64,000 nucleotides of DNA from an uncultured Lachnospiraceae bacterium (GTDB lineage Bacteria; Bacillota; Clostridia; Lachnospirales; Lachnospiraceae), in the NCBI GenBank assembly GCA_905234245.1, contig CAJOGN010000032.1, positions 1 through 64,000 on the forward strand, given 5' to 3'. Positions 1-64,000 of the stretch are shown in pieces (positions within the stretch are counted from its first letter, which is position 1; every line of letters starts with the position of its first letter). The notes below the pieces were generated by a model. It was not told the DNA's origin, did no database searches, and was given only the letters and a program-made list of their open reading frames with translations. Made by a program: the position numbers and the translations under genes.

Positions 1-8
1 GTGTGCAT

Positions 9-205
9 AGAAAAAATACCTACACTTCACTCGAAATGTAGGTATAATCTGTACTCATTTTTAGATATTTCGCCTGTCTACTTGACAGGGGGCATATCAT
101 TGTGGACATGGGCGGTTATTTTTGTGTCTTGGAATCATGCTTTCCATGCATGTACCCAAGACTATACAAAGTCGCACACAGTCCGAAGACTGCGATTAGG
201 TCACT
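9..205 (-). ncRNA. Candidate structured non-coding RNA with its own terminator
   Basis: No convincing protein is encoded here; the 87-aa plus-strand ORF is a by-product. Read on the minus strand the segment folds into three hairpins followed by an intrinsic terminator. The first has a cUUCGg tetraloop (CAGTC-TTCG-GACTG), the second a GTCTTGG/CCAAGAC stem around CATGC/GCATG, the third CCTGTC/GACAGG. The terminator is TACCTACA/TGTAGGTA with a six-T tract at 11-16. The UUCG loop and the T tract only make sense on the minus strand. It follows the dhaKL terminator, so it is either a stand-alone RNA (6S-like in size) or a leader of a gene beyond the window edge. I recognise no Rfam family with certainty. 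A TATAAT at 43-48 on the plus strand leaves some doubt about strand. Confidence 0.38.
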
Positions 206-233
206 TAAAAGAGCTCGGCAAATGCCGAGCTCT
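206..233 (-). terminator. Intrinsic terminator of the gldA-dhaKL operon
   Basis: A perfect 11-bp stem (AGAGCTCGGCA/TGCCGAGCTCT) with a 2-nt loop is followed on the minus strand by TTTT. It lies about 40 bp past the dhaKL stop codon. Confidence 0.75.
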
Positions 234-272
234 TACTATTTATGTAGCTATTAAATCTAACTAGCTCTCAGA

Positions 273-2024
273 TTACTGTACTAACTCTCCAAGCTTAGTG
301 AAAATCTCACCAAGAGCGAAAGCACCTGCATCAGGATAACCAATTGATCTCTCACCAACTGTACCTGCGCGACCCATGTGAGCTACGTGCTCTGCTGTAG
401 CTGCAGCACCATCAACTGCCTTCTTAGCAGCTCTCTCGAAGGATGTCTTCATATCACAACCTTCTGAAGCACAAGCGCTCCACTCGTCTGCGCATGGAAC
501 AAGAGCATCAATTAATGTCTTATCTCCTACAACAGCTCCACGACCAAATGATCTCTCACCTGTAGCCTGAACACCCTTAACAGCAGCCTGAAGAAGGTCA
601 GCCATATCCTGAACGCCTAGTTCCTTCTTACCTTCTGTAGACTTACCAGCTGAACGGAATGCTGAACCCCAGATAGGACCTGAAGCACCACCACAGTTCT
701 CCATGATAATCATAGATAATGCACCGATGAAATCTCCGATGTCCTTATTGTTGTTAGCGTTAACTTCTTTCCACTCTCTCTTAACCTGTCTGAATCCCTT
801 GGCAACAGACTGACCGAAGTCACCATCACCAGCATGAGAATCAAGCTCACACCAAGGCTGCTCGCTCTCGATAATAATCTCAGCCATCTTATCAACTAAG
901 AATACTACTGCATCCTGGCTAATTGTTGCGCCATTAGGAACTGATGACATCTTAGATGTGTCAGCTGTAAATGATACGTTAGTGTTATCTTCAGCACCGA
1001 ATTTAATCTCAGAATATGTAGGAGCATCAACTGGTCCTGTTACTCTGAATCCAGGAGCTTCTGAAACAGCATTTAACATCTCCTTGAGCTCGTCATCCAT
1101 CTTAAGAAGTGATACAGATGCACCAAGCATATCGATTGATGTCATGAAGTTACCAACGAATACTCTAAATGTCTTAACGCCCTTGTCAGCTAATACTTTA
1201 GCTACTGCATTGTTGAACAGATATAACTCTTGAAGTGGTGTAGAACCGAATCCGTTAATAAGAACAGATACTTCCTCACCGTTAAGCTTAAGCTCATCAA
1301 GTAATGCAGGAACGATTCTCTCTGCTAACTCGTCAGCTGTAGCAATCTTCTCTCTCTTGATACCTGGCTCACCATGGATACCAACACCGAACTCCATCTC
1401 ACCTTCTGAGATGTCAAATGTAGGTTTTCCAGCTGCAGGTACTGTACATGATGAAAATGCGAATCCAAGTGAACGAACATTATCAGCAGCCTTCTGACCA
1501 ATTCTCTTAACCTCAGCTAGGTCCTTGCCCATCTCAGCAGCTGCACCAGCACATTTGTGAACGAACACTGTACCAGCAACACCACGACGACCTACTGTAT
1601 ATAAACTATCCTGAACAGCGATATCATCTTCTACCTTAACATAATCAACCTTAAGTCCGTCCTCTTCTGCTAATGCAGCGGCGTTCTTGAAGTTCATCAT
1701 ATCACCGGAATAGTTCTTGATTACCATTAATGTACCCTTATCAGAAGCGATAGCCTTAAGAGCCTGATATACCTGAACCTGTGAAGGTGAAGCAAATACA
1801 TCACCACATACAGCAGCATCAAGCATACCTTTTCCCACATAACCAGCATGTGCAGGCTCATGTCCTGAACCACCACCGGATACAAGAGATACCTTGTTCT
1901 TGTTGATGTCTTTCTTCTTAATAATCTTATACTTCTGGATGAATTCCAAATCGGGATGTGCATTAGCAATACCGTTACACATCTCCATAACAACTGTCTC
2001 AGGTCTGTTAATTATCTTTTGCAT
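273..2024 (-). CDS. ATP-dependent dihydroxyacetone kinase, DhaK-DhaL fusion
   Basis: Phosphorylates dihydroxyacetone to DHA phosphate, feeding glycolysis in the cytosol. I set the start at the internal ATG (MQKIINRPETVV), giving 583 aa, because GAAGGAG sits 8 nt upstream; the ORF-track start 10 codons earlier has no such site. Residues ~1-330 are DhaK, with GGGSGHEPAHAG and a later GIHGEPG that carries the histidine binding DHA covalently in the family. Residues ~370-583 are the nucleotide-binding DhaL, with DSHAGDGDFG. The K-L fusion resembles the Citrobacter-type ATP-dependent enzyme rather than the PTS-dependent DhaK/L/M system, and no dhaM is seen. It lies downstream of gldA with a hairpin between them, consistent with a glycerol to DHA to DHAP route. 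Confidence 0.93.
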   Translation of the reverse strand: MQKIINRPETVVMEMCNGIANAHPDLEFIQKYKIIKKKDINKNKVSLVSGGGSGHEPAHAGYVGKGMLDAAVCGDVFASPSQVQVYQALKAIASDKGTLMVIKNYSGDMMNFKNAAALAEEDGLKVDYVKVEDDIAVQDSLYTVGRRGVAGTVFVHKCAGAAAEMGKDLAEVKRIGQKAADNVRSLGFAFSSCTVPAAGKPTFDISEGEMEFGVGIHGEPGIKREKIATADELAERIVPALLDELKLNGEEVSVLINGFGSTPLQELYLFNNAVAKVLADKGVKTFRVFVGNFMTSIDMLGASVSLLKMDDELKEMLNAVSEAPGFRVTGPVDAPTYSEIKFGAEDNTNVSFTADTSKMSSVPNGATISQDAVVFLVDKMAEIIIESEQPWCELDSHAGDGDFGQSVAKGFRQVKREWKEVNANNNKDIGDFIGALSMIIMENCGGASGPIWGSAFRSAGKSTEGKKELGVQDMADLLQAAVKGVQATGERSFGRGAVVGDKTLIDALVPCADEWSACASEGCDMKTSFERAAKKAVDGAAATAEHVAHMGRAGTVGERSIGYPDAGAFALGEIFTKLGELVQ

Positions 2025-2054
2025 ATAAATCTTCTCCTTCTTTAAAAAATTCAC

Positions 2055-2090
2055 GAAAACCGAACGAATGTCACCACTCGTTCGGTTTTC
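2055..2090 (-). other. Inverted repeat between gldA and dhaKL
   Basis: A perfect 13-bp stem (GAAAACCGAACGA/TCGTTCGGTTTTC) with a 10-nt loop. On the minus strand it ends in TTTTCG, not a long T run, so it may be a leaky terminator or an RNA-stability/processing hairpin that lowers dhaKL expression relative to gldA. Confidence 0.6.
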
Positions 2091-2107
2091 AAAAAAGTCA
2101 TATTATC

Positions 2108-3253
2108 TTACCAAGTTTTGATTTCCTTCTTACGTGCAGCACCAATCTGTGAAGCAACCTTAATAGCAGATGCTGTAGCCTGTGGTGTAACAGGGAATGG
2201 CATGTTGTGAATTGACTCATCAGGGATACATGCCTTCTCAGCAACCTTAAGAAGTAATTCATCATCAACATCCTCAGACTTCATATCAGCAAGAGATACA
2301 GGAAGTCCTACTGCGATACAGAAATCGATAACTTCAAGAAGCTCTTCCTTAGGAGCATTCTCTAATACTAATTGACAGATTGTACAGAATGCAACCATCT
2401 CACCATGGAAGAAGTCATGATGTGCAGGAAGAAGTGTCATACCATCAACGATAGCATGTGCAGCTGCAAGTCCGCTGGACTCGAATCCAAGACCTGAAAG
2501 TAAGATGTTAGTCTCAACAATCTTCTCGAAGGCAGGTGTAATCTGCTCATTATCACAAGCAACCTTAGCAAGAACACCATATTTCTTAAGGTTCTCATAG
2601 CAAAGAGTAGCCAGTGCATAAGAAGCATCTGTACCATAACCTAACATTGTTCCTTCTGCTCTGTTAGCTCCGCAAGGAAGTCCTGCATTAACATTAGAGC
2701 ATGAACGAACATTAGCACGAGCCTCGAAGAATGTTGCAAGTGCATCACCCATACCACTTACCAAGAAACGTGTAGGTGCTGTAACAATAACGTTAGTATC
2801 AATCATAACTACGCTTGGATTCTGCTTGAAGTAAGCATAATCCTCAAACTCATGATCATCTGTGTATACAACGGCTGAGTGAGATGTAGGAGCATCTGTT
2901 GCAGCAATTGTAGGACAGATAATAAGGTTAGTTCCGGCAGCAACGCACTTAGATGTGTCGATAGCCTTACCACCACCAAGACCGATTGTACATGTACATC
3001 CGGCTTCTTTAGCTTGTGCCTGCAACTTAGTAATTACGCTCCTGCAGCACTCGCCTTCGAATCCTTCAGCATATACTAACTCAATGCCCCATTTCTTCTG
3101 AGTCTCTTCTAACTTATCCTTAACAAGATTAAGTGCAAATGGATCACCGATAAGTAATGCCTTGTCACCAAATGTCTTAACGAAATATCCTAAGTTCAAT
3201 AATTCGTCTTCGCCCTGTACGTACTTTGTTGGTGTAATAAACGCTTTTCTCAT
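2108..3253 (-). CDS. gldA: Glycerol dehydrogenase (NAD-dependent, iron/zinc ADH family)
   Basis: Oxidises glycerol to dihydroxyacetone, the substrate of the kinase encoded next. The 381 aa match the family length (~365-380). The NAD-binding segment GLGGGKAIDTSK lies near residue 95, followed by the family signature ATDAPTSHSAVVY. The three expected metal ligands are visible: Asp in GMGDALATFF, His in AAAHAIVDGM and His in FFHGEMVAF. Translation starts at ATG 10 nt after AAAGGAG. A promoter is visible upstream at 3325-3352, so gldA appears to be the first gene of the operon. The alternative of a generic iron-containing alcohol dehydrogenase is less likely given the dhaK neighbour. Confidence 0.92.
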   Translation of the reverse strand: MRKAFITPTKYVQGEDELLNLGYFVKTFGDKALLIGDPFALNLVKDKLEETQKKWGIELVYAEGFEGECCRSVITKLQAQAKEAGCTCTIGLGGGKAIDTSKCVAAGTNLIICPTIAATDAPTSHSAVVYTDDHEFEDYAYFKQNPSVVMIDTNVIVTAPTRFLVSGMGDALATFFEARANVRSCSNVNAGLPCGANRAEGTMLGYGTDASYALATLCYENLKKYGVLAKVACDNEQITPAFEKIVETNILLSGLGFESSGLAAAHAIVDGMTLLPAHHDFFHGEMVAFCTICQLVLENAPKEELLEVIDFCIAVGLPVSLADMKSEDVDDELLLKVAEKACIPDESIHNMPFPVTPQATASAIKVASQIGAARKKEIKTW

Positions 3254-3324
3254 ACCTAAAAATCTCCTTTACATTATATTATTTTTCTTCCCTAATAAAG
3301 GGCGCGTCTTATTCGCATACATCT

Positions 3325-3352
3325 ATTATAGCAAATCGAAAATAATATTCAA
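3325..3352 (-). promoter_or_regulatory. Sigma-A type promoter of gldA
   Basis: Minus strand TTGAAT, 16-bp spacer, TATAAT, with an extended -10 (TGCTATAAT). The predicted leader is about 65 nt and contains a small CCCT-TTATT-AGGG hairpin. Confidence 0.65.
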
Positions 3353-3404
3353 TAGTCACAATTATTAAAATAAAATATTATACAATATTATATAATTTGA
3401 CGAT

Positions 3405-3476
3405 AAAATATTTTCACGAAAATAGCCCCACGCTCATACAGAAAATCGCGTTGGGGCTTTTTCGTAAAAATATTTT
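3405..3476 (-). terminator. Bidirectional hairpin terminator, family B copy 1
   Basis: A long interrupted palindrome: AAAATATTTT and ACGAAAA outer arms, an AGCCCCA/TGGGGCT core, and the loop CGCTCATACAGAAAATCGC (3431-3449) that recurs elsewhere in the window. It follows the capD-like stop on the minus strand, with T-rich tracts on both sides. Confidence 0.7.
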
Positions 3477-3488
3477 GCCTAGTTTATA

Positions 3489-5363
3489 TTATGTTGGATT
3501 GTAAGTGTTGACCATTTTCTTTACGAATAGACGTATGTCTGCGTTCTCGCGGATGATGGTGTCGTAGCTGTCCTCGAGTTCCTTAAGGAAGGCTTCTTCG
3601 TCGAAGTCGATTGGGTGGCCGATGTGTATGAGTTCATTCTCGGTACTCTGGGTGCCCTCTTCATCCATAAGGAGCTCTTCGTATAGCTTCTCCCCTGGGC
3701 GAAGGCCGGTGTAGACAATCTCGATGTCGCGATCTGGAACATAGCCAGAGAGACGAATCAGGTTACGTGCCATATCATCAATCTTAACTGGCTCTCCCAT
3801 GTCGAGAACGAATATCTCGCCACCCTTAGCCATGGAGCCTGCCATAAGCACAAGCATAACCGCTTCAGGTATGGTCATAAAGTATCGCACAATGTCCTTG
3901 TGGGTTACTGTAACAGGTCCTCCTGCAGCAATCTGCTTCTCGAACAGAGGAATAACACTTCCGTTAGAACCAAGCACATTTCCAAAGCGAACAGCAACAA
4001 ATTCTGTCTTAGAACGGGCGTTGTATGCCTGCACAATCATCTCACACATTCTCTTGGATGCGCCCATAACATTAGTCGGATTAACAGCCTTATCCGTAGA
4101 GATAAGCACCATTCGCTTAACACCATAAGCGTCGCACATCTTAGACAGCTTCAGTGTGCCATAGACGTTGTTCTTAATAGCCTCACTAGGACTGTCCTCC
4201 ATAAGAGGCACATGCTTATGAGCCGCCGCATGGAACACAATCTCAGGCTTGTATGTACTGAATATATAATCCATCCTGTTGGTGTTACGAACAGAAGCAA
4301 TCAGCGTCACCAGGTTAAGCTCAGGATGCGTCACCTTAAGCTCCTGCTGAATATCGTAGGCATTGTTCTCGTATATCTCAACAATCACAAGCATAGATGG
4401 CTTATAATCCGCAATCTGCCTGCACAGCTCGGAGCCGATACTACCACCGCCACCAGTAACCATAACAACCTTGCCTGTTACGTACTCAGCGATTCTGTCA
4501 TTTTCCACCTCAATCTCGTCACGACCAAGAAGGTCCTCAATAGAGACATTACGAAGCTTACGGACAGATACCTCATCGTTAATAATCTGATACATTCCTG
4601 GCAGAGCCTTGATTCGGCATGACGTATCAGAGCACAGGTCAACAATTGCCTTAAGCTCTTTACGAGGAAGTGATGGGATGGCAATGAAAATGTCTGTTAT
4701 AGCGTATTTGTCAACAGCCCACGGAATATCCTCACGTGTACCAACAATCTTAACACCCTGCATATACTTCTTGACCTTAGTAGGATCATCATCAATAACG
4801 CATACAACCTTGCCATTAAGATACTGACTGCTCTTAATCTCGCGAAGGATGGCATTGCCTGCTTCTCCAGCGCCTACAAGAAGAACACGATTCTCCCTAT
4901 CCACCTTGTAGCTTCTAGACATACGCCTAATCACTCTGTATAGAAATCGGATGCCACCAACAAGAACAATTAGCGTCACAACCTCTAAGAGCCAGAAGCT
5001 TCTTGGCATAACGTAAGGACTCATAGAGAAGAACATTATATTCATTCCTACGAAATGTTCAAGTTCCGCCACAAAACACGCAATAATAATTCGCACCATT
5101 TCATTAATTGACGCGAACTCCCACAAGCTGTTATACATATGAAACAGGGAAAATATTATAAGGCAAAGCACAATATGTATAGGAAGATAGTAAAGAAAAT
5201 TGTTAAGATACCTTTCGTCTATCTGCGTAAAATGAAAATCAAAACGCAACAAGAGCGCCGCCATTCCAGCGACGCCAATACATATAATATCAAGCAATAT
5301 AAGAAAGATTCGTCTAATCCAAACCTGTTTTTTCTCTTTATTCATCTTCTTAACGCTATCCAC
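3489..5363 (-). CDS. Membrane-bound nucleotide-sugar 4,6-dehydratase (CapD/FlaA1/WbpM type)
   Basis: Probably converts a UDP-HexNAc (typically UDP-GlcNAc) to a 4-keto-6-deoxy sugar for polysaccharide synthesis. The 624 aa fit the long membrane-anchored class. The N-terminus has about four membrane segments (residues ~15-140), a first Rossmann motif LLVGAGEAGN at ~161-170, and the SDR domain with VTGGGGSIGSE at ~302. The active site reads STDKAVNPTNVMGASKR (~422-438), where Met replaces the usual SDR Tyr, as is typical of FlaA1/WbpM/PglF relatives. Translation appears to begin at GTG with GAGG about 12 nt upstream; an ATG six codons in is the alternative. It is the last gene of a Wzy-Wzz-CapD operon, 23 bp after the Wzz-like gene. 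The exact sugar cannot be read from sequence. Confidence 0.88.
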   Translation of the reverse strand: MDSVKKMNKEKKQVWIRRIFLILLDIICIGVAGMAALLLRFDFHFTQIDERYLNNFLYYLPIHIVLCLIIFSLFHMYNSLWEFASINEMVRIIIACFVAELEHFVGMNIMFFSMSPYVMPRSFWLLEVVTLIVLVGGIRFLYRVIRRMSRSYKVDRENRVLLVGAGEAGNAILREIKSSQYLNGKVVCVIDDDPTKVKKYMQGVKIVGTREDIPWAVDKYAITDIFIAIPSLPRKELKAIVDLCSDTSCRIKALPGMYQIINDEVSVRKLRNVSIEDLLGRDEIEVENDRIAEYVTGKVVMVTGGGGSIGSELCRQIADYKPSMLVIVEIYENNAYDIQQELKVTHPELNLVTLIASVRNTNRMDYIFSTYKPEIVFHAAAHKHVPLMEDSPSEAIKNNVYGTLKLSKMCDAYGVKRMVLISTDKAVNPTNVMGASKRMCEMIVQAYNARSKTEFVAVRFGNVLGSNGSVIPLFEKQIAAGGPVTVTHKDIVRYFMTIPEAVMLVLMAGSMAKGGEIFVLDMGEPVKIDDMARNLIRLSGYVPDRDIEIVYTGLRPGEKLYEELLMDEEGTQSTENELIHIGHPIDFDEEAFLKELEDSYDTIIRENADIRLFVKKMVNTYNPT

Positions 5364-5386
5364 TTCGTATACCTAACCTCTAACTA

Positions 5387-6874
5387 TTATTCAATAACTA
5401 CTCCACCTACTGCATCAATCTCATGTTGGTTAAATGTTGTGAATTCCTGGCAAATGTTATTAAAGGATGAAGTGCCAATTCCTTCAACAACAAGAACTGC
5501 CTTGGCCTCATCTGCCTTTACCAGTGAATTCTGATCAACGCATACGTTGTCTCCAAACTCAACTGATATGCCTTCTTTGCCCAGTCCATTAATTAGGACA
5601 TCTCTTGTGGCATTCTCAAGAGCATCCACCTTAGTTCCCGTAACATATATTCTGTCAAGTTCCTTACCTTTAAGAAGAAGACTTATATTAGTCATAAAAT
5701 GCTCTATAGATTCTTCAGCTGTATTATTCCTCTTGTTCTTATAACGCATCTTATAGAGCCATGCATCAATGCCCTTGTAATGCTTCTCTTTCCTAATGAT
5801 GTAGAGACTGCGAATACCGAACACATCCTTAAGCTCTGCTGCACTATTAAGCTTGCCACCAAGAATGTCAATAAGAGCAACAATTACTGCAACTACAAGG
5901 ATACCGATTATGAATCCAAGCACTGCATACTTAATGCTAAATGATGGCTTAGTTAAAGTCTCACTACTACTTGTGTCAGATGCAGTGCTTGTGGCATTAG
6001 CATTTGACATATTGGTAGAAGTCTCGTCTGCATCAAGAGCAACAAGATTGTTGTATGCTGTAAGCTGTGCATCCTTCAAGTTCTTCTTGTTAGTATCAAC
6101 AGCTGTCTTGGAAGTTGTAAGTCGACTCTTGGCCTCCTTCTGCTTTGTAAGTAAATCGCCATCAACGCGAGTTGTCTGATACTCACCCATTACAACAATG
6201 TTGTGAGAGCCAATATCACTGGCAATCTTATCTGAATTAGCTGCAAATGTATCTCTAACCACTCCTGCTAATCTCTCGCGAAGGGCAGCATCTGGAGCGA
6301 TAACATTAACCTTGATAGTACTCTCAACATAGTCAGCACTAATCATTTCCTGAAGCTGTGATACGGTATATGTATTGCCTTCAAGGCGAGCCGCATTCTC
6401 CGCAACAGTACCATCATTTACAAGGCTACAATAAGCTGCCAGCACAGAATTAGTGTAGCTTTCCTTGTTCACACCGTTAGCATCATTAACATATCCCGAA
6501 TCAAGATAGTAGTCGAGATTATATACCTGTTCATTATAGGCGTCTATCTGCATTACAGGTGATGTATTAAGATAATTAAATGCGTCATTATAGTCCTTGG
6601 TGGAGATAACAGCCATTTCAACTGCAGCCTTCTCATCCGCCTTAAGATTCTTAGTAAGTAAAGCCTTCTGCTCCTCCTTGGACATAGTATTCTTAACAGT
6701 CTGAACCTCTTCCTGCTTATTAAGAGACTCATTGTAAGAACTAAGGTCCTTATAATACTTTACTCCTGGCACCAAAAATGCGCACACAAGGGCTGCCACC
6801 AGACACCAGCGCCAGGCAAATGCTATCTTCCATAACAGATTGATGAGATCAATCTCACGTTCTCTATACTCCAT
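5387..6874 (-). CDS. Wzz/YveK-like polysaccharide co-polymerase with degenerate kinase-like C-terminus
   Basis: Likely controls chain length or assembly of a surface polysaccharide at the membrane. The N-terminal segment at ~14-36 is hydrophobic. A long extracytoplasmic region with helical, Gln/Lys-rich stretches follows, then a second membrane segment (YAVLGFIIGILVVAVIVALI) near residue 325, giving the classic Wzz topology. About 150 cytoplasmic residues follow. They resemble a BY-kinase (CpsD/CapB) fold: IYVTGTK where the P-loop belongs and AVLVVEG as a later strand. There is no GKS/T Walker A and no tyrosine-rich tail. I infer a catalytically dead kinase-like module. It sits between the Wzy-like and CapD-like genes; RBS GAGGAG lies upstream of the ATG. 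Confidence 0.78.
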   Translation of the reverse strand: MEYREREIDLINLLWKIAFAWRWCLVAALVCAFLVPGVKYYKDLSSYNESLNKQEEVQTVKNTMSKEEQKALLTKNLKADEKAAVEMAVISTKDYNDAFNYLNTSPVMQIDAYNEQVYNLDYYLDSGYVNDANGVNKESYTNSVLAAYCSLVNDGTVAENAARLEGNTYTVSQLQEMISADYVESTIKVNVIAPDAALRERLAGVVRDTFAANSDKIASDIGSHNIVVMGEYQTTRVDGDLLTKQKEAKSRLTTSKTAVDTNKKNLKDAQLTAYNNLVALDADETSTNMSNANATSTASDTSSSETLTKPSFSIKYAVLGFIIGILVVAVIVALIDILGGKLNSAAELKDVFGIRSLYIIRKEKHYKGIDAWLYKMRYKNKRNNTAEESIEHFMTNISLLLKGKELDRIYVTGTKVDALENATRDVLINGLGKEGISVEFGDNVCVDQNSLVKADEAKAVLVVEGIGTSSFNNICQEFTTFNQHEIDAVGGVVIE

Positions 6875-6901
6875 CTTAACTCCTCTATCACTTAATCTAA
6901 A

Positions 6902-9025
6902 CTACGCTCTCTTCTTGCGTCTAAGTTCTGTCCATCCTGCTGCCATTCCAAGACCAAGGAATGTCCAGAAGGTTGGCGAATGAACAATCATGGAATCTCC
7001 TGGGATTCCTGCAACTAAGAATACAGTAACTGCAGCTGTACATGCGATTGCAATTCTTCTGTTGGCAGGATCAGTGATACCACCTTCCTTAACAACTAGT
7101 CCCTTGATTATCATTACATAATACAATACAAAGAACACAAGCATACATAGTAGGAATGGTAATCCTTCTTCAACCCAGTACTGCATATATAAATCATGAG
7201 GCTTAACATCATAATTAGTTGAGCCATTCATTCTCTCAATATAATTATTCTGTGGAAATGCTGTTATAAACAATCCACTACCACATCCTATGAAGAGATA
7301 ATCCTTAAGTATTGGAAGTGTCTTATTCCAGATTGTACCTCTACTCGAGAATAGTTTGTCAGGGAATACATGAGCATTTGCAATATCAGTTCCATCATTC
7401 TGAACGAATCTGCCATAAGGGTTAGTGAAGTAGTATTCGCCACTCTTATCAACCTCATTACTTACGGCAAATGTTAAACTCTCGCCCTGTTTACCAACTA
7501 GTATTCCGCGAACAGCCTTGCTACCTTCACCTTGGCTAACAGCAGTCTCATATATCTTAAGGCCATTCTTACCTATATCCTTCTTAGAATATTCAATGTA
7601 CTGTGGCTGCTTACCTTCTGCCGCATGATATGTCCCATTAATAGGACTGCCATCTGCATTCTTAAGATCAACCTTAAGAGTGTTATTGTCATAAGAATAT
7701 GCCACCGTGTATTCCTTACCATCTAAGTCAAAGTATACTCCATCTGACTTAGGTGTTATATGATGAATTCTGTAGCTTGCCTCAGCATTACTATCTGCTG
7801 CATCAATACCACTAACTACATAGTTGCGAAGCTGCGGAACTGCAAATACAGCTACAATAGCAACTACAATTACACCTGCAACAATAGCCAATCTCTTCTT
7901 ACTCTTAACAGAGACAAGAATAGCAAGAACTATAATTCCACCGATAAATCCAAGTCGTCCACCGTCAGAGCCTGCTGCAAACATATCGAACAATGTAAGG
8001 ATAAGTAATGCAGCCCTTACAATCTTCTCCTTAGGATTTTTACTCATGGTGAACATAATTAAGAATATCATTGCCCACATAGCAAAGAATGTTGATACAT
8101 AATCAATATTGTGAAGAGTTGTATATTCACCTGTTCCAACTGTTATTGATGCTCCCGGTTGTCTGTATTCACTTGATGCAAATAAAAATTTACCGAACTC
8201 AGTTTTGAATAAATCAAGATTGAACACCTGGAAGAATCCGATTATGGAGATAATCAGGAAACCAGGCAGGGATGCACGATATACAAACTGCATATCCCTG
8301 TATATTGAGTCGGATTGAGAGAATAATATGAAGGTGTATATCATAACTATAAAGTAGGATAGTGTTACAAATATACTTTCAAAATTCTCGAATCCTCCTA
8401 ATAACAGAAGTGGCTTGTTGCTTGCAAATATTCCAGATATAAGCACGAATAATACTGCTATTCCAATCACATAGAATGGAACAGACTTCATTCTCTTGAA
8501 CACATTGCGCTTACCATTAAAGAACCATATTAGCATTATAAATAACGTAAATACTGCTACAACAAGGAAGACTATAGCCTTAATCTTAAGGAATACATCA
8601 ACCTGTGTCGCATTATCAGCTGCAACCCACTCATAATCTTCTAAGAAGGTACTATATGTTAGCGTACGCATCAGAAGTGGAATATATCCAAGCACGATAA
8701 TAATAGGAATATATGTCATAAAATATTCCTTAGGCTTCCTGGCAAATTCTACATTTAAAAAGAAGGGCGTCTTCTTCTCTCGCTCTTCCTTCCTAGTTGT
8801 ATAGGTATTATTAGTTTCTGTCGTATGTTGGGAAGTATTATTCTCAACCTTGTCTTGCGAATTATTAGTTGTATTATTAGATGCATCAGCGCTGGTAGTT
8901 TCAGCTGCCTTAGCAGCCTCTTCGGCTTCATTTACCTTAGCAGTATTCTGAGCCTTGCTACTATTTTGCTGTGCGTTATTTTTCTTCTGTTGTGCCTTTT
9001 TCTTTTTTCTAGAACTCTTAGCCAT
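6902..9025 (-). CDS. O-antigen ligase/Wzy-family polysaccharide polymerase
   Basis: Integral membrane enzyme likely to polymerise or transfer polyprenyl-linked glycan outside the membrane. It has 707 aa, longer than usual (400-500). Residues 1-90 are a low-complexity cytoplasmic tail rich in Lys, Gln, Asn and Ala. Many hydrophobic segments follow from ~100. The family region is seen near residue 600, where VKPHDLYMQYWVEEG matches the conserved Wzy_C/WaaL HxxxL loop. An unusually large soluble insert (~405-560) lies before it. The start ATG has AAAGGTGAG 6 nt upstream. It is the first gene of the three-gene operon. Ligase and polymerase cannot be separated from sequence alone. Confidence 0.8.
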   Translation of the reverse strand: MAKSSRKKKKAQQKKNNAQQNSSKAQNTAKVNEAEEAAKAAETTSADASNNTTNNSQDKVENNTSQHTTETNNTYTTRKEEREKKTPFFLNVEFARKPKEYFMTYIPIIIVLGYIPLLMRTLTYSTFLEDYEWVAADNATQVDVFLKIKAIVFLVVAVFTLFIMLIWFFNGKRNVFKRMKSVPFYVIGIAVLFVLISGIFASNKPLLLLGGFENFESIFVTLSYFIVMIYTFILFSQSDSIYRDMQFVYRASLPGFLIISIIGFFQVFNLDLFKTEFGKFLFASSEYRQPGASITVGTGEYTTLHNIDYVSTFFAMWAMIFLIMFTMSKNPKEKIVRAALLILTLFDMFAAGSDGGRLGFIGGIIVLAILVSVKSKKRLAIVAGVIVVAIVAVFAVPQLRNYVVSGIDAADSNAEASYRIHHITPKSDGVYFDLDGKEYTVAYSYDNNTLKVDLKNADGSPINGTYHAAEGKQPQYIEYSKKDIGKNGLKIYETAVSQGEGSKAVRGILVGKQGESLTFAVSNEVDKSGEYYFTNPYGRFVQNDGTDIANAHVFPDKLFSSRGTIWNKTLPILKDYLFIGCGSGLFITAFPQNNYIERMNGSTNYDVKPHDLYMQYWVEEGLPFLLCMLVFFVLYYVMIIKGLVVKEGGITDPANRRIAIACTAAVTVFLVAGIPGDSMIVHSPTFWTFLGLGMAAGWTELRRKKRA

Positions 9026-9056
9026 TTCTACTCACCTTTCTACATACTGAAACTAC

Positions 9057-9062
9057 ATTATA
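9057..9062 (-). promoter_or_regulatory. Possible -10 element upstream of the Wzy-like gene
   Basis: A TATAAT on the minus strand lies 32 bp before the ATG. No good -35 is visible 16-18 bp away, so this is only a candidate. Confidence 0.3.
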
Positions 9063-9104
9063 TCATATATTTGGCGATGTGTATGATTAATTTGAAGATT
9101 ATAT

Positions 9105-9140
9105 AAAAAAACCAGCGACTACATCAAATAGTCACTGGCT
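9105..9140 (-). terminator. Intrinsic terminator after the histidine phosphatase
   Basis: On the minus strand AGCCAGTGACTA pairs with TAGTCGCTGGT (one G-T) around a 7-nt loop and is followed by a run of seven T. It lies 30 bp past the stop of 9170-9814. Confidence 0.85.
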
Positions 9141-9169
9141 AAATAAAACTCTTTATGTATCACCTTAAC

Positions 9170-9814
9170 TCAAAACTTAGCATATTGATCAACGGCATCA
9201 TCAAGATCATAGTAGACCTTATCGTCCGTTATCAACCTTCCAATGCCCTGCTTGCCCTCAATGATATTCACAGCACAGTTATACGGAACATGTCCATGCC
9301 AATAGTCTGATTTATCGTCATATAAAAAATTCAGCATTCCTCTAAGCGCAAACCCGTGGGTTGTAATAAGATATGTCTTGTCATCGTCTTGTAGGAGCAG
9401 CTCCCTAAGAAATCCCTGTGTCCTTTCACATACCTGAGCTATAGTTTCTCCTTTAGGACATCCCGCAAAACGGAATGGATCTGTAAAGAACATTTTTATC
9501 TCATGTTCATCCACTTCACGTTCGCCGGGACGAAACTTTTTCCTTTCCCAGTCACCCATATTAATTTCCTTGAGGCGGTCTTCAAAAAGGATAGGAATAT
9601 CATTTCCGCTCTCTTTTAATATAATCTCAGCGGTCTCTCTGGCCCTGATCAATGGGCTGGATATACAGCAATCGAACTTAATCCCCCTCATACCTTGTCC
9701 TGTTATCATAGCCAATTTTCTTCCATTCTCATTGAGCGGGTCATTCGTCCATCCCTGCAAGTACCCATTCACATTTGCATTGGTTTCACCGTGCCTTACT
9801 ACATATATCAGCAT
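9170..9814 (-). CDS. Histidine phosphatase (phosphoglycerate-mutase-like)
   Basis: Acid-phosphatase/PGM superfamily member of 214 aa; substrate unknown. The catalytic motif VVRHGETNANVNGYLQGW lies at residues ~5-22, the second arginine in SSPLIRARETAE at ~57-66, and the second histidine in TTHGFALRG. The start ATG overlaps the stop of the preceding small ORF (ATGCTGA), implying translational coupling. A strong terminator follows. A second family member lies at 59521-60096, but the two are clearly divergent. CobC-like and GpmB-like roles are both possible; no cobalamin genes are nearby. Confidence 0.82.
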   Translation of the reverse strand: MLIYVVRHGETNANVNGYLQGWTNDPLNENGRKLAMITGQGMRGIKFDCCISSPLIRARETAEIILKESGNDIPILFEDRLKEINMGDWERKKFRPGEREVDEHEIKMFFTDPFRFAGCPKGETIAQVCERTQGFLRELLLQDDDKTYLITTHGFALRGMLNFLYDDKSDYWHGHVPYNCAVNIIEGKQGIGRLITDDKVYYDLDDAVDQYAKF

Positions 9815-9963
9815 TTCTGCCTTTGCTCCTTCATGATGCAGAATGCCTCAAATAAGTCCAGGTCATCCTGATTTGTTATCTTGATATTCAACAGTGATTC
9901 TTTTGAAAAATTTTTTAACTCGTTTAGATATTTATTCCTACTCTCCATATTCTCTTCTTCCAT
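9808..9963 (-). pseudogene. Remnant resembling the C-terminus of an IspD/TarI-type cytidylyltransferase
   Basis: A short ORF missing from the ORF track, 46-51 aa depending on the start. Its last half (NIKITNQDDLDLFEAFCIM) looks like the conserved end of IspD-type nucleotidyltransferases (typically IKITTPEDLxLAEAL). An in-frame TAG lies just upstream of the first ATG, so the catalytic domain is absent. Its stop overlaps the start of the histidine phosphatase. Either it is a decayed gene or a small leader ORF that couples translation. The resemblance is by eye only. Confidence 0.4.
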
Positions 9964-10165
9964 CCGGATATTCTATGTACGGTTTATTGACACTCTTATC
10001 CTCATCCTTCTCTATATCTTCGAACTCGTTCTTATAATTGAAGGAATAGAACGGTAGCAAAAAATATAGCTCATTCTCAAGCCTTATCTTAATCTTATCC
10101 TGGTCCATTACCTGAGTGTACAGGACATGATACACTTTTTTACCTTCATCTCTCCCCACTAGCAT
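9938..10165 (-). CDS. Small protein of unknown function, possibly an Rpn/PD-(D/E)XK transposase-family fragment
   Basis: 75 aa, no signal peptide or membrane segment, very acidic in its second half. The stretch ELYFLLPFYSFNYKNEFEDIE resembles a segment common in Lachnospiraceae Rpn-type nuclease/transposase proteins, but the catalytic part is not here, so it may be a fragment. AAAGGAG lies only 2 nt before the ATG; the GTG two codons on (8-nt spacing) may be the real start. It overlaps the IspD-like remnant and has its own promoter upstream. Confidence 0.4.
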   Translation of the reverse strand: MLVGRDEGKKVYHVLYTQVMDQDKIKIRLENELYFLLPFYSFNYKNEFEDIEKDEDKSVNKPYIEYPDGRREYGE

Positions 10166-10196
10166 TACTCCTTTATGGATATTTGCATACTAGGAT

Positions 10197-10225
10197 ATAA
10201 TAGCTTATAATGCTGATATTATCAA
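10197..10225 (-). promoter_or_regulatory. Promoter of the 10165-9170 transcription unit
   Basis: Minus strand TTGATA, 17-bp spacer, TATTAT. It is positioned about 30 bp before the small ORF. Confidence 0.5.
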
Positions 10226-10233
10226 CTAACAAA

Positions 10234-10300
10234 AAGCCCTACTAATAAGGTCAACTTAGCGATTTTCTCCATGAGCGAGTTGACCTTATTAGTAGGGCTT
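10234..10300 (-). terminator. Long-stem terminator of the NlpC/P60 gene, family B copy 2
   Basis: A perfect 23-bp stem (AAGCCCTACTAATAAGGTCA.. and complement) closes a 21-nt loop. Minus-strand transcripts end the hairpin with GGGCTTTTTG. The loop contains CGCTCATGGAGAAAATCGC on the minus strand, two bases off the family B loop and in the opposite orientation to the other copies. Confidence 0.85.
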
Positions 10301-10313
10301 ATAATAATTGTAA

Positions 10314-11564
10314 TTAGTAGATACGTCTTACATCAGCAATGCTTCTGTAGTTAGCATTACTTACCTTGATACCATCTCTCTCGTTAGATGCGTGAACAAT
10401 CTGGCCGTCACCTACGTAGATACCTACGTGGTAGCAAACGATATCACCAGGCTGCATGTCGCCTGTTCCTACGCTGTAACCACAGTTCTGCTGACTCCAT
10501 GATGAGTGAGGTAGACTTACACCGAACTGTGCATATACACTCATTACGAATCCGGAACAGTCTGTTCCGTTAGTAAGTGATGAACCTCCATATACATATG
10601 GATTGCCGATGAACTGGCTTGCGTAAGCCGCAACAGCTGATCCACCTGCTCCACTTGGGGAAGAATATGATCTTCCTGATCCAGATGATCTGCTACTTGA
10701 GCTTGATGATGAAGACTTACTTGATGAACTCTTGCTCTGGCTAGCCTGAGCCGCCTTAAGGAACTGCTTCATCTGTGCTTCTGCTGCTGCCTGTCTCATT
10801 GCCTCTTCCTGTGCAAGTCGAGCATTTGCCTCAGCAACTGTCTCTGCCAAATTATATTTTGTAGAAAGTGTTACACCACTTCTTACAACAAATCCATCAC
10901 CGTTCTCACAAGTAACCTTAATCCAATCTGACTCCTTAATATTCTCGTCAACTACTGTAAATACTTCTCCCTGAGGGAACTTACCAATTGAGTTGGCACC
11001 ATCAGTAGGTTGGTCGAATACATCAATAGCTGCTGCACTAACTGTTGCCTGTCTCTGTGACACGCTACGGGCAAGGTCAGCATTACCAATAACAAGGAAT
11101 TCCTTCTTGATAAATCCTGTTACGTTACCAGATACAATCTTGTACCAGTCACCCTGTGTATCAATAATTGATGCTGCACAGTTGTTATATATCATACCAA
11201 CAACTTCTGAGTTCTCATCAGGAAGGGCTCTAATGTTAGCATAAGACTCAACCTGTGCAATAGCTACGTCTTCATAGCTAGCATTTGCAGTCTGAACAAG
11301 TGATGCACTATTAGCTGCAACTGTAGCTGTAGCATCATCTGCAAGAGCGTTACCCACAAGAAGTGTTACACCAGCTGTTGATGCGCCTTCGTCAACTGCC
11401 TTATCTTCGTCTGAAGAAGCTGTCGTTGTCATAGCTGTTACACCAGACAAGCCTGTTGACTTAGTTGCAGCGTTAGCAGTCATGCCTGTTGCACCTACGC
11501 TAATTGCAAGACCTGTACAAGCAACTGCTGCTATATATCTTACATGTTTTGACTCGATTATCAT
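10314..11564 (-). CDS. Secreted NlpC/P60 peptidoglycan endopeptidase with SH3b domains
   Basis: Likely cuts wall peptides (gamma-D-Glu-diaminopimelate) outside the cell. The 416 aa begin with a signal peptide (cleavage near ANAA, residue ~33). Two SH3b-like domains (~100-240) follow, then a helical Ala/Gln linker, a Ser-rich linker (KSSSSKSSSSSSSS region) and a C-terminal NlpC/P60 domain. The catalytic Cys is in GTDCSGFVMSVYAQFG and the His in QIVHASNERDG. RBS AGGAGG precedes the ATG. Expression is likely strong, given the consensus promoter at 11645-11673 and the 23-bp terminator. The closest functional analogues are DL-endopeptidases used in daughter-cell separation. Confidence 0.92.
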   Translation of the reverse strand: MIIESKHVRYIAAVACTGLAISVGATGMTANAATKSTGLSGVTAMTTTASSDEDKAVDEGASTAGVTLLVGNALADDATATVAANSASLVQTANASYEDVAIAQVESYANIRALPDENSEVVGMIYNNCAASIIDTQGDWYKIVSGNVTGFIKKEFLVIGNADLARSVSQRQATVSAAAIDVFDQPTDGANSIGKFPQGEVFTVVDENIKESDWIKVTCENGDGFVVRSGVTLSTKYNLAETVAEANARLAQEEAMRQAAAEAQMKQFLKAAQASQSKSSSSKSSSSSSSSRSSGSGRSYSSPSGAGGSAVAAYASQFIGNPYVYGGSSLTNGTDCSGFVMSVYAQFGVSLPHSSWSQQNCGYSVGTGDMQPGDIVCYHVGIYVGDGQIVHASNERDGIKVSNANYRSIADVRRIY

Positions 11565-11644
11565 GTCTATATACCTCCTAAGAATGTATGTAATAATTAC
11601 ACCTTCTTACAAATTTGTTACGAATTTGTTACATTGCAATAGAA

Positions 11645-11673
11645 ATTATAACAACGTGACTCGATTTTGTCAA
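11645..11673 (-). promoter_or_regulatory. Consensus sigma-A promoter of the NlpC/P60 gene
   Basis: Exact TTGACA, 17-bp spacer, exact TATAAT on the minus strand. The ~75-nt leader holds a direct repeat, GTAACAAATTC then GTAACAAATTT, just downstream of the start point. Confidence 0.88.
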
Positions 11674-11704
11674 ATAAATGGGCTATTTTCCGTAATTTTC
11701 ATAA

Positions 11705-12622
11705 TTATTTCACATTTTCAAGGTATCTAGAAGCACTTGTTATGCAATTTGCACCATCTGAACAGGCTGTAATTACCTGGCGAAGCTGCTTGGTTCTCAC
11801 ATCTCCTGCCGCAAATACGCCTGGGATAGAGGTTACGCCGTCCTCGCCAGCCTCGATATAGCCAGCCTCGTTAGTATTAGGAAGGCCAGCAAGTCCCTCT
11901 GTATTAGGAAGGATTCCAACTGCCATAAATACGCCGTTGACGTTTATTTCAGACTTCTCACCTGTCTTCTTATTAAGAATTGCAACCTTCTCAACCATGC
12001 CGTCTCCAAGAACCTCTTCAACAACGCTATCGAGAACAAGCTCAATATTCTCTGTTGCTCTAACCTGGTTCTCTAGGACCTTGGCTCCTCTGAAGGCATC
12101 CCTTCTATGAATAAGGTATACCTTGTTACTTGTTCTCGCTAAGAATAGGGCATCCTCAAGGGCAACATCGCCACCGCCTACAACGGCAACATCCTTATTC
12201 CTAAAAAATGCTCCATCACAAGTCGCGCAATATGACACACCCATGCCTGCATGCTCAGACTCACCTGGCACACCTAAAGTTCTATGTCTTGCACCTGTTG
12301 CGATGATGACAGTCTTAGCCTCGATGTCATCCTTATTAGTATGAAGTACCTTCACATCACCCTTGTCCTCAATCTCAGTGATGTTAGATACAAGGAACTC
12401 AACCTCCTGCTCTGTGGCATGGGCCTTGAACTTGTCAGCAAGCTCCATACCAGTCACCTTAGGAAGTCCAGGATAATTGTCAACCTCATATGTGCTTGTT
12501 ACCTGACCGCCGCACATAGGGCTTCTATCCACAATAAGTGTGCTAAGTCCGGCGCGTTTTCCATAAATTCCTGCGCTAAGACCTGCAGGGCCGCTACCAA
12601 TAATTACAACGTCGTATGTCAT
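11705..12622 (-). CDS. trxB: Thioredoxin reductase
   Basis: FAD/NADPH-dependent reductase that recycles thioredoxin in the cytosol; 305 aa, normal length. The FAD motif GSGPAGLSAGIYGKRAG starts near residue 9. The redox pair CATC is at Cys132 and Cys135, the NADPH motif is GGGDVALEDALFLA, and the second FAD motif GVFAAGDV is near the C-terminus. RBS AAAGGAG precedes the ATG. It is divergent from the small YjfB-like gene and appears monocistronic; no thioredoxin gene is adjacent. Confidence 0.95.
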   Translation of the reverse strand: MTYDVVIIGSGPAGLSAGIYGKRAGLSTLIVDRSPMCGGQVTSTYEVDNYPGLPKVTGMELADKFKAHATEQEVEFLVSNITEIEDKGDVKVLHTNKDDIEAKTVIIATGARHRTLGVPGESEHAGMGVSYCATCDGAFFRNKDVAVVGGGDVALEDALFLARTSNKVYLIHRRDAFRGAKVLENQVRATENIELVLDSVVEEVLGDGMVEKVAILNKKTGEKSEINVNGVFMAVGILPNTEGLAGLPNTNEAGYIEAGEDGVTSIPGVFAAGDVRTKQLRQVITACSDGANCITSASRYLENVK

Positions 12623-12648
12623 AATGTCGCTCCTTTCTTTATGCCTAC

Positions 12649-12677
12649 TTTATTTTTTCACATTTTCATATTATAAT
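12649..12677 (+). promoter_or_regulatory. Possible promoter of the YjfB-like gene
   Basis: TATAAT at 12672-12677 with a weak TTTATT 17 bp upstream, ending about 40 bp before the ATG. No sigma-D-type element is seen. Confidence 0.4.
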
Positions 12678-12718
12678 GGTTGTACAAAGGTAAATACTAC
12701 ATGAAAGGAGGGGTTACT

Positions 12719-12919
12719 ATGGATATGCCTAGTGCATCAATGATTAACTCTAATAATGGTGTTCTACAACAATTCGGTATAGCTATGCTTGACAAGCAGC
12801 TTAATGTGCAAGAAGCTCAGGCCGCTACTGAAGTTGCAATGCTTAATTCCATGCCTTCTCCTTCATTGGAGAGTCTGGTTAATCCTGCAATCGGTGGCAA
12901 TATCGATATTGGAGTATAA
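12719..12919 (+). CDS. YjfB-family small protein (putative motility protein)
   Basis: 66 aa from the ATG (MDMPSASM) that follows GAAAGGAGGGG; the ORF-track start 13 codons upstream lacks a site. The N-terminal pattern (MDxPxxSM..., then LQQFGIAMLDKQLNVQEAQA) matches YjfB-like proteins, which are SigD-regulated in Bacillus and of unknown biochemistry. No signal peptide, membrane segment or cysteine. It stands alone on the plus strand, divergent from trxB, and ends in its own terminator. No flagellar genes are in the window. Confidence 0.65.
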   Translation: MDMPSASMINSNNGVLQQFGIAMLDKQLNVQEAQAATEVAMLNSMPSPSLESLVNPAIGGNIDIGV

Positions 12920-12943
12920 CCCCAACACAGTACTTACTGATGT

Positions 12944-12983
12944 ATGTAGCATATTGTCTTCGACAATATGCTACATCTATTTT
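12944..12983 (+). terminator. Terminator of the YjfB-like gene
   Basis: A perfect stem, ATGTAGCATATTGTC and its complement, around a TTC loop, followed by CTATTTTT on the plus strand. The T-rich end overlaps the last codons of the convergent ridA gene. Confidence 0.75.
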
Positions 12984-13351
12984 TCTACGATGGCTTCAAT
13001 CTCAAGCATTACATCCTTAGGAAGTCTTGCAACCTCCACACAGCTTCTTGCTGGGTAAGGCTCTACAAAATACTTGGCATACACTTCGTTAATTGCCGCG
13101 AAGTCATTCATTTCCTTAATAAACACAGTTGTCTTAATAACCTTGTCCATTGATGAGCCTGCTGCCTCAATTAAGTTCTTAAGGTTGGAAAATGCCTGCT
13201 CTGCCTGCGCCACTGAGCCCTCAGGAATATTTCCTGTGGCTGGGTCTACTGGAATGACGCCTGATGTGTATACAACATTTCCCATGTCAATTGCTTGTGA
13301 GTAAGGGCCGATTGCTGCTGGCGCCTTGTCTGTGCTAACTACTTGTTTCAT
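12977..13351 (-). CDS. ridA: RidA-family enamine/imine deaminase
   Basis: Hydrolyses reactive enamine/imine intermediates such as 2-aminoacrylate; cytosolic homotrimer in the family. The 124 aa are full length. Typical N-terminus is APAAIGPYSQAI, with TSGVIPVDPATG and the key Arg in YPARSCVEVARLPKD, plus a final EIEAIV. RBS AGGAGG lies 8 nt before the ATG. It lies downstream of the S1-domain gene with a 76-bp gap that holds a GAATTGCT/AGCAATTC hairpin but no T run. Confidence 0.93.
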   Translation of the reverse strand: MKQVVSTDKAPAAIGPYSQAIDMGNVVYTSGVIPVDPATGNIPEGSVAQAEQAFSNLKNLIEAAGSSMDKVIKTTVFIKEMNDFAAINEVYAKYFVEPYPARSCVEVARLPKDVMLEIEAIVEK

Positions 13352-13427
13352 TGTTTTGTCCTCCTATTAGTTGTTAAATGTATGCTAGGAATTGCTAATA
13401 GCAATTCGTCTTAACTATTATATTAAA

Positions 13428-14267
13428 CTATGCCTTGCGAATCTTGCCGTCGTTAAGAGTAATGAGTCGCTCCTTGTATAGATGGCCGATGGCGCGCTTA
13501 AATGCGTTCTTGCTTAGGCCGGTTTCGCGCTTTATGACCTCAGGGCTGGCCTTCTCTGTAAATGGAAGCACCCCAGCGTAGCTGTCAATTAAGTCAAGAA
13601 GCATGGCCGCATCCTCATCCATCTGAATGTAGGACTTATCCCTGATGGAAATGTCCAACTTGCCATCTTCCTTCACATTAGTAACTCTGGCATCTATTAC
13701 ATCGCCAATGCGATATCGGCTAACATCTTCGTGCTTCGGTATCATTGCCGAATACATATCATCTATGGCAACATAGGTTCCGAAGTCGTGACCGAATTCA
13801 TAGATTCTACCCTGCACCTCATCCTCTGGCTGGTATGCACATTTACAAGATAGGAGATGGTAAATGCCCTTCATGCTGCCACATAACCTGTTACTCTTGT
13901 CAGCATACAGTCTGATTAGAATCTCGTCACCTTCTTCGACCCGTCCAATCATCTCCTTATATGGAAGGAACAGATCCTTCTCGAGGCCCCAGTCAAGAAA
14001 TGCACCAATCTTGGTTACTTCCTTAACTGTAAGGGGTGCGAAGCCTCCCATTGTAAGTGGAGGTGTTGTGGTGGTGGCAATGAGCCTGTCCTTGGAATCC
14101 CTGTATATAAAGACTTCGATTTCGTCACCTGTGTTGCAGCCCTCTGGCACCTGCTTTCTAGGCAGGAGAACCCGCTCTTCGTTGCCCTTGTTGCTGCTGG
14201 CAAGATAAACACCGAAATCTACTTTTTTTACTACTATTAATTTCTGAATTTCACCTAATTTAATCAT
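13428..14267 (-). CDS. CvfB-like S1 RNA-binding protein
   Basis: Predicted RNA-binding regulator of the CvfB/YitL family, 279 aa. Repeated OB/S1-like units are visible: GEIQKLIVVKKVDFGVYLAS at the start, VKEVTKIGAFLDWGLEKDLFLPYKE near 80, and a third around VTNVKEDGKLDISIRDK. A C-terminal winged-helix-like segment (KRETGLSKNAFKRAIGHLYKERLI) follows. In Staphylococcus the homologue affects virulence gene expression; targets here are unknown. The RBS is modest (AAGGGA), and a family A palindrome lies only ~16 nt upstream of the ATG. Confidence 0.85.
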   Translation of the reverse strand: MIKLGEIQKLIVVKKVDFGVYLASSNKGNEERVLLPRKQVPEGCNTGDEIEVFIYRDSKDRLIATTTTPPLTMGGFAPLTVKEVTKIGAFLDWGLEKDLFLPYKEMIGRVEEGDEILIRLYADKSNRLCGSMKGIYHLLSCKCAYQPEDEVQGRIYEFGHDFGTYVAIDDMYSAMIPKHEDVSRYRIGDVIDARVTNVKEDGKLDISIRDKSYIQMDEDAAMLLDLIDSYAGVLPFTEKASPEVIKRETGLSKNAFKRAIGHLYKERLITLNDGKIRKA

Positions 14268-14282
14268 GTTGTTCCGTCCCTT

Positions 14283-14323
14283 GTCGTAAGGAGGGACCCA
14301 CTTGTGGGAGGATTCCTTACGAC
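14283..14323. repeat. Palindromic repeat, family A copy 1
   Basis: A ~41-bp imperfect palindrome with outer arms GTCGTAAGGA/TCCTTACGAC and core CCCAC-TTGTGGG. It overlaps the stop codon of the thioesterase gene and lies just upstream of the S1 gene. Near-identical copies occur at 49764-49803 and 52251-52370. Confidence 0.8.
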
Positions 14324-15057
14324 ACGCTGTCTAAACTATATAGCATCTCCACCACGGCGAATTGGGTTTCGTCGTTATAAAGTGCCATCTGTACACCGTC
14401 GTCAATTGGTGCAGAGCTTACGCTTATTACATCATCCTTGTATGCCACGTTCTGGTAGCTGGCTCTTATGTATGATACATCTAAATCATCGTCTAAGCAT
14501 TCAGTGGCTGCTTCGATGTATCTTGAGTTGTTCATGTGATGGTTAGTGTCGATGTGCATTTGCCGTACCTTGAACTTGTAGTCAGCTTCGGCGGTGTCTA
14601 TCTTGGACTGGAGCTCGTCACATACAGGTATCTTTCTTGATAACCATTTCCTATGAACCTCTGTCTCGCATGTGAAGTCATCAGCCATCTTCTGTGGTAC
14701 ATTAGTTGGCTTTAGCTTCTTAAGATTCATAAGGATCCACATGGAGTCGGCTTCCACTAGTCGCTCACCATCTGTTGTCTCTATTGTGAAATTACGAAAT
14801 CCCATCATGGACCTGAACTTATAAGGCCATGTCTTAATTACAATCTCCTGACCTAATACAGGGCGCTTGTTGATTCTAATCTGCCACTCTGTTATGTACC
14901 AGCCCAAGTCCTGTTCGTTAAGTGTATCTAAGTCATAATCTATCGCTATAGAGTGGAACATGGAACAGTCTGTCATATACTTCATAATAGAAGATAGGGA
15001 CATGAATCCCTGCTCCCCCACCTCGCTATATCTAACTCTTGATGTAAATTGATGCAT
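14317..15057 (-). CDS. Acyl-ACP thioesterase (FatA/TesA-like, double hotdog)
   Basis: Probably releases fatty acids from acyl-ACP in the cytosol. I choose the ATG of MHQFTSRVRYSEVG (246 aa) because GTGAGGAG lies immediately upstream; the longer ORF-track start has none. The first hotdog contains YSEVGEQGFMSLSSIMKYMTDCS and the second contains MHIDTNHHMNNSRYIEAATE, where the family's Asn and His catalytic residues fall. Its stop overlaps family A repeat copy 1, so it may be cotranscribed with the S1 gene. Confidence 0.85.
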   Translation of the reverse strand: MHQFTSRVRYSEVGEQGFMSLSSIMKYMTDCSMFHSIAIDYDLDTLNEQDLGWYITEWQIRINKRPVLGQEIVIKTWPYKFRSMMGFRNFTIETTDGERLVEADSMWILMNLKKLKPTNVPQKMADDFTCETEVHRKWLSRKIPVCDELQSKIDTAEADYKFKVRQMHIDTNHHMNNSRYIEAATECLDDDLDVSYIRASYQNVAYKDDVISVSSAPIDDGVQMALYNDETQFAVVEMLYSLDSVS

Positions 15058-15143
15058 TACATTACTCCTCACCTGTTTATTTACATAGTAGATTTTAACA
15101 CATTTCGCAGGAAATAACATTATTACACAATTATTTCACAAAA

Positions 15144-15172
15144 TAAAAAAAGCAACCTCTGATGAGGTTGCC
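15144..15172 (-). terminator. Terminator of tRNA-Gln
   Basis: Minus strand GGCAACCTC/GAGGTTGC with an ATCA loop and seven T, starting 4 nt after the tRNA. Confidence 0.88.
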
Positions 15173-15175
15173 TAG

Positions 15176-15247
15176 CTGGCCCACAAGGATTCGAACCTTG
15201 AAATGACGGAGTCAGAGTCCGTTGCCTTACCATTTGGCGATGGGCCA
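15176..15247 (-). tRNA. tRNA-Gln (anticodon CTG)
   Basis: A 72-nt cloverleaf on the minus strand. The acceptor TGGCCCA pairs with TGGGCCA, with a G discriminator. The anticodon stem ACGGA/TCCGT encloses CTCTGAC, giving anticodon CTG. The T arm has GGTTCGAATCC. The 3' CCA is not encoded. It decodes CAG; a TTG isoacceptor is presumably elsewhere. It has its own promoter and terminator. Confidence 0.95.
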
Positions 15248-15253
15248 CTAATC

Positions 15254-15292
15254 ATTTGCACTAGAAGATTATACACACTTCTTAGTGCAAAT
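15254..15292. promoter_or_regulatory. Inverted repeat spanning the tRNA-Gln promoter -10
   Basis: ATTTGCACTAGAAG and CTTCTTAGTGCAAAT form a 14-bp inverted repeat with one bulge. They flank the -10 box and occupy the spacer and start-site region. It could be an operator, or a hairpin at the end of the apgM transcript. Confidence 0.55.
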
Positions 15293-15297
15293 GTCAA
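15268..15297 (-). promoter_or_regulatory. Promoter of tRNA-Gln
   Basis: Minus strand TTGACA, 18-bp spacer, TATAAT, ending about 20 bp upstream of the tRNA 5' end. Confidence 0.8.
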
Positions 15298-15326
15298 CAA
15301 TTTTATTTAAGCATCTCTTCTTCGAT

Positions 15327-16535
15327 TTATACTTCCAACAACTTCTCTATAAGCTTATAGCCGTTCTCTTCGTAAATGCCTGTCTCTTTGGCGTTCTTCT
15401 CGCAGTACGTACAATGTGGTTCTTCACCCAGAGTCTTAGTGCTGTCGAAGAGCATATATGGGATTGGCTCATCAGTATGAGTTCTTATCTTAATTGGTGT
15501 TGGGTGGTCTGGCATGATTAGCATGCGGATATCTTCACCTGCAGCTGTTACACCCTCATAAACTCTCTTGATGATTCGTGAATCAAGATTCTCTATGGCC
15601 TTAATCTTGCGCTCTACACTGCCCTGGTGGCCCATCTCGTCTGGAGCCTCTACATGAACATATACAAACTCTATGTTGTGGTTGATTAACGCATCAACCG
15701 CAGCATCTGCCTTTCCTTCATAGTTGGTGTTAAGTCCACCATTAGCTCCTTCTACGCTAATTACCTTCATATCGGCACCAACAGCTATTCCCTTAAGCAG
15801 GTCAACTGCTGATATCATAGCACCGCTCTTGCCAACCTTGCCCTGGAATGAAGTAAGTGCCGGCTTAGTGCCAGCTCCCCAGAACCATAGTGAGTTAGCA
15901 GGGTTAAGACCCTTCTTCTTTCTCTCAACATTAATTGGATGATTAACTAATATGTCATAGCTTCTAATCATCATATCTCTTAGAACATCATCCTTCGGCA
16001 GCTTATCACCTACAACCTGTCCTAATACATCGTGAGGCTGTACTAGTGGCATAACTGTTCCCTTATCAATTATAAGAAGATGTCTATAGCTTGTTCCCAC
16101 ATAGAATGTATATCCATCTCTCTCCAACTCAGACTTTACAGCGTCAATTAATACTGCTGCATCCTCTGTTGAGATCTCTGAAGAGCTATGGTCAATAATT
16201 GTTCTATCCTCATATCTGTCTTCATCCTCAGACAATGTAACGATATTACATCTAAGTGCCACATCAGTATTCTTCATATCAACACCAATGCTAAGTGCTT
16301 CAAGTGGGCTTCTGCCAGAATAGTACTTCTTAGGATTGTAGCCAAGCACTGACAGATTCGCTGTATCAGAGCCTGGGCTCATACCCTCTGGCACTGTGCG
16401 AACCATTCCCAGCTCTGCACTCTCACTTAATTTATCCATAAAAGGAGTGTTGGCATACTCAAGTGGAGTCTTATTATCTAACTCCTCAATTGGCCAGTCA
16501 GCCATGCCATCCCCTAGTATAACTACGTACTTCAT
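15327..16535 (-). CDS. apgM: Cofactor-independent phosphoglycerate mutase, archaeal type
   Basis: Interconverts 3- and 2-phosphoglycerate (glycolysis) or acts as a related phosphotransferase; 402 aa, as expected. Alkaline-phosphatase superfamily metal motif MKYVVILGDGMADWP at the N-terminus, then EGMSPGSDTANLSVLGY, whose Ser is the phosphorylated residue. C-terminal metal ligands are in EAPDEMGHQG and MPDHPTPIKIRTHTDEP. RBS AAGGAG lies 7 nt before the ATG. It follows hom with a ~70-bp gap and was probably transcribed with it. Such ApgM proteins often neighbour hom or thrB in Firmicutes, leaving room for a role near threonine synthesis. Confidence 0.9.
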   Translation of the reverse strand: MKYVVILGDGMADWPIEELDNKTPLEYANTPFMDKLSESAELGMVRTVPEGMSPGSDTANLSVLGYNPKKYYSGRSPLEALSIGVDMKNTDVALRCNIVTLSEDEDRYEDRTIIDHSSSEISTEDAAVLIDAVKSELERDGYTFYVGTSYRHLLIIDKGTVMPLVQPHDVLGQVVGDKLPKDDVLRDMMIRSYDILVNHPINVERKKKGLNPANSLWFWGAGTKPALTSFQGKVGKSGAMISAVDLLKGIAVGADMKVISVEGANGGLNTNYEGKADAAVDALINHNIEFVYVHVEAPDEMGHQGSVERKIKAIENLDSRIIKRVYEGVTAAGEDIRMLIMPDHPTPIKIRTHTDEPIPYMLFDSTKTLGEEPHCTYCEKNAKETGIYEENGYKLIEKLLEV

Positions 16536-16602
16536 GTGTCTCTCCTTAATCTACCTTGTTAAGTATGCAAAGCATGCTAGCTAGTAATTCCGTCTAAGTA
16601 TA

Positions 16603-17796
16603 CTACCTTACTCGTATCATCTTAACGATATCTAATGCTGCAGCCTTGCTATCATAGTCAGCTTCTGTCATTACATCTGTAACGAATCCAACCTCTCCAT
16701 CTACAATGCCCTCAACAAATTCCACCTTGCCAAACGCACCCTCAACATCACTCTTAGACGACTTAGTTCTTACGAAGTACGCACTCTCAACAACAGATGC
16801 ATCTGCAAGAACCTTTTTTTCTGGTTTCCACTCTAGGAATATATTCTCATCCTTGTGACGAGCCATCTCTACAATATCACCAACAACTGCTGATGCTGTT
16901 GGAAGTGAGCCGGCACCTGAACCGTAGAACATTCCGTCCCCTAGCATATTACCATGTACGAATATTGCGTTGAATACATCATTTACAGCGAATAATGGAT
17001 GCTCTGGTGCAAGCAAATATGGTGCAACTCTTGCAACATAAGTATCTCCTGTAGCTTTTGATGTAGCAAGCAGCTTAATATTTCTTCCAATTGCCTTAGC
17101 ATACTTAATATCATTAGAAGATATATTGCTGATACCCTCTGTTGGGATGTCAGTATATTCAACCTGCTGACCGCAGATAAGTGATGTAAGAATAGCAATC
17201 TTACGCTGTGCGTCGTGTCCTTCAATATCAGCAGTTGGATCCTTCTCAGCATATCCAAGCTCTTGAGCCTCCTTAAGCACATCCTCGAACTCGCTTCCAT
17301 CCTCTGTCATCTTAGTCATGATGTAGTTAGTTGTACCATTTACAATACCAGAGATTTCCTCAATCACATCACCAGTTAAGCACTCTAGAATTGGACGAAT
17401 AATTGGGATTCCGCCACCAACAGAAGCCTCGAATAAGAAGTTAACATTGTTGTCTCTTGCAGTCTTAATCAGGTCGGCGCCCTTGTCAGCCACAAGCGCT
17501 TTGTTACTTGTAGTTACATGCTTGCCATGCTCTAGCATTGCCTTAACAAATGTGTAAGCTGGCTCAACACCACCCATTGTCTCAACTACAATATCAACGC
17601 TAGGGTCGTTAGCAATAATGTTGTAGTCATCAACAACTAACTTCTCCCATGGCTCTCCAGGGAATTGTCTTCTGTCTAATACATACGCTACCTCTATCTT
17701 CTCTCCAACTCTCTTAGCGATTACATCCTCGTTAGTTGTAAGAACCTTATATACTCCTGAACCTATAGTTCCAAATCCCATTATTGCTACTTTCAT
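16603..17796 (-). CDS. hom: Homoserine dehydrogenase, short form without ACT domain
   Basis: Reduces aspartate semialdehyde to homoserine for threonine and methionine synthesis. The 397 aa include the NAD(P) motif GFGTIGSGVYKVL at residues 7-19, the catalytic region VNGTTNYIMTKM (~188-199) and DPTADIEGHDAQRKIAIL, and GAGSLPTASAVVGDI. The usual C-terminal ACT domain (common length ~430) is not evident, so feedback inhibition by threonine may differ. RBS AAAGGAG is upstream. It sits 32 bp downstream of the alpha/beta hydrolase and upstream of apgM, in one likely operon. Confidence 0.93.
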   Translation of the reverse strand: MKVAIMGFGTIGSGVYKVLTTNEDVIAKRVGEKIEVAYVLDRRQFPGEPWEKLVVDDYNIIANDPSVDIVVETMGGVEPAYTFVKAMLEHGKHVTTSNKALVADKGADLIKTARDNNVNFLFEASVGGGIPIIRPILECLTGDVIEEISGIVNGTTNYIMTKMTEDGSEFEDVLKEAQELGYAEKDPTADIEGHDAQRKIAILTSLICGQQVEYTDIPTEGISNISSNDIKYAKAIGRNIKLLATSKATGDTYVARVAPYLLAPEHPLFAVNDVFNAIFVHGNMLGDGMFYGSGAGSLPTASAVVGDIVEMARHKDENIFLEWKPEKKVLADASVVESAYFVRTKSSKSDVEGAFGKVEFVEGIVDGEVGFVTDVMTEADYDSKAAALDIVKMIRVR

Positions 17797-17828
17797 TTTC
17801 TACTCCTTTTTACTTTCCTTATTTTTAT

Positions 17829-18830
17829 TTATGCTCCATATACTTTCTTCAAGAATTCTAATACCATCTTCTCATATCCCTCTGGGTCAGAGTCAATTGA
17901 CAGTCCATGTGCTGCCCCAGGGAATTCATGATACTCACTATATCCTGAGTAGGCCTCATTCATTCTCTGACTATTAACTGGCAAGATAAAATCATCTGCT
18001 CCACCATGGGCAAAACAAATTGGCACCTTGCCGCTGCCCATATGTTCAATTGGTGCAATCTTCATATAGTTATATCCGAATAGTATTCGAGATATTACAC
18101 CTCCAAGACTTCCTAAGAAGCTAGGTAAATGGAACTTAACAGCCATTCCTTCCTTAACAACATTTTCAAGGTCGGCGTAGCCGCAGTCAGCCACAATAAA
18201 GTCAATATCTGGCTCATATTGCAACGCCGTAATACTTAGGCCGGTTCCCATAGACTCGCCATGGCAGCCAAGTGCTATGTTCCCTCCAAATCTTCGCCTT
18301 GTATCCTTAATTACCGCCATCAAATCCTTGGACTCTTCTCTGCCAAATGTGGTGAGGGTCTTAACATTTTCACCATGACGACGGTCATCATAGATAACAC
18401 AGTTATAGCCATGCCTACGGAATATAGTAGCATATTTCATAGAGCCATGTCTATTATATGTATATCCGTGGCTAATGATTATGAATCGCTGGCCGTTGCA
18501 GTTGTCTGGTCCACCTTCAGCTCTATATTCCTCTCTCGCCTTAGGCCCCTCTGACAAATGCGTCTTAGGATTCTTGTAATCATACTCGTCTATTCTACCA
18601 TATTCATCCATATAATCATATGCTGGAAGAAACGAAGCATGAAGAACATAACCTTCATCTGTAGTGATGGTATAAACTGAGGAAGGATTCATATCACATT
18701 TCTTAACCTCATTGTTCCACGCATCCTCCATTGACGTCTTCTTAGGATGGGTTGTTACGGCTGCCGTATACACGCCAAAGCCTAAGATAAATATAACTAT
18801 TGCCCCACAAATTATTAACGCTATCCACAT
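17829..18830 (-). CDS. Membrane-anchored alpha/beta hydrolase
   Basis: Serine hydrolase of unknown substrate, 333 aa. A single N-terminal membrane segment (residues ~2-25) suggests it faces the outside. The nucleophile elbow is CHGESMGTGL (GxSxG), the acid is probably in HGGADDFILP, and the His in PGAAHGLS. The block ISHGYTYNRHGS supplies the oxyanion-hole HG. RBS AGAAGGAG lies before the ATG. It appears to lead an operon with hom and apgM, though no functional link is obvious. Confidence 0.82.
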   Translation of the reverse strand: MWIALIICGAIVIFILGFGVYTAAVTTHPKKTSMEDAWNNEVKKCDMNPSSVYTITTDEGYVLHASFLPAYDYMDEYGRIDEYDYKNPKTHLSEGPKAREEYRAEGGPDNCNGQRFIIISHGYTYNRHGSMKYATIFRRHGYNCVIYDDRRHGENVKTLTTFGREESKDLMAVIKDTRRRFGGNIALGCHGESMGTGLSITALQYEPDIDFIVADCGYADLENVVKEGMAVKFHLPSFLGSLGGVISRILFGYNYMKIAPIEHMGSGKVPICFAHGGADDFILPVNSQRMNEAYSGYSEYHEFPGAAHGLSIDSDPEGYEKMVLEFLKKVYGA

Positions 18831-18888
18831 ATCGGTCTCCTTCTTATGTAAACTTCTCCCAGAGAACTCATACTACGTAATTCTCTAA

Positions 18889-20866
18889 TTATGGCACCTT
18901 ATATATTGTATATCCTTCAACTGTATCAATCTTAAGCAGATTGTAAGCATCCAGATTCTTGTCGCTTAATATATAGTTCACACCCAGCTTAGACAAGTCG
19001 CCACGATTGACATTGATAATGACCATATCAGGCGGGTCCTTCTCTACTAACTCAAATGATGTATTATCATTTGTTACATTCATTAGAATGTGAGCATATC
19101 TATTGTAAATGTCCTTATGAGCGCCACCTTCATCAATCTTCTCCCACAACTCAAGGTTAGGGTAGGTGTTGGTTGAATTAATTGTTCTAGCCCCCACCAT
19201 AATTGGCACGTTGTTAATGACATAATTATCACTTACCACCATCCATATTGCATTGTGATTAGTGTAGCTAATATTTCCTATAGCATTAACCGACTGCCCT
19301 GGCATCCCTCTGTAATGGATTAACGCTAAGTCCACTCAATGCAATTATACATATAATAACAATAGATATCTTCTCTATTCGAGAAGCAGTTACAACCTTG
19401 CTGCTCCTATTATCTTCCCCAAGGAATCTAATAATTAACAGTATATCAATAAAGCCAACTATCTCCATTATTCTCATGGATAGGGAGTGACTAAGTAGCG
19501 TAATCTTAGCAAGTATCTCAGGAAATCCTACTAAGCAAAACGCAAGCAAAATCCCCTCAACAACTATTAATAATATATATAACAGGTCAGCCTTCCTCTT
19601 CCTAATCATGCTATATATAGCACATATTATTCCAAGAGGGAACAGTGAGAAAAATACTGCCGAGTCGCAAACATTACTGTCTGCAGGCACTATGTTAACA
19701 TCATCTATTGGAGTGAAGATACTAGCTATATAGAAGAACAAATCCTTAACAGATGATTCTCCACCAGTATCAACTCTGGCGCCAGGATAGACAGTTCCCA
19801 TTGCCGCCTTAAAGGTGTCCAAAGAATGGTACACCACTAATGCACCCACAATTGCGAACACCACTACACTTGCTATAAGAAGCAGTACATCTAATTTCTT
19901 AAATAGCTTACGGGAATCAACAATTACATATATTGCCAACACCCCGAATATATAGGCTAGTGGAATCTGCTGCGCCGGGTAATATGCTAAGAGATAACCC
20001 ATGGCACTGTATGCAATTCCCAATGCAATTACTACCTTAAGCCAGGTCTTATCAACTCTTACAAGATAGTATAACAGTACTAATGCGAGCTGTCCGAATA
20101 TGAACATTTCCACGAGTCCATTGGTACTATACCACCACTGAACGGTCTGGGAAAATGTTATTAGTACGCCGTAAGCGCAAGCTAACACCTTCTTCTTATT
20201 AGTAAGCAGCTTGCCGAATTCGTAGGATACAAGGAACAATACAACTGTTCTTGATGTCCAATAGAAGGCAAGTCCCATTGTGTTGCCAAGCAGCATATAG
20301 CCCCACAAGAATGGGCGAAACAGTGTGGCTAACGAAAAACTAGGAGCGGCATATAATGTAGTTACATCTGTTGCCGTTCCCCTTATAATATCAGATACAG
20401 ACTTGAAATCATTATAATCCTGTGAGAAATTCATAGGGGTAAGTACTGCGAATTCATCTCCTCGAATCCTTCGAGGAACGCCGAATAGTGTACCGCTACT
20501 CATAAGCTCCGATGTGGTTGTATGAGCCTTGCCGAAGAACACATCATACATACCAATTGAGGAGCCGCTTAGCTCGAATAATGTACATCCTAGTATAATC
20601 ACTGCTCCTATGACAAATCTGAATCTATCAATATAAATAAATATATACTTAAACTTCTCGAACAGGAGAAATACAATTAGGGCTACTGCGAAGAATAACA
20701 GCAGCTTAACTAACAGCTTTCCTCCAATATCACCAGCCAGCAGGCCTACTCGCTGGTCAGTAAGAAATTGATGACGCATTTCCAATATCAAGTCAAAATA
20801 TACAGCTATAAATGCGGAAAGAAATATATATATTCCATATCTTCCCAGTATATTCTTAACCTTCAT
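18889..20866 (-). pseudogene. Frameshifted large membrane protein (GT-C/YfhO-like), paralogue of 43706-45835
   Basis: Two ORFs (19286-20869 and 18889-19335) together match the intact 709-aa plus-strand paralogue end to end. The first has the multi-membrane region with IRGDEFAVLTPMNFSQDYND; the second has the C-terminal domain (NSTNTYPNLELWEK...GVNYILSDKNL). They join where CAGAGGGATG would read in frame as CAGAGAGGGATG, giving QRG against QKG in the paralogue. This suggests loss of one AG from a short AG run. A TTG heads the ORF-track frame, but the ATG at 20866 with GGAG 7 nt upstream is the likelier start. The Asp-Glu pair in the first outside loop resembles GT-C glycosyltransferases, which is inference. 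Confidence 0.75.
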
Positions 20867-20887
20867 CAATCAACTCCATCTAACTAA

Positions 20888-21829
20888 TTATTTGCCAATC
20901 TTGCTCTTGAGCTTATCCGCAATCTCCACAAGCTTCATCTCGAAGTCCTGTCTGTTCTTCCATGTAATTGTATGAAGAATCATACCCGAGAAGAAGGATA
21001 CAATTCCAATTAGAATTGAGATACAGCTTACAATCAATGTCGGAATCTTAGGCACAAGTCCAGTCTTAACGAACTCCACAATTATAGGAATCATAAAGCC
21101 TACTCCAAGAGCGATAAATATTAGGGCAATCATTCCGAAGAAAAACATTGGCTTGTATGTTCTAAGCAGCTTAATTATGGTAAATATTACTTTGAATCCA
21201 TCAGAATATGTGTTGAGCTTAGACTCACTTCCTTCTGGTCTGTCTCTATATTCTATAACAACATTTTCCAGATACATATTCTTGTCAACTGCGTGAATCG
21301 ACATCTCAGTCTCAATCTCGAAGCCCTGTGACAACACTGGGAAGGACTTGACGAACTGATATGAGAATGCTCTGTATCCTGTCATAATATCCTTGATGTT
21401 AGAGTGGAACAACGTATTAATTGACCATCTTACAATGGAGTTACCGAAGTTGTGAAATGGTCTCTTGTTCTCTTGGAAATATGTAGAGGAAAGTCTATCT
21501 CCTACAACCATATCCACATTCTTATTAAGGACAGCATCAGCCATCTCTCTGGCATTATCTGCTGGATATGTGTCATCACCATCTGTCATAAGATAGCATT
21601 TGGCATCGATATCGCGAAACATTCTTCGAATAACATTTCCCTTACCCTGCTGGTACTCATGACGAACTACAGCCCCAGCCTTAGCTGCAATCTGCGCTGT
21701 GTCATCGCTAGAATTGTTGTCGTATACATAGATTACGGCTTCAGGAAGTACTGCCTTGAAATCCTTAACAACCTTCTCTATTGTCTGGGACTCGTTGTAA
21801 CATGGAATTAGTACTGCAATTTCATCCAT
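20888..21829 (-). CDS. Polyprenyl-phosphate glycosyltransferase (GT2, DPM1/GtrB-like)
   Basis: Likely moves a sugar from a nucleotide donor to undecaprenyl phosphate at the cytosolic face. 313 aa: the GT2 domain starts with VLIPCYNESQTIEKVV, has YDNNSSDDT and the DxD-like TDGDDTYP near residue 82, then two C-terminal membrane segments (~230-285), the GtrB plan. AAAAGGAG precedes the ATG, which shares one base with the stop of the DUF2304 gene. Together with DUF2304 and the GT-C-like protein it forms a typical three-component unit: polyprenyl-sugar synthase, small helper and membrane transferase. Confidence 0.88.
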   Translation of the reverse strand: MDEIAVLIPCYNESQTIEKVVKDFKAVLPEAVIYVYDNNSSDDTAQIAAKAGAVVRHEYQQGKGNVIRRMFRDIDAKCYLMTDGDDTYPADNAREMADAVLNKNVDMVVGDRLSSTYFQENKRPFHNFGNSIVRWSINTLFHSNIKDIMTGYRAFSYQFVKSFPVLSQGFEIETEMSIHAVDKNMYLENVVIEYRDRPEGSESKLNTYSDGFKVIFTIIKLLRTYKPMFFFGMIALIFIALGVGFMIPIIVEFVKTGLVPKIPTLIVSCISILIGIVSFFSGMILHTITWKNRQDFEMKLVEIADKLKSKIGK

Positions 21830-22251
21830 TATTCTTCTCCTTTTGTTTTCTCTTTCTTGTCTTCATCTTCTTCAAGCATTACGCCTTCGCCGCTTGGTGT
21901 TCCAGCGGCAATCATATCATCTATCCTCTTATTGAGTATTCCAACCTCCTGGGTAAGTCTCTTGACTCGCCTTGTAAGATTGGATATTACAATTGTCTGA
22001 GAAAATATTATCATTAGCACGAATAGGAAGCCTACGAAAAAAAGCATATTAATCGGAAGCTCGATTCCTAATAGCTTCGACAAGCCCTGGAGCCATTCCT
22101 TGTTGGCAGCAAATATAATCACCAAAACGCCGACTAAGAACCATACTAGGGCATACTTTAGCTCAAGTCGTCTGACTCGTACCAGATTGCCTATATACAG
22201 AATCCCCAATCCTGCCAATATTATAATTATAACTTGTATTTCTGTTGTCAT
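21829..22251 (-). CDS. DUF2304 membrane protein
   Basis: 140 aa with three hydrophobic helices (~5-22, 32-50, 68-90) and a charged coiled-coil-like tail (LTRRVKRLTQEVGILNKRIDD). This is the usual layout of DUF2304 proteins, which are regularly found beside DPM1-like glycosyltransferases and polysaccharide genes; their role is unknown (possible partner or flippase helper). It overlaps the downstream glycosyltransferase start by one base. The family B hairpin at 22273-22338 separates it from the upstream gene. Confidence 0.82.
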   Translation of the reverse strand: MTTEIQVIIIILAGLGILYIGNLVRVRRLELKYALVWFLVGVLVIIFAANKEWLQGLSKLLGIELPINMLFFVGFLFVLMIIFSQTIVISNLTRRVKRLTQEVGILNKRIDDMIAAGTPSGEGVMLEEDEDKKEKTKGEE

Positions 22252-22272
22252 ACTTTCTACCTTATTTCTGAA

Positions 22273-22338
22273 GATGATTTCACAAAAGTCTGTCCGCTCA
22301 TACAGAAAATCGCTTGCCAGACTTTTGCTGAAATCATC
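22273..22338 (-). terminator. Hairpin, family B copy 3
   Basis: Outer arms GATGATTTCA/TGAAATCATC and inner arms CAAAAGTCTG/CAGACTTTTG enclose the exact loop CGCTCATACAGAAAATCGC (22295-22313). It lies just after the GT2 stop and just before the DUF2304 start on the minus strand. Confidence 0.75.
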
Positions 22339-22345
22339 TGCTTTA

Positions 22346-23038
22346 CTATGCCGAAATGGCTGCCATTACGCATGCCAAGGATACTTTAATCATATAATAG
22401 ACGGAGCGTTTCGGCGAGATGGATGAGGTTCCAGCCTGCCTCTCTTTCATTACTACAGGTATCTCCTCTACGCTCCAGCCCTTCTTAACAATAGTTACTG
22501 CCGTCTCCGGCTCAGGATAATCCTTAGGATATTCCTCTGCAAAATATTCTATAATATCTCTTCCAACCATTCTCATACCAGAGGTTGGGTCAGTTATCCT
22601 CTTGCCTGTTAATATCTTGATTAATACAGTAAAATACTTGATGCCAAATCGTCTTAGTCCAGAGGACTGAAAGCCCTGCTTCTCAATGTATCTTGATCCA
22701 ATTAACATTCCTGTTCCATGCTCTTCCATATATCTTGCCATAGTTCCAAGAAATGCTGCATCATGCTGACCATCACCATCAACCTGAATGGCATAGTTAT
22801 AGCCATATCTCTTAGCATAGAGATAGCCCGTCTGAACAGCCGCTCCAATACCACTGTTAATTGGAAGATTAACCACATTGAAGCCATGCTCTAGGCACAG
22901 CTTGTAGGTGTCATCCCTTGAGCAGTCGTTGATTACAACGTAGTCAAATTCAGGCGCATTTTCTATTATATCATTCACTGTATTAACAATACAACCGGCC
23001 TCGTTAAAGGCCGGTATTATAACTAATTTATCTTTCAT
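22346..23038 (-). CDS. GT2 glycosyltransferase (DPM1-like, soluble)
   Basis: Likely uses a nucleotide sugar to glycosylate a lipid carrier. 230 aa, no C-terminal membrane pair. The GT2 start is VIIPAFNEAGCIVNTVNDII, then VINDCSRDDT and the metal-binding QVDGDGQHD near residue 84; GTGMLIGSRY is conserved in DPM1 relatives. It begins 3 bp after the stop of the glucosaminidase gene with no strong ribosome site of its own, suggesting translational coupling to that gene. Confidence 0.87.
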   Translation of the reverse strand: MKDKLVIIPAFNEAGCIVNTVNDIIENAPEFDYVVINDCSRDDTYKLCLEHGFNVVNLPINSGIGAAVQTGYLYAKRYGYNYAIQVDGDGQHDAAFLGTMARYMEEHGTGMLIGSRYIEKQGFQSSGLRRFGIKYFTVLIKILTGKRITDPTSGMRMVGRDIIEYFAEEYPKDYPEPETAVTIVKKGWSVEEIPVVMKERQAGTSSISPKRSVYYMIKVSLACVMAAISA

Positions 23039-23041
23039 AGA

Positions 23042-24559
23042 TTATACAGCTATTCTCCCCTCATTCATTCCATCCCTAAGATTCCATCCAAAGGCATTTC
23101 TTAAGTCCTCATAATTACTAACATAAGTCCATAAGTCGAAGTTCGCGCTGGCTCTTCTACCTTCATTCATTCCATTCTGTAGGAAATGTCTAAATACTGC
23201 CATATCATCATTACCTAAGGCTGCCGCCACATCAGGATTATGCTCTAAGTAATAATAATAGTCATATACTGGTGCGAAATCTGTATCCAAGAAGTAGTGC
23301 TCAGGCTCTACATAGTGGTCTATATAACTTGCATCTCTTCCCTCGCTCTTACCCGAGAACTGATAGTGGAAGTAATAATTACGCAAATCATTGCCAAAAG
23401 CTCTTCTAAGGTCAAGATATCTGTTTCTATATCCCTCAAAGTTGAATTCTCCTTTACCCTGACGACCTTCATACATTCCGTAATTAACAAAATGATACAA
23501 CATTCCAATATCATCATCTCCATATGCCGCCTTAACATCTGGATAGTGCTGCGTATAATAGTTATAATCATACACATTAGTAAAATCAATACCATACAAA
23601 GCTGTAACCTTGTCAGTAGAACCATTAGGAACCCAGCCCTGACGGTTATCCTCCTTGCAGCCATAGAATACAAAATGTCTTGTATAATTGCCAATTGTAT
23701 AACCATAGGCATTACGAAGGTCAACATAATTATTCTTATATACGTAAGGATTAAAGTACTCCATCGCCTGACGTCCCTCATCGATACCATTATTAACATA
23801 GTGTGCAATCAAGGCATATCCGTCGTTGGCAAAGGCATTTCTCACATCATCATAGTGCTCAAGGTAGAAATTAGGGTCATAAACCATGTTGTATTCAACA
23901 CCATTATACATAGTTGTAAATCCGTTAAATGTCCCTAGTTTATCCATATACTGGTGGCGAATCTTATATCCGTAATCAGCTCCTGATGCCCATCTGCCAC
24001 CTAAGTCCTCAACATAAGGCGCACATCCCCTTGATACATAGTTGAATCTAGGGTCAACACACCAGTTGTTTAGTGGGTCACGACTGGCATAAGCCTTAAG
24101 ATGCTGCACCTGAGCTCTAACACCAGTTCTTACATCAGGGAACCAGTTGAACTGACCAGGGTTAGAATCAACCGCTCCAATTCCCGCAAAGTTATAGGCA
24201 GCAATATCAACAGCCCCACCAAATCTTAAGAAGCCTGTCTCATTCATTGCCTGACAAAATGCTACCTCAACACGAACATTTTCGGCAGCACACTCTTCAA
24301 TATAAATTCTACAGAAATCGTCAAGTGTTGGTGCGTCTGAACCAGCATCTCTATAGAAGCTAGGGTATCTGGCATTGTTGTTATAATAGTTCATTAACTG
24401 TCCAATGGTTACATTAGACGGTCCCATTATTGGATATTTGTCTTCTGCAGCCACCTTGTTCATTGGCATCACAATTCCAGCAGCCAATGCTGTGCATAAG
24501 ACAAATACTATTATTGCTACCGATATTATCTTCTTACTAATTCTCTTACCAATCTTCAT
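23042..24559 (-). CDS. Secreted glucosaminidase-domain protein with C-terminal EGR repeats
   Basis: Predicted to cut the glycan backbone of peptidoglycan. 505 aa: signal/anchor segment (~10-33), glucosaminidase domain at ~45-215 with the likely catalytic Glu in AMNETGFLRFGG followed by YNFAGIGA. From ~218 to the end there are six repeat units of 40-50 residues (YDYxYYxxHYPDVxxAxG...HFxxxGxxEGR). The last unit is shortened by an in-frame deletion (FGWNL joined directly to RDGMNEGR). The protein ends EGRIAV. RBS GAGG lies upstream. It is placed between the amidase, whose array is closely similar, and a DPM1-like transferase. Confidence 0.87.
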   Translation of the reverse strand: MKIGKRISKKIISVAIIVFVLCTALAAGIVMPMNKVAAEDKYPIMGPSNVTIGQLMNYYNNNARYPSFYRDAGSDAPTLDDFCRIYIEECAAENVRVEVAFCQAMNETGFLRFGGAVDIAAYNFAGIGAVDSNPGQFNWFPDVRTGVRAQVQHLKAYASRDPLNNWCVDPRFNYVSRGCAPYVEDLGGRWASGADYGYKIRHQYMDKLGTFNGFTTMYNGVEYNMVYDPNFYLEHYDDVRNAFANDGYALIAHYVNNGIDEGRQAMEYFNPYVYKNNYVDLRNAYGYTIGNYTRHFVFYGCKEDNRQGWVPNGSTDKVTALYGIDFTNVYDYNYYTQHYPDVKAAYGDDDIGMLYHFVNYGMYEGRQGKGEFNFEGYRNRYLDLRRAFGNDLRNYYFHYQFSGKSEGRDASYIDHYVEPEHYFLDTDFAPVYDYYYYLEHNPDVAAALGNDDMAVFRHFLQNGMNEGRRASANFDLWTYVSNYEDLRNAFGWNLRDGMNEGRIAV

Positions 24560-24576
24560 TCTTATATCCTCAATAT

Positions 24577-26931
24577 CTATACCGCTACTCTTCCTTCAGC
24601 CTTACCAAATTCTATGTAATGTATATAGTATTTAGAAAGATTCCAACCAAATGCATTGCGAAGGTCCTCGTAATTACGAACATAAGTCCATAGGTCGAAA
24701 TCAGCGCTTGCTCTTCTTCCCTCATTCATTCCATTGGTAAGGAAGTGTCCAAATGTAGCCATATCGTCATATCCAAATGCTGCAGCAACATCAGGATTAT
24801 TCTGCTGATAGAAATCGTAATCATATACAGGTGAAAAATCTGTTCCCATAAAATTTGTCTCTGGATCAATTACCTCTGGACAAAAGCTTGCGTCTCTACC
24901 TTCTGCTTTACCACATAGCTCATAATGGAAGGCATAGGATATCATATTATTACCGTATTGTCTTCTTAAATCAAGATATCTATTCTTATATCCAATTACA
25001 TTGAAGTCATCAATGGCCTGTCTTCCCTCGTATATTCCTGTATTAGCGAAATGTTCAAGAGTAGATATGTCATCCTCTCCAAAGGCCATCTTAATATCAG
25101 CATAAGCATTTGTATAGAAATCATAATCGAATACTCCACCAAAATCAAAATTATGAAGCTTCGTAACCTTACCTACACGCTGATTATCATAGCCTAATGC
25201 CTCTCTGCCTTCAAACCATCCAGTATTCTCATAATGCATATAATAGCTTCTTAAATCCTTACCGAAATCGTTGCGAAGGTCTGCATATCTATTCTTATAT
25301 GATTGAACGCTGAAGTTGTCACAGGACTTACGTCCTTCACTCATACCATTCTGGCTAAAATGCCTTGCATAGCCTCTAAAGTCCCATCCGAAGGCATCAA
25401 TAAGGTCAGGATTATTGATTATATAATCATACATGTTAAAGACAAGTGAACCACTTCTATCCTCTGCTATTCCGTGCTCAATCCAGTGCTTAAAGCATTG
25501 CTGGTCAGTATAACCCCACAAATCCTCATTGAAGAATCTATATGTATTAACATCAAAGGCTCCTTCATACTGAGACAAATCCTCTTGTCCAAGCTTAAAA
25601 TACTCTGCAATAGCATCAGCCTCTCCAAGCTGTCTTAGGAAATTCTCATCACATAGTCTCTCGTAGTCTCCATCTATGAAGGCATGTTCAACAATTATTC
25701 CAGCAAAGCCTCTTGACTTGGCATTACGAATAATTGAATAATAATCAGTTCCATCTCCGTCAGAAGAATTCCTAATCTTGACGCCACGTTCAGCCATACC
25801 AAGAGCAACAATATTATTGTATATACAATATGATAAGCCTCTTCCAATATCACTTACTGTAGGATTGAAATTAGCATTAGGATAGTATACCTCGACACCT
25901 TGGCCACCACCTGAGTTCATATGAATACTTACAATAGCATTGGCGCCTACACTCTGCGCAAAATTAACTCTATTGATTAAGTCTTCTCCAACAGGATAGC
26001 CTGGTGCTGTATCATCATATCTTGTCATATATACAGTAACATCACCATATTGCTCAAGAACATTTTTACAATAGGTCGCAACACTTAAGTTAAGGTTCTT
26101 CTCAAGAAGTCCGCCGTAGGTTGCACCTGAATCATATCCACCATGACCTGGATCAAGTACTATAACAGTGTTGCCAGCCCCTGTATTAATTACATCATTA
26201 GAGCTTGCAGTCAATCCTGAAGAAGATAATAGCTTCTCGTCACTAGCCTCATTGTAAGACGCCTTGGTATTAACTACACCATTGCTCTCAACACTAAGTG
26301 TGCCATTAGCCTTCTCTAAGGCTTCTGATACAGTTGCCGCTGCAGCTGTTTTTCCATCTTCTGTAGTTACGTCGAAGCCTACCTCAGCAATGCTTTCATC
26401 AGTATCTTCATTGCCGCTTTCAATTGCAATAACATCATCAGGATTAGAATTATATTCAACTCCTACACCCCATGACACGTTAAGGTCAGCGTCAGATAGC
26501 GCTATGTTATTCTTCTCATTATCAATTATATATTCAAGCCCAACTAACTGGTATACACCCTCAGCCTTGCCTTCATATGATATGTCAAATGATAATGCCT
26601 CAGCCGACTTCTCATTACATCTTACCTGATATATATCTCCCGTAGAGGTGTTCTTATAAGTTAATACTCCTTCTACAAGCTTCTTATTACCATTACCAAT
26701 TCCCACAACTACCTGCTGGGCATCCGTAAGCTGCTGCTTAGATGATGCGATGGCAATATAGTTAATTAGATTATCTGATAATTTCTCACTAACTTCTGCC
26801 TCAAGTTCTTCTGGCTTATTAGCTGTACTAAATGCTGGTTCTGCTGCCGTAACAGGAAGTGCCATTCCAACAACCATAACCAAAGCCATTACTGCTGATA
26901 TTATTCTCCCCTTCAGCTTCTTGTTCATCAA
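24577..26931 (-). CDS. Secreted N-acetylmuramoyl-L-alanine amidase (Amidase_3) with C-terminal EGR repeats
   Basis: Zinc amidase expected to cut the muramic acid-peptide bond. 784 aa: signal peptide (~10-30), an N-terminal domain of unknown type (~30-250), then Amidase_3 (~255-440). The Zn ligands are His in LDPGHGGYDSG, Glu in GLLEKNLNLSV and His in VSIHMNSGGGQG; the catalytic Glu is in IIVEHAFIDG. From ~455 there are seven repeat units ending in EDR or EGR, the last ending EGRVAV at the C-terminus. RBS AAGGAG is 8 nt upstream, and an extended -10 lies further upstream. The repeats are shared with three other proteins of the window. Confidence 0.92.
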   Translation of the reverse strand: MMNKKLKGRIISAVMALVMVVGMALPVTAAEPAFSTANKPEELEAEVSEKLSDNLINYIAIASSKQQLTDAQQVVVGIGNGNKKLVEGVLTYKNTSTGDIYQVRCNEKSAEALSFDISYEGKAEGVYQLVGLEYIIDNEKNNIALSDADLNVSWGVGVEYNSNPDDVIAIESGNEDTDESIAEVGFDVTTEDGKTAAAATVSEALEKANGTLSVESNGVVNTKASYNEASDEKLLSSSGLTASSNDVINTGAGNTVIVLDPGHGGYDSGATYGGLLEKNLNLSVATYCKNVLEQYGDVTVYMTRYDDTAPGYPVGEDLINRVNFAQSVGANAIVSIHMNSGGGQGVEVYYPNANFNPTVSDIGRGLSYCIYNNIVALGMAERGVKIRNSSDGDGTDYYSIIRNAKSRGFAGIIVEHAFIDGDYERLCDENFLRQLGEADAIAEYFKLGQEDLSQYEGAFDVNTYRFFNEDLWGYTDQQCFKHWIEHGIAEDRSGSLVFNMYDYIINNPDLIDAFGWDFRGYARHFSQNGMSEGRKSCDNFSVQSYKNRYADLRNDFGKDLRSYYMHYENTGWFEGREALGYDNQRVGKVTKLHNFDFGGVFDYDFYTNAYADIKMAFGEDDISTLEHFANTGIYEGRQAIDDFNVIGYKNRYLDLRRQYGNNMISYAFHYELCGKAEGRDASFCPEVIDPETNFMGTDFSPVYDYDFYQQNNPDVAAAFGYDDMATFGHFLTNGMNEGRRASADFDLWTYVRNYEDLRNAFGWNLSKYYIHYIEFGKAEGRVAV

Positions 26932-27005
26932 ATGTCTCCTTGCTTCTACATCTTTTCTGAATTATTCTGTCGTAATAAGCCTATTTTCACAGACTACGTC
27001 TAAAT

Positions 27006-27014
27006 ATTGTACCA
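27006..27014 (-). promoter_or_regulatory. Possible extended -10 promoter for the amidase operon
   Basis: TGGTACAAT on the minus strand, about 75 bp before the amidase ATG. No clear -35. Confidence 0.35.
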
Positions 27015-27018
27015 CATT

Positions 27019-30000
27019 TTAGTCCAAAACACCACATATAGATTCAATATTAGTGACCTCTTTATAAAAAGACTTATTAGTTTTCATATCGGTAATTACA
27101 ATATACATATTAACCATATCTTCTAATTTGTATGGTATTTCTGCCCCAAATCCACACATATACACGTTGTTATTAGGCATAGCTCTTGCCACATCATATC
27201 TCGGCTCTCTATTAGTATCATACAAAGTCATCTCGTCATCACTAGTCTTAACACCAATCTCCACTCTACAGTCAACACTCTTCGTTCCAATAAGATATGC
27301 CCATCCTCTAAGTCTTGTTAAGTCATTAAAGGCACCGTATCTAGTTGACACCAGCTCATCAGCAAAGCCTCCGTCAAAGCTATATTGTATATCCTCTCTA
27401 TTGGACATTTCACCTATAGAGACAGTTCTAGAATAATATATATATGGAATCTCTTCTATTCCATCATGAGGCAATACGCTATTAGTCCATACATAATCAA
27501 CGGAACCGTCAGCATTCTCCTGCAATACGCCCATCTCATAATCATACATATTAGTTGCAAGAAGCTTCCTATCAATGTTACAGGTAAATCCTTCTGTAAG
27601 ATTAGGTATGCTAAATTGCAATGACAAATCCTCTCTGCAGCATCTTTCTACAGGGAATTTGTATACCTGATTAGCCTTGTTGCGAAGCAATATGTACCTC
27701 TTAGAAGACAAATCCTTCATATAATCATCAGTAAATGCCCAGCCCTTGATTTTCGCCATATCTTCCTTATAGATACCATCAAACTGAGCACACATCTTAG
27801 TAGGAACAGATGGATATATGTTGTCCGTAAGAACAACGTCATAATTATGAACACCTACATCGTACATATTAATGTCATAATCAATCTTATCTACTCCGTA
27901 GTTGAGGCTGTGGAACGGGTCTATTCCAAATAGCTCTCTATGCTTATTGTATAAGATGTCCCGCTCACTCTTAAGTCTTGCTTTCTTCTCATCTGTAACA
28001 TCATCATAGCCACGGGAATACGACTCATGATGATATAGCTTGGCATCCATACGAGCAGCATTGTAATATCCCGCCTCGTATAGCTTGAAGCAAAGATCTA
28101 CATCATTATAAGCAACAGTAAGGTCTTCGTCTAAGCCTCCTACTTCGTTATACTTATTCTTGGACACCATTAAGCAGGCTCCTGTAACAGCAAGCCAGTT
28201 ATATGTAACAAGATTCCTTCCAAAATAGTGAACCACATCATCCTTGAATCTCATGAACATATGACATGGTCCTACAGGCAGATTTGTTATACCTATATGC
28301 TGTATCTTAATACTGTTAGGATATAATAGCTTAGCGCCAACAGCACCAATATGTGGCTGCATAGCCTGGCCTAACATCCTTGATAACCACTCACTCTTAA
28401 TTGCTTCAACGTCATCATTAAGAAGCAATATATATTCGCCCTTAGCAGCCTCAACACCCATGTTACACATTTTAGAGAAATTGAATTCCATTCTCTTGTA
28501 AATGTATGTTGCATTATATTCTGCTAATAGACTAGCGATAATATTCTTATTACCTGGAGCACTTCCATTATCTACTACGATAATCTCGTAGTTCCTGTAG
28601 TCTGTGTATTTATCAAGAGATGTAATACACTGCTTAAGCATATCAGGATTATCCTTAGATGGAATAATAATACTAACAAGCGGATTATTCCTTGTACCAT
28701 AATTAATACGATACTGACATACTCCCTCTAAATATTCCAACTCAGCATCTATATCATTCCTCTTAATATAATCTTCCTTAAGCCTTCTCATGGCATCAAT
28801 GGCATAAGGCTTTGCATCCATAGAACTTGCTACTGACTCTGGTCTTGCTCTCCAATGATATAACACGATTGGCACATGACCTACTCTCTTATTGTCAGAC
28901 TTCTCCATAAATCGAAGTGTAAAGTCATAATCCTGAGCGCCGTTATATTCTGTTCTTAATCCACCTACTTCACACACTAATTCTCTTCTGTATATAGCAA
29001 GGTGATTAGTGTACATCACAGACAGAATTGTATCTGGTGACCAATCAGGCTTGAAGAAAGGACTATGAACATCTCTTCCATACTCAGACACCTTGTCCTC
29101 ATCAGAATAGACAAAGTCAGTCTCAGGATGCTTATTAAGGTAATATACCATCTCTGCAAATGCACGAGATTCAATATAGTCATCACAGTCTATAAATGCG
29201 ATGAACTCTCCCTTAGCTGCAAAGATACCATCATTAGTTGCCTTAGAGATATGACCGTTCTCCTGTCTGTATATAACATTAATCTGAGGATTGTCCTCGT
29301 AAGTTCTTAGAACATCACGAACTGACTCCCAGCTGGAGTTATCATCTACAAGATACAACTCCCAATTAGGATAGGTCTGTTCAATAATAGAATCAATACA
29401 TTCTCTTAACTGATATTCCACAACATTATATACAGGAATAACAACTGAAATTAAGGGCTCGTACTCCTGCTTTACATAAGGCTTAGTTACGGTGTAGTAC
29501 TTCTTATACCACTGAGTATAAAGCTTATTCTCATACTCAACTCTCTGAACATCTTCATCGTATATCTTCTCTTCCTCAGTAAGTTCTTGCTTCTCTTCTA
29601 TCACTTCCTGCGGCATATAATCTCTTATATCCCATCCGTTGTTATAGCACAGTAGCTTCTTAAGCTTAATATCTATATCATCCCTCTTGAAGAAGCCCTG
29701 AGTCCAGAGCATGTCAAGGTTGACACCTGCATCATACTGCTCACGAGTGAATGACGCAATCTTAAGATTGGTTTCTCCTCTTTTGGCAAATGCGTCATCA
29801 TAAGGCAAATCGCCTATCATAACAGCCTCTTCATTAGTAGGCTGTTCAACGAATCTTAGAAGCTCTGATATAGCATTTTCCCTGGTAACTTCTATGCCAT
29901 ACTTGTTGACGAAGTCATAGGTATACTTCATAAACAACCTTATACCTTCTAAGAGTTCCTTCTTGAAAGAGCACTCCTCATCAGTCTCGCTGAACACAAT

Positions 30001-31518
30001 ACCAGTGTCCGAATAATTGTACACACTTCTCTCTGGAGAACTGAAGAATAATTCTAACAAGACAATATTGTTACGAATCCTATTCTGCACAATATGGTTG
30101 TCATCATAGCTAAACAAATATGCCTTGAAATCACGGTCCTGAATCTGGAATCTACTCTTCTCATTATCTAAGATACCTGTATATAGGAACCTGTTCTTCT
30201 TATCATATCCTGTCGCTTCTAAGAATCTATCAAGAAGGTACTGAGAAGAACCATTCCAGCCACAGTCAAATATAATACTATCTACATCATAGAATCCAAT
30301 CTCTTCAAAATGCTTCTTAGCATTCTCTCTCTCCTTGGCACATCTAGCCAGGAATTCTTCTTCGTGATACTGATATATATCCTTAAACCATCCGTGTGCA
30401 ATATCATCATCTGAGATTGTATCATCTAAACTGCTATATCCCACCTTGTCAATACAGTCACTATATAGGTCCGTCATCTCAATAATATCAAGGGCATCCC
30501 TTACAGTCTGACCAAACGAAAATGGTGGCAGACTTCTAAGTGTCTCCTCATCAAGCCTAGTAATATTAGCAAGTAAAAGTGCACGTCTTGAAGTATATAA
30601 ATACTCTACTGGAAGGTCTGTAAATTCCTTGAACAGATGATATAGATTGTAGCCATCACGAGCAAGAAAATATATCTTCTCGTAGCTCTCTTTTTCAATC
30701 TGCTTAAGGAACCATTGCATAAGACCAAGATAAAGTGGGCCTCCAACTCTGGCACCAAATCTAGACCAGAAACCCACACCTTCTTTATATACAACGTTAG
30801 CCGCACCATATCCTACACAGACATTGCGCGGCGTCTTATTCTCCATTGTTATCTCACTCTTATAATGGTATGACACGATTCCATATTTTGCTGCATTCTC
30901 ATAATCAGAGGACTCGTTGTCTCCAATATGAAGCATATGTGGCCCAGAAATTCCCTCAGTAGATAGGACATGCTCATATAAGTCTCCTACCCACTTAGTC
31001 TTGTGGACATTAGCAGAGTCATATATAGCAGAGAACTTGTAGCCATTAGCTTCTAGTACCCCCCTTAGAAAATCCTCTTCAAGATACATATCACTAACAG
31101 CAACAACCTTCTTGCCCTGACTTATAGCATAGTCATAATAAACCTTAATCTCAGGGTTAACCTTGAGGACATCTCTTTCCATCTGAAGCTCTGCTTCTCT
31201 TACCTTATCCCAATCAATATTAAGCTCGTCATAAGGAGTAGAATCAAGAGTCTTGATATGATCATATATCTGGTCAAATGTAGGATGTGGCCAGCCTAAT
31301 TCATTCTCTGCCTTAGTACTTGCCTCAATTTGCATCTTAACTCTATAGGCTTCGAAATCCTTCATTCCAAAGTAGTCTCCTAGACATGAGAATACAGTCT
31401 CTGGCGTATTGACAATTCTTAGAAGTAACGTGTCGAATACGTCAAAAGAGACCAACTCTGCAGAGTCAATCATCTTCACTAATTCTTTATCTCTTAAGGA
31501 ATCTCTTAAGTCTTCCAT
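27019..31518 (-). CDS. Giant HAD-like/GT2/GT2 glycosyltransferase
   Basis: 1499 aa, cytosolic, likely adding several sugars to a surface glycan. Residues ~20-240 are a HAD-like hydrolase domain (COG5610 type): motif I VSFDVFDTLLLR, motif II VAVSDMYLEE and motif IV HIGDNESSD. A middle region of unclear fold follows (~250-650). The first GT2 domain starts near 685 (PLISVVIPVYNVVEY, FIDCDD), the second near 945 (PLVSIIIPSKDNPDM, LLNDDVEA). A ~300-residue C-terminal region with two beta-rich parts follows. The ATG with GAGGCGAG upstream lies 32 bp inside the end of the kinase-like gene, so the two are coupled. Sugar and phosphatase substrates are unknown. Confidence 0.88.
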   Translation of the reverse strand: MEDLRDSLRDKELVKMIDSAELVSFDVFDTLLLRIVNTPETVFSCLGDYFGMKDFEAYRVKMQIEASTKAENELGWPHPTFDQIYDHIKTLDSTPYDELNIDWDKVREAELQMERDVLKVNPEIKVYYDYAISQGKKVVAVSDMYLEEDFLRGVLEANGYKFSAIYDSANVHKTKWVGDLYEHVLSTEGISGPHMLHIGDNESSDYENAAKYGIVSYHYKSEITMENKTPRNVCVGYGAANVVYKEGVGFWSRFGARVGGPLYLGLMQWFLKQIEKESYEKIYFLARDGYNLYHLFKEFTDLPVEYLYTSRRALLLANITRLDEETLRSLPPFSFGQTVRDALDIIEMTDLYSDCIDKVGYSSLDDTISDDDIAHGWFKDIYQYHEEEFLARCAKERENAKKHFEEIGFYDVDSIIFDCGWNGSSQYLLDRFLEATGYDKKNRFLYTGILDNEKSRFQIQDRDFKAYLFSYDDNHIVQNRIRNNIVLLELFFSSPERSVYNYSDTGIVFSETDEECSFKKELLEGIRLFMKYTYDFVNKYGIEVTRENAISELLRFVEQPTNEEAVMIGDLPYDDAFAKRGETNLKIASFTREQYDAGVNLDMLWTQGFFKRDDIDIKLKKLLCYNNGWDIRDYMPQEVIEEKQELTEEEKIYDEDVQRVEYENKLYTQWYKKYYTVTKPYVKQEYEPLISVVIPVYNVVEYQLRECIDSIIEQTYPNWELYLVDDNSSWESVRDVLRTYEDNPQINVIYRQENGHISKATNDGIFAAKGEFIAFIDCDDYIESRAFAEMVYYLNKHPETDFVYSDEDKVSEYGRDVHSPFFKPDWSPDTILSVMYTNHLAIYRRELVCEVGGLRTEYNGAQDYDFTLRFMEKSDNKRVGHVPIVLYHWRARPESVASSMDAKPYAIDAMRRLKEDYIKRNDIDAELEYLEGVCQYRINYGTRNNPLVSIIIPSKDNPDMLKQCITSLDKYTDYRNYEIIVVDNGSAPGNKNIIASLLAEYNATYIYKRMEFNFSKMCNMGVEAAKGEYILLLNDDVEAIKSEWLSRMLGQAMQPHIGAVGAKLLYPNSIKIQHIGITNLPVGPCHMFMRFKDDVVHYFGRNLVTYNWLAVTGACLMVSKNKYNEVGGLDEDLTVAYNDVDLCFKLYEAGYYNAARMDAKLYHHESYSRGYDDVTDEKKARLKSERDILYNKHRELFGIDPFHSLNYGVDKIDYDINMYDVGVHNYDVVLTDNIYPSVPTKMCAQFDGIYKEDMAKIKGWAFTDDYMKDLSSKRYILLRNKANQVYKFPVERCCREDLSLQFSIPNLTEGFTCNIDRKLLATNMYDYEMGVLQENADGSVDYVWTNSVLPHDGIEEIPYIYYSRTVSIGEMSNREDIQYSFDGGFADELVSTRYGAFNDLTRLRGWAYLIGTKSVDCRVEIGVKTSDDEMTLYDTNREPRYDVARAMPNNNVYMCGFGAEIPYKLEDMVNMYIVITDMKTNKSFYKEVTNIESICGVLD

Positions 31519-32524
31519 ACTTACTCGCCTCTCTATGTATATCTAACTCAACCTGCTGCATTACATACGCGTCTTTTAGTGTATTGTAATCAGTACTGTT
31601 CTTCTCAGCCACACTCTTATAATGATTGAATTTATCAACCGTCATATTGTACTCTCTTGCAAGAGCATTATAGTGAACGTGCATATCTCCAACTTCTTTT
31701 CTTGCCATTGCATATTCACTTGTGTCTCCATTAACCATGTTATACGCATGAGCCATGGTGCTAATAGGAATGAAAGCTATGTTATTGTCATTAATGTAGC
31801 CTTCAACAGATAACCTGTTCTTAGTAATATATTCCTGAAAATGTCTTTCCATTTTGCCAAATGTATCTTCGAGCCCCTTGCTTATTCCTGCCCACTCTAA
31901 TGCATCATTCCAGTCTAGTACATAACCAATCTTCGAATTAACATATAGATACATCAGCGTTCTGTATAATACATACTCTCTTGGAATAGGGAAATCATAA
32001 GTCCACTCATAATCGATTAACTGCCATGTTCCATCATCAGCTACTATTATATTCTCAAGAATCATGTCTATATCAGTAACCTCTGCTGCAAGAAGACCTT
32101 GTCCTTCCAAGCTGTCATAGTCACCGAATACTTCCTTGAATTCAGATGTTAGAACGAAGTCCTTCTCTCCATTGTCAGAATAATATATTATGTCCCTATA
32201 ATCGGACAGGATTGCTTTTACAGCCTCCTTATCTCCTTCCTCTAATGTCTCTTCAAAAGAATTATAGAAAGGCTCCCCTGTAACAAATTCATTAGTTAAG
32301 ACTTTGCCATTAAGAGTACTTGCTGCAATCTTAATCTTATCAGAGTATCTATCCTGCAGTTTCTTAGCCATTAAGACCATATGCTCTAAATGACTTACGC
32401 CCTCATCATATAAAGCAACCTTATTAATTATCTCTTCGCCATTATCAGAACGCAGCCTGTCTGTTCTAATTGCGAAGCTCTTATCTCTATCAGTTGAGTA
32501 CTTAGTATATATCAGCTTATCCAA
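31487..32524 (-). CDS. Kinase-fold protein associated with glycan synthesis
   Basis: 345 aa, no membrane segment. The stretch TDIDMILENII, followed by WQLIDYEWTYDFPIP, resembles the catalytic D...N and metal-binding D of small-molecule and LPS-type kinases, with DYEW in place of DFG. An upstream Lys in NKVALYDEG could be the ATP lysine. The C-terminal ~70 residues look coiled-coil. I infer a sugar or lipid-carrier kinase, or an inactive relative. Translation begins at TTG with GAGAGG 7 nt upstream. It lies between the methyltransferase-like gene and the giant glycosyltransferase, overlapping the latter by 32 bp. Confidence 0.55.
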   Translation of the reverse strand: MDKLIYTKYSTDRDKSFAIRTDRLRSDNGEEIINKVALYDEGVSHLEHMVLMAKKLQDRYSDKIKIAASTLNGKVLTNEFVTGEPFYNSFEETLEEGDKEAVKAILSDYRDIIYYSDNGEKDFVLTSEFKEVFGDYDSLEGQGLLAAEVTDIDMILENIIVADDGTWQLIDYEWTYDFPIPREYVLYRTLMYLYVNSKIGYVLDWNDALEWAGISKGLEDTFGKMERHFQEYITKNRLSVEGYINDNNIAFIPISTMAHAYNMVNGDTSEYAMARKEVGDMHVHYNALAREYNMTVDKFNHYKSVAEKNSTDYNTLKDAYVMQQVELDIHREASKYGRLKRFLKR

Positions 32525-32541
32525 ATCAAAACCTCTCTTAT

Positions 32542-33222
32542 CTACACTATGCTTATTAGATAGGAATTAGAAAACTCAGGAAACAGTCCTGCTTTAATTA
32601 CGCTATCATACGCTCTTCTCTCATCAAATATAACATATCTTTCTCTATCAACATTTCGTATATTCCTATATAGCTCCCCTTCCTTAGGAAGACAATCGTC
32701 AGAATAAATGATTGTTGGATATTTATAGTCAGGATATGGATAGTAGAATTCGTAGTTAACGTCAGAAAATGTACTTAATACATCCTCTAGCTCCTTCTTA
32801 GACAAAGGCTCAATGTCACCTTCCCATGTGCTATAGTCCTCAACGCTTACGAAATATCCACCCTTCTGCTCTTCCTGGCAGCCTGCCCAGTATTTCATGC
32901 CAAGCTTATTCTCAAGAGCAAGGAATAATCTACCTTCCTTAGCCTTAAGGGATAACACCATTGCAATCAAATCCCTAACACCTATATTCTCTCTAATGCA
33001 AAAGCCGTAGAGGTCGTAGACAAGTATAAGTTCATACTTCTCTGAGACCTTCTTTCTGCCAATAATTGATGCCATGCTATCGTCACAGGTAAGCTTACAT
33101 CTACTCTCCATAAGCTCATCAATAGCACTATCCTGGCCATTAATCAGAAGCATCTTGTCCTCAGGCTTTATAGGATACCACTCAATCAGACTTTGTCTAA
33201 TTATCTTGAAATCATTTACCAT
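32542..33222 (-). CDS. Methyltransferase-like protein, degenerate
   Basis: 226 aa, soluble. The pattern of strands (DKMLLINGQDSAIDELM, YELILVYDLYGF, GRLFLALENKLGMKYWAG) recalls class I SAM-dependent methyltransferases found with LPS/capsule kinases. The glycine-rich SAM motif is replaced by INGQDSA, so activity is uncertain. The C-terminal YPYPDYKYPTIIYSDDCLP is a motif I associate with such fused methyltransferase-kinase proteins. It starts 1 bp after the stop of the ABC ATPase gene and precedes the kinase-like gene, consistent with one modification unit that acts on the exported chain. Confidence 0.45.
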   Translation of the reverse strand: MVNDFKIIRQSLIEWYPIKPEDKMLLINGQDSAIDELMESRCKLTCDDSMASIIGRKKVSEKYELILVYDLYGFCIRENIGVRDLIAMVLSLKAKEGRLFLALENKLGMKYWAGCQEEQKGGYFVSVEDYSTWEGDIEPLSKKELEDVLSTFSDVNYEFYYPYPDYKYPTIIYSDDCLPKEGELYRNIRNVDRERYVIFDERRAYDSVIKAGLFPEFSNSYLISIV

Positions 33223-33223
33223 A

Positions 33224-34576
33224 TTAGTTTACCTTCTCAACCTTAACCTTAGAATTCATATCGTAGAAACCAACTGTGTTCTTGTCAGATACAACAGTTA
33301 TATTAAGTAAATCATATAATCTATGATAAGCCACAAGCTCTCCCTTGTCATCATAGCCTGTGCAGCTAATAGACAATAGATATTCTCCACCCTGGAGATT
33401 CATCTTCTGGGTAAAGCTTGCCACATATTCTTCTCCTGCCTTGGCAAGCTCCACATATTCCTTCTCATACATAGTGTTAGTACCTGTTATATCAACACCC
33501 TTAACATTTCTAAAGGTATATGTGAATATTGGATTCTTAACATCCTCATTAAAATGTATCTTAGACTTAATAGTAAAATAAGCATTCTTAACAATGGAAT
33601 TAGTTAGAAGACCATCGTCATCAACTACAGCAAAATCAACTATCTCAGCCTGCTTATTGCCATATTCATTAAGGTCTGGATTGATAGCGAAATTGTTCTT
33701 CCATGGAATACCGCTATTATCTGTAATTGATACAGGCTCTCTTGGTACATCCTCTACCTTAGACTTAGATGAAGACTTGGAAGCATTGACAATGTCATCA
33801 ACATCATTCTCCCCTACTACAGCAAGAGCATCCTCAACAGCAGTACCTGTCATTAACTTCTTGTATATATTAATCATGTCCTTAGGACTTCCTTCAGACA
33901 GCTTCTTACCATGATCTAGAAGCACAACCCTGTCACAGTATTTAGATATACTTCCCAGGTCGTGACTTACGAAGAGAATTGTCTTACCAAGCTTCTTAAA
34001 GTCTTCGAACTTCTTATAACATTTATTCTGGAAGAATACGTCACCTACAGAAAGAGCTTCGTCTACAATAAGAATCTCTGGATCAATATTGATAGCAACT
34101 GCAAATGCAAGTCTTACGAACATACCAGATGAATATGTCTTAACTGGCTGATATACAAAGTCTCCGATATCGGCAAAGCTTAATATATCATCCATCTTCT
34201 TATCAATCTCTTCTCTGGTAAATCCCATCATTGTACCGTTGAGATATACATTTTCAATACCAGTATATTCCTGGTTAAATCCAGCTCCAAGCTCCAGAAG
34301 AGCCGAGATTCTTCCATCAATCTCAACATCTCCACTTGTGGCATTAAGAACACCTGTAATTATCTTAAGAATTGTGGACTTACCCGCACCGTTAGTTCCA
34401 ATAATTCCCACAGTCTCGCCGCGCTTAACATCGAAGGATAAACCATGAAGTGCGTAATGCTCTCTATATCTTGGTGTCTTAGAGAGGCCAAAGGCATCAA
34501 CAATTCTATCTCTGTTACGACTATATAATTTGTACATCTTGCTTACATCGCATACGCGAATTGCATAATCTGACAT
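33224..34576 (-). CDS. Wzt/TagH-type polysaccharide ABC exporter ATPase with C-terminal glycan-binding domain
   Basis: Energises export of a lipid-linked polysaccharide. The start is placed at MSDYAIRVCDVSKMY (450 aa), 7 nt after GAGGAG; the ORF track begins five codons earlier. ABC domain ~1-245: Walker A GTNGAGKSTIL, signature YSSGMFVRLA, Walker B ILIVDEALSVGD, and a switch His in FVSHDLGSI. A linker and a C-terminal beta-sandwich (~300-450), as in Wzt proteins that bind the chain end before export, follow. The partner permease lies immediately upstream. Confidence 0.92.
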   Translation of the reverse strand: MSDYAIRVCDVSKMYKLYSRNRDRIVDAFGLSKTPRYREHYALHGLSFDVKRGETVGIIGTNGAGKSTILKIITGVLNATSGDVEIDGRISALLELGAGFNQEYTGIENVYLNGTMMGFTREEIDKKMDDILSFADIGDFVYQPVKTYSSGMFVRLAFAVAINIDPEILIVDEALSVGDVFFQNKCYKKFEDFKKLGKTILFVSHDLGSISKYCDRVVLLDHGKKLSEGSPKDMINIYKKLMTGTAVEDALAVVGENDVDDIVNASKSSSKSKVEDVPREPVSITDNSGIPWKNNFAINPDLNEYGNKQAEIVDFAVVDDDGLLTNSIVKNAYFTIKSKIHFNEDVKNPIFTYTFRNVKGVDITGTNTMYEKEYVELAKAGEEYVASFTQKMNLQGGEYLLSISCTGYDDKGELVAYHRLYDLLNITVVSDKNTVGFYDMNSKVKVEKVN

Positions 34577-34590
34577 ATATTCACTCCTCA

Positions 34591-35958
34591 TTAAAGAACA
34601 TCTGCAAAATGTTGTTGTAGCTTTCTAAATATTGCCATTCCACCTAAGAGAATGATTGCTGTTATAATCCAAAAATAGGCTGTCATTCCAGCTCTCTCCC
34701 AGAACCAGACATTGTTGTAAAGCGCGTCCCTGTATCCGTTAACAATATAGTACATTGGATTGAGCTTAAGGATTGTCATTGCCCATCCTGGAATTCTGTT
34801 AGCCATGGCATCCATATTCCACATAATCGGTGTCATCCACATACCGATTTGTAAAAGCACATTTACAATCTGGGACAAATCTCTGAAGAATACCATAATT
34901 GCTGAAAAAGCGTATATTAACCCCAGACTCAACACAAACATACAGAAGGAATAGTATATTAACTGCAGGGTGTAAAGAGTCGGCAGGTAATGATAGAAGC
35001 TATATATAATTATTGTAAATACAATGAAAAATGCATGTACGAAAAGGCTTGATATTGCCTTAACTACAGGAAGGGTGCTTATCTTGAATACAACCTTCTT
35101 AACAAGATAGTTGTACTCAATCAGACAGTTAGTACCACTTGATAATACTTCTGAGAAGAAGAACCAAGGAACAAGACCTGCAATTAGCCATAGTACGAAT
35201 GGTATGCCGATTCCCGCCTTAGTGGACTGAGTACCCACATTCAAGGCTTTCTCGAATACAAACCAATATACTAATACAGTAACAATAGGCTGAACAAAGG
35301 CCCATACTGTTCCAAGGTAAGAACCTGCGAATTTTTGTTTGAAATCATTCTTAGCAAGGGAACCAATAAGCTTGCGATTCGACACAATATCCTTAGGGAT
35401 AATTGCAATCTTATCAAGCTTAACCCATGTGATTATAAGAAGTAAATCAATAATAAGACATACTAGTATTTTCATAATAAGATTGCGAAGATATCTTGCA
35501 TCTGTAACAACCTTAGCCGACTTATCGAAATCAACATTCCATGAATAATAGCGATCAGCAGCATTGTAATGCTCATCGCTTAAACTATATTCCTCAATTA
35601 CGTCATCTTTATATGATAAGTAAACCTTCTCGAAGGCTATCTCATCTGAGATAGCATTAGAAGGATTAATCCTAATAGCTGCTGTGTCACCTGGAATATT
35701 AATCTCGTAGTCCTTCTTGCCATCTTCCTTCGTAACAGCCATATTAACTAAGTGATTAGCGCTGAAGTCCTCGTCCTTATAATTAATCTGCTTATAATAT
35801 GCCTGAATATTAGTATCATTCTTAGGGGTAGCTATAACATGCAGGGTTATTCCTATGTCCTGTATGTTCTCGCCATGCATAAATGTTAGAATGTTTGTTA
35901 CTGCCATTACAACAAGAAACAGTATTCCAACTAATATCTTTTTCTTATTCATCTTCAT
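34591..35958 (-). CDS. Wzm/TagG-type ABC-2 permease with an extra N-terminal extracytoplasmic domain
   Basis: Membrane half of the polysaccharide exporter. The 455 aa are far longer than the usual ~260. The extra N-terminus has one membrane segment (~8-26) and about 120 residues predicted outside (beta-rich, ending near YYSWNVDFDKS), then another membrane segment (~165-183). The ABC-2 core starts with LAKNDFKQKFAGSYLGTVWAFVQPIV and shows six further hydrophobic segments. GGGAG lies 9 nt before the ATG. The extra domain could contact the emerging chain or a wall enzyme; that is inference. Confidence 0.88.
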   Translation of the reverse strand: MKMNKKKILVGILFLVVMAVTNILTFMHGENIQDIGITLHVIATPKNDTNIQAYYKQINYKDEDFSANHLVNMAVTKEDGKKDYEINIPGDTAAIRINPSNAISDEIAFEKVYLSYKDDVIEEYSLSDEHYNAADRYYSWNVDFDKSAKVVTDARYLRNLIMKILVCLIIDLLLIITWVKLDKIAIIPKDIVSNRKLIGSLAKNDFKQKFAGSYLGTVWAFVQPIVTVLVYWFVFEKALNVGTQSTKAGIGIPFVLWLIAGLVPWFFFSEVLSSGTNCLIEYNYLVKKVVFKISTLPVVKAISSLFVHAFFIVFTIIIYSFYHYLPTLYTLQLIYYSFCMFVLSLGLIYAFSAIMVFFRDLSQIVNVLLQIGMWMTPIMWNMDAMANRIPGWAMTILKLNPMYYIVNGYRDALYNNVWFWERAGMTAYFWIITAIILLGGMAIFRKLQQHFADVL

Positions 35959-36023
35959 TATAATTATCTCCCGAACCTACTAAGTAAGTTTTCCTCACAT
36001 ATTATATATACAAATCAACAATA

Positions 36024-36047
36024 ATACTATCAGAAATACTGTCAGAA
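36024..36047. repeat. Two tandem 12-bp repeats upstream of the ABC exporter operon
   Basis: ATACTATCAGAA followed directly by ATACTGTCAGAA (one difference), about 70 bp upstream of the permease start. It may be a regulator site. The rest of the 155-bp gap is AT-rich, with a TATAAT but no convincing -35. Confidence 0.55.
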
Positions 36048-36113
36048 TATTACCTCAAAGGCGTCAATTATGTGTTAATATGGCACAAATCCCGACACTA
36101 TCCATAGGCAACA

Positions 36114-38597
36114 CTAGCTCTGTCTTATGGCAAAATCTGCTCTATCAAGAGCAAGGTTAACATTGTAATATGGATCTCCATCTCTTAAGATGTCGGCCCA
36201 CCTCTCCTGGAACATCCTAATCTCATCAGCAAATCTCTGCTTCTTCTCAGGGGTGTCCTCTGCACCTCTAGACTTAGATTCGTAGTGAGTCAGAGCCGCA
36301 AAGGAATTATATACAACCTTCTTATCAAGCTCTCTGACTCTTAGACAGTAATCAATATCGTTAAATGCAACCTTGAATTCTTCATCAAAGCCACCAACCT
36401 TATCGAATATCTCCTTCTTAGTTAGAAGGCAGGCAGCGGTAACAGCACTGTAATCCTGAGTTAGCATAGCTCTGCCAAATGCCTTGCACTCATCAGGATG
36501 CAGTCCTACAAATGCGTGACCTGCAATCTCGCCAAAGCCTATTATAACACCAGCGTGTTGAATGATTCCATCTGGATATAGAAGCTGCGCTCCAACAATA
36601 CCAACGTCTTCTCTCTGGCAAAAGCCTAACATTCTGTCAAGCCAGTCATTATTAATAGCCTCAATATCGTTATTTAAGAATAAGAGATATTCACCCTTAG
36701 CCTCCTTAACGCCGAAATTATTAATGCTGGAGAAATTAAACTCTGCAGGCCATCTTATTACCTTCGCCTTAGGACATACATTAGTAATATTCTTATAATA
36801 TTCCTCTGTCTCAGGCTCAGTAGAATTATTCTCAACAACAATTACTTCGTAATTATCATAAGTATTACGAACAATTGACTTAAGGCACATATCAAGGTCT
36901 CTTGTGTGGTCCTTGTTAGGAATTATAATTGAGACAAGCGGCTTACCCTGAACAATATGTCTTGCATGGTATTGACCGAACTGCAAGCCGTCCTCCATCT
37001 CAACCTCAATACCCTTATTGTCAAAATATTTCTTAACAGCCTTCTTACCATTCTTGAAAGCATACAGCTTGCTCTCAGGATTCTCGGCTGTGGAATTCTT
37101 GTGCATTCTCCAGTGATAGAGAATCTTAGGTATGTGATATACCTTGTCAACCTCACTTACGCATTTTAGAATGAAGTCATGGTCCTGGGCTCCGTCGAAT
37201 CTTGAATCGAAACCGCCCACCTTGTCTGCAATCTCCTTCTTAACGCAGAATAAGTGACATATATAGTTGTTAGAGCAAAGCAAATCAATATTGAAATCCG
37301 ACTTAAAGTATGGCTCATATCTGTCGTTGCCCTTAATATCAATCTTATCCTCGTCAGAATATATAACCTCGGCGCCATGCTTATCAATCTGAACCATCAT
37401 CTCATATAAAGCATCAGGCGATAACATATCATCATGGTCAACCAAGATTATGTACTCGCCTACTGCCAGCTTAAGAGCTTCGTTAGTATTCTCAGCAATT
37501 CCTCCATTGTCAACAAGATGCTTATATGTAATTCTTCCCTGATAGCTTCCGTCATCAATGTGGCTCATTACATGCTCGCCAACCTTGTTGTTATTGCTTC
37601 CATCTGCAAGACAAAGCTGCCAGTTAGAATAGGTCTGAGCCATCACTGACTTAACAAGCTCGTCAAGGAAGTTAAGAGGTGTGTTATATAATGGAACAAT
37701 TATTGAGAACTTAACACCATTCTCGAATACCTGATTACGCTGGAATTCTAGCTGCTCCTCTGTTACATCATTAAGCTTCATCCAGTTCTCATATCTACTG
37801 TCATTACTACCCATTGTCATCTCGAATAGCTTCTTAAGACCATGGTTAATGAATGACTTAAGTCCATTGTTATTATAATAGCGAAGGGCTCTGTGCCATC
37901 TGTTAGTTGGGTCAAAAGACAACGCCTTGTCAAGGTCTACAATCTCAATGCATTCCTTACCATCTCGGATAATGTGTACCGTCACCTTTTTACCTGTTCT
38001 GGTGAAAGTTGAAAGAAAGCCCAACTTATCACTTCTATCACTAGCAGGTATGTTATTAAGCTCTGGGAACTGTGTCTCTACATCCTTACGAATAACATAC
38101 TCTGTATTGGCATCAATTCTCTGTCCTGACTCGTCTACTAAGAATACTTCAAGACTCTCAGTATTAACACCCCAACCACGAATAGCCACATCATTGCTGT
38201 CACCATTGACGTTAACAGAATCCACCTTTACCATTCCTGTTGATAAGGAATTCATAATCTTGTTAACGCTAATATCGAAGCATTTATTAATAACATTGCC
38301 ATCCTCATCGGTAATTGCAACAGCAACCTTACCTCTAGAATCTATTAGAAGCTTAGGCACATTGATAAAGACCTCAGCCACAGGATTGTGACCAGGCACA
38401 TCATACTTATCCCATATAAACCTGTCTTCCCGTACAAGTATATCTACACCCTCGTAGGTGTATTTCTCGTTATCAATAAACAAGACAACGCACTCCCTTG
38501 GAGTGCGTACATCTACCTGTACAGCTTCGATAGTGATGAACTTATCACTACAAGCATTTTCTCTTACCTTGTGAAATACAATGTTAGCTTTAGACAA
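36114..38597 (-). CDS. Tandem GT2-GT2 glycosyltransferase with N-terminal beta domain
   Basis: 827 aa, cytosolic, probably bifunctional. Residues ~1-230 are two beta-rich segments of unknown function. The first GT2 starts near 294 (FSIIVPLYNTPLNFLDELV, LADGSNNN, LVDHDDMLSP), the second near 551 (PLVSIIIPNKDHTRD, VENNSTEPE, LFLNNDIEA). The conserved WRMHKNST and HYESKSRG ends of each domain are present. Translation starts at TTG, 8 nt after GAGGAG, directly behind the DUF6020 gene with no gap. It shares its architecture with 41297-43522. Such tandem enzymes occur in rhamnan and O-antigen loci; donor sugars cannot be read. Confidence 0.88.
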   Translation of the reverse strand: MSKANIVFHKVRENACSDKFITIEAVQVDVRTPRECVVLFIDNEKYTYEGVDILVREDRFIWDKYDVPGHNPVAEVFINVPKLLIDSRGKVAVAITDEDGNVINKCFDISVNKIMNSLSTGMVKVDSVNVNGDSNDVAIRGWGVNTESLEVFLVDESGQRIDANTEYVIRKDVETQFPELNNIPASDRSDKLGFLSTFTRTGKKVTVHIIRDGKECIEIVDLDKALSFDPTNRWHRALRYYNNNGLKSFINHGLKKLFEMTMGSNDSRYENWMKLNDVTEEQLEFQRNQVFENGVKFSIIVPLYNTPLNFLDELVKSVMAQTYSNWQLCLADGSNNNKVGEHVMSHIDDGSYQGRITYKHLVDNGGIAENTNEALKLAVGEYIILVDHDDMLSPDALYEMMVQIDKHGAEVIYSDEDKIDIKGNDRYEPYFKSDFNIDLLCSNNYICHLFCVKKEIADKVGGFDSRFDGAQDHDFILKCVSEVDKVYHIPKILYHWRMHKNSTAENPESKLYAFKNGKKAVKKYFDNKGIEVEMEDGLQFGQYHARHIVQGKPLVSIIIPNKDHTRDLDMCLKSIVRNTYDNYEVIVVENNSTEPETEEYYKNITNVCPKAKVIRWPAEFNFSSINNFGVKEAKGEYLLFLNNDIEAINNDWLDRMLGFCQREDVGIVGAQLLYPDGIIQHAGVIIGFGEIAGHAFVGLHPDECKAFGRAMLTQDYSAVTAACLLTKKEIFDKVGGFDEEFKVAFNDIDYCLRVRELDKKVVYNSFAALTHYESKSRGAEDTPEKKQRFADEIRMFQERWADILRDGDPYYNVNLALDRADFAIRQS

Positions 38598-40178
38598 TTA
38601 TTTTTCTCCTCGTTTTACATTAAGTATTATCCCTAGGAAAACCGGGATTATTATAAGAATTGGAAATACATATCTTATTCCAATAACAGGTCCTATCAAC
38701 AATGTTCCAAAATAACCAAAGGGAAGCAATATCAGGACCAATTCCTTGTAGCGTCTTCTAACTAGCGAAACATACATACCTATCATCATCAGAATAAAAG
38801 GAAGCGCTTGGCTTACCATAGGTATACCTTTGTAATTACCATCCGCTGCAACATCTTCAAGATACTTCTCATATAGCGGAAGCTTTGAGTCAGTTAGAAC
38901 AATCATCCCTTCATTATCTTCATCATTCATTAATAGGAATGTCTCATAGTAAGCCGTGTCTAACAAATAATAATAACCGTAGTTCAACGCCACAAATGCT
39001 GTTGCATAGGAAGAGAGATTACCCATTCCTATTCTGCCCCAAATCTTGAAAAAATCAACAGGATTATTAGAAAACTCCTCAGGGTTAAAGCCTGCCTTCA
39101 CAGGATCTGCTATCTCAATATTGTATAATTGTATATAATTCGCAGGTATATATCGATAAAGGACCTCATATTCGTCTCCCTCAATTCTGTCTGAATGCTG
39201 AGTCGCCACATAAGCCATCTGTTGAATAGGCATTGAAAGGGCTTCTCTCGGATTAACTTTGGCTATATTAGCTGCATCATATATTGGTCCTGTTACAACC
39301 TTGGTTATAATAATTGGTATTAATAATATTAGCGCCATCTTAAGTCTATAGCGCTTCCACGCAATCACTGCAAATGGCAATAACAATACCAACATATATA
39401 TTCCCTGATTGCGAAACATGCACATCAAGAACGCAAATAGCGACAGGGCTACCATCTTAAGCTTTGAGCGAAAGAATTCCTCACTATAAATAGCACTATC
39501 CACAAGTAGTACTGTCATTACCAAAAGCATTCCGCCAAATATAATATCATATGTTGTAGTAAAGATTAGCATCTGAATTACTGGATTCGCACCTATTACT
39601 ATAAGGCATATTAGCGACAACCATCTGCAATTCATCTTCTTGTATATATAGGATAGGGCATAGGCTATACAAAGTGCAACTATAACAGCTTGTATAATAC
39701 TGTATAGAAGAATTCCTCCTTCAAAGCCAGCTCCTAAAACGTCACATAGCTCTATACACCCTTGCATCAAAAGTGTATGTAATACTGGATAATGGGCAAC
39801 TAGTTCTTTTCTCCAAAAGAGCTGTTCTAATCTCTTAGGCGCATCATAGGTACACAAGCCTGGCCACAATGCCAGAAGCGCGATTAGCCACATTATTAAC
39901 AGCGCTATTAAGAATATTCCAAATGCTCTGTCATTAATTACATTTAGAAATTTATAATCATTTACTATCTTGCCATCTAACAATACCACTAATCTGTTAA
40001 TAGCTACTAATAGTATCATTGTAACTAGCGTCAGAGCAATTATTGCGATATACATAGATGGATTCTTAAGGTTAATATAACCATCATTAGTAAATACATA
40101 AGCTATAACCTGACACACAGAAATAATCAGGGCCGGCAGAATAGATATCAGTATTTCTCTTTTATACTTTGCTACCAT
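38598..40178 (-). CDS. DUF6020-like large membrane protein
   Basis: 526 aa with about a dozen hydrophobic segments. The conserved stretch LFWRKELVAHYPVLHTLLMQGCIE and the preceding GLCTYDAPKRLEQ look like the DUF6020 family of Clostridia, thought to be GT-C-like membrane transferases (inference). It overlaps the downstream end of the acyltransferase gene by 17 bp, so translation is coupled. It is the fourth protein of GT-C-like appearance in the window and could transfer a side-chain sugar outside the membrane. Confidence 0.65.
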   Translation of the reverse strand: MVAKYKREILISILPALIISVCQVIAYVFTNDGYINLKNPSMYIAIIALTLVTMILLVAINRLVVLLDGKIVNDYKFLNVINDRAFGIFLIALLIMWLIALLALWPGLCTYDAPKRLEQLFWRKELVAHYPVLHTLLMQGCIELCDVLGAGFEGGILLYSIIQAVIVALCIAYALSYIYKKMNCRWLSLICLIVIGANPVIQMLIFTTTYDIIFGGMLLVMTVLLVDSAIYSEEFFRSKLKMVALSLFAFLMCMFRNQGIYMLVLLLPFAVIAWKRYRLKMALILLIPIIITKVVTGPIYDAANIAKVNPREALSMPIQQMAYVATQHSDRIEGDEYEVLYRYIPANYIQLYNIEIADPVKAGFNPEEFSNNPVDFFKIWGRIGMGNLSSYATAFVALNYGYYYLLDTAYYETFLLMNDEDNEGMIVLTDSKLPLYEKYLEDVAADGNYKGIPMVSQALPFILMMIGMYVSLVRRRYKELVLILLPFGYFGTLLIGPVIGIRYVFPILIIIPVFLGIILNVKRGEK

Positions 40179-41304
40179 TATTATTTTTTCCTAATCTATG
40201 ATATGTATTAACAATCAACATCTTAAGATAATGCACCACCATACTCAAAATGAGAGACATAATCAAAACCAACAGCGCATTAGCAAAAACGCTGCATAAA
40301 TATTGTATAACAGTTCCCTCCTTAGCATCAAAGTAATTATTGATTGTATATTGAATAGAATCTGTATAATTATGCAAAGTACAAATAATCACGTAGTGGA
40401 ACAGATATATAGGAAATGTAAACTGTGCCAGGTAAACTACAGCTTTGCCAAACCAATTGTCTTTCACTTTAAACGATATAACAAAAACAACCAGGGCAGT
40501 GGAGCATATAATTCCGTATATGCTATCCCATCTATCAACAGTATCTGCATTAGTTAGTTCATATTCATAGAGCTGGTCATAAGTTCTAATAACATTACAT
40601 ACTACAAAAATTACAATACTTGCTACTCTTGCAATCCAGTTGCCCTTAATTCTATCAACATTACGATATATCTCATCTCCTATCAACACGAGAAGTACCG
40701 CTGCTGGAATCACCTTATATTGTCCCACGTTAGCTAATTGAAGCCACTCTAATCTATCGCTCCATGTATTGAATATGACATAGACTACACCAATAAGCAT
40801 TATTGCCCATTTCTCATATCGAATCTTCTTCTCATCAGACTGAAATCTCTTCAAAAGCGGGAACCACAATAGCACAAACATATGCATAAACACATACCAA
40901 AGGTGTCCACAGTTCGTTACTACACTAGCATCTCCGCTAATCCACGCCTTGAGAATATTAAGAAAATCCTCCGCTTTAACTTGCATCAAAGACTCAACTA
41001 TAGTTGTCTTTCCCTGGAGCCATCCTGATAATAGAACGCACACAACCATTAGTAATGTTGCTGGCAGCGCCACCTTAACAGCTCCTTTTTTCATAACATT
41101 TGCAAAGCTATTACTCTTAAGGAAGAAAAATCCTGTAATTATTAGGAAGATTGACACACCATCAGCAACAAGGCATGAAAACAATACTCTTCCAAATGAG
41201 TATCCCATAGAAGTATAAGAAAAAGGTCTGCTGTGAACCAAAACAACTATTATACACGCAATAACTCTTATTAATTGTACAGAGGCATCTCTTTTCTTAC
41301 TCAT
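40162..41304 (-). CDS. Membrane acyltransferase (acyltransferase-3 family)
   Basis: Probably O-acetylates the surface polysaccharide. 380 aa with about ten membrane segments. The family N-terminus RDASVQLIRVIACIIVVLVHSRPF carries the conserved RxxAxxxVxxxH, with His in segment 1. GVSIFLIITGFFF is also typical. Overlaps of 8 bp with the upstream glycosyltransferase and 17 bp with the DUF6020 gene place it inside one operon driven from the promoter at 43543-43572. Confidence 0.88.
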   Translation of the reverse strand: MSKKRDASVQLIRVIACIIVVLVHSRPFSYTSMGYSFGRVLFSCLVADGVSIFLIITGFFFLKSNSFANVMKKGAVKVALPATLLMVVCVLLSGWLQGKTTIVESLMQVKAEDFLNILKAWISGDASVVTNCGHLWYVFMHMFVLLWFPLLKRFQSDEKKIRYEKWAIMLIGVVYVIFNTWSDRLEWLQLANVGQYKVIPAAVLLVLIGDEIYRNVDRIKGNWIARVASIVIFVVCNVIRTYDQLYEYELTNADTVDRWDSIYGIICSTALVVFVISFKVKDNWFGKAVVYLAQFTFPIYLFHYVIICTLHNYTDSIQYTINNYFDAKEGTVIQYLCSVFANALLVLIMSLILSMVVHYLKMLIVNTYHRLGKNNNGSKV

Positions 41305-43522
41305 TAGCTCTCTCTATCTCCTCGACTATAAGAAACCTCTCCACATTTCTTCTTGGGGAGCAATCCCCATATAATAATGTCAGATTAGGGCTGTAATATG
41401 GGTCACCCTCTCTAAGCATCTTGGCCCACTTATCTCTAAATCTCTTAATCTCACCCTTGAATCGATTCTGCTTCTCTTTGGATTCTTCATATCCTCTGGA
41501 CTTAGACTCATAGTGATGCATCATAACATTAGGGTCAAGCATTATCTTCTTGCCTGCCTCTCTTATCTTAAGACACAGGTCCACATCATTAAGAGCCACA
41601 GTAAATTCTTCGTCAAATCCACCTACCTCATTAAACACCTTGGCATCTACCATCATGCATGCTGCTGTTACAGCAGATATTTCCTGTTGCACCTGCAGTC
41701 TTCCAAAGTATCCCACATCCTCAACGTCCTGCTCAGTTAGAATATGACCAGCAAAACCGCCAACACCAATTACAACTCCACAGTGTTGGATCGTATCGTC
41801 TTCGAATAGGAGCTTGGCGCCTACAGCACCAACCTCGTCATCCTGACAGTATGCAAGCATTCTTGTAATCCAGTCAGGACTAATCACTTCAATATCATTA
41901 TTAAGAAGGATGTAATAATCACCCTTGGCATATTTCGCACCGAAATTGTTAATCTTGGAATAATTAAAGCCCTCTTCCCATCGTACCACCTTGATAAAAT
42001 CATGCTCGGCAGTAATCTTGTCATAATAATCGAAGGTCTCTTTAGACTTGGAATTATTCTCAATTACAATTATCTCGTAATTCTTATATGTGGTCTTATC
42101 TATAATACTGCTAATACATTTATCAAGGTCATCTATATGCTCCATAGTCGGAATAAGAATAGACACAAGAGGTTCCCCTTGCAAATGTCTTGTGGACTTA
42201 AGCATAATGAATATGTCCGTAGCCTCCACCTCAGCCTCTATTCCCACTCTCTCATAGTGAGCTTCAAGGGCCCTTACGCTGGCATCTATAGCATATTCTT
42301 TAGAATCCGCATTTCCGGCAGTGGAATCTTCATGGGCTCTCCAGTGATAAAGCACCTTAGGTATATGATGAATCCTGTCTGATTTCTCAACACAGCGAAG
42401 TATCATATCGAAGTCCTGTGCACCATCGTATTCTTCTCTGAATCCACCAACCTGATCCATGATAGTTCTGCGAACGAAGAAAATGTGACATATATAATTA
42501 AGATGGCGAAGCATCTCAAGATTAAAGTCAGGCTTGAAGCGATAATTGCTATAGTACTTACCACTAGCGTCCACTAAGTCTTCATCTGTGTAAATAATAT
42601 CAATGCTCTTATCTTCATTTAGCACCTTGACAATCTCGTATAGGGCACTAATCTCAAGCAAATCGTCGTGGTCAGTAAGCATTACATACTCGCCACTGGC
42701 CATCTCTAGCGCTTTGTTAGTATTGCCCGCAATTCCAAGATTCTCCTCAAGATGAACATAGTTAATCCTATTTTCATTAGGATAACGTTCATTAATAAAT
42801 TCTTCTAGCTTGTTGTTATCACTACCATCAGCAAGACATAACTCGAAGTTGGTATATGTCTGATTGATGATGGACTCCATCAACGGCTCAAAGAATTCAA
42901 ATGGAGTATTATACAGTGGTATTGATATACTAACAAGAGGATTATAGTCGAACTTCTCGCCTCGCTGCCTATTGAAATCCTCGTCAGTTGGCATATTGTT
43001 CTCACGCCACACAGTGTAATCGTCCTTGTCATTCCTAATCTTGGCCATAACCCTATTAAATAACTGTTTTGGATTATTCTTAATAAACCTTGCAGTACGT
43101 CTAATTGGCTGATTAGTCATAAATTCTGAGACCTTACCCCAGGTGGTAAATGACTCATCAAGTCCTGCCATATTAACACTTACATACATATCCTTACCAT
43201 CTTCCTGGGTAAAATGTATATAAATTTCCTGGCAGGTAATGCTTTCTCTCTCGAATTTGATTAGGAATTCACTCTTATAATCCTTGTCTAGTTCGAACTT
43301 TTTCTTAACGTCTTTTCTAGACTTACGCCACATCTTAACGTCCGTAATTACGTCCCTTTTACTATCTAGAAGTTCAACGCTTACTGGACAATTATCATTA
43401 GAGTATACCCATCCACGAAATACAATATCATCATCCTCTTTATCTATTAATTCAATGTAATAAATAAAGGTAGATTCTGTTTCATTTAAGTTGTCTTTTT
43501 GTATAAATTTTGACTTAGACAT
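41297..43522 (-). CDS. Tandem GT2-GT2 glycosyltransferase
   Basis: 741 aa, soluble. An N-terminal beta-rich domain (~1-130, with VFRGWVYSNDNCPVSVELL) precedes GT2 domain one near 192 (PLVSISIPLYNTPFEFF, LTDHDDLLE) and domain two near 447 (PLVSILIPTMEHIDDLD, IENNSKSKE, LLNNDIEV). The repeated YHWRAHEDSTAG and HHYESKSRGY motifs close each domain. It is clearly related to 36114-38597, so the two likely build alternating or successive linkages of one repeat unit. First gene of the operon, with a good promoter 20 bp upstream and RBS AGGGG. Confidence 0.88.
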   Translation of the reverse strand: MSKSKFIQKDNLNETESTFIYYIELIDKEDDDIVFRGWVYSNDNCPVSVELLDSKRDVITDVKMWRKSRKDVKKKFELDKDYKSEFLIKFERESITCQEIYIHFTQEDGKDMYVSVNMAGLDESFTTWGKVSEFMTNQPIRRTARFIKNNPKQLFNRVMAKIRNDKDDYTVWRENNMPTDEDFNRQRGEKFDYNPLVSISIPLYNTPFEFFEPLMESIINQTYTNFELCLADGSDNNKLEEFINERYPNENRINYVHLEENLGIAGNTNKALEMASGEYVMLTDHDDLLEISALYEIVKVLNEDKSIDIIYTDEDLVDASGKYYSNYRFKPDFNLEMLRHLNYICHIFFVRRTIMDQVGGFREEYDGAQDFDMILRCVEKSDRIHHIPKVLYHWRAHEDSTAGNADSKEYAIDASVRALEAHYERVGIEAEVEATDIFIMLKSTRHLQGEPLVSILIPTMEHIDDLDKCISSIIDKTTYKNYEIIVIENNSKSKETFDYYDKITAEHDFIKVVRWEEGFNYSKINNFGAKYAKGDYYILLNNDIEVISPDWITRMLAYCQDDEVGAVGAKLLFEDDTIQHCGVVIGVGGFAGHILTEQDVEDVGYFGRLQVQQEISAVTAACMMVDAKVFNEVGGFDEEFTVALNDVDLCLKIREAGKKIMLDPNVMMHHYESKSRGYEESKEKQNRFKGEIKRFRDKWAKMLREGDPYYSPNLTLLYGDCSPRRNVERFLIVEEIERANE

Positions 43523-43542
43523 AATTTTCCCCTAACTACTAA

Positions 43543-43572
43543 ATTATATCTATTATTCGGCTATTCTGTCAA
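43543..43572 (-). promoter_or_regulatory. Promoter of the 43522-36114 glycosyltransferase operon
   Basis: Minus strand TTGACA, 18-bp spacer, TATAAT. A plus-strand TATAAT at 43626-43631, with only a poorly spaced TTGATG, may serve the divergent gene. Confidence 0.75.
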
Positions 43573-43705
43573 TCGAAACTGAATATAGTTAGCGCATTTT
43601 TGATGAACTTTTATAAGAAATAAGTTATAATAATCTCGTATGAGACTAACAATGCTAACAGGCTTGAGAAAGCTTAGTTATTCGTGATAAAAAGGGAGAC
43701 TGATA

Positions 43706-45835
43706 ATGAAGAATATAGCCAAGCGTTACGGCGTATATGTGTTAATATCCTTATTTATAGCAATCTATTATGAATTATTCAGAGAAGCTCGTAATTACTT
43801 TGTCTTAGGGGCTTATTATGGACTGTTAGATGAAGAATATACTCCTAAGCTTTTCTTGAAGCTGTTACTATTCTTCGCAGCATCACTTGTAGTTCTATTA
43901 CTACTTAACCGCTATAAGCACATTTTCATCTACATAGACAAATACAGATATTTTATTGGAATTGGAATAATTCTTATATGCACTATATTCGAGCTTAGTG
44001 GTTCTTCTATTGCCAGCTTCTACGAATATACCGGGTATAACTATGGAACCAAGGAAGAACTATACTCCCAGGGGGTTATATGGGGATTTCCAAGGATGAT
44101 TCGAACTGACGAATGGGCCACTCTGACACCACTTAATTTTGCTCAGGAATACAATGATTACGGGGCAACTACAGAGATATTAAGAGGGACCACAACCGAT
44201 GTAACTACCTTCTATGCTAATCCAAGCTTCTCTCTGGCAACACTGTTTCGTCCATTTCTGTGGGGATATCTGCTATTAGGAAGCGCTAAGGGACTTGCTT
44301 TCTATTGGAGCAGTCGTATGGTTTGTCTGTTCCTTGTTACATACGAATTCGGCAAGATTCTTATGAACAACAAGAAGATATTAAGCACTGCTCTAGCGTG
44401 TCTCGTTACATTTTCTCAGACTATACAGTGGTGGTATGCTACTAATGGTCTTGTGGAAATGTTCATATTTGGCGAACTTGCTATAGTACTACTATACTAT
44501 CTGTTGAAAAACAATGTCTTATGGCAAAAGGCCCTTATTTGCCTGGGGCTAATTGAGTGTGCCGGCGGTTATCTGTTATGCTATTATCCTGCACAGCAGG
44601 TGCCTCTTGCCTATGTATTCGGAGCAATTGCACTATATGTCCTAATACATAATCGAGAGCTAATTAAAGGAAGAGATATTCTGCTTCTTATTGGAAGTGT
44701 TATTATCTTCGGCGGACTGATTGCACTTGTTCTATACAATTCAATAGATACAATTATGGCGACTATGAATACAGTATATCCTGGAAAGCGTGTTAACTTA
44801 GGTGGTAACTCAAGACTTCCAGAACTGTTTACATATATTGTAAGTCTGTTTACACCAATTAATGACAAGATGGTGCTTCGTGATAATGTATGTGAAATGT
44901 CTGTCTTCTACTCCATGTTCCCAATAGGACTTGGACTTTCTATCTATACTATGATTAGGAATAAGAAGGCTGACCTACTGTACATATTTCTTATAATAGT
45001 TGAGGTATTCTTCCTATTATTCTGCGTAGTTGGTCTGCCACCAATCATAGCTAAGATAACATTCCTTAGCTATTCATTTAACAATCGTGTGGCTAGCATT
45101 ATAGGATTTATCGATATTGTTTTGCTCATTCGTAGTTTGTCAGAAAAACGCACAAAGAAAAATGCGAATGACAAGCCTGCCATAATTATAGTTAAGCTAA
45201 TAATTGCAATCGCGGCTGGAATTCTTATGTCTTATTTCCTAAGTGTAGGTGGGCTTAAAGCACCTATGATTATATGGGTTCCATCAACAGTACTAATAAT
45301 ATGGATTATCTATCTTGTACTTAGGGATACTACTGATTGCAAGGAACAGCTTGCCATCACACTAATATGCGTAATTAGTCTGACTGGACTGTGTGTCAAT
45401 CCTGTCCAAAAGGGAATTGATAATGTTACCAATAATGAGATTACGTCTGAGGTAAGAGAAATTGTTGAAGATGAGCCAGATGCAAAATGGATTGTTATTA
45501 ATCCAGAGCATACCCCTAATAACCTTCCTGTTACAGTAGGCGCCAAGCTAATTAATTCAGTCAACACATATCCTAACATGGAATTGTGGAAGAAGCTTGA
45601 CCCTACCGGACAGCATGAGAATTTATATAACAGATATGCTCACGTTGATTTTGATGTGGTTGATACTGAGACCCAATTCAAGGAAATGCATGCGGATAAT
45701 ATCAAAGTTGATACAAACTACAATGACCTTTACAAACTAGGGGTCAACTACATACTAAGTCATAAGGAATTAACTGCTCCTAATCTAGACTTCAAAAAGA
45801 GGGCTGGAATGTACTATATATACAAGGTTAAATAG
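43706..45835 (+). CDS. Large membrane protein, GT-C/YfhO-like (intact paralogue)
   Basis: 709 aa, about 12-14 hydrophobic segments, then a soluble C-terminal domain (~570-709) with NSVNTYPNMELWKK and LGVNYILSHKEL. The first long outside loop has IRTDEWATLTPLNFAQEYND; the Asp-Glu pair is where GT-C glycosyltransferases keep their catalytic acid (inference). It is the intact copy of the frameshifted 18889-20866 gene. It lies alone on the plus strand within a minus-strand locus. RBS AAAAAGGGAG precedes the ATG. Its 3' end overlaps the SGNH gene's 3' end by 8 bp with no terminator between them. Confidence 0.7.
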   Translation: MKNIAKRYGVYVLISLFIAIYYELFREARNYFVLGAYYGLLDEEYTPKLFLKLLLFFAASLVVLLLLNRYKHIFIYIDKYRYFIGIGIILICTIFELSGSSIASFYEYTGYNYGTKEELYSQGVIWGFPRMIRTDEWATLTPLNFAQEYNDYGATTEILRGTTTDVTTFYANPSFSLATLFRPFLWGYLLLGSAKGLAFYWSSRMVCLFLVTYEFGKILMNNKKILSTALACLVTFSQTIQWWYATNGLVEMFIFGELAIVLLYYLLKNNVLWQKALICLGLIECAGGYLLCYYPAQQVPLAYVFGAIALYVLIHNRELIKGRDILLLIGSVIIFGGLIALVLYNSIDTIMATMNTVYPGKRVNLGGNSRLPELFTYIVSLFTPINDKMVLRDNVCEMSVFYSMFPIGLGLSIYTMIRNKKADLLYIFLIIVEVFFLLFCVVGLPPIIAKITFLSYSFNNRVASIIGFIDIVLLIRSLSEKRTKKNANDKPAIIIVKLIIAIAAGILMSYFLSVGGLKAPMIIWVPSTVLIIWIIYLVLRDTTDCKEQLAITLICVISLTGLCVNPVQKGIDNVTNNEITSEVREIVEDEPDAKWIVINPEHTPNNLPVTVGAKLINSVNTYPNMELWKKLDPTGQHENLYNRYAHVDFDVVDTETQFKEMHADNIKVDTNYNDLYKLGVNYILSHKELTAPNLDFKKRAGMYYIYKVK

Positions 45836-47447
45836 CTATTCTGCCTTCATACTGTCCATAGTTAATATAATGGATGACGTAGGCTGCAAGGTCCCAGCCA
45901 AATGCATTGCGAAGGTCCTCATAGTTATAAATATACGTCCATAAATTGAAGTTGGCTGACGCCTGGCGTCCTTCATATAAGCCATTGGTTAGGTAGTGGC
46001 TAAATAGAGCCACATCATCGCCACCAAAAGCATTCTCAAGGTCAGGGTAGTGACCATTGTAATAATAGTAGTCATATACAGGTGAGAAGTCTACATTGAA
46101 GAACGAATGAACCGGGTTCTGCAATGTGTTGCAGCCTGTTCCCTGTCTTCCTTCCGCTTGTCCATTGAATAAATAATGATAATAATATGCAGGATAGTTA
46201 TCCATGCCGAAGGCTGCTCTAAGGTCAGCATACTGATTTCTGTATGATGTTACATCGAAGTTCTCACTTGCCTGCCTTAACTCCTTCATACCGAAATTAA
46301 TAAAATGTTCTATGGCTCCATTAGTGTCATTTCTAAATAACATGTAGATATCATCATAACCTTCTACATAGGTATTAAAGTCATATACAGCACTATAATC
46401 TATACCATTATAGATAGTCTCCCCCTGCCTCTTGGTTAAAAGGTCAGCGAATTCTTTCTCCCTTGTGGCTTCAGCATTTCCATCATTATTATTATCTATT
46501 TCTGCGAAAGCAACATAAGTTGCATTAGGATCGACTTCATCTAAGATAAAGCAATTATCCTTCTGCCAGTCAGTATTATATATATTCTCTCCCGTTGATG
46601 AATTAATCAAACTGAACTTGAAGCGTAGATTCTCGTAATCAGAGTCGTATGCATTAATCTTAATTATATAGTGATCGTAATCTAACTGTGCTCTTATATC
46701 CGCAATGCCTGTCTTTCCCATTGCATCTTCTACAGCCGATGTTATCTTATTCATCCCACTTTCATTAGGATGTAATAGAAAGAAATCGCACATATCCGTT
46801 GTGTAGTCAAGCTTCCCTCTCAAATCAACATAATAATCTCCGTATTTCTGTGATGCCTGTTGAATTGTCTTCGCAAAAGAATCAATATTCTCCATTTCGA
46901 CCTCACCAAACATCGCACAAGCATACGGTGCAATCAGAATTAATCTCACATCATCATAATAATTATGAATTCTCTTAATTAACTGATTATATCTTATCTG
47001 AAATAGTCCACGTGTCACATCTGGATCATAAGCATCATTAACTCCACCATATACGGCAATTACATCAGGACTCTTTTTCTTGCCAAGTATCTGATATCTG
47101 CCACTATTGTTAAATGAAGTAACATCACTATCAGGAGTGGCTACTCCGGAGCCACCAACTGCATTAATCATGTCCAAATCATAGCCTGCATTATCTGCAT
47201 ACTGATAACACCATATATTAGTTTCAGGCATCTCATAGCTCTGATGACTGCCATAAGGGCCATAATACGTGTTCCAAGAGGTGCCTTGTGTAATATAGGA
47301 AGAAATAGAATCACCTAATACAGATAATGATGGACGTTCTGAATATGAAAATGTAGTTCTAGCTTCGCTAATCATAGGAAAGGTAGCGATAGTTGCAAAC
47401 GCAAAAATCGCTACCATCAAAGTTATTATCTTATATTTATTACTCAT
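45828..47447 (-). CDS. Secreted SGNH/GDSL esterase with C-terminal EGR repeats
   Basis: Probable carbohydrate or wall O-acyl esterase. 539 aa: N-terminal signal/anchor (~7-28), SGNH domain ~35-245 with block I SVLGDSISSY, block III YGGVNDAY and the final LLHPNESG carrying Asp/His. A beta-rich linker (~250-330) follows, then four repeat units from ~340, ending EGRIAI. The start ATG overlaps the stop of the transglutaminase-like gene (ATGA), so the two are coupled. The last ~100 residues are nearly identical to that protein. An esterase that removes acetyl groups would pair naturally with the acyltransferase at 40162. Confidence 0.85.
   Translation of the reverse strand: MSNKYKIITLMVAIFAFATIATFPMISEARTTFSYSERPSLSVLGDSISSYITQGTSWNTYYGPYGSHQSYEMPETNIWCYQYADNAGYDLDMINAVGGSGVATPDSDVTSFNNSGRYQILGKKKSPDVIAVYGGVNDAYDPDVTRGLFQIRYNQLIKRIHNYYDDVRLILIAPYACAMFGEVEMENIDSFAKTIQQASQKYGDYYVDLRGKLDYTTDMCDFFLLHPNESGMNKITSAVEDAMGKTGIADIRAQLDYDHYIIKINAYDSDYENLRFKFSLINSSTGENIYNTDWQKDNCFILDEVDPNATYVAFAEIDNNNDGNAEATREKEFADLLTKRQGETIYNGIDYSAVYDFNTYVEGYDDIYMLFRNDTNGAIEHFINFGMKELRQASENFDVTSYRNQYADLRAAFGMDNYPAYYYHYLFNGQAEGRQGTGCNTLQNPVHSFFNVDFSPVYDYYYYNGHYPDLENAFGGDDVALFSHYLTNGLYEGRQASANFNLWTYIYNYEDLRNAFGWDLAAYVIHYINYGQYEGRIAI
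45838..46150 (-). repeat. Direct repeat copy 1 (3' end of the SGNH gene)
   Basis: About 310 bp coding for the two final repeat units, with only scattered differences from 47453-47766 (by eye over 90% identical), mostly silent. Confidence 0.8.
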
Positions 47448-49101
47448 ACTGCTACTCTTCCCTCATACTGTCCATAGTTAATATAGTGGAGGACATAGGC
47501 TGCGAGGTCCCAGCCAAATGCATTGCGTAAGTCTTCATAGTTATAGATATATGTCCATAGGTTGAAGTTGGCTGATGCCTGTCTTCCTTCATATAAGCCA
47601 TTAGTTAGGTAGTGGCTAAATAGAGCCACATCATCTCCACCAAAAGCATTCTCAAGGTCAGGATAGTGACCATTGTAATAATAGTAGTCATATACAGGTG
47701 AGAAGTCTACATTGAAGAATGAATGAACCGGGTTCTGCAATGTGTTGCAGCCTGTTCCATGTCTTCCTTCTCTTACTCCATGGAAGAGATAGTGATTATA
47801 ATATGCTGGCAGATTATTATAGCCAAATGCCACTCTCAAATCAGCATATTCATTACGATATGACTGCACACTGAAGGTTGACTTGCCTTGTCTTCCTTCT
47901 GGTATTCCATAATTAACAAAATGCTCTAAGGCTTTATTAGCATTACTTCCATAAGCCTTCTTAACGTCAGCATACGCATTTACATAATATTCAAAATCAT
48001 ATACATCAGCATAATCTATTCCCTTGTATACTGTTGGATATACAGGCGCTGGAGCATAACCATAATCATATGGGCATGAATCTCTACCTATCTTGTCCCA
48101 GAAGCTTTCTAATGTGTGAGCTTCCCTACCTAACCTTAGCAAGGTCTTATCACTTATATCGAAGTAATCATAGGCAATCTCAGATTCTCTGTCCGCATCA
48201 TCATCATCCCATGTCACATCAACGTTATACCAATAGCCATCTATCTTAGCCTGATTCCACTCATGTGAATCACTTGTTACTGAATATGCAGGAATTCCAC
48301 TGGCATAGCAAAGCAGGGCAAATGCCTCTGAATAACCAGCACATACTGTTGCCCCACGTGAATTAAGGAATACTGAAGCACAGCTCTGAGAATAGTTTGC
48401 ATATCCATCATAAGAGCAATTAATAACCATTAGGTCGTGAATCTTCTTCTCTCTATCATAAGCACTATCATTAGGATTTACCTGATCAAGATACCAGTTA
48501 ATCTTATTCTTAATCTTACTTGCTGCAGCGGCACGGTCACTTCCCATGGCGAAGTCGTCAAATACTTCTAGACGAACTGTACCAGACTGCTTACCAGAAA
48601 CAGTAGATATATTAATAAGAGTATCTAAGAAATAAAACTCAGGAGTATCATACAATATTAGATGACATACTTCTTCATATTAGAATAGCTTACTCTAGAT
48701 GTCAGATAAGGGTCATATCCGCCAACGCGCTCCCATTGACAATCAGCCCCACCTTCAATCATTGGGTACAACATAGCATATAAATCATCATATAGCTTCT
48801 TCTGATTGTCAGTTAACTTATCATTATATGTATAGAAAGGCTGCGAAAAAGATTTCCAATAATCGCTTGTTCCTTTCTTAGAATATAAGAAATACTCAGA
48901 CTGATTTTCCCCATTATCAGCAAGTACCTTGTTATATTCTTCTTCACTAATCTCATCTTCTACTACAACAGATTCTTTCAAACCACCTGTTGGCTTGTTG
49001 GTTGCTGCTACGGTTGTAATGTTAGTCATACCCACAATGCCTAATAGCATAGTTAGCGATAATGCTATGGATAATATGATTCTCGTCTTCTTATGCTTCA
49101 T
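47444..49101 (-). pseudogene. Frameshifted secreted transglutaminase-like protein with EGR repeats
   Basis: Two ORFs (48658-49101 and 47444-48655) form one protein. The first has a signal peptide (MKHKKTRIILSIALSLTMLL) and an N-terminal domain ending SNMKKYVI-stop. The second, opened only by a TTG, starts LYDTPEFYFLDT and carries the transglutaminase core: Cys in TVCAGYSEAF, His in SDSHEWNQ, Asp in NVDVTWDD. Four repeats ending EGRVAV follow. One missing base in ATCTAATATTG (for example TAyATATTG) would restore the frame. RBS GGGAGAAGG. It lies 22 bp after rmlC and overlaps the SGNH start. It could be true decay, programmed slippage or sequencing error. Confidence 0.75.
47453..47766 (-). repeat. 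Direct repeat copy 2 (3' end of the transglutaminase-like gene)
   Basis: Partner of 45838-46150. The near identity ends at the third repeat unit, where the two proteins diverge sharply. Confidence 0.8.
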
Positions 49102-49123
49102 ATTCCTTCTCCCTATGGAAAAA

Positions 49124-49711
49124 CTAGTCTAATTTCATGCCCTTACCAGCACAGTAGTCCTTGAAGCTTTGGTTGACCTTATCCTTATCTGATAGGATGA
49201 CGTCATCTGGTGTAAGGTCGTTGTCAAATGGCCAGTCTACTCCTATGTCAGGGTCGTTCCACATTAGGCCACCCTCATCATTAGGATGATAGAAGTCAGT
49301 TACCTTGTAGCAGAACTCTGCATAGTCTGACATAACTAAGAAACCATGTGCGAATCCCTTCGGTACGAAGAACTGCTTCTTATTCTCAGCGGATAGTACT
49401 ATTCCATAACATTTGCCAAATGTAGGTGAACCATTACGAAGGTCAACTGCCACATCATACACCTTACCATTAATAACTCTTACAAGCTTATCCTGTGGAT
49501 GATTGAGCTGGAAGTGGAGGCCACGAAGCACGCCCTTCTTAGATGCAGACTGATTGTCCTGAACGAACTTATGATCAATTCCTTCTGCTGCAAAATCATT
49601 ATAGTTGTAAGTCTCCATAAAGTAACCACGTTCATCACCAAAAGCTGTTGGCGTTATTACGTGAAGTCCTTCTATACCATTAACATTATGTTCTACTGTT
49701 ATCTTTCCCAT
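49124..49711 (-). CDS. rmlC: dTDP-4-dehydrorhamnose 3,5-epimerase
   Basis: Third step of dTDP-L-rhamnose synthesis. 195 aa, a cupin of normal length. FGDERGYFMETYN near the start, FVQDNQSASKKGVLRGLHFQ with the catalytic His in RGLHFQ, VYDVAVDLRNGSPTFGK, and FVPKGFAHGFLVMSD with the second His are all present. RBS AGGAGG precedes the ATG. It lies upstream of the transglutaminase-like gene and is separated from rmlA by a composite hairpin. RmlB and RmlD are not in the window. Confidence 0.95.
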   Translation of the reverse strand: MGKITVEHNVNGIEGLHVITPTAFGDERGYFMETYNYNDFAAEGIDHKFVQDNQSASKKGVLRGLHFQLNHPQDKLVRVINGKVYDVAVDLRNGSPTFGKCYGIVLSAENKKQFFVPKGFAHGFLVMSDYAEFCYKVTDFYHPNDEGGLMWNDPDIGVDWPFDNDLTPDDVILSDKDKVNQSFKDYCAGKGMKLD

Positions 49712-49737
49712 GATTTCCTCCTAATTGTTATATATTA

Positions 49738-49848
49738 CATATCAGTAGCAAACACCCACCTGGCCGTAAGGAATCCTCCCACAAGTGGGTCCCTCCTTAC
49801 GACATACCTCATAAAGAAAATCGCTCTGTGGGTTTTGCTACTGATATG
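49738..49848 (-). terminator. Composite hairpin after rmlA: family B copy 4 with family A copy 2 nested in it
   Basis: Outer arms ATATCAGTAGCAAA plus CACCCAC pair with GTGGG plus TTTGCTACTGATAT. The 3' side of the loop has CTCATAAAGAAAATCGC, a degenerate family B loop (49808-49824). The 5' side contains a complete family A palindrome (49764-49803). The arrangement looks like insertion of A into a pre-existing B hairpin. Confidence 0.7.
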
Positions 49849-49852
49849 GCTT

Positions 49853-50731
49853 CTATAATCCTTCGGCAACATCTATTAGATATTTACCATAGTCAGTTTT
49901 CATAAGTGGCTCTGCAAGCTTACGAAGCTGATTAGCATCAATAAAGCCTCTCTTATATGCAATCTCTTCAATACAAGATACATATAATCCCTGTCTCTTC
50001 TGGAAAGTCTCAACGAAGTTGGCTGCCTGAAGAAGCATCTCGTGATTACCAGTATCAAGCCAAGCAAATCCACGACCAAGCGTCTCAACATGAAGATTGC
50101 CGCGGCTGAGATATTCGTTATTAACAGAAGTAATCTCAAGCTCGCCCCTTGCTGATGGCTTAACATTCTTAGCAATGTCAACTACATCATTGTCATAGAA
50201 ATATAGTCCTGGCACAGCGTAGTTAGACTTAGGCTTCTCTGGCTTCTCCTCAATGGAAATGGCAATTCCTGATTCGTCGAATTCTACAACACCATACTCT
50301 CTTGGGTTGCGAACATAATATCCGAAAATTGTTGCCCCAGCTTCTGACTCAGTCCTGTCCGCTGTCTCACGAAGCACCTTAGAGAAGCTCTGGCCATAGA
50401 ATATGTTGTCGCCTAGCACTAACGCCACAGCGTCATTGCCTATGAATTCATCTCCTATGATAAATGCTTCAGCAAGTCCGTTAGGTGCCTCCTGAATTCT
50501 ATACTCAATATTCATTCCTAACTGACTTCCATCGCCTAATAATTCCTGGAATACTGGAAGATCTCTCGGTGTGGAGATTATTAGAACCTCTCTTATTCCT
50601 GACAACATCAATGTAGATAATGGATAGTAAATCATTGGCTTGTCATAGATTGGCATTATCTGCTTTGATATTGCTTTAGTTAGGGGATATAATCTCGTTC
50701 CAGACCCTCCCGCCAGAATTATTCCTTTCAT
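49853..50731 (-). CDS. rmlA: Glucose-1-phosphate thymidylyltransferase
   Basis: First step of dTDP-L-rhamnose synthesis (glucose-1-P + dTTP). The start is the ATG of [16 protein letters not shown], 9 nt after AAGGAGG, giving 292 aa. The ORF-track extension to 50839 runs into a palindromic element and is not real. The nucleotide-binding [36 protein letters not shown] and [13 protein letters not shown] are all present. It is flanked by structured DNA on both sides, so it may be a separate transcript from rmlC. Confidence 0.95.
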
Positions 50732-50760
50732 TATATCTGTCCTCCTTGTTATTATATTCT

Positions 50761-50997
50761 TATGCACGAAGTATACAATAGTATGACTTCGCTGATATTT
50801 CTTCGCTAAGAGTATACTTATGATTAAGGTATTCTCCACTTAGAAACTCTGACCAAGACCGCTCCTCAATCCGACATCGTGTCGGCTCGTCGCTAATCGC
50901 GTCATCCCTGACGCGAGTTCTTGTCACTGAATTAATCATATGTATCCTCTAAGCTCGAACTAAGGCTTCAGTCATACATTGTATACTTCTTAGCATA
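50761..50997. repeat. ~237-bp long imperfect inverted repeat (MITE-like or large structured RNA)
   Basis: This fills most of the 311-bp gap between rmlA and the DUF2804 gene. TATGCACGAAGTATACAAT at the left pairs with the complement of ATTGTATACTTCTTAGCATA at the right. GCTAAGAGTATACTTATGAT pairs with the complement of TTAATCATATGTATCCTCTA further in. The centre has two perfect hairpins, CCGACA/TGTCGG (50871-50885) and CGCGTC/GACGCG (50898-50915). No protein is encoded and no clear target-site duplication is seen. Confidence 0.65.
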
Positions 50998-51042
50998 TTC
51001 CTTACAACAATATTGCATCTATAATGATGCGTCATCCATAGC

Positions 51043-52215
51043 TTATAGTAGAAGTGTCTTGTCTTCACCCATGCCAAGGCAACCTGTGAGGTCATACTTC
51101 TTGCCGGCTTCGTCACGGATGTAGCCTTCAAGTTCGCCGAAGGTGATGTAGTAGTCGATGTTGACTACGCCAGTGTGAAGTATCATTGGGTTAAGGCTGT
51201 AAACCTTCTGCTTCAAGTTAACCATATCGTATTGATCACGGATTAGAACCTCTGCATAATCCTTGAAATCCTTGGTTGCTGGTTCTCTTGTAAATGTTAC
51301 TGGTGGAAGAAGACTTGATGTACCTTCTAGCCACAAAATGTTCTCATTATATTTTGCCTGATTAATCGACTGGTTACGAGTCAGGTTGAAGGCAAGATAC
51401 ATATCTTCACCATCGATATTGTATCTGCCAAGAGTTGTAACCCAGTCATAGTGAGCATGTCTTGGATAATAGCCTCTGTGGTCATCAATGATTGCTGTTG
51501 TAAATTCATTGGCAACCATCTTCTCGCCATTGATTGTCAGCTCGCCCTCTGCCTTGAAGAAATCCTTCTGAGAATAAAGTGGCCTTGGCCTCTTCTTGTC
51601 AAATGGAATACTTGCAACACAAGGATCTGATATTCTCTCAAGGTTGATATCATACTCAATGGTAGCCTCTCCCATATTCTCCTTCATTGCCTGCACCGCC
51701 GTCTTGTCCTTACGAGGAACGGTGATTAGGCATGGACCCTTATGAGAGCCAGTTAGATGTGCTCTTCCTTCATCAAAGTAATTCTCATACTTTACGAAGC
51801 TCACATCCGTCTGGGCAAATGCAACAGCACCTCTAATCAGATTAGGTGCAATCTGAGTATCCTTGCTCTTAAGATCAGTATCCCAACAGTAAGTGGTCTT
51901 AGTCCTCTTATCGTAGAATACGTTCAAGGTCTTGCCGAAGATTCCCATGTCGCACACAACCGCAAGAAGCACACCATTGTCAAAATGTACCTCAGTAGCC
52001 TCCCACAAGGTCAGCTTCAATCTGTTAAATGCATTAGGAAGAGCTGTCGGTCCCTTTAATCGGACAAGGTCCATCTCTTCAAACTCCTTGTCAAACGTAC
52101 CAAATTCGCAGCTTCCATCTGCCCTAACCATACTCTTAGGCGTTGGCACTGCACGTCTAGTCTCATTAATATACTTACTGTATTCACCCCTAATTGGTTC
52201 CTTCTTCTTAACCAT
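51043..52215 (-). CDS. DUF2804-like protein
   Basis: 390 aa, no signal peptide or membrane segment. The beta-rich sequence (VVCDMGIFGKTLNVFYDKRTKTTYCWD, HAHYDWVTTLGRYNIDGEDMYLAFNLTRNQS) resembles DUF2804 proteins, whose function is unknown; a lipocalin-like or glycoside-modifying fold has been suggested for relatives, but nothing here fixes it. GGGGG(AG) precedes the ATG closely. The ~140-nt leader carries two 50-bp repeats. It is followed by the 237-bp palindromic element. No functional tie to the polysaccharide genes can be shown. Confidence 0.55.
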   Translation of the reverse strand: MVKKKEPIRGEYSKYINETRRAVPTPKSMVRADGSCEFGTFDKEFEEMDLVRLKGPTALPNAFNRLKLTLWEATEVHFDNGVLLAVVCDMGIFGKTLNVFYDKRTKTTYCWDTDLKSKDTQIAPNLIRGAVAFAQTDVSFVKYENYFDEGRAHLTGSHKGPCLITVPRKDKTAVQAMKENMGEATIEYDINLERISDPCVASIPFDKKRPRPLYSQKDFFKAEGELTINGEKMVANEFTTAIIDDHRGYYPRHAHYDWVTTLGRYNIDGEDMYLAFNLTRNQSINQAKYNENILWLEGTSSLLPPVTFTREPATKDFKDYAEVLIRDQYDMVNLKQKVYSLNPMILHTGVVNIDYYITFGELEGYIRDEAGKKYDLTGCLGMGEDKTLLL

Positions 52216-52250
52216 AAGCTCCCCCTTTCTGTAAATGCGCGCGCATTAAC

Positions 52251-52370
52251 TCCTTATGATATATTACCGATCACAAGGAATCCTCCCACACGTGGGTCCC
52301 TCCTTATGATATATTACCGATCACAAGGAATCCTCCCACAAGCGGGTCCCTCCTTATGATATATTATAAC
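52251..52370. repeat. Tandem 50-bp repeats containing family A hairpins (copies 3 and 4)
   Basis: Units at 52251-52300 and 52301-52350 differ at two positions; a third begins at 52351 and breaks off after ~16 bp. Each unit is TCCTTATGATATATTACCGA plus a CACAAGGAATCC / CCCAC-TGGG hairpin. They lie in the presumed leader of the DUF2804 gene. Confidence 0.88.
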
Positions 52371-52371
52371 A
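52363..52371 (-). promoter_or_regulatory. Extended -10 promoter upstream of the tandem repeats
   Basis: Minus strand TGTTATAAT, with no clear -35. It overlaps the truncated third repeat, so the full repeats would be in the 5' leader. Confidence 0.5.
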
Positions 52372-52387
52372 CATTTACAAGGGTTAA

Positions 52388-52618
52388 CTACTCATCAAAT
52401 TCAACTATTACATAATATCCTCTTGGAGTCTCACGAATGTCGGTAACCTTGCCCTCTTTCGATGCAATTCGTTCCGTTATCTTGTAGTTGCCTGACATGG
52501 CGTAACTCCTGCCCAAGGTATAGTAATAAGAGTTAGGGAGCTTACCCTCTGATACAGGAAGAACGTCACCGACCTCTACCAAGCCAGGACGCTCCATTTT
52601 GAATTCCTCTTGTCTCAT
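52388..52618 (-). CDS. Small protein of unknown function
   Basis: 76 aa, no hydrophobic segment, compact beta pattern (LVEVGDVLPVSEG, KVTDIRETPRGYYVIVEFDE) suggesting a small single-domain fold. GAGGTGAC lies just before the ATG. It sits between a family B hairpin and the DUF2804 gene. I do not recognise the family. Confidence 0.6.
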   Translation of the reverse strand: MRQEEFKMERPGLVEVGDVLPVSEGKLPNSYYYTLGRSYAMSGNYKITERIASKEGKVTDIRETPRGYYVIVEFDE

Positions 52619-52640
52619 AAGTCACCTCGTCAACATCAAA

Positions 52641-52691
52641 GCAAAAAGTTCCACCGCTCATACAGAAAATCGCTTGTGGAACTTTTCTTGC
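52641..52691 (-). terminator. Terminator of the HdeD-like gene, family B copy 5
   Basis: AAAAGTTCCAC/GTGGAACTTTT stem with the exact loop CGCTCATACAGAAAATCGC (52655-52673). The minus strand ends GGAACTTTTTGC, a usable T tract in the stem. Confidence 0.8.
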
Positions 52692-52700
52692 AAATATTAT

Positions 52701-53318
52701 CTAATTCTTATCGTCTTCAACAACCTTAGATTCAACATCCTTAGCTGGAGCTGGGTTCTCTGGTACTGGATTCACCTGGGCCATATTCTTAAGAGCAATT
52801 GAACTTCTAATTGTAACAACAATAGTTATGATTGAATCTACTATCATCATTATACCCATGATAATTGCTGATACCTGAAGTACTCCAAATGCGAAGAATA
52901 CACAGATTAATCCGAAGATCACACTTATAATACCACCGAAGAATGCAAGCCACCAAAGTGAACGACCATAATTCTTGAAATTGAATGCTGATACAATACT
53001 CTGAACACCATGTATTACAAGCATTACTCCAACTGCAATTGGCATAATGGTTGCGAACATTACTGGATTGTAGATAATCCAGCCTCCAAGTGCTCCTAAG
53101 AGAATTGCAATTAGGATACATGGAATTGCTGTTCCGACGCCTCCCATGATGCCGCCAATAAGAACTGTCACTGCAATAATTATAATGAAAATTCCAATTA
53201 TAATTGATACTGCTGCTGATGTTCCTATTGGAAATATTACATACATTAATCCAATAATTAGTGACAATATAGATGAAATATATATTTGCCACCTTGCTGC
53301 CTTTAACCTATTTTTCAT
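52701..53318 (-). CDS. HdeD/DUF308-family membrane protein
   Basis: 205 aa, six hydrophobic segments in three pairs with the internal similarity typical of HdeD-like proteins (GLMYVIFPIGTSAAVSIIIGIFI, GGWIIYNPVMFATIMPIAVGVMLVIHG). It has a short Pro-rich, charged C-terminal tail (PVPENPAPAKDVESK). Role unknown; linked to acid resistance in enterobacteria. RBS AGGAGG is 5 nt before the ATG. It appears to be a single-gene unit between two family B hairpins. Confidence 0.8.
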   Translation of the reverse strand: MKNRLKAARWQIYISSILSLIIGLMYVIFPIGTSAAVSIIIGIFIIIIAVTVLIGGIMGGVGTAIPCILIAILLGALGGWIIYNPVMFATIMPIAVGVMLVIHGVQSIVSAFNFKNYGRSLWWLAFFGGIISVIFGLICVFFAFGVLQVSAIIMGIMMIVDSIITIVVTIRSSIALKNMAQVNPVPENPAPAKDVESKVVEDDKN

Positions 53319-53350
53319 TATTTACCTCCTAAGTATTGTAGTACTATAAA

Positions 53351-53420
53351 GAATTCTGTGACACAAGGTCTGCCCGCTCATACAGAAAATCGCTAAGCAG
53401 ACCTTGTGCTCCCAGAATTC
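53351..53420 (-). terminator. Hairpin after the DUF2142 gene, family B copy 6
   Basis: Outer arms GAATTCTG/CAGAATTC and inner arms CACAAGGTCTGC/GCAGACCTTGTG enclose the exact loop CGCTCATACAGAAAATCGC (53375-53393). Confidence 0.78.
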
Positions 53421-53432
53421 ATTCTACTATTA

Positions 53433-55082
53433 TCAAACATACGATAAAACACTAATACAAGTTAAGTAACTTGTCAATGTAATTCCCATAGCGAATAAAT
53501 TATCTATATTAGGGATGCGAAGCTTCTTCCATCTTCCAATAGATAGCATAATGATTGCAAGAGTTGGGATGATGTATCGTCCCTGGAATCCCATGATTAC
53601 ATTGTCAGTTGGAAGGGTCCAATAGAGAAGCATTGCAAATGCTGTTATGAGAATTGGAATAATACCAACTATAAATGTAAGAATTCTATTGCCAACCTTA
53701 TATTCATCATCCTCTGTATTGTATCTTACCATAGATACAAGGAGCATCATCAGATTAATTATATATACACCCTTGAATACAAATATTCTGCTGTAGCCTA
53801 GAGCGGTGCCACCAATCTGTGCTATATAATGACCTAAGTCTTCCTTCAGGGTATTGAAGATGAGTCCCATAAAACGGACAGGGTTAGTCAAGTATTCCAT
53901 TGGTGCAACACCCATTTGTCCATAAATCTCACGAACATTAACAGGGACTGCGTGAAGGAATGTATAGACCATCTCGTATCCTCTTAAGTATACGAATACA
54001 CCAGTTCCAATCACCAACACCACAATAATTGGAATGCTAATCTTCTTAGCATTTCCCACAAACCAAGCCTTCTTAATACTAAGAACAAATGGCAATAATA
54101 AAACCACAAGGAACACTCCTGACTTAACGCTGCTTAGAAGCAGTCCGCAGACGATATACATTGCAAGCTCTGTTAAGGTTGTCCTTATAAATGGAATCTC
54201 CACATTCCAGCTCCAGCTACGCCTTGTGGATGTATCACCACATTTTAGGAAAAATGCCTGAGCCACAACCACCATAATACATGCCATAACAGCGCAGTCA
54301 TAAGAGTAGGACGACACTTGCTGCAATGTTATAGGAAGAAGGGATACCATGAACAGTATCCTCTTACCTACCGGAATCTTCCTTATGGCATAAGTGGTCA
54401 TAAGCACGTAGAAGAGCATATTAAGAATTGCTCCGAATATATATTCAAATCCGAATCCCAGATTAAGGAATCTGGCAAATGCTATTCCAAGTGCTGGCAG
54501 ATAATAAAGGGTCATCTTGGAATTAGAGGAGTAATCAACAGCAACTACCTTAGTCGCTTCTCCTTCGCCAATAATTCTAAGATTATCGAGCAATGACTCA
54601 TAATTCGTGGTATTAATTCGAGATTTAATATTGGCTTCACCTATAGAAGCATCCTGGGCTCTCATGTATCTGTAGGGCGTAAAGCCTGCTGGCGCAGCAT
54701 TATCATCATAAGGACTACCGTAATCAAGATACACATTAGACTGATTGTAGGCGCTGCCGAAATGGTCCTGCTCATCAGGCGTCTCGAATGCTGGCACAAG
54801 AAATACGAATATAAGCCCAAGGGTTATTGCAATAATTGGATATATCTTCCCCAGCTCTGTTTGCTTATATATCTCTAGGAAACCGACAACAAGCACCAAC
54901 AAAAAGCATGCTACAAGCACGATTCCTGCAAAAACCTTAAAGCTTGTCCCAGCATTTTCGTTATTATTGAAGGTCCTAACAAAGCCAATAATAAGCAAAG
55001 AAATGGCGACAATAACCACTGCCACCATTCTTAATAATTTAATTTTATCTGAATACTTGTATTTTGCGTAAGTATACTTCAT
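53433..55082 (-). CDS. DUF2142 membrane protein
   Basis: 549 aa with ~12 membrane segments. The first outside loop has the family signature VPAFETPDEQDHFGSAYNQS (PxxPDExxHF). DUF2142 proteins occur in surface-glycan loci and are thought to be GT-C-type transferases, the Asp-Glu pair being the proposed catalytic site. Its ATG overlaps the glf stop (TAATG), so it is coupled to UDP-Galf supply. That suggests, without proof, a role in adding or organising galactofuranose residues. Confidence 0.82.
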   Translation of the reverse strand: MKYTYAKYKYSDKIKLLRMVAVVIVAISLLIIGFVRTFNNNENAGTSFKVFAGIVLVACFLLVLVVGFLEIYKQTELGKIYPIIAITLGLIFVFLVPAFETPDEQDHFGSAYNQSNVYLDYGSPYDDNAAPAGFTPYRYMRAQDASIGEANIKSRINTTNYESLLDNLRIIGEGEATKVVAVDYSSNSKMTLYYLPALGIAFARFLNLGFGFEYIFGAILNMLFYVLMTTYAIRKIPVGKRILFMVSLLPITLQQVSSYSYDCAVMACIMVVVAQAFFLKCGDTSTRRSWSWNVEIPFIRTTLTELAMYIVCGLLLSSVKSGVFLVVLLLPFVLSIKKAWFVGNAKKISIPIIVVLVIGTGVFVYLRGYEMVYTFLHAVPVNVREIYGQMGVAPMEYLTNPVRFMGLIFNTLKEDLGHYIAQIGGTALGYSRIFVFKGVYIINLMMLLVSMVRYNTEDDEYKVGNRILTFIVGIIPILITAFAMLLYWTLPTDNVIMGFQGRYIIPTLAIIMLSIGRWKKLRIPNIDNLFAMGITLTSYLTCISVLSYV

Positions 55083-56203
55083 TATTTACCAAACTCTTCA
55101 TCTACACACTCAAGTGCTGCCATAAGTACCTTGTCCATATCGTAGTATTTGTACTGTCCAAGACGACCGCCGAATATTACATTGCCTTCCTTGGCTGCCT
55201 CAGCTGCATACTTCTCATAGAGGGCATTATTCTTGTCATTGTTAACAGGATAATAAGGCTCAACTCCAGGCTTCCACTCAGATGAGTACTCCCTTGAGAT
55301 GATAGTCTTAGGCTGCTTGCCGAATTCAAAATGCTTATGCTCAATAATACGAGTATAAGGCACCTCGCGCTCTGTGTAGTTCACAACAGCATTTCCCTGA
55401 TAATTGTCAGTGTCAAGCTCCTCTGTCTCGAAGCGAACAGAACGATACTCTAATGGTCCGAACTTAGAATCGAAATACTCATCAATCTGACCTGTGAAGA
55501 GAATCCTATCGTACTCAACCTTGGTACCATCAGATAATGCACCTGTCTTCTTAAGGTCGAAGAAATCCTCACCAGTCTTAGTATCAATTCCATCAAGCAT
55601 CTTCTCAACAATCTTAGTATATCCGCCCATTGGGATACCCTGGAATCTATCGTTGAAATAGTTATTATCATAAGTAAATCTCATAGGAAGGCGCTTGATA
55701 ATGAATGCAGGAAGCTCTGTACATTTTCTACCCCACTGCTTCTCTGTATAGCCCTTAATCAGCTTCTCGTACACATCCTTGCCGGCAAGGGAAAGTGCCT
55801 GCTCCTCAAGATTCTGAGGCTCGTCAATCTTGTACTCAGCCTTCTGCTTCTCAATAATCTCCTTAGCCTCGTCAGGAGTTCTAATATTCCACATCTTGCT
55901 GAAGGTGTTCATATTGAAAGGAAGGTTATATAACTCATCCTTGTATACAGCAATTGGGGAATTCACGTAGTTATTAAATTCTGCGAACTGATTGATGTAC
56001 TCCCAGATTTTCTTATCGGAGGTATGGAAAATGTGGGCTCCGTAGACGTGAACGTTAATGCCCGCCTGCTCCTTAGTATATACATTGCCGGCAATGTGAT
56101 CTCTCTTGTCAATTACTAAGCATGACTTGCCTCTCTTTTTGGCTTCATACGCAAAGGTAGCTCCAAACAATCCTGCTCCTACAACTAGGTAATCGTACTT
56201 CAT
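55082..56203 (-). CDS. glf: UDP-galactopyranose mutase
   Basis: Converts UDP-galactopyranose to UDP-galactofuranose using reduced FAD. 373 aa, standard length. N-terminal FAD motif YLVVGAGLFGATFAYEAKKRG; VHVYGAHIFHTSDKKIWEYINQF with the conserved His loop; PIAVYKDELYNLPFNMNTF; and the family Arg/Tyr residues in YTEKQWG. AAAAGGAGAG precedes the ATG. It is cotranscribed with a GT2 upstream and the DUF2142 gene downstream. Confidence 0.96.
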   Translation of the reverse strand: MKYDYLVVGAGLFGATFAYEAKKRGKSCLVIDKRDHIAGNVYTKEQAGINVHVYGAHIFHTSDKKIWEYINQFAEFNNYVNSPIAVYKDELYNLPFNMNTFSKMWNIRTPDEAKEIIEKQKAEYKIDEPQNLEEQALSLAGKDVYEKLIKGYTEKQWGRKCTELPAFIIKRLPMRFTYDNNYFNDRFQGIPMGGYTKIVEKMLDGIDTKTGEDFFDLKKTGALSDGTKVEYDRILFTGQIDEYFDSKFGPLEYRSVRFETEELDTDNYQGNAVVNYTEREVPYTRIIEHKHFEFGKQPKTIISREYSSEWKPGVEPYYPVNNDKNNALYEKYAAEAAKEGNVIFGGRLGQYKYYDMDKVLMAALECVDEEFGK

Positions 56204-56232
56204 TTCATCTCTCCTTTTTCTCAGGTATTACG

Positions 56233-57198
56233 TTAATGTCTTTTTGTAGTTCCGGCTACGACATAGCGCTTAAGCTTGTTGTATAAGTATAGTTCTTTCT
56301 CGCTATGGGGGCGGTAGCCAAACTTCAGGCTGCGCTTGACGTAGCTTCTAAAATCAGAATCCTTGTATTCCTTATAGTTCACACTATCAAGCATACGGTC
56401 GAGCAGCTTCATCTCCAGCTCTATAATAGTATTCTCTATAGTTTTAGTCATTTCCTTGTCATCGTATTCCTTAGCAAGCTCAAGTATGTCGAAATAGCCA
56501 GGAATTGCTGTAAGGGCTCGCTTAGTTGGCTTGCCATCCTCGTACAACAGCTTGTCAGCCTCTGAGCCACCCTTGTTAAATGTATAATGAATATCTGGAA
56601 CCTGTCTTATCTTGTCACAATGCTTTAGGTATTCCATCAGAAACAGAATATCCTCGAAATAGTGAATGCCCTCCTTAAATCGGATATTGTATTTGTCAAT
56701 AATATCCTTACGAAACATCTTGTTCCATATATAACGAAGGCTTAGGTCTCCTGCAAATATGCCCTTTGCCACAGACTTACTATTCATAAGCCTTGTCATG
56801 CAATCAGGTGTGGAATATATCTCCTGCCCTCTTTCTCTAATCAGGCAGCCGCATATGGACATGTCAACACCATCTATTGCATTGAATAGACACCTTGTAA
56901 TCTCGTCGCTTTGCTCGTCATCATCATCCATGAAGATAATGTATTCACCCTTAGCCTTCTCAATGCCAAGATTCCTGGCTGCTGAGACTCCTGGTGTGAA
57001 TTCTTTGTAAAAGCGTATCTGTCTGTATTTGTTAGCCTGCATACCTGCAAGTGAAGATGAATCGTCTGAAGAATCATTCTCCACATATAGAATCTCTATA
57101 TCGTCGAGAGTCTGGCTTACAAGATTCTCTGACGTCTCGATAATTCGCTCACTGGCATTATATACAGGAATTATGATTGATACCTTAGGACTTCTCAT
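56233..57198 (-). CDS. GT2 glycosyltransferase
   Basis: 321 aa, soluble. GT-A core: VSIIIPVYNASERIIETSENLVS, YVENDSSDDS, and the DxD-like IIFMDDDDEQSDE near residue 95. It resembles CpsI/EpsJ-type capsule transferases. It lies upstream of glf in one unit, so it may be a galactofuranosyltransferase, but this rests on position only. The promoter at 57237-57265 lies ~40 bp upstream; AGGAAG or GGGG could serve as ribosome site. Confidence 0.88.
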   Translation of the reverse strand: MRSPKVSIIIPVYNASERIIETSENLVSQTLDDIEILYVENDSSDDSSSLAGMQANKYRQIRFYKEFTPGVSAARNLGIEKAKGEYIIFMDDDDEQSDEITRCLFNAIDGVDMSICGCLIRERGQEIYSTPDCMTRLMNSKSVAKGIFAGDLSLRYIWNKMFRKDIIDKYNIRFKEGIHYFEDILFLMEYLKHCDKIRQVPDIHYTFNKGGSEADKLLYEDGKPTKRALTAIPGYFDILELAKEYDDKEMTKTIENTIIELEMKLLDRMLDSVNYKEYKDSDFRSYVKRSLKFGYRPHSEKELYLYNKLKRYVVAGTTKRH

Positions 57199-57236
57199 AC
57201 CCCTAGACCGCTTCCTTTCCTCATAGTATTATTAAA

Positions 57237-57265
57237 ATTCTATCACAATAGTTAGTTTTAATCAA
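57237..57265 (-). promoter_or_regulatory. Promoter of the GT2-glf-DUF2142 operon
   Basis: Minus strand TTGATT, 17-bp spacer, TAGAAT. Confidence 0.6.
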
Positions 57266-57306
57266 ACCGAACACCATCTAAACCTAGTATATGTGCATTA
57301 TTATCA

Positions 57307-57335
57307 TTGACTAACAATTATAATTAAACTACAAT
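57307..57335 (+). promoter_or_regulatory. Promoter of trkH
   Basis: TTGACT, 17-bp spacer, TACAAT, ~25 bp before the ATG (RBS AAAGGAG). It is divergent from the glf-operon promoter in a 161-bp gap. Confidence 0.6.
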
Positions 57336-57359
57336 TTTCTTTAGTTAAAGGAGCATGCT

Positions 57360-58812
57360 ATGAACTTCAAGATGATTGTCTACATTGTTGGACATATTAT
57401 CAAAATAGAATCACTATTACTACTTGTTCCTGTTATTACGTCACTTTTCTATGGCGAATGGCAGGGGGCTGTATATGGAATCCTCGCAATCGTATTATAT
57501 TTCCTAGGATTGACCATAACATTACTCAAGCCTAAGAACAATGTCTTCTATATTAAGGAAGGCTGCGTGGCAACTGCTTTATGCTGGATATGCCTATCAC
57601 TTGCAGGTTCTATTCCTCTTGTAATCACAGGAGAAATTCCTTCATTTACAGATGCAATGTTCGAGATTGTATCAGGATTTACAACAACTGGTTCAAGTAT
57701 ACTAACTGATGTGGAACGCCTCACTTATATGGCGAAGCTTTACCCACTGGGTTGGAGGTATGGGAATCCTTATCTTCCTCCTTGCTCTTATTCCGCTAAC
57801 AGGCGGCTCTAACGTGAACCTTATGAAGGCGGAATCTCCAGGTCCACAGGTGGATAAATCTATGCCACATGTTAAGACTACGGCAAAGCTTCTATATATA
57901 ATCTATACTGTTATGACAGTGTTAGAATTCGTGGCCTTATTGCTTACAGGTCTTCCTGTATTCGACTCTGTATGTATGGCATTTGGAACAGCAGGTACAG
58001 GTGGTTTCGGAATACTTAATACCTCAGTTGCCAGCTACCCTATTGCATCACAATGGGTTATTGCTGTATTCATGCTATTATTCGGTGTCAACTTCAATGT
58101 ATATGTCTGTCTCATATTCAGGCGTTTCAAGAACGCCCTGAAGAACGACGAGATTAAGGTATATCTGTCGATGGTAATTTGCTCAATAGTTGTTATTACT
58201 ATTAACATTTACGAGAGCTGCCAAGGGTTATTCGATGCGCTGACGAAGTCAACCTTCCAGGTGGCGTCAATTGTTACAACTACTGGATTCTCAACTACTG
58301 ACTTCGACGCATGGCCAACTCTTAGCAAAATTATACTGCTACTTCTTATGATATCAGGTGCCTGCGCAGGAAGTACTGCGGGTGGTCTGAAAATCTCGAG
58401 AATATGCATTGCCTACAAGGCAATGAAGATGGAGATTAATTCCATTCTTCATCCTAGAGAAGTGAAGGCAATTAAGATGGACGGACATAACCTTGATACC
58501 AAGACACTTCGCGGAACAATTATTTATATTGTAATATACGCATTTATCCTGATTAGCTCAGTACTGCTAATATCCTTCAACGGTTATGATATTGTAACGA
58601 CATTTACATCGGTGCTTGCCACCTTCAACAACATTGGTCCTGGTCTGTCCATGGTTGGCCCAACGGCGAACTTCGGCTTCTTTAGCGACTTCAGCAAATG
58701 GGTTCTAATCTTCGACATGCTTGCCGGAAGACTTGAGATATTCCCAATCATCATGCTATTTAGACCAAGTATCTGGCGCGGAACCGTGTTCAAGCACAGA
58801 AAGACTTATTAA
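57360..58812 (+). pseudogene. trkH: Frameshifted TrkH/KtrB potassium transporter
   Basis: Two overlapping ORFs (57360-57812 and 57709-58812) make one TrkH channel of ~480 aa. The first holds the N-terminal membrane region and the first selectivity loop (SGFTTTGSSIL). The second resumes with WRSFTHWVGGMGILIFLLALIPLTGG and has the later loops GTAGTGGFG, TTGFSTTDFDAWP and NNIGPGLSMVG. The break falls at GAACGCCTCACTTATATGG, after LTDVERL. By comparison with the usual family spacing a few bases are missing. Potassium uptake would be lost unless the frame is restored. No TrkA/KtrA regulator gene is adjacent. Confidence 0.78.
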
Positions 58813-58813
58813 T

Positions 58814-59461
58814 ATGAGAAATACCAAGCGTCGAACTAAGGAGATTCTAGACATCTTAGATGAGACCTACGGAACTGAATATATATGCTATCTCAATCAC
58901 GAGGAGCCCTATCAGCTGCTAATTGCGGTAATATTAAGCGCCCAGTGCACTGATGAACGTGTTAATACGGTAACGGCTGATTTGTTCGTGAAATACCCTA
59001 GTCTTGAGGCATTTGCAAATGCTGATGTTAAGGAGTTAGAAAAGGACATCTACTCAATTGGCTTTCACCGTGCTAAGTCTAAGAACATAATAGCCTGTGC
59101 TAACAAGTTAATTAATAATTATGGTGGCAGGGTTCCTGACACTATGGATGAATTGCTGACGCTAGACGGCGTGGGGCGTAAGACTGCCAACGTAATCCTT
59201 GGAAATGTGTATAACATCCCAAGCATCGTTGTGGATACCCATGTAAAAAGGATATCCAACAGGCTGAATTTCACTAAGAATTCGGACCCTACACTTATTG
59301 AAGAAGATTTAATGAAGGTACTCCCTAAGGAGCACTGGATATTATATAATATACAGATTATAACATTTGGCAGAAACATCTGCTTCGCACGTAATCCTAA
59401 GTGCGATGAATGTCCTCTAAATCACCTGTGCGATGCTAAGGACAAGAGGGCTGCAAAATAA
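58814..59461 (+). CDS. nth: Endonuclease III
   Basis: DNA glycosylase/AP lyase for oxidised pyrimidines. The start is set at ATG 58814 (MRNTKRRTKEIL, 215 aa), just after the trkH stop; the ORF-track extension overlaps trkH. Helix-hairpin-helix LDGVGRKTANVIL with the catalytic Lys, IVVDTHVKR with the catalytic Asp, and the 4Fe-4S loop C-x6-C-x2-C-x5-C (CFARNPKCDECPLNHLC) are complete. It probably shares the trkH transcript. Confidence 0.96.
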   Translation: MRNTKRRTKEILDILDETYGTEYICYLNHEEPYQLLIAVILSAQCTDERVNTVTADLFVKYPSLEAFANADVKELEKDIYSIGFHRAKSKNIIACANKLINNYGGRVPDTMDELLTLDGVGRKTANVILGNVYNIPSIVVDTHVKRISNRLNFTKNSDPTLIEEDLMKVLPKEHWILYNIQIITFGRNICFARNPKCDECPLNHLCDAKDKRAAK

Positions 59462-59520
59462 AATCGTGTTAGAATAATTGCTAACTGCGGTGATAATAAA
59501 GAAAATAAAAGGAAAATATA

Positions 59521-60096
59521 ATGAAGATTTATCTTACAAGACATGGTCAAACCAACTTAAACAAGCAGGAATTGATGCAGGGAAGAACTGACGAGCCTCT
59601 CAATGATACAGGAAGAGAGCAGGCTAGAAAAGCCAGGGAATTCGTTAAGGACATTAAGTTCGATGCAGTTTATTCCAGCCCTCTTATTCGTGCTAAGGAG
59701 ACAGCTTCAATCATCGCTGATATTCCAATGGATGAGGTAATAACTGACCCTAGAATAATCGAGGCGGATTTTGGAGATTATGAGTTAAGAAGCTATCATA
59801 AGTTAGGAATCAAGCTTACTTCTTATTGGCTTTTGCCAGAGGTCTTCCACGCTCCACCTTCAGTTGAAACTGTTGAAGAGATGATGGATAGAAGTCATTC
59901 ATTTCTTAAGGAATTAGAAGGTAAAGACTACGACAACGTGCTTGTTGTATGCCATGGAGGAATCATGCGACCAATGTGTGGATACTTGCAGAATGTTAAA
60001 CGAGGCTTCATCTGGCGTCCAAAACCAGTTAACTGCGAGGTTCGTGTATTCGAGTCAGTAATGGGCAAGCACCGACTTGTAGACAGATATTTATAG
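59521..60096 (+). CDS. Histidine phosphatase (phosphoglycerate-mutase-like)
   Basis: 191 aa. Catalytic block IYLTRHGQTNLNKQELMQGRTDEPL at the N-terminus, SSPLIRAKETASIIA at ~57-71, and VVCHGGIMRP with the second His at ~144. Substrate unknown. RBS AAAAGGA lies upstream. It sits between nth and a GT2 on the plus strand, with short gaps. It is divergent from the other histidine phosphatase of the window (9170-9814). Confidence 0.85.
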   Translation: MKIYLTRHGQTNLNKQELMQGRTDEPLNDTGREQARKAREFVKDIKFDAVYSSPLIRAKETASIIADIPMDEVITDPRIIEADFGDYELRSYHKLGIKLTSYWLLPEVFHAPPSVETVEEMMDRSHSFLKELEGKDYDNVLVVCHGGIMRPMCGYLQNVKRGFIWRPKPVNCEVRVFESVMGKHRLVDRYL

Positions 60097-60125
60097 TATA
60101 TAGATATTTATAAAGGAACAATAAT

Positions 60126-61187
60126 ATGAGTAAAAGTATCAGATTCTCAATCGTAATACCTGTATACAACAGAGTTAACATTCTAACAAGATGTCTCGAG
60201 AATGTATTAGCGCAGGACTATCTCGATTTCGAAATAATTCTTGTGGATGATAATTCTACTGATAAAAGCGGGAAAATGTGCGACGATTACGCAAGCCGAT
60301 ACGACAATATCAGTGCATTTCATAATACGAAGAACCTAGGCCCTGGTCCTACAAGAAATGTTGGTATTAAGAAGGCTACTGGGGATTATCTAATATTCCT
60401 CGATTGTGATGATAAGTATGACTATGATTTGCTTAGCAAGGTTGCTAAGGGAATCGATGGCGTTAATCCTGACATCTTAGTATATTCTCTGTGGGAAGAA
60501 TACTATAACGAGAACGGTGACATAATCTATAAATACCCACACTCTCTTCCAACCTCTGTGATAGATAAGGAAGCTGATATACATGAAATGGTTATGATTC
60601 TTGAGGAAGAGACGATGTTAGGTTATCCTTGGAATAAGGCTTATAACCATGAATATATTAAAAAAACCGGGGTAGAATTCCCGGATATAGCCCATGTGGA
60701 GGATATACTGTTCAATATAGCTGCATTTGAAAATGTAACTTCGATGGTTATATTAGAAGATCAGCTATATCACTATTGCAACGAAGCACATAACAGGCTT
60801 ACTGATAAGTATCTTCCTAATTATTTCGAATTGCAGAAGAAAAGAATTGTTAAGCTTATGGAATTACAGGAACGTTGGAATTCTCTTAACGAGTATGGCT
60901 ACTTTGTATTGGCTGGAGAATACTTCAGATGGCTGCTATCAGCTGTAGAAAGAAGAGTTAATCAGGGTGAGAATACTAATACAATTCGCGCCTTTCTTGC
61001 CAAAGAATATAATAGTCGCCTATATATAAGATTACGTGGTCACCTTAGAGTTAGTCCTAAGTTGGAGCTCTTATATAAGCCAATGCTAGAGAAAGATACT
61101 AAGAATACTGTAAGAATTGCAAAATTCGTATCAACAGTAAAGCATTCTCTGCCAGGGTTGTTCTCCATACTAAAGCAAAATAGATAG
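60126..61187 (+). CDS. GT2 glycosyltransferase
   Basis: 353 aa, soluble. GT-A core FSIVIPVYNRVNILTRCLENVL, LVDDNSTDKSG, and the metal motif IFLDCDDKYD near residue 96. It belongs to the same general class as 56233-57198, with a similar central MLGYPWNKAY segment and an alpha-helical C-terminus. RBS AAAGGAAC. Last gene of a plus-strand unit that ends at the palindrome 61187-61212. Acceptor and donor unknown. Confidence 0.87.
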   Translation: MSKSIRFSIVIPVYNRVNILTRCLENVLAQDYLDFEIILVDDNSTDKSGKMCDDYASRYDNISAFHNTKNLGPGPTRNVGIKKATGDYLIFLDCDDKYDYDLLSKVAKGIDGVNPDILVYSLWEEYYNENGDIIYKYPHSLPTSVIDKEADIHEMVMILEEETMLGYPWNKAYNHEYIKKTGVEFPDIAHVEDILFNIAAFENVTSMVILEDQLYHYCNEAHNRLTDKYLPNYFELQKKRIVKLMELQERWNSLNEYGYFVLAGEYFRWLLSAVERRVNQGENTNTIRAFLAKEYNSRLYIRLRGHLRVSPKLELLYKPMLEKDTKNTVRIAKFVSTVKHSLPGLFSILKQNR

Positions 61188-61212
61188 GTTGACAGGGGAA
61201 CCCCTGTCAACC
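61187..61212. terminator. Palindrome between convergent genes, family C copy 1
   Basis: A perfect 12-bp stem, GGTTGACAGGGG/CCCCTGTCAACC with an AA loop, starting at the last base of the GT2 stop. It lacks a T run and shares its ends with the repeats at 62448-62525. Confidence 0.6.
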
Positions 61213-61220
61213 CGTGTCAA

Positions 61221-62414
61221 TTAGTTAGCTCCACCTAGAACTACATCAACCTTAGTTGTCTGATATCCATTATTTGCTTTCGCAATTGTTATCTTAACTG
61301 GATCCCCATTATTATGAGTTGCTAATATATTCTGAATCTGAGACATGCTTGTTACAACAGCTCCATCGAAGCCTGTAATAACATCTCCCTTGCTAATTCC
61401 TGCTTTTTCAGCAGAGCTTCCTTCATAAACCTTCGCAACATATACGCCTGTAGGGATACCATATTGTCTTGCTGTTGACTGTGATATATCCATTCCGGCT
61501 ATACCAAGATATGCTCCCTTAGCATTAGCCTCCTTCTCCTGGGTGTCGTCCTTCTTAGCTCCCATAATCTCATCAATAATCTGAGAAACAGAAGAACTTG
61601 GGATTGCATAGCCCATACCCTCTACGCCCGTAGACGCATACTTTGCGGACACTATACCAACAACCTCGCCCTTCATATTAAGAAGAGGACCGCCTGAATT
61701 ACCAGGATTAACTGCTGCATCTGTCTGAATCAGCTTATTAGCTATATTCCTGCCATAAGCATCCTGCATTGTGATTTCACGATTCAATGCTGATATAACA
61801 CCTGTTGTTACTGATTGTCCATATCCTAGGGCATTACCTACAACAATGGCTCCATCTCCTACAACAAGCTCTTCTGAATTACCAATTACAGCAACCTTAA
61901 TAACAGCAAGAGTTGCCTGATCTATATCAGATACCTTGGCACTAATTACAGCGATGTCGGCTGAATTAGATTTGCCAACAATACTTGCTGGAACTGCCGC
62001 TCCATCTGAGAATGTTACAGTAAGCGAATCAGAGTTATCTACCACATGGTTATTAGTTACCATATATAAATTATCGTTATCCTGGGCGAATATTACACCT
62101 GTACCTGCACTAGGCGTCTCCTGAACACCTACGCCGTAGAGCGTACGGTATTGGGTTAGTGATACATTCGTAACTGAAACTACGCTAGGCAATACATTGC
62201 CAGTAATATCAGACACATCTGATACAGTACTGGCAGTAGATACAGCTGTTCCCTGAATCACACTTCCATTAGCCTTACTCTCGCTTGTTGTGCCTGTCAA
62301 CTTGTTAGTAAGTACTACAATTCCTGAGAAGATACATCCTGCCACAAGACCGAATACAAGAGCTACGAGAGCTACCTTACCTAATTTCTTACCAAATCCG
62401 TTATTAGAGTTCAT
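61221..62414 (-). CDS. HtrA/DegP-like membrane-anchored serine protease
   Basis: Extracytoplasmic quality-control protease. 397 aa: one N-terminal membrane segment (~12-36), Ser/Thr-rich spacer, trypsin-like domain with the triad His123 (TNNHVVD), Asp153 (SADIAVI) and Ser240 (NPGNSGGPL). One C-terminal PDZ domain (~300-390, AYLGIAGMD...GSSAEKAGISKGDVITGFDG) follows. RBS AGAGGG precedes the ATG. The promoter at 62541-62568 implies a ~120-nt leader that contains two family C hairpins. HtrA is the common name; htrA/htrB/degP paralogues cannot be told apart. Confidence 0.93.
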   Translation of the reverse strand: MNSNNGFGKKLGKVALVALVFGLVAGCIFSGIVVLTNKLTGTTSESKANGSVIQGTAVSTASTVSDVSDITGNVLPSVVSVTNVSLTQYRTLYGVGVQETPSAGTGVIFAQDNDNLYMVTNNHVVDNSDSLTVTFSDGAAVPASIVGKSNSADIAVISAKVSDIDQATLAVIKVAVIGNSEELVVGDGAIVVGNALGYGQSVTTGVISALNREITMQDAYGRNIANKLIQTDAAVNPGNSGGPLLNMKGEVVGIVSAKYASTGVEGMGYAIPSSSVSQIIDEIMGAKKDDTQEKEANAKGAYLGIAGMDISQSTARQYGIPTGVYVAKVYEGSSAEKAGISKGDVITGFDGAVVTSMSQIQNILATHNNGDPVKITIAKANNGYQTTKVDVVLGGAN

Positions 62415-62447
62415 AAGCTATCCCTCTTTTCTTAAAGTATAGTAATT

Positions 62448-62478
62448 GGTTGACAAAAGGACCTTCCCCGTGTCAACC
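62448..62478. repeat. REP-like palindrome, family C copy 2
   Basis: GGTTGACA...TGTCAACC with an AAAAGGACCTTCCCC interior, in the htrA leader. Confidence 0.75.
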
Positions 62479-62494
62479 TTAAGTGTTGCCAAAA

Positions 62495-62525
62495 GGTTGA
62501 CAAAAGGACTGTCCCCCTGTCAACC
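62495..62525. repeat. REP-like palindrome, family C copy 3
   Basis: GGTTGACA...TGTCAACC with interior AAAGGACTGTCCCCC, in the same orientation as copy 2 and 47 bp from it, in the htrA leader. Confidence 0.75.
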
Positions 62526-62540
62526 TTAAAATTAAGTTTA

Positions 62541-62568
62541 ATTATAATATGTGAAAAAAATGTGTTAA
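62541..62568 (-). promoter_or_regulatory. Promoter of the htrA-like gene
   Basis: Minus strand TTAACA, 16-bp spacer, TATAAT; predicted start ~62534. Confidence 0.55.
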
Positions 62569-62575
62569 AAATAAG

Positions 62576-62623
62576 AAAAAATTTTTAAAAAATAAGGGAC
62601 AATTCATTAAGAATTGTCCCTTA
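62576..62623 (-). terminator. Intrinsic terminator of the LCP gene
   Basis: Perfect 13-bp stem TAAGGGACAATTC/GAATTGTCCCTTA followed by a long T-rich tract on the minus strand, 28 bp past the LCP stop. Confidence 0.92.
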
Positions 62624-62650
62624 ATTATTACACTAGTAATCTTAATAGTC

Positions 62651-63760
62651 TTAGTCTGGCTCTGCGTCCTTCTCTTTCTTGCCAGTAAGATTGATAATAT
62701 CATTACTAATCTTACGAACAGTTTCTGAAGGAACGTAATTCTCCTTATTAAAGAAGAAATAATATAATTTAGATACGTTAGACTCCAATGTACATGGTAC
62801 CAACAAATACCCTTTTGATGAACCACCATCATAGCCAGCCTTATCAAATGGGAAGCCTGATGTTGCTCCAAGATTATAATCTCTCATATATGTTGCAAGT
62901 GCAGCTATCTCTGTAGGAGAGAGACTTGTGGAAATCTCCTTCAATACATTGTCATCTGTTGCTAGCTTAAGAGCTTGAGATGCACTCATATTCTTAATCT
63001 TATTAACCATCTGAGACATAACAGTTCTCTGTCTCTCAGCTCGCTTGAAGTCTCCTCCGGCCGTAGAACGAATTCTACAATATGCTGTTGCCTCTACACC
63101 GTTAAGTGTCTGAAGGCCAGGCGCAACACCATCAGAACTCTTGCCTGTAACGCTGGCAACCTCACCAATATAGCCACCGTAATCACCAACAACATTATTC
63201 ATATACTTACACTCTTCAGGTGTAAGATTAATCTCTATTCCACCAAGGTCATCAATTACGTCAACTAACGCATTAAAATCAACAGCGACGTATTCTTGGA
63301 TATTCAAGTCAAGATTCCTATTAAGCATCTCTAATGCGGCTTCAGGACCACCATTCTGATATGCCGAATTACATTTCAAAATCAAATCCTTATTCTTGAT
63401 ATTCATCTTAAGGGATGTGTCTCGATATAAAGAAATTACCCTGACTTCTTTGGTGTCATTGTTGATACAAGCAATCATTATACTATCTGAGTGTCCTGTA
63501 TCGTAGTCACCATTAGATCTGTTGTCTACGCCAAACAACGCTATGCATTGATAGCCTTGAAGCAAAGCAATTGTATCTTTATCTAAATCATTCTTGCCGA
63601 TATCCTTAAGCTTGTTAAAATCAATCAATCCGAATTTTAACCATAACACCAAGAAAGCAATTACGAGAACTAGGATTATTACTTCTACAATAATAAGTAT
63701 CTTCCTTCTCTTCCTTCTCTTCTGCTTCTTAGTTAATGGCTGTTTTATTTTCTTAGACAT
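62651..63760 (-). CDS. LytR-CpsA-Psr (LCP) family glycopolymer transferase
   Basis: Transfers lipid-linked glycopolymers to peptidoglycan outside the membrane. 369 aa: a short, very basic cytosolic tail (KKQKRRKRRK), one membrane segment (~22-44), then the LCP domain (~75-290). The domain shows LFGVDNRSNGDYDTGHSDSIMIACIN with conserved Asp/Arg, VISLYRDTSLKM and the later RIRSTAGGDFKRAERQR. It is the likely attachment enzyme for the polysaccharides made in this window. It starts 22 bp after the veg stop with a weak ribosome site, so it may be read with veg. Confidence 0.92.
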   Translation of the reverse strand: MSKKIKQPLTKKQKRRKRRKILIIVEVIILVLVIAFLVLWLKFGLIDFNKLKDIGKNDLDKDTIALLQGYQCIALFGVDNRSNGDYDTGHSDSIMIACINNDTKEVRVISLYRDTSLKMNIKNKDLILKCNSAYQNGGPEAALEMLNRNLDLNIQEYVAVDFNALVDVIDDLGGIEINLTPEECKYMNNVVGDYGGYIGEVASVTGKSSDGVAPGLQTLNGVEATAYCRIRSTAGGDFKRAERQRTVMSQMVNKIKNMSASQALKLATDDNVLKEISTSLSPTEIAALATYMRDYNLGATSGFPFDKAGYDGGSSKGYLLVPCTLESNVSKLYYFFFNKENYVPSETVRKISNDIINLTGKKEKDAEPD

Positions 63761-63782
63761 ATTCTATACCTATAGAAGCTAA

Positions 63783-64000
63783 CTAACAAAGCTTCATTCT
63801 AATATCCTTAGTAATAATATCAGTGTAGCTAAATGAAAGCAACTGCGCTGGTTTATCATCATCCTTGTCTTCCACTAATATTGTAAACACACTTGGGTAC
63901 GCCCCTTGAATCACTCCTTCTTGTATATCAATCTTGTTGCGGCCCTTATCTAGTTGAATTATTACCTTGCTGCCGCATTGCTGCTTCACTGAAGCACGTA
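63783..64000 (-). CDS. veg: Veg family protein, N-terminus cut by the window edge
   Basis: The readable part matches the C-terminal ~70 residues of Bacillus Veg (RSL..G..., GRxKI, then the diagnostic GVIxGAYPSVFTI and SFSYTDIITKDIRMKL). The ORF-track start is a GTG, but the frame stays open to the end of the window (RASVKQQCG), where Veg normally continues, so I treat the gene as partial. Veg is a small cytosolic protein linked to biofilm control in Bacillus; its mechanism is unclear. Confidence 0.85.
   Translation of the reverse strand, partial: RASVKQQCGSKVIIQLDKGRNKIDIQEGVIQGAYPSVFTILVEDKDDDKPAQLLSFSYTDIITKDIRMKLC

Follow-up and report, generated by a model that had tools for sequence, protein, structure and literature searches.

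A dispersed palindromic repeat with a TwoAYGGAY centre is a predicted CsrA decoy in Lachnospiraceae, with arms that may be kept paired by template switching

The nested inverted repeat found upstream of rmlA at positions 50761-50997 of the window (the whole 64,000-nucleotide stretch of DNA analysed here) is a further member of TwoAYGGAY (Rfam RF01731), a known but uncharacterised RNA family. The explanation that we favour, with somewhat better than even confidence, is that of a dispersed palindromic repeat with TwoAYGGAY at its centre, which is predicted to act as a decoy for the regulator CsrA and whose arms are kept paired by template switching. We propose that the RNA strand would offer paired GGA-loop hairpins to the CsrA dimer and that the copies would jointly form a spread-out decoy for CsrA, rather than a switch for rmlA. 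Template switching between the arms during replication would preserve their pairing, and would also invert the centre and lengthen the arms into flanking DNA.

The minus strand at 50795-50964 passes the curated cut-off of the RF01731 covariance model (51.1 against 43 bits) and scores 144 bits with a model built for the genus, R1; other Rfam families gave only weak, sub-threshold matches to the element (Ysr224, caiA). A sequence-only reading of this DNA had offered a non-coding RNA as one of its options, and this is supported by the RF01731 match together with strong covariation. The coordinates and the nesting given in that reading were borne out, as arms and hairpins can be read from the sequence, and so were its statements that the element contains no ORF (mechanical ORFs merely enter from the flanks) and lies 30 bp from the rmlA start codon (50731-50729, minus strand). 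The fold energy of 50761-50997 was -78.1 kcal/mol for the plus strand (z -8.3) and -89.7 kcal/mol for the minus strand (z -6.5), with none of 200 dinucleotide shuffles as good in either case; the palindrome is therefore real on both strands. Its outer arms, 50970-50989 and 50768-50788, pair with each other, the former having a sequence specific to this locus. Inside them, in the sense of the minus strand, the 5' inner arm of the core (about 50930-50959) and the 3' inner arm (about 50800-50829), which bears the conserved box CTTAGCGAAG, were placed by the fold and the Rfam match and, for the latter, a search for the box. Hairpin 1 (50897-50916, minus strand; TCGCGTC-AGGGAT-GACGCGA) carries a GGA in its CANGGAUG loop that resembles a CsrA site and reads AGGGAU in the RNA, whereas the loop of hairpin 2 (50871-50885, minus strand; CCGACACGATGTCGG), CACGATG or ACGAU in the shorter RNA form, has no GGA, a variant found in other copies too. 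The RNA strand is that of both neighbouring genes, rmlA (glucose-1-phosphate thymidylyltransferase, PF00483; 49853-50731, minus strand) downstream and a gene for a DUF2804 protein (PF10974; 51043-52215, minus strand) upstream. Elsewhere in the window, at 45828-48655, two adjoining proteins share a near-identical C-terminal region of about 200 residues, and one of them has a GDSL lipase domain.

Conservation was followed with model R1, which was built from 23 copies of the genus and used to align 86. In this alignment, which was fitted to the structure and so favours pairing, pairing is found in 97.2% of cells and 42 of the 45 pairs have changed on both sides, neither value being reached in any of 500 shuffles. 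Compensatory changes in relatives, which the sequence-only reading had put forward as a check, are thus abundant. The loop of hairpin 1 contains GGA in 85 of the 86 copies, nearly always as CANGGAYG, on stems that vary. In hairpin 2 the GGA is kept in most copies and lost in seven of the 86, as in the copy at rmlA. The paired GGA loops are a property of the family, and the copy at rmlA has a single one, in hairpin 1. A longer subtype with a core of about 180-215 nt was also observed (L243, L247-L249, L253, L130:3454-3663 and L140), its length coming at least partly from an additional GC-rich hairpin within the 3' half (L243, loop table).

What is a G-U mismatch on one strand reads as A-C on the other, and the ratio of the two therefore reveals which strand is under structural selection. 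Across the 86 genus copies the GU:AC ratio in the core was 59:9 on the model strand. Pairing of the arms continues beyond the Rfam core in nearly all copies tested, the exceptions being two weak ones, and has a median length of 65 bp in the genus, with a sequence that differs from locus to locus. Counted outwards from the core, the GU:AC ratio in these outer arms was 67:2 for the first 20 bp, 62:28 for 20-40 bp and 86:108 farther out than 40 bp. The GU excess in the core and in the innermost 20 bp of the arms is as expected from selection on one folded strand, and the ratio beyond 40 bp points to no strand-specific selection there, even though the arms remain mostly complementary. Arms in other genera gave 46:58, with no bias, and counts for the hairpins there were too few to show a direction. 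Folding of one DNA strand could be another source of the GU bias.

The RmlA of the window is closest, among named genomes, to that of the Pseudobutyrivibrio MAG RUI423 (89%), followed by that of P. ruminis DSM 9787 (86%), so the window comes from a relative of Pseudobutyrivibrio, a rumen bacterium. The genome of the window (G000) holds further copies, as the sequence-only reading had suggested checking: 17 exceed the RF01731 cut-off, and since the window copy was found separately and the sets returned by the searches are not identical, a fair count is about 20. In seven further species of the genus the number of copies ranges from 5 to 36. In a family sample of 250 Lachnospiraceae genomes, nearly all of different genera (one genome per genus bar one), the element was present in 35, with copy counts per genome that are to be read as "at least". 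Relatives in the Lachnospiraceae that have the element carry from one to over 50 copies; there were 53 matches in the MAG Lachnospiraceae bacterium S10_Bin3, 10 in P. ruminis DSM 9787 and eight in MAG RUI423. All 17 of the adjacent pairs listed, from about 11 independent loci, are arranged head to head; one tandem (+,+) pair was noticed elsewhere in the family (G178:C36:54401-54869). Two palindromes (L246:2001-2083 and L250:1967-2059) have TwoAYGGAY arms without the GGA hairpins, the stem of L246 being very long and nearly perfect, and these are probably core-deletion derivatives.

G000 has one csrA gene (G000:C16:57732). In the family sample csrA was present in 34 of the 35 genomes with the element and in 89 of the 215 without it (Fisher p 5e-11, a phylogeny-naive value); the exception, G179, has one copy of the element near a contig start in a genome that is 93% complete. 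The csrA gene is linked with motility. As it tracks both motility and phylogeny, its co-occurrence with the element does not equal binding. The form of the loops and this association make it probable that the TwoAYGGAY copies act as a decoy for CsrA, an RNA-binding regulator. Such a role has already been proposed from motif matches (PMC4333381), and what is new relative to that proposal is the copy number, the orientation, the co-occurrence with csrA, the strand bias and how the arms behave. A literature search returned no publication joining CsrA with a reading of TwoAYGGAY as a MITE.

The element comes and goes between species. Empty sites, another check raised by the sequence-only reading, were found at orthologous positions: G000 has 9 and 24 bp between the genes where G001 and G007 hold the element, and G007 has a gap of 18 bp where G000 holds it. 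Half-deleted copies occur among the species. In-place inversion is seen too: with a core identity of 98-99%, the same element lies the other way round in G001 than in G007 at one locus, and in G006 than in these two genomes at another. At two pairs of loci (L103/L227 and L104/L133) flanks that are about 97-99% identical enclose quite different cores. The L092 site in G000 was set aside as an empty site because one arm is still there, which makes a deletion product more likely. In L072 the gap after gene 10 (G001:C44) carries a short palindromic repeat of another kind, GTGAGTCTAATCA...TGATTAGACTCAC, at the site where G000 has TwoAYGGAY. The flanking stretches G000:C9:15900-19700 and G006:C14:171000-175700, from two species, are 91-98% identical, above most of the orthologous genes compared, which suggests a recent transfer.

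The sequence-only reading had also considered a MITE. The element is indeed a dispersed, multicopy, palindromic repeat that is polymorphic for presence and absence. No target-site duplication was seen by eye at the sites compared, which are too diverged or too altered by deletion, and a search with the arm box CTTAGCGAAGAATTA found it, in the sites examined, at TwoAYGGAY copies and not at transposons. The distribution of Y1/RAYT transposases does not follow that of the element, and no Y1 gene lies nearby at the sampled loci. A partner transposon was rejected and the element is not established as a MITE. One alternative, which we regard as unlikely, is that it is a single-stranded-DNA mobile repeat, akin to REP/BIME or attC-like hairpins, in which one folded DNA strand would be the target of a recombinase or transposase and the RNA would play no part. 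This would account for copies that are dispersed, polymorphic and inverting, for mismatches conserved inside the arms, for the head-to-head order of the listed pairs and even for the GU bias, GT being the better-tolerated mismatch in DNA as well. However, neither the arm box nor the Y1 transposases led to a partner enzyme, and the CsrA-type loops and the association with csrA would be left unexplained.

The position of the copies relative to genes bears on two further alternatives. With a simple coding-score gene caller, 107 copies had genes on both sides, and the orientations of the upstream and downstream genes were close to even (-- 34, ++ 29, +- 23 and -+ 21), in a count that enters orthologous copies separately and whose numbers are non-independent. 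A bidirectional transcription terminator or a protector of mRNA 3' ends, dispersed between genes, would fit the many copies that lie 35-60 bp beyond gene ends and some truncated copies that close a gene with a hairpin and a T-run (L033, L035). It is nonetheless improbable, as 21 of the 107 copies lie between divergent genes, the arms are not followed by an excess of T-runs and the role would not select GGA loops; more widely, neither promoter nor terminator signals were enriched around the copies, including on the model strand. The sequence-only reading had named a leader RNA as an option. A cis-acting 5' leader that controls translation or attenuation of rmlA is suggested by the shared strand, by the 30 bp between the end of the element and the start codon and by the Rfam type of the family, Cis-reg. 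That type is a label outside the covariance model, and over the 107 copies the near-random orientation did not bear out a cis placement. The element is missing upstream of the RmlA gene in both P. ruminis DSM 9787 and MAG RUI423, and in the discovery paper (PMC2864571) the motif was scored as probably an RNA but not as cis-regulatory. Conservation as an rmlA leader is thus unsupported and was rejected as the role of the family, and for the copy in the window we consider it highly improbable.

The outer arms appear to have been copied from neighbouring DNA. On crude gene calls, 31 of 109 copies have an arm that runs at least 9 nt into a predicted coding sequence. In G007 the element sits between two convergent genes, A and B. 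These are not neighbours in G000 and G004, and there the protein ends are FIASSFVSKQ.. for A and CGCEYGE for B. Gene A of G007 and G001 instead ends FIASSFLGCEYG.., and the added stretch is an inverted match to the 3' end of B. As the CGCEYGE ending of B is identical in G000, G004, G006 and G007, the end of B is ancestral and the C-terminus of A was replaced. At a second locus a gene ends ELVPMC, as it does in G000 without the element, and in G001, G006 and G007 its last codons and stop recur as an inverted copy on the far side of the element. Inverted copying of a coding end is clear at the first locus and supported at the second. A further apparent case, the convergent genes ending YINN/YIDN beside the L074/L099/L093/L127 copies, was dropped since both ends are the same in G000, whose arms are wholly different.

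Template switching between inverted repeats has been described as homogenising arms and inverting spacers (PMC8604942) and as creating and maintaining RNA hairpins (PMC8794818). Arms that pair without strand bias, together with an inverted copy of a gene end, are consistent with such switching at the DNA level. We give almost no credence to an inert repeat whose palindromy is upheld by template switching alone, since the unbiased arms beyond 40 bp (86:108) and the solo palindromes lacking an RNA core (L246, L250) would fit it but the near-invariant loops and the strong excess of GU over AC in core and inner arms would not.

Much of the covariation of the outer stem would then be arm copying at the DNA level, so that pairing there is no evidence of a functional RNA stem, and the count of G-U against A-C mismatches separates the layer selected as one folded strand from the layer copied as DNA. 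A bolder form of the CsrA decoy proposal, which we hold tentatively and consider possible but doubtful, is that TwoAYGGAY is the centre of a self-spreading Lachnospiraceae palindrome that supplies tens of scattered CsrA sites per genome, grows its arms from host DNA by replication template switching and at times rewrites the ends of adjacent genes. If the decoy proposal itself holds, the Rfam label of this orphan RNA family is incorrect, and an RNA that binds CsrA from many dispersed copies becomes directly testable outside the Gammaproteobacteria.

Like MITEs and REP/BIME repeats, the element is short, non-coding, dispersed, palindromic and extragenic and often occurs as inverted pairs; unlike them, it has arms that differ by locus and a core that is under strand-specific structural selection, and no target duplication or partner transposase was found for it. 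With the CsrB/CsrC/RsmX/Y/Z sRNAs it shares GGA-in-loop hairpins that would suit a CsrA dimer. Those sRNAs are encoded by one or few genes with many sites, whereas TwoAYGGAY is spread over many dispersed copies of two hairpins each; its CsrA sites are predicted from sequence, and a promoter scan of the copies gave no enriched signal. Homogenised arms, inversion of the spacer and arm-to-arm copying are features in common with hairpins maintained by template switching (PMC8794818, PMC8604942), and relative to these the process would here act on a multicopy bacterial RNA family and extend into coding ends. The structure and loops are the same as those of TwoAYGGAY in Rfam (RF01731), save that hairpin 2 of the copy at rmlA lacks the GGA. 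Rfam presents a 168-nt cis-regulatory motif, whereas the motif found here forms the middle of a dispersed palindrome, is flanked by outer arms particular to each locus and shows no preference in its orientation to genes.
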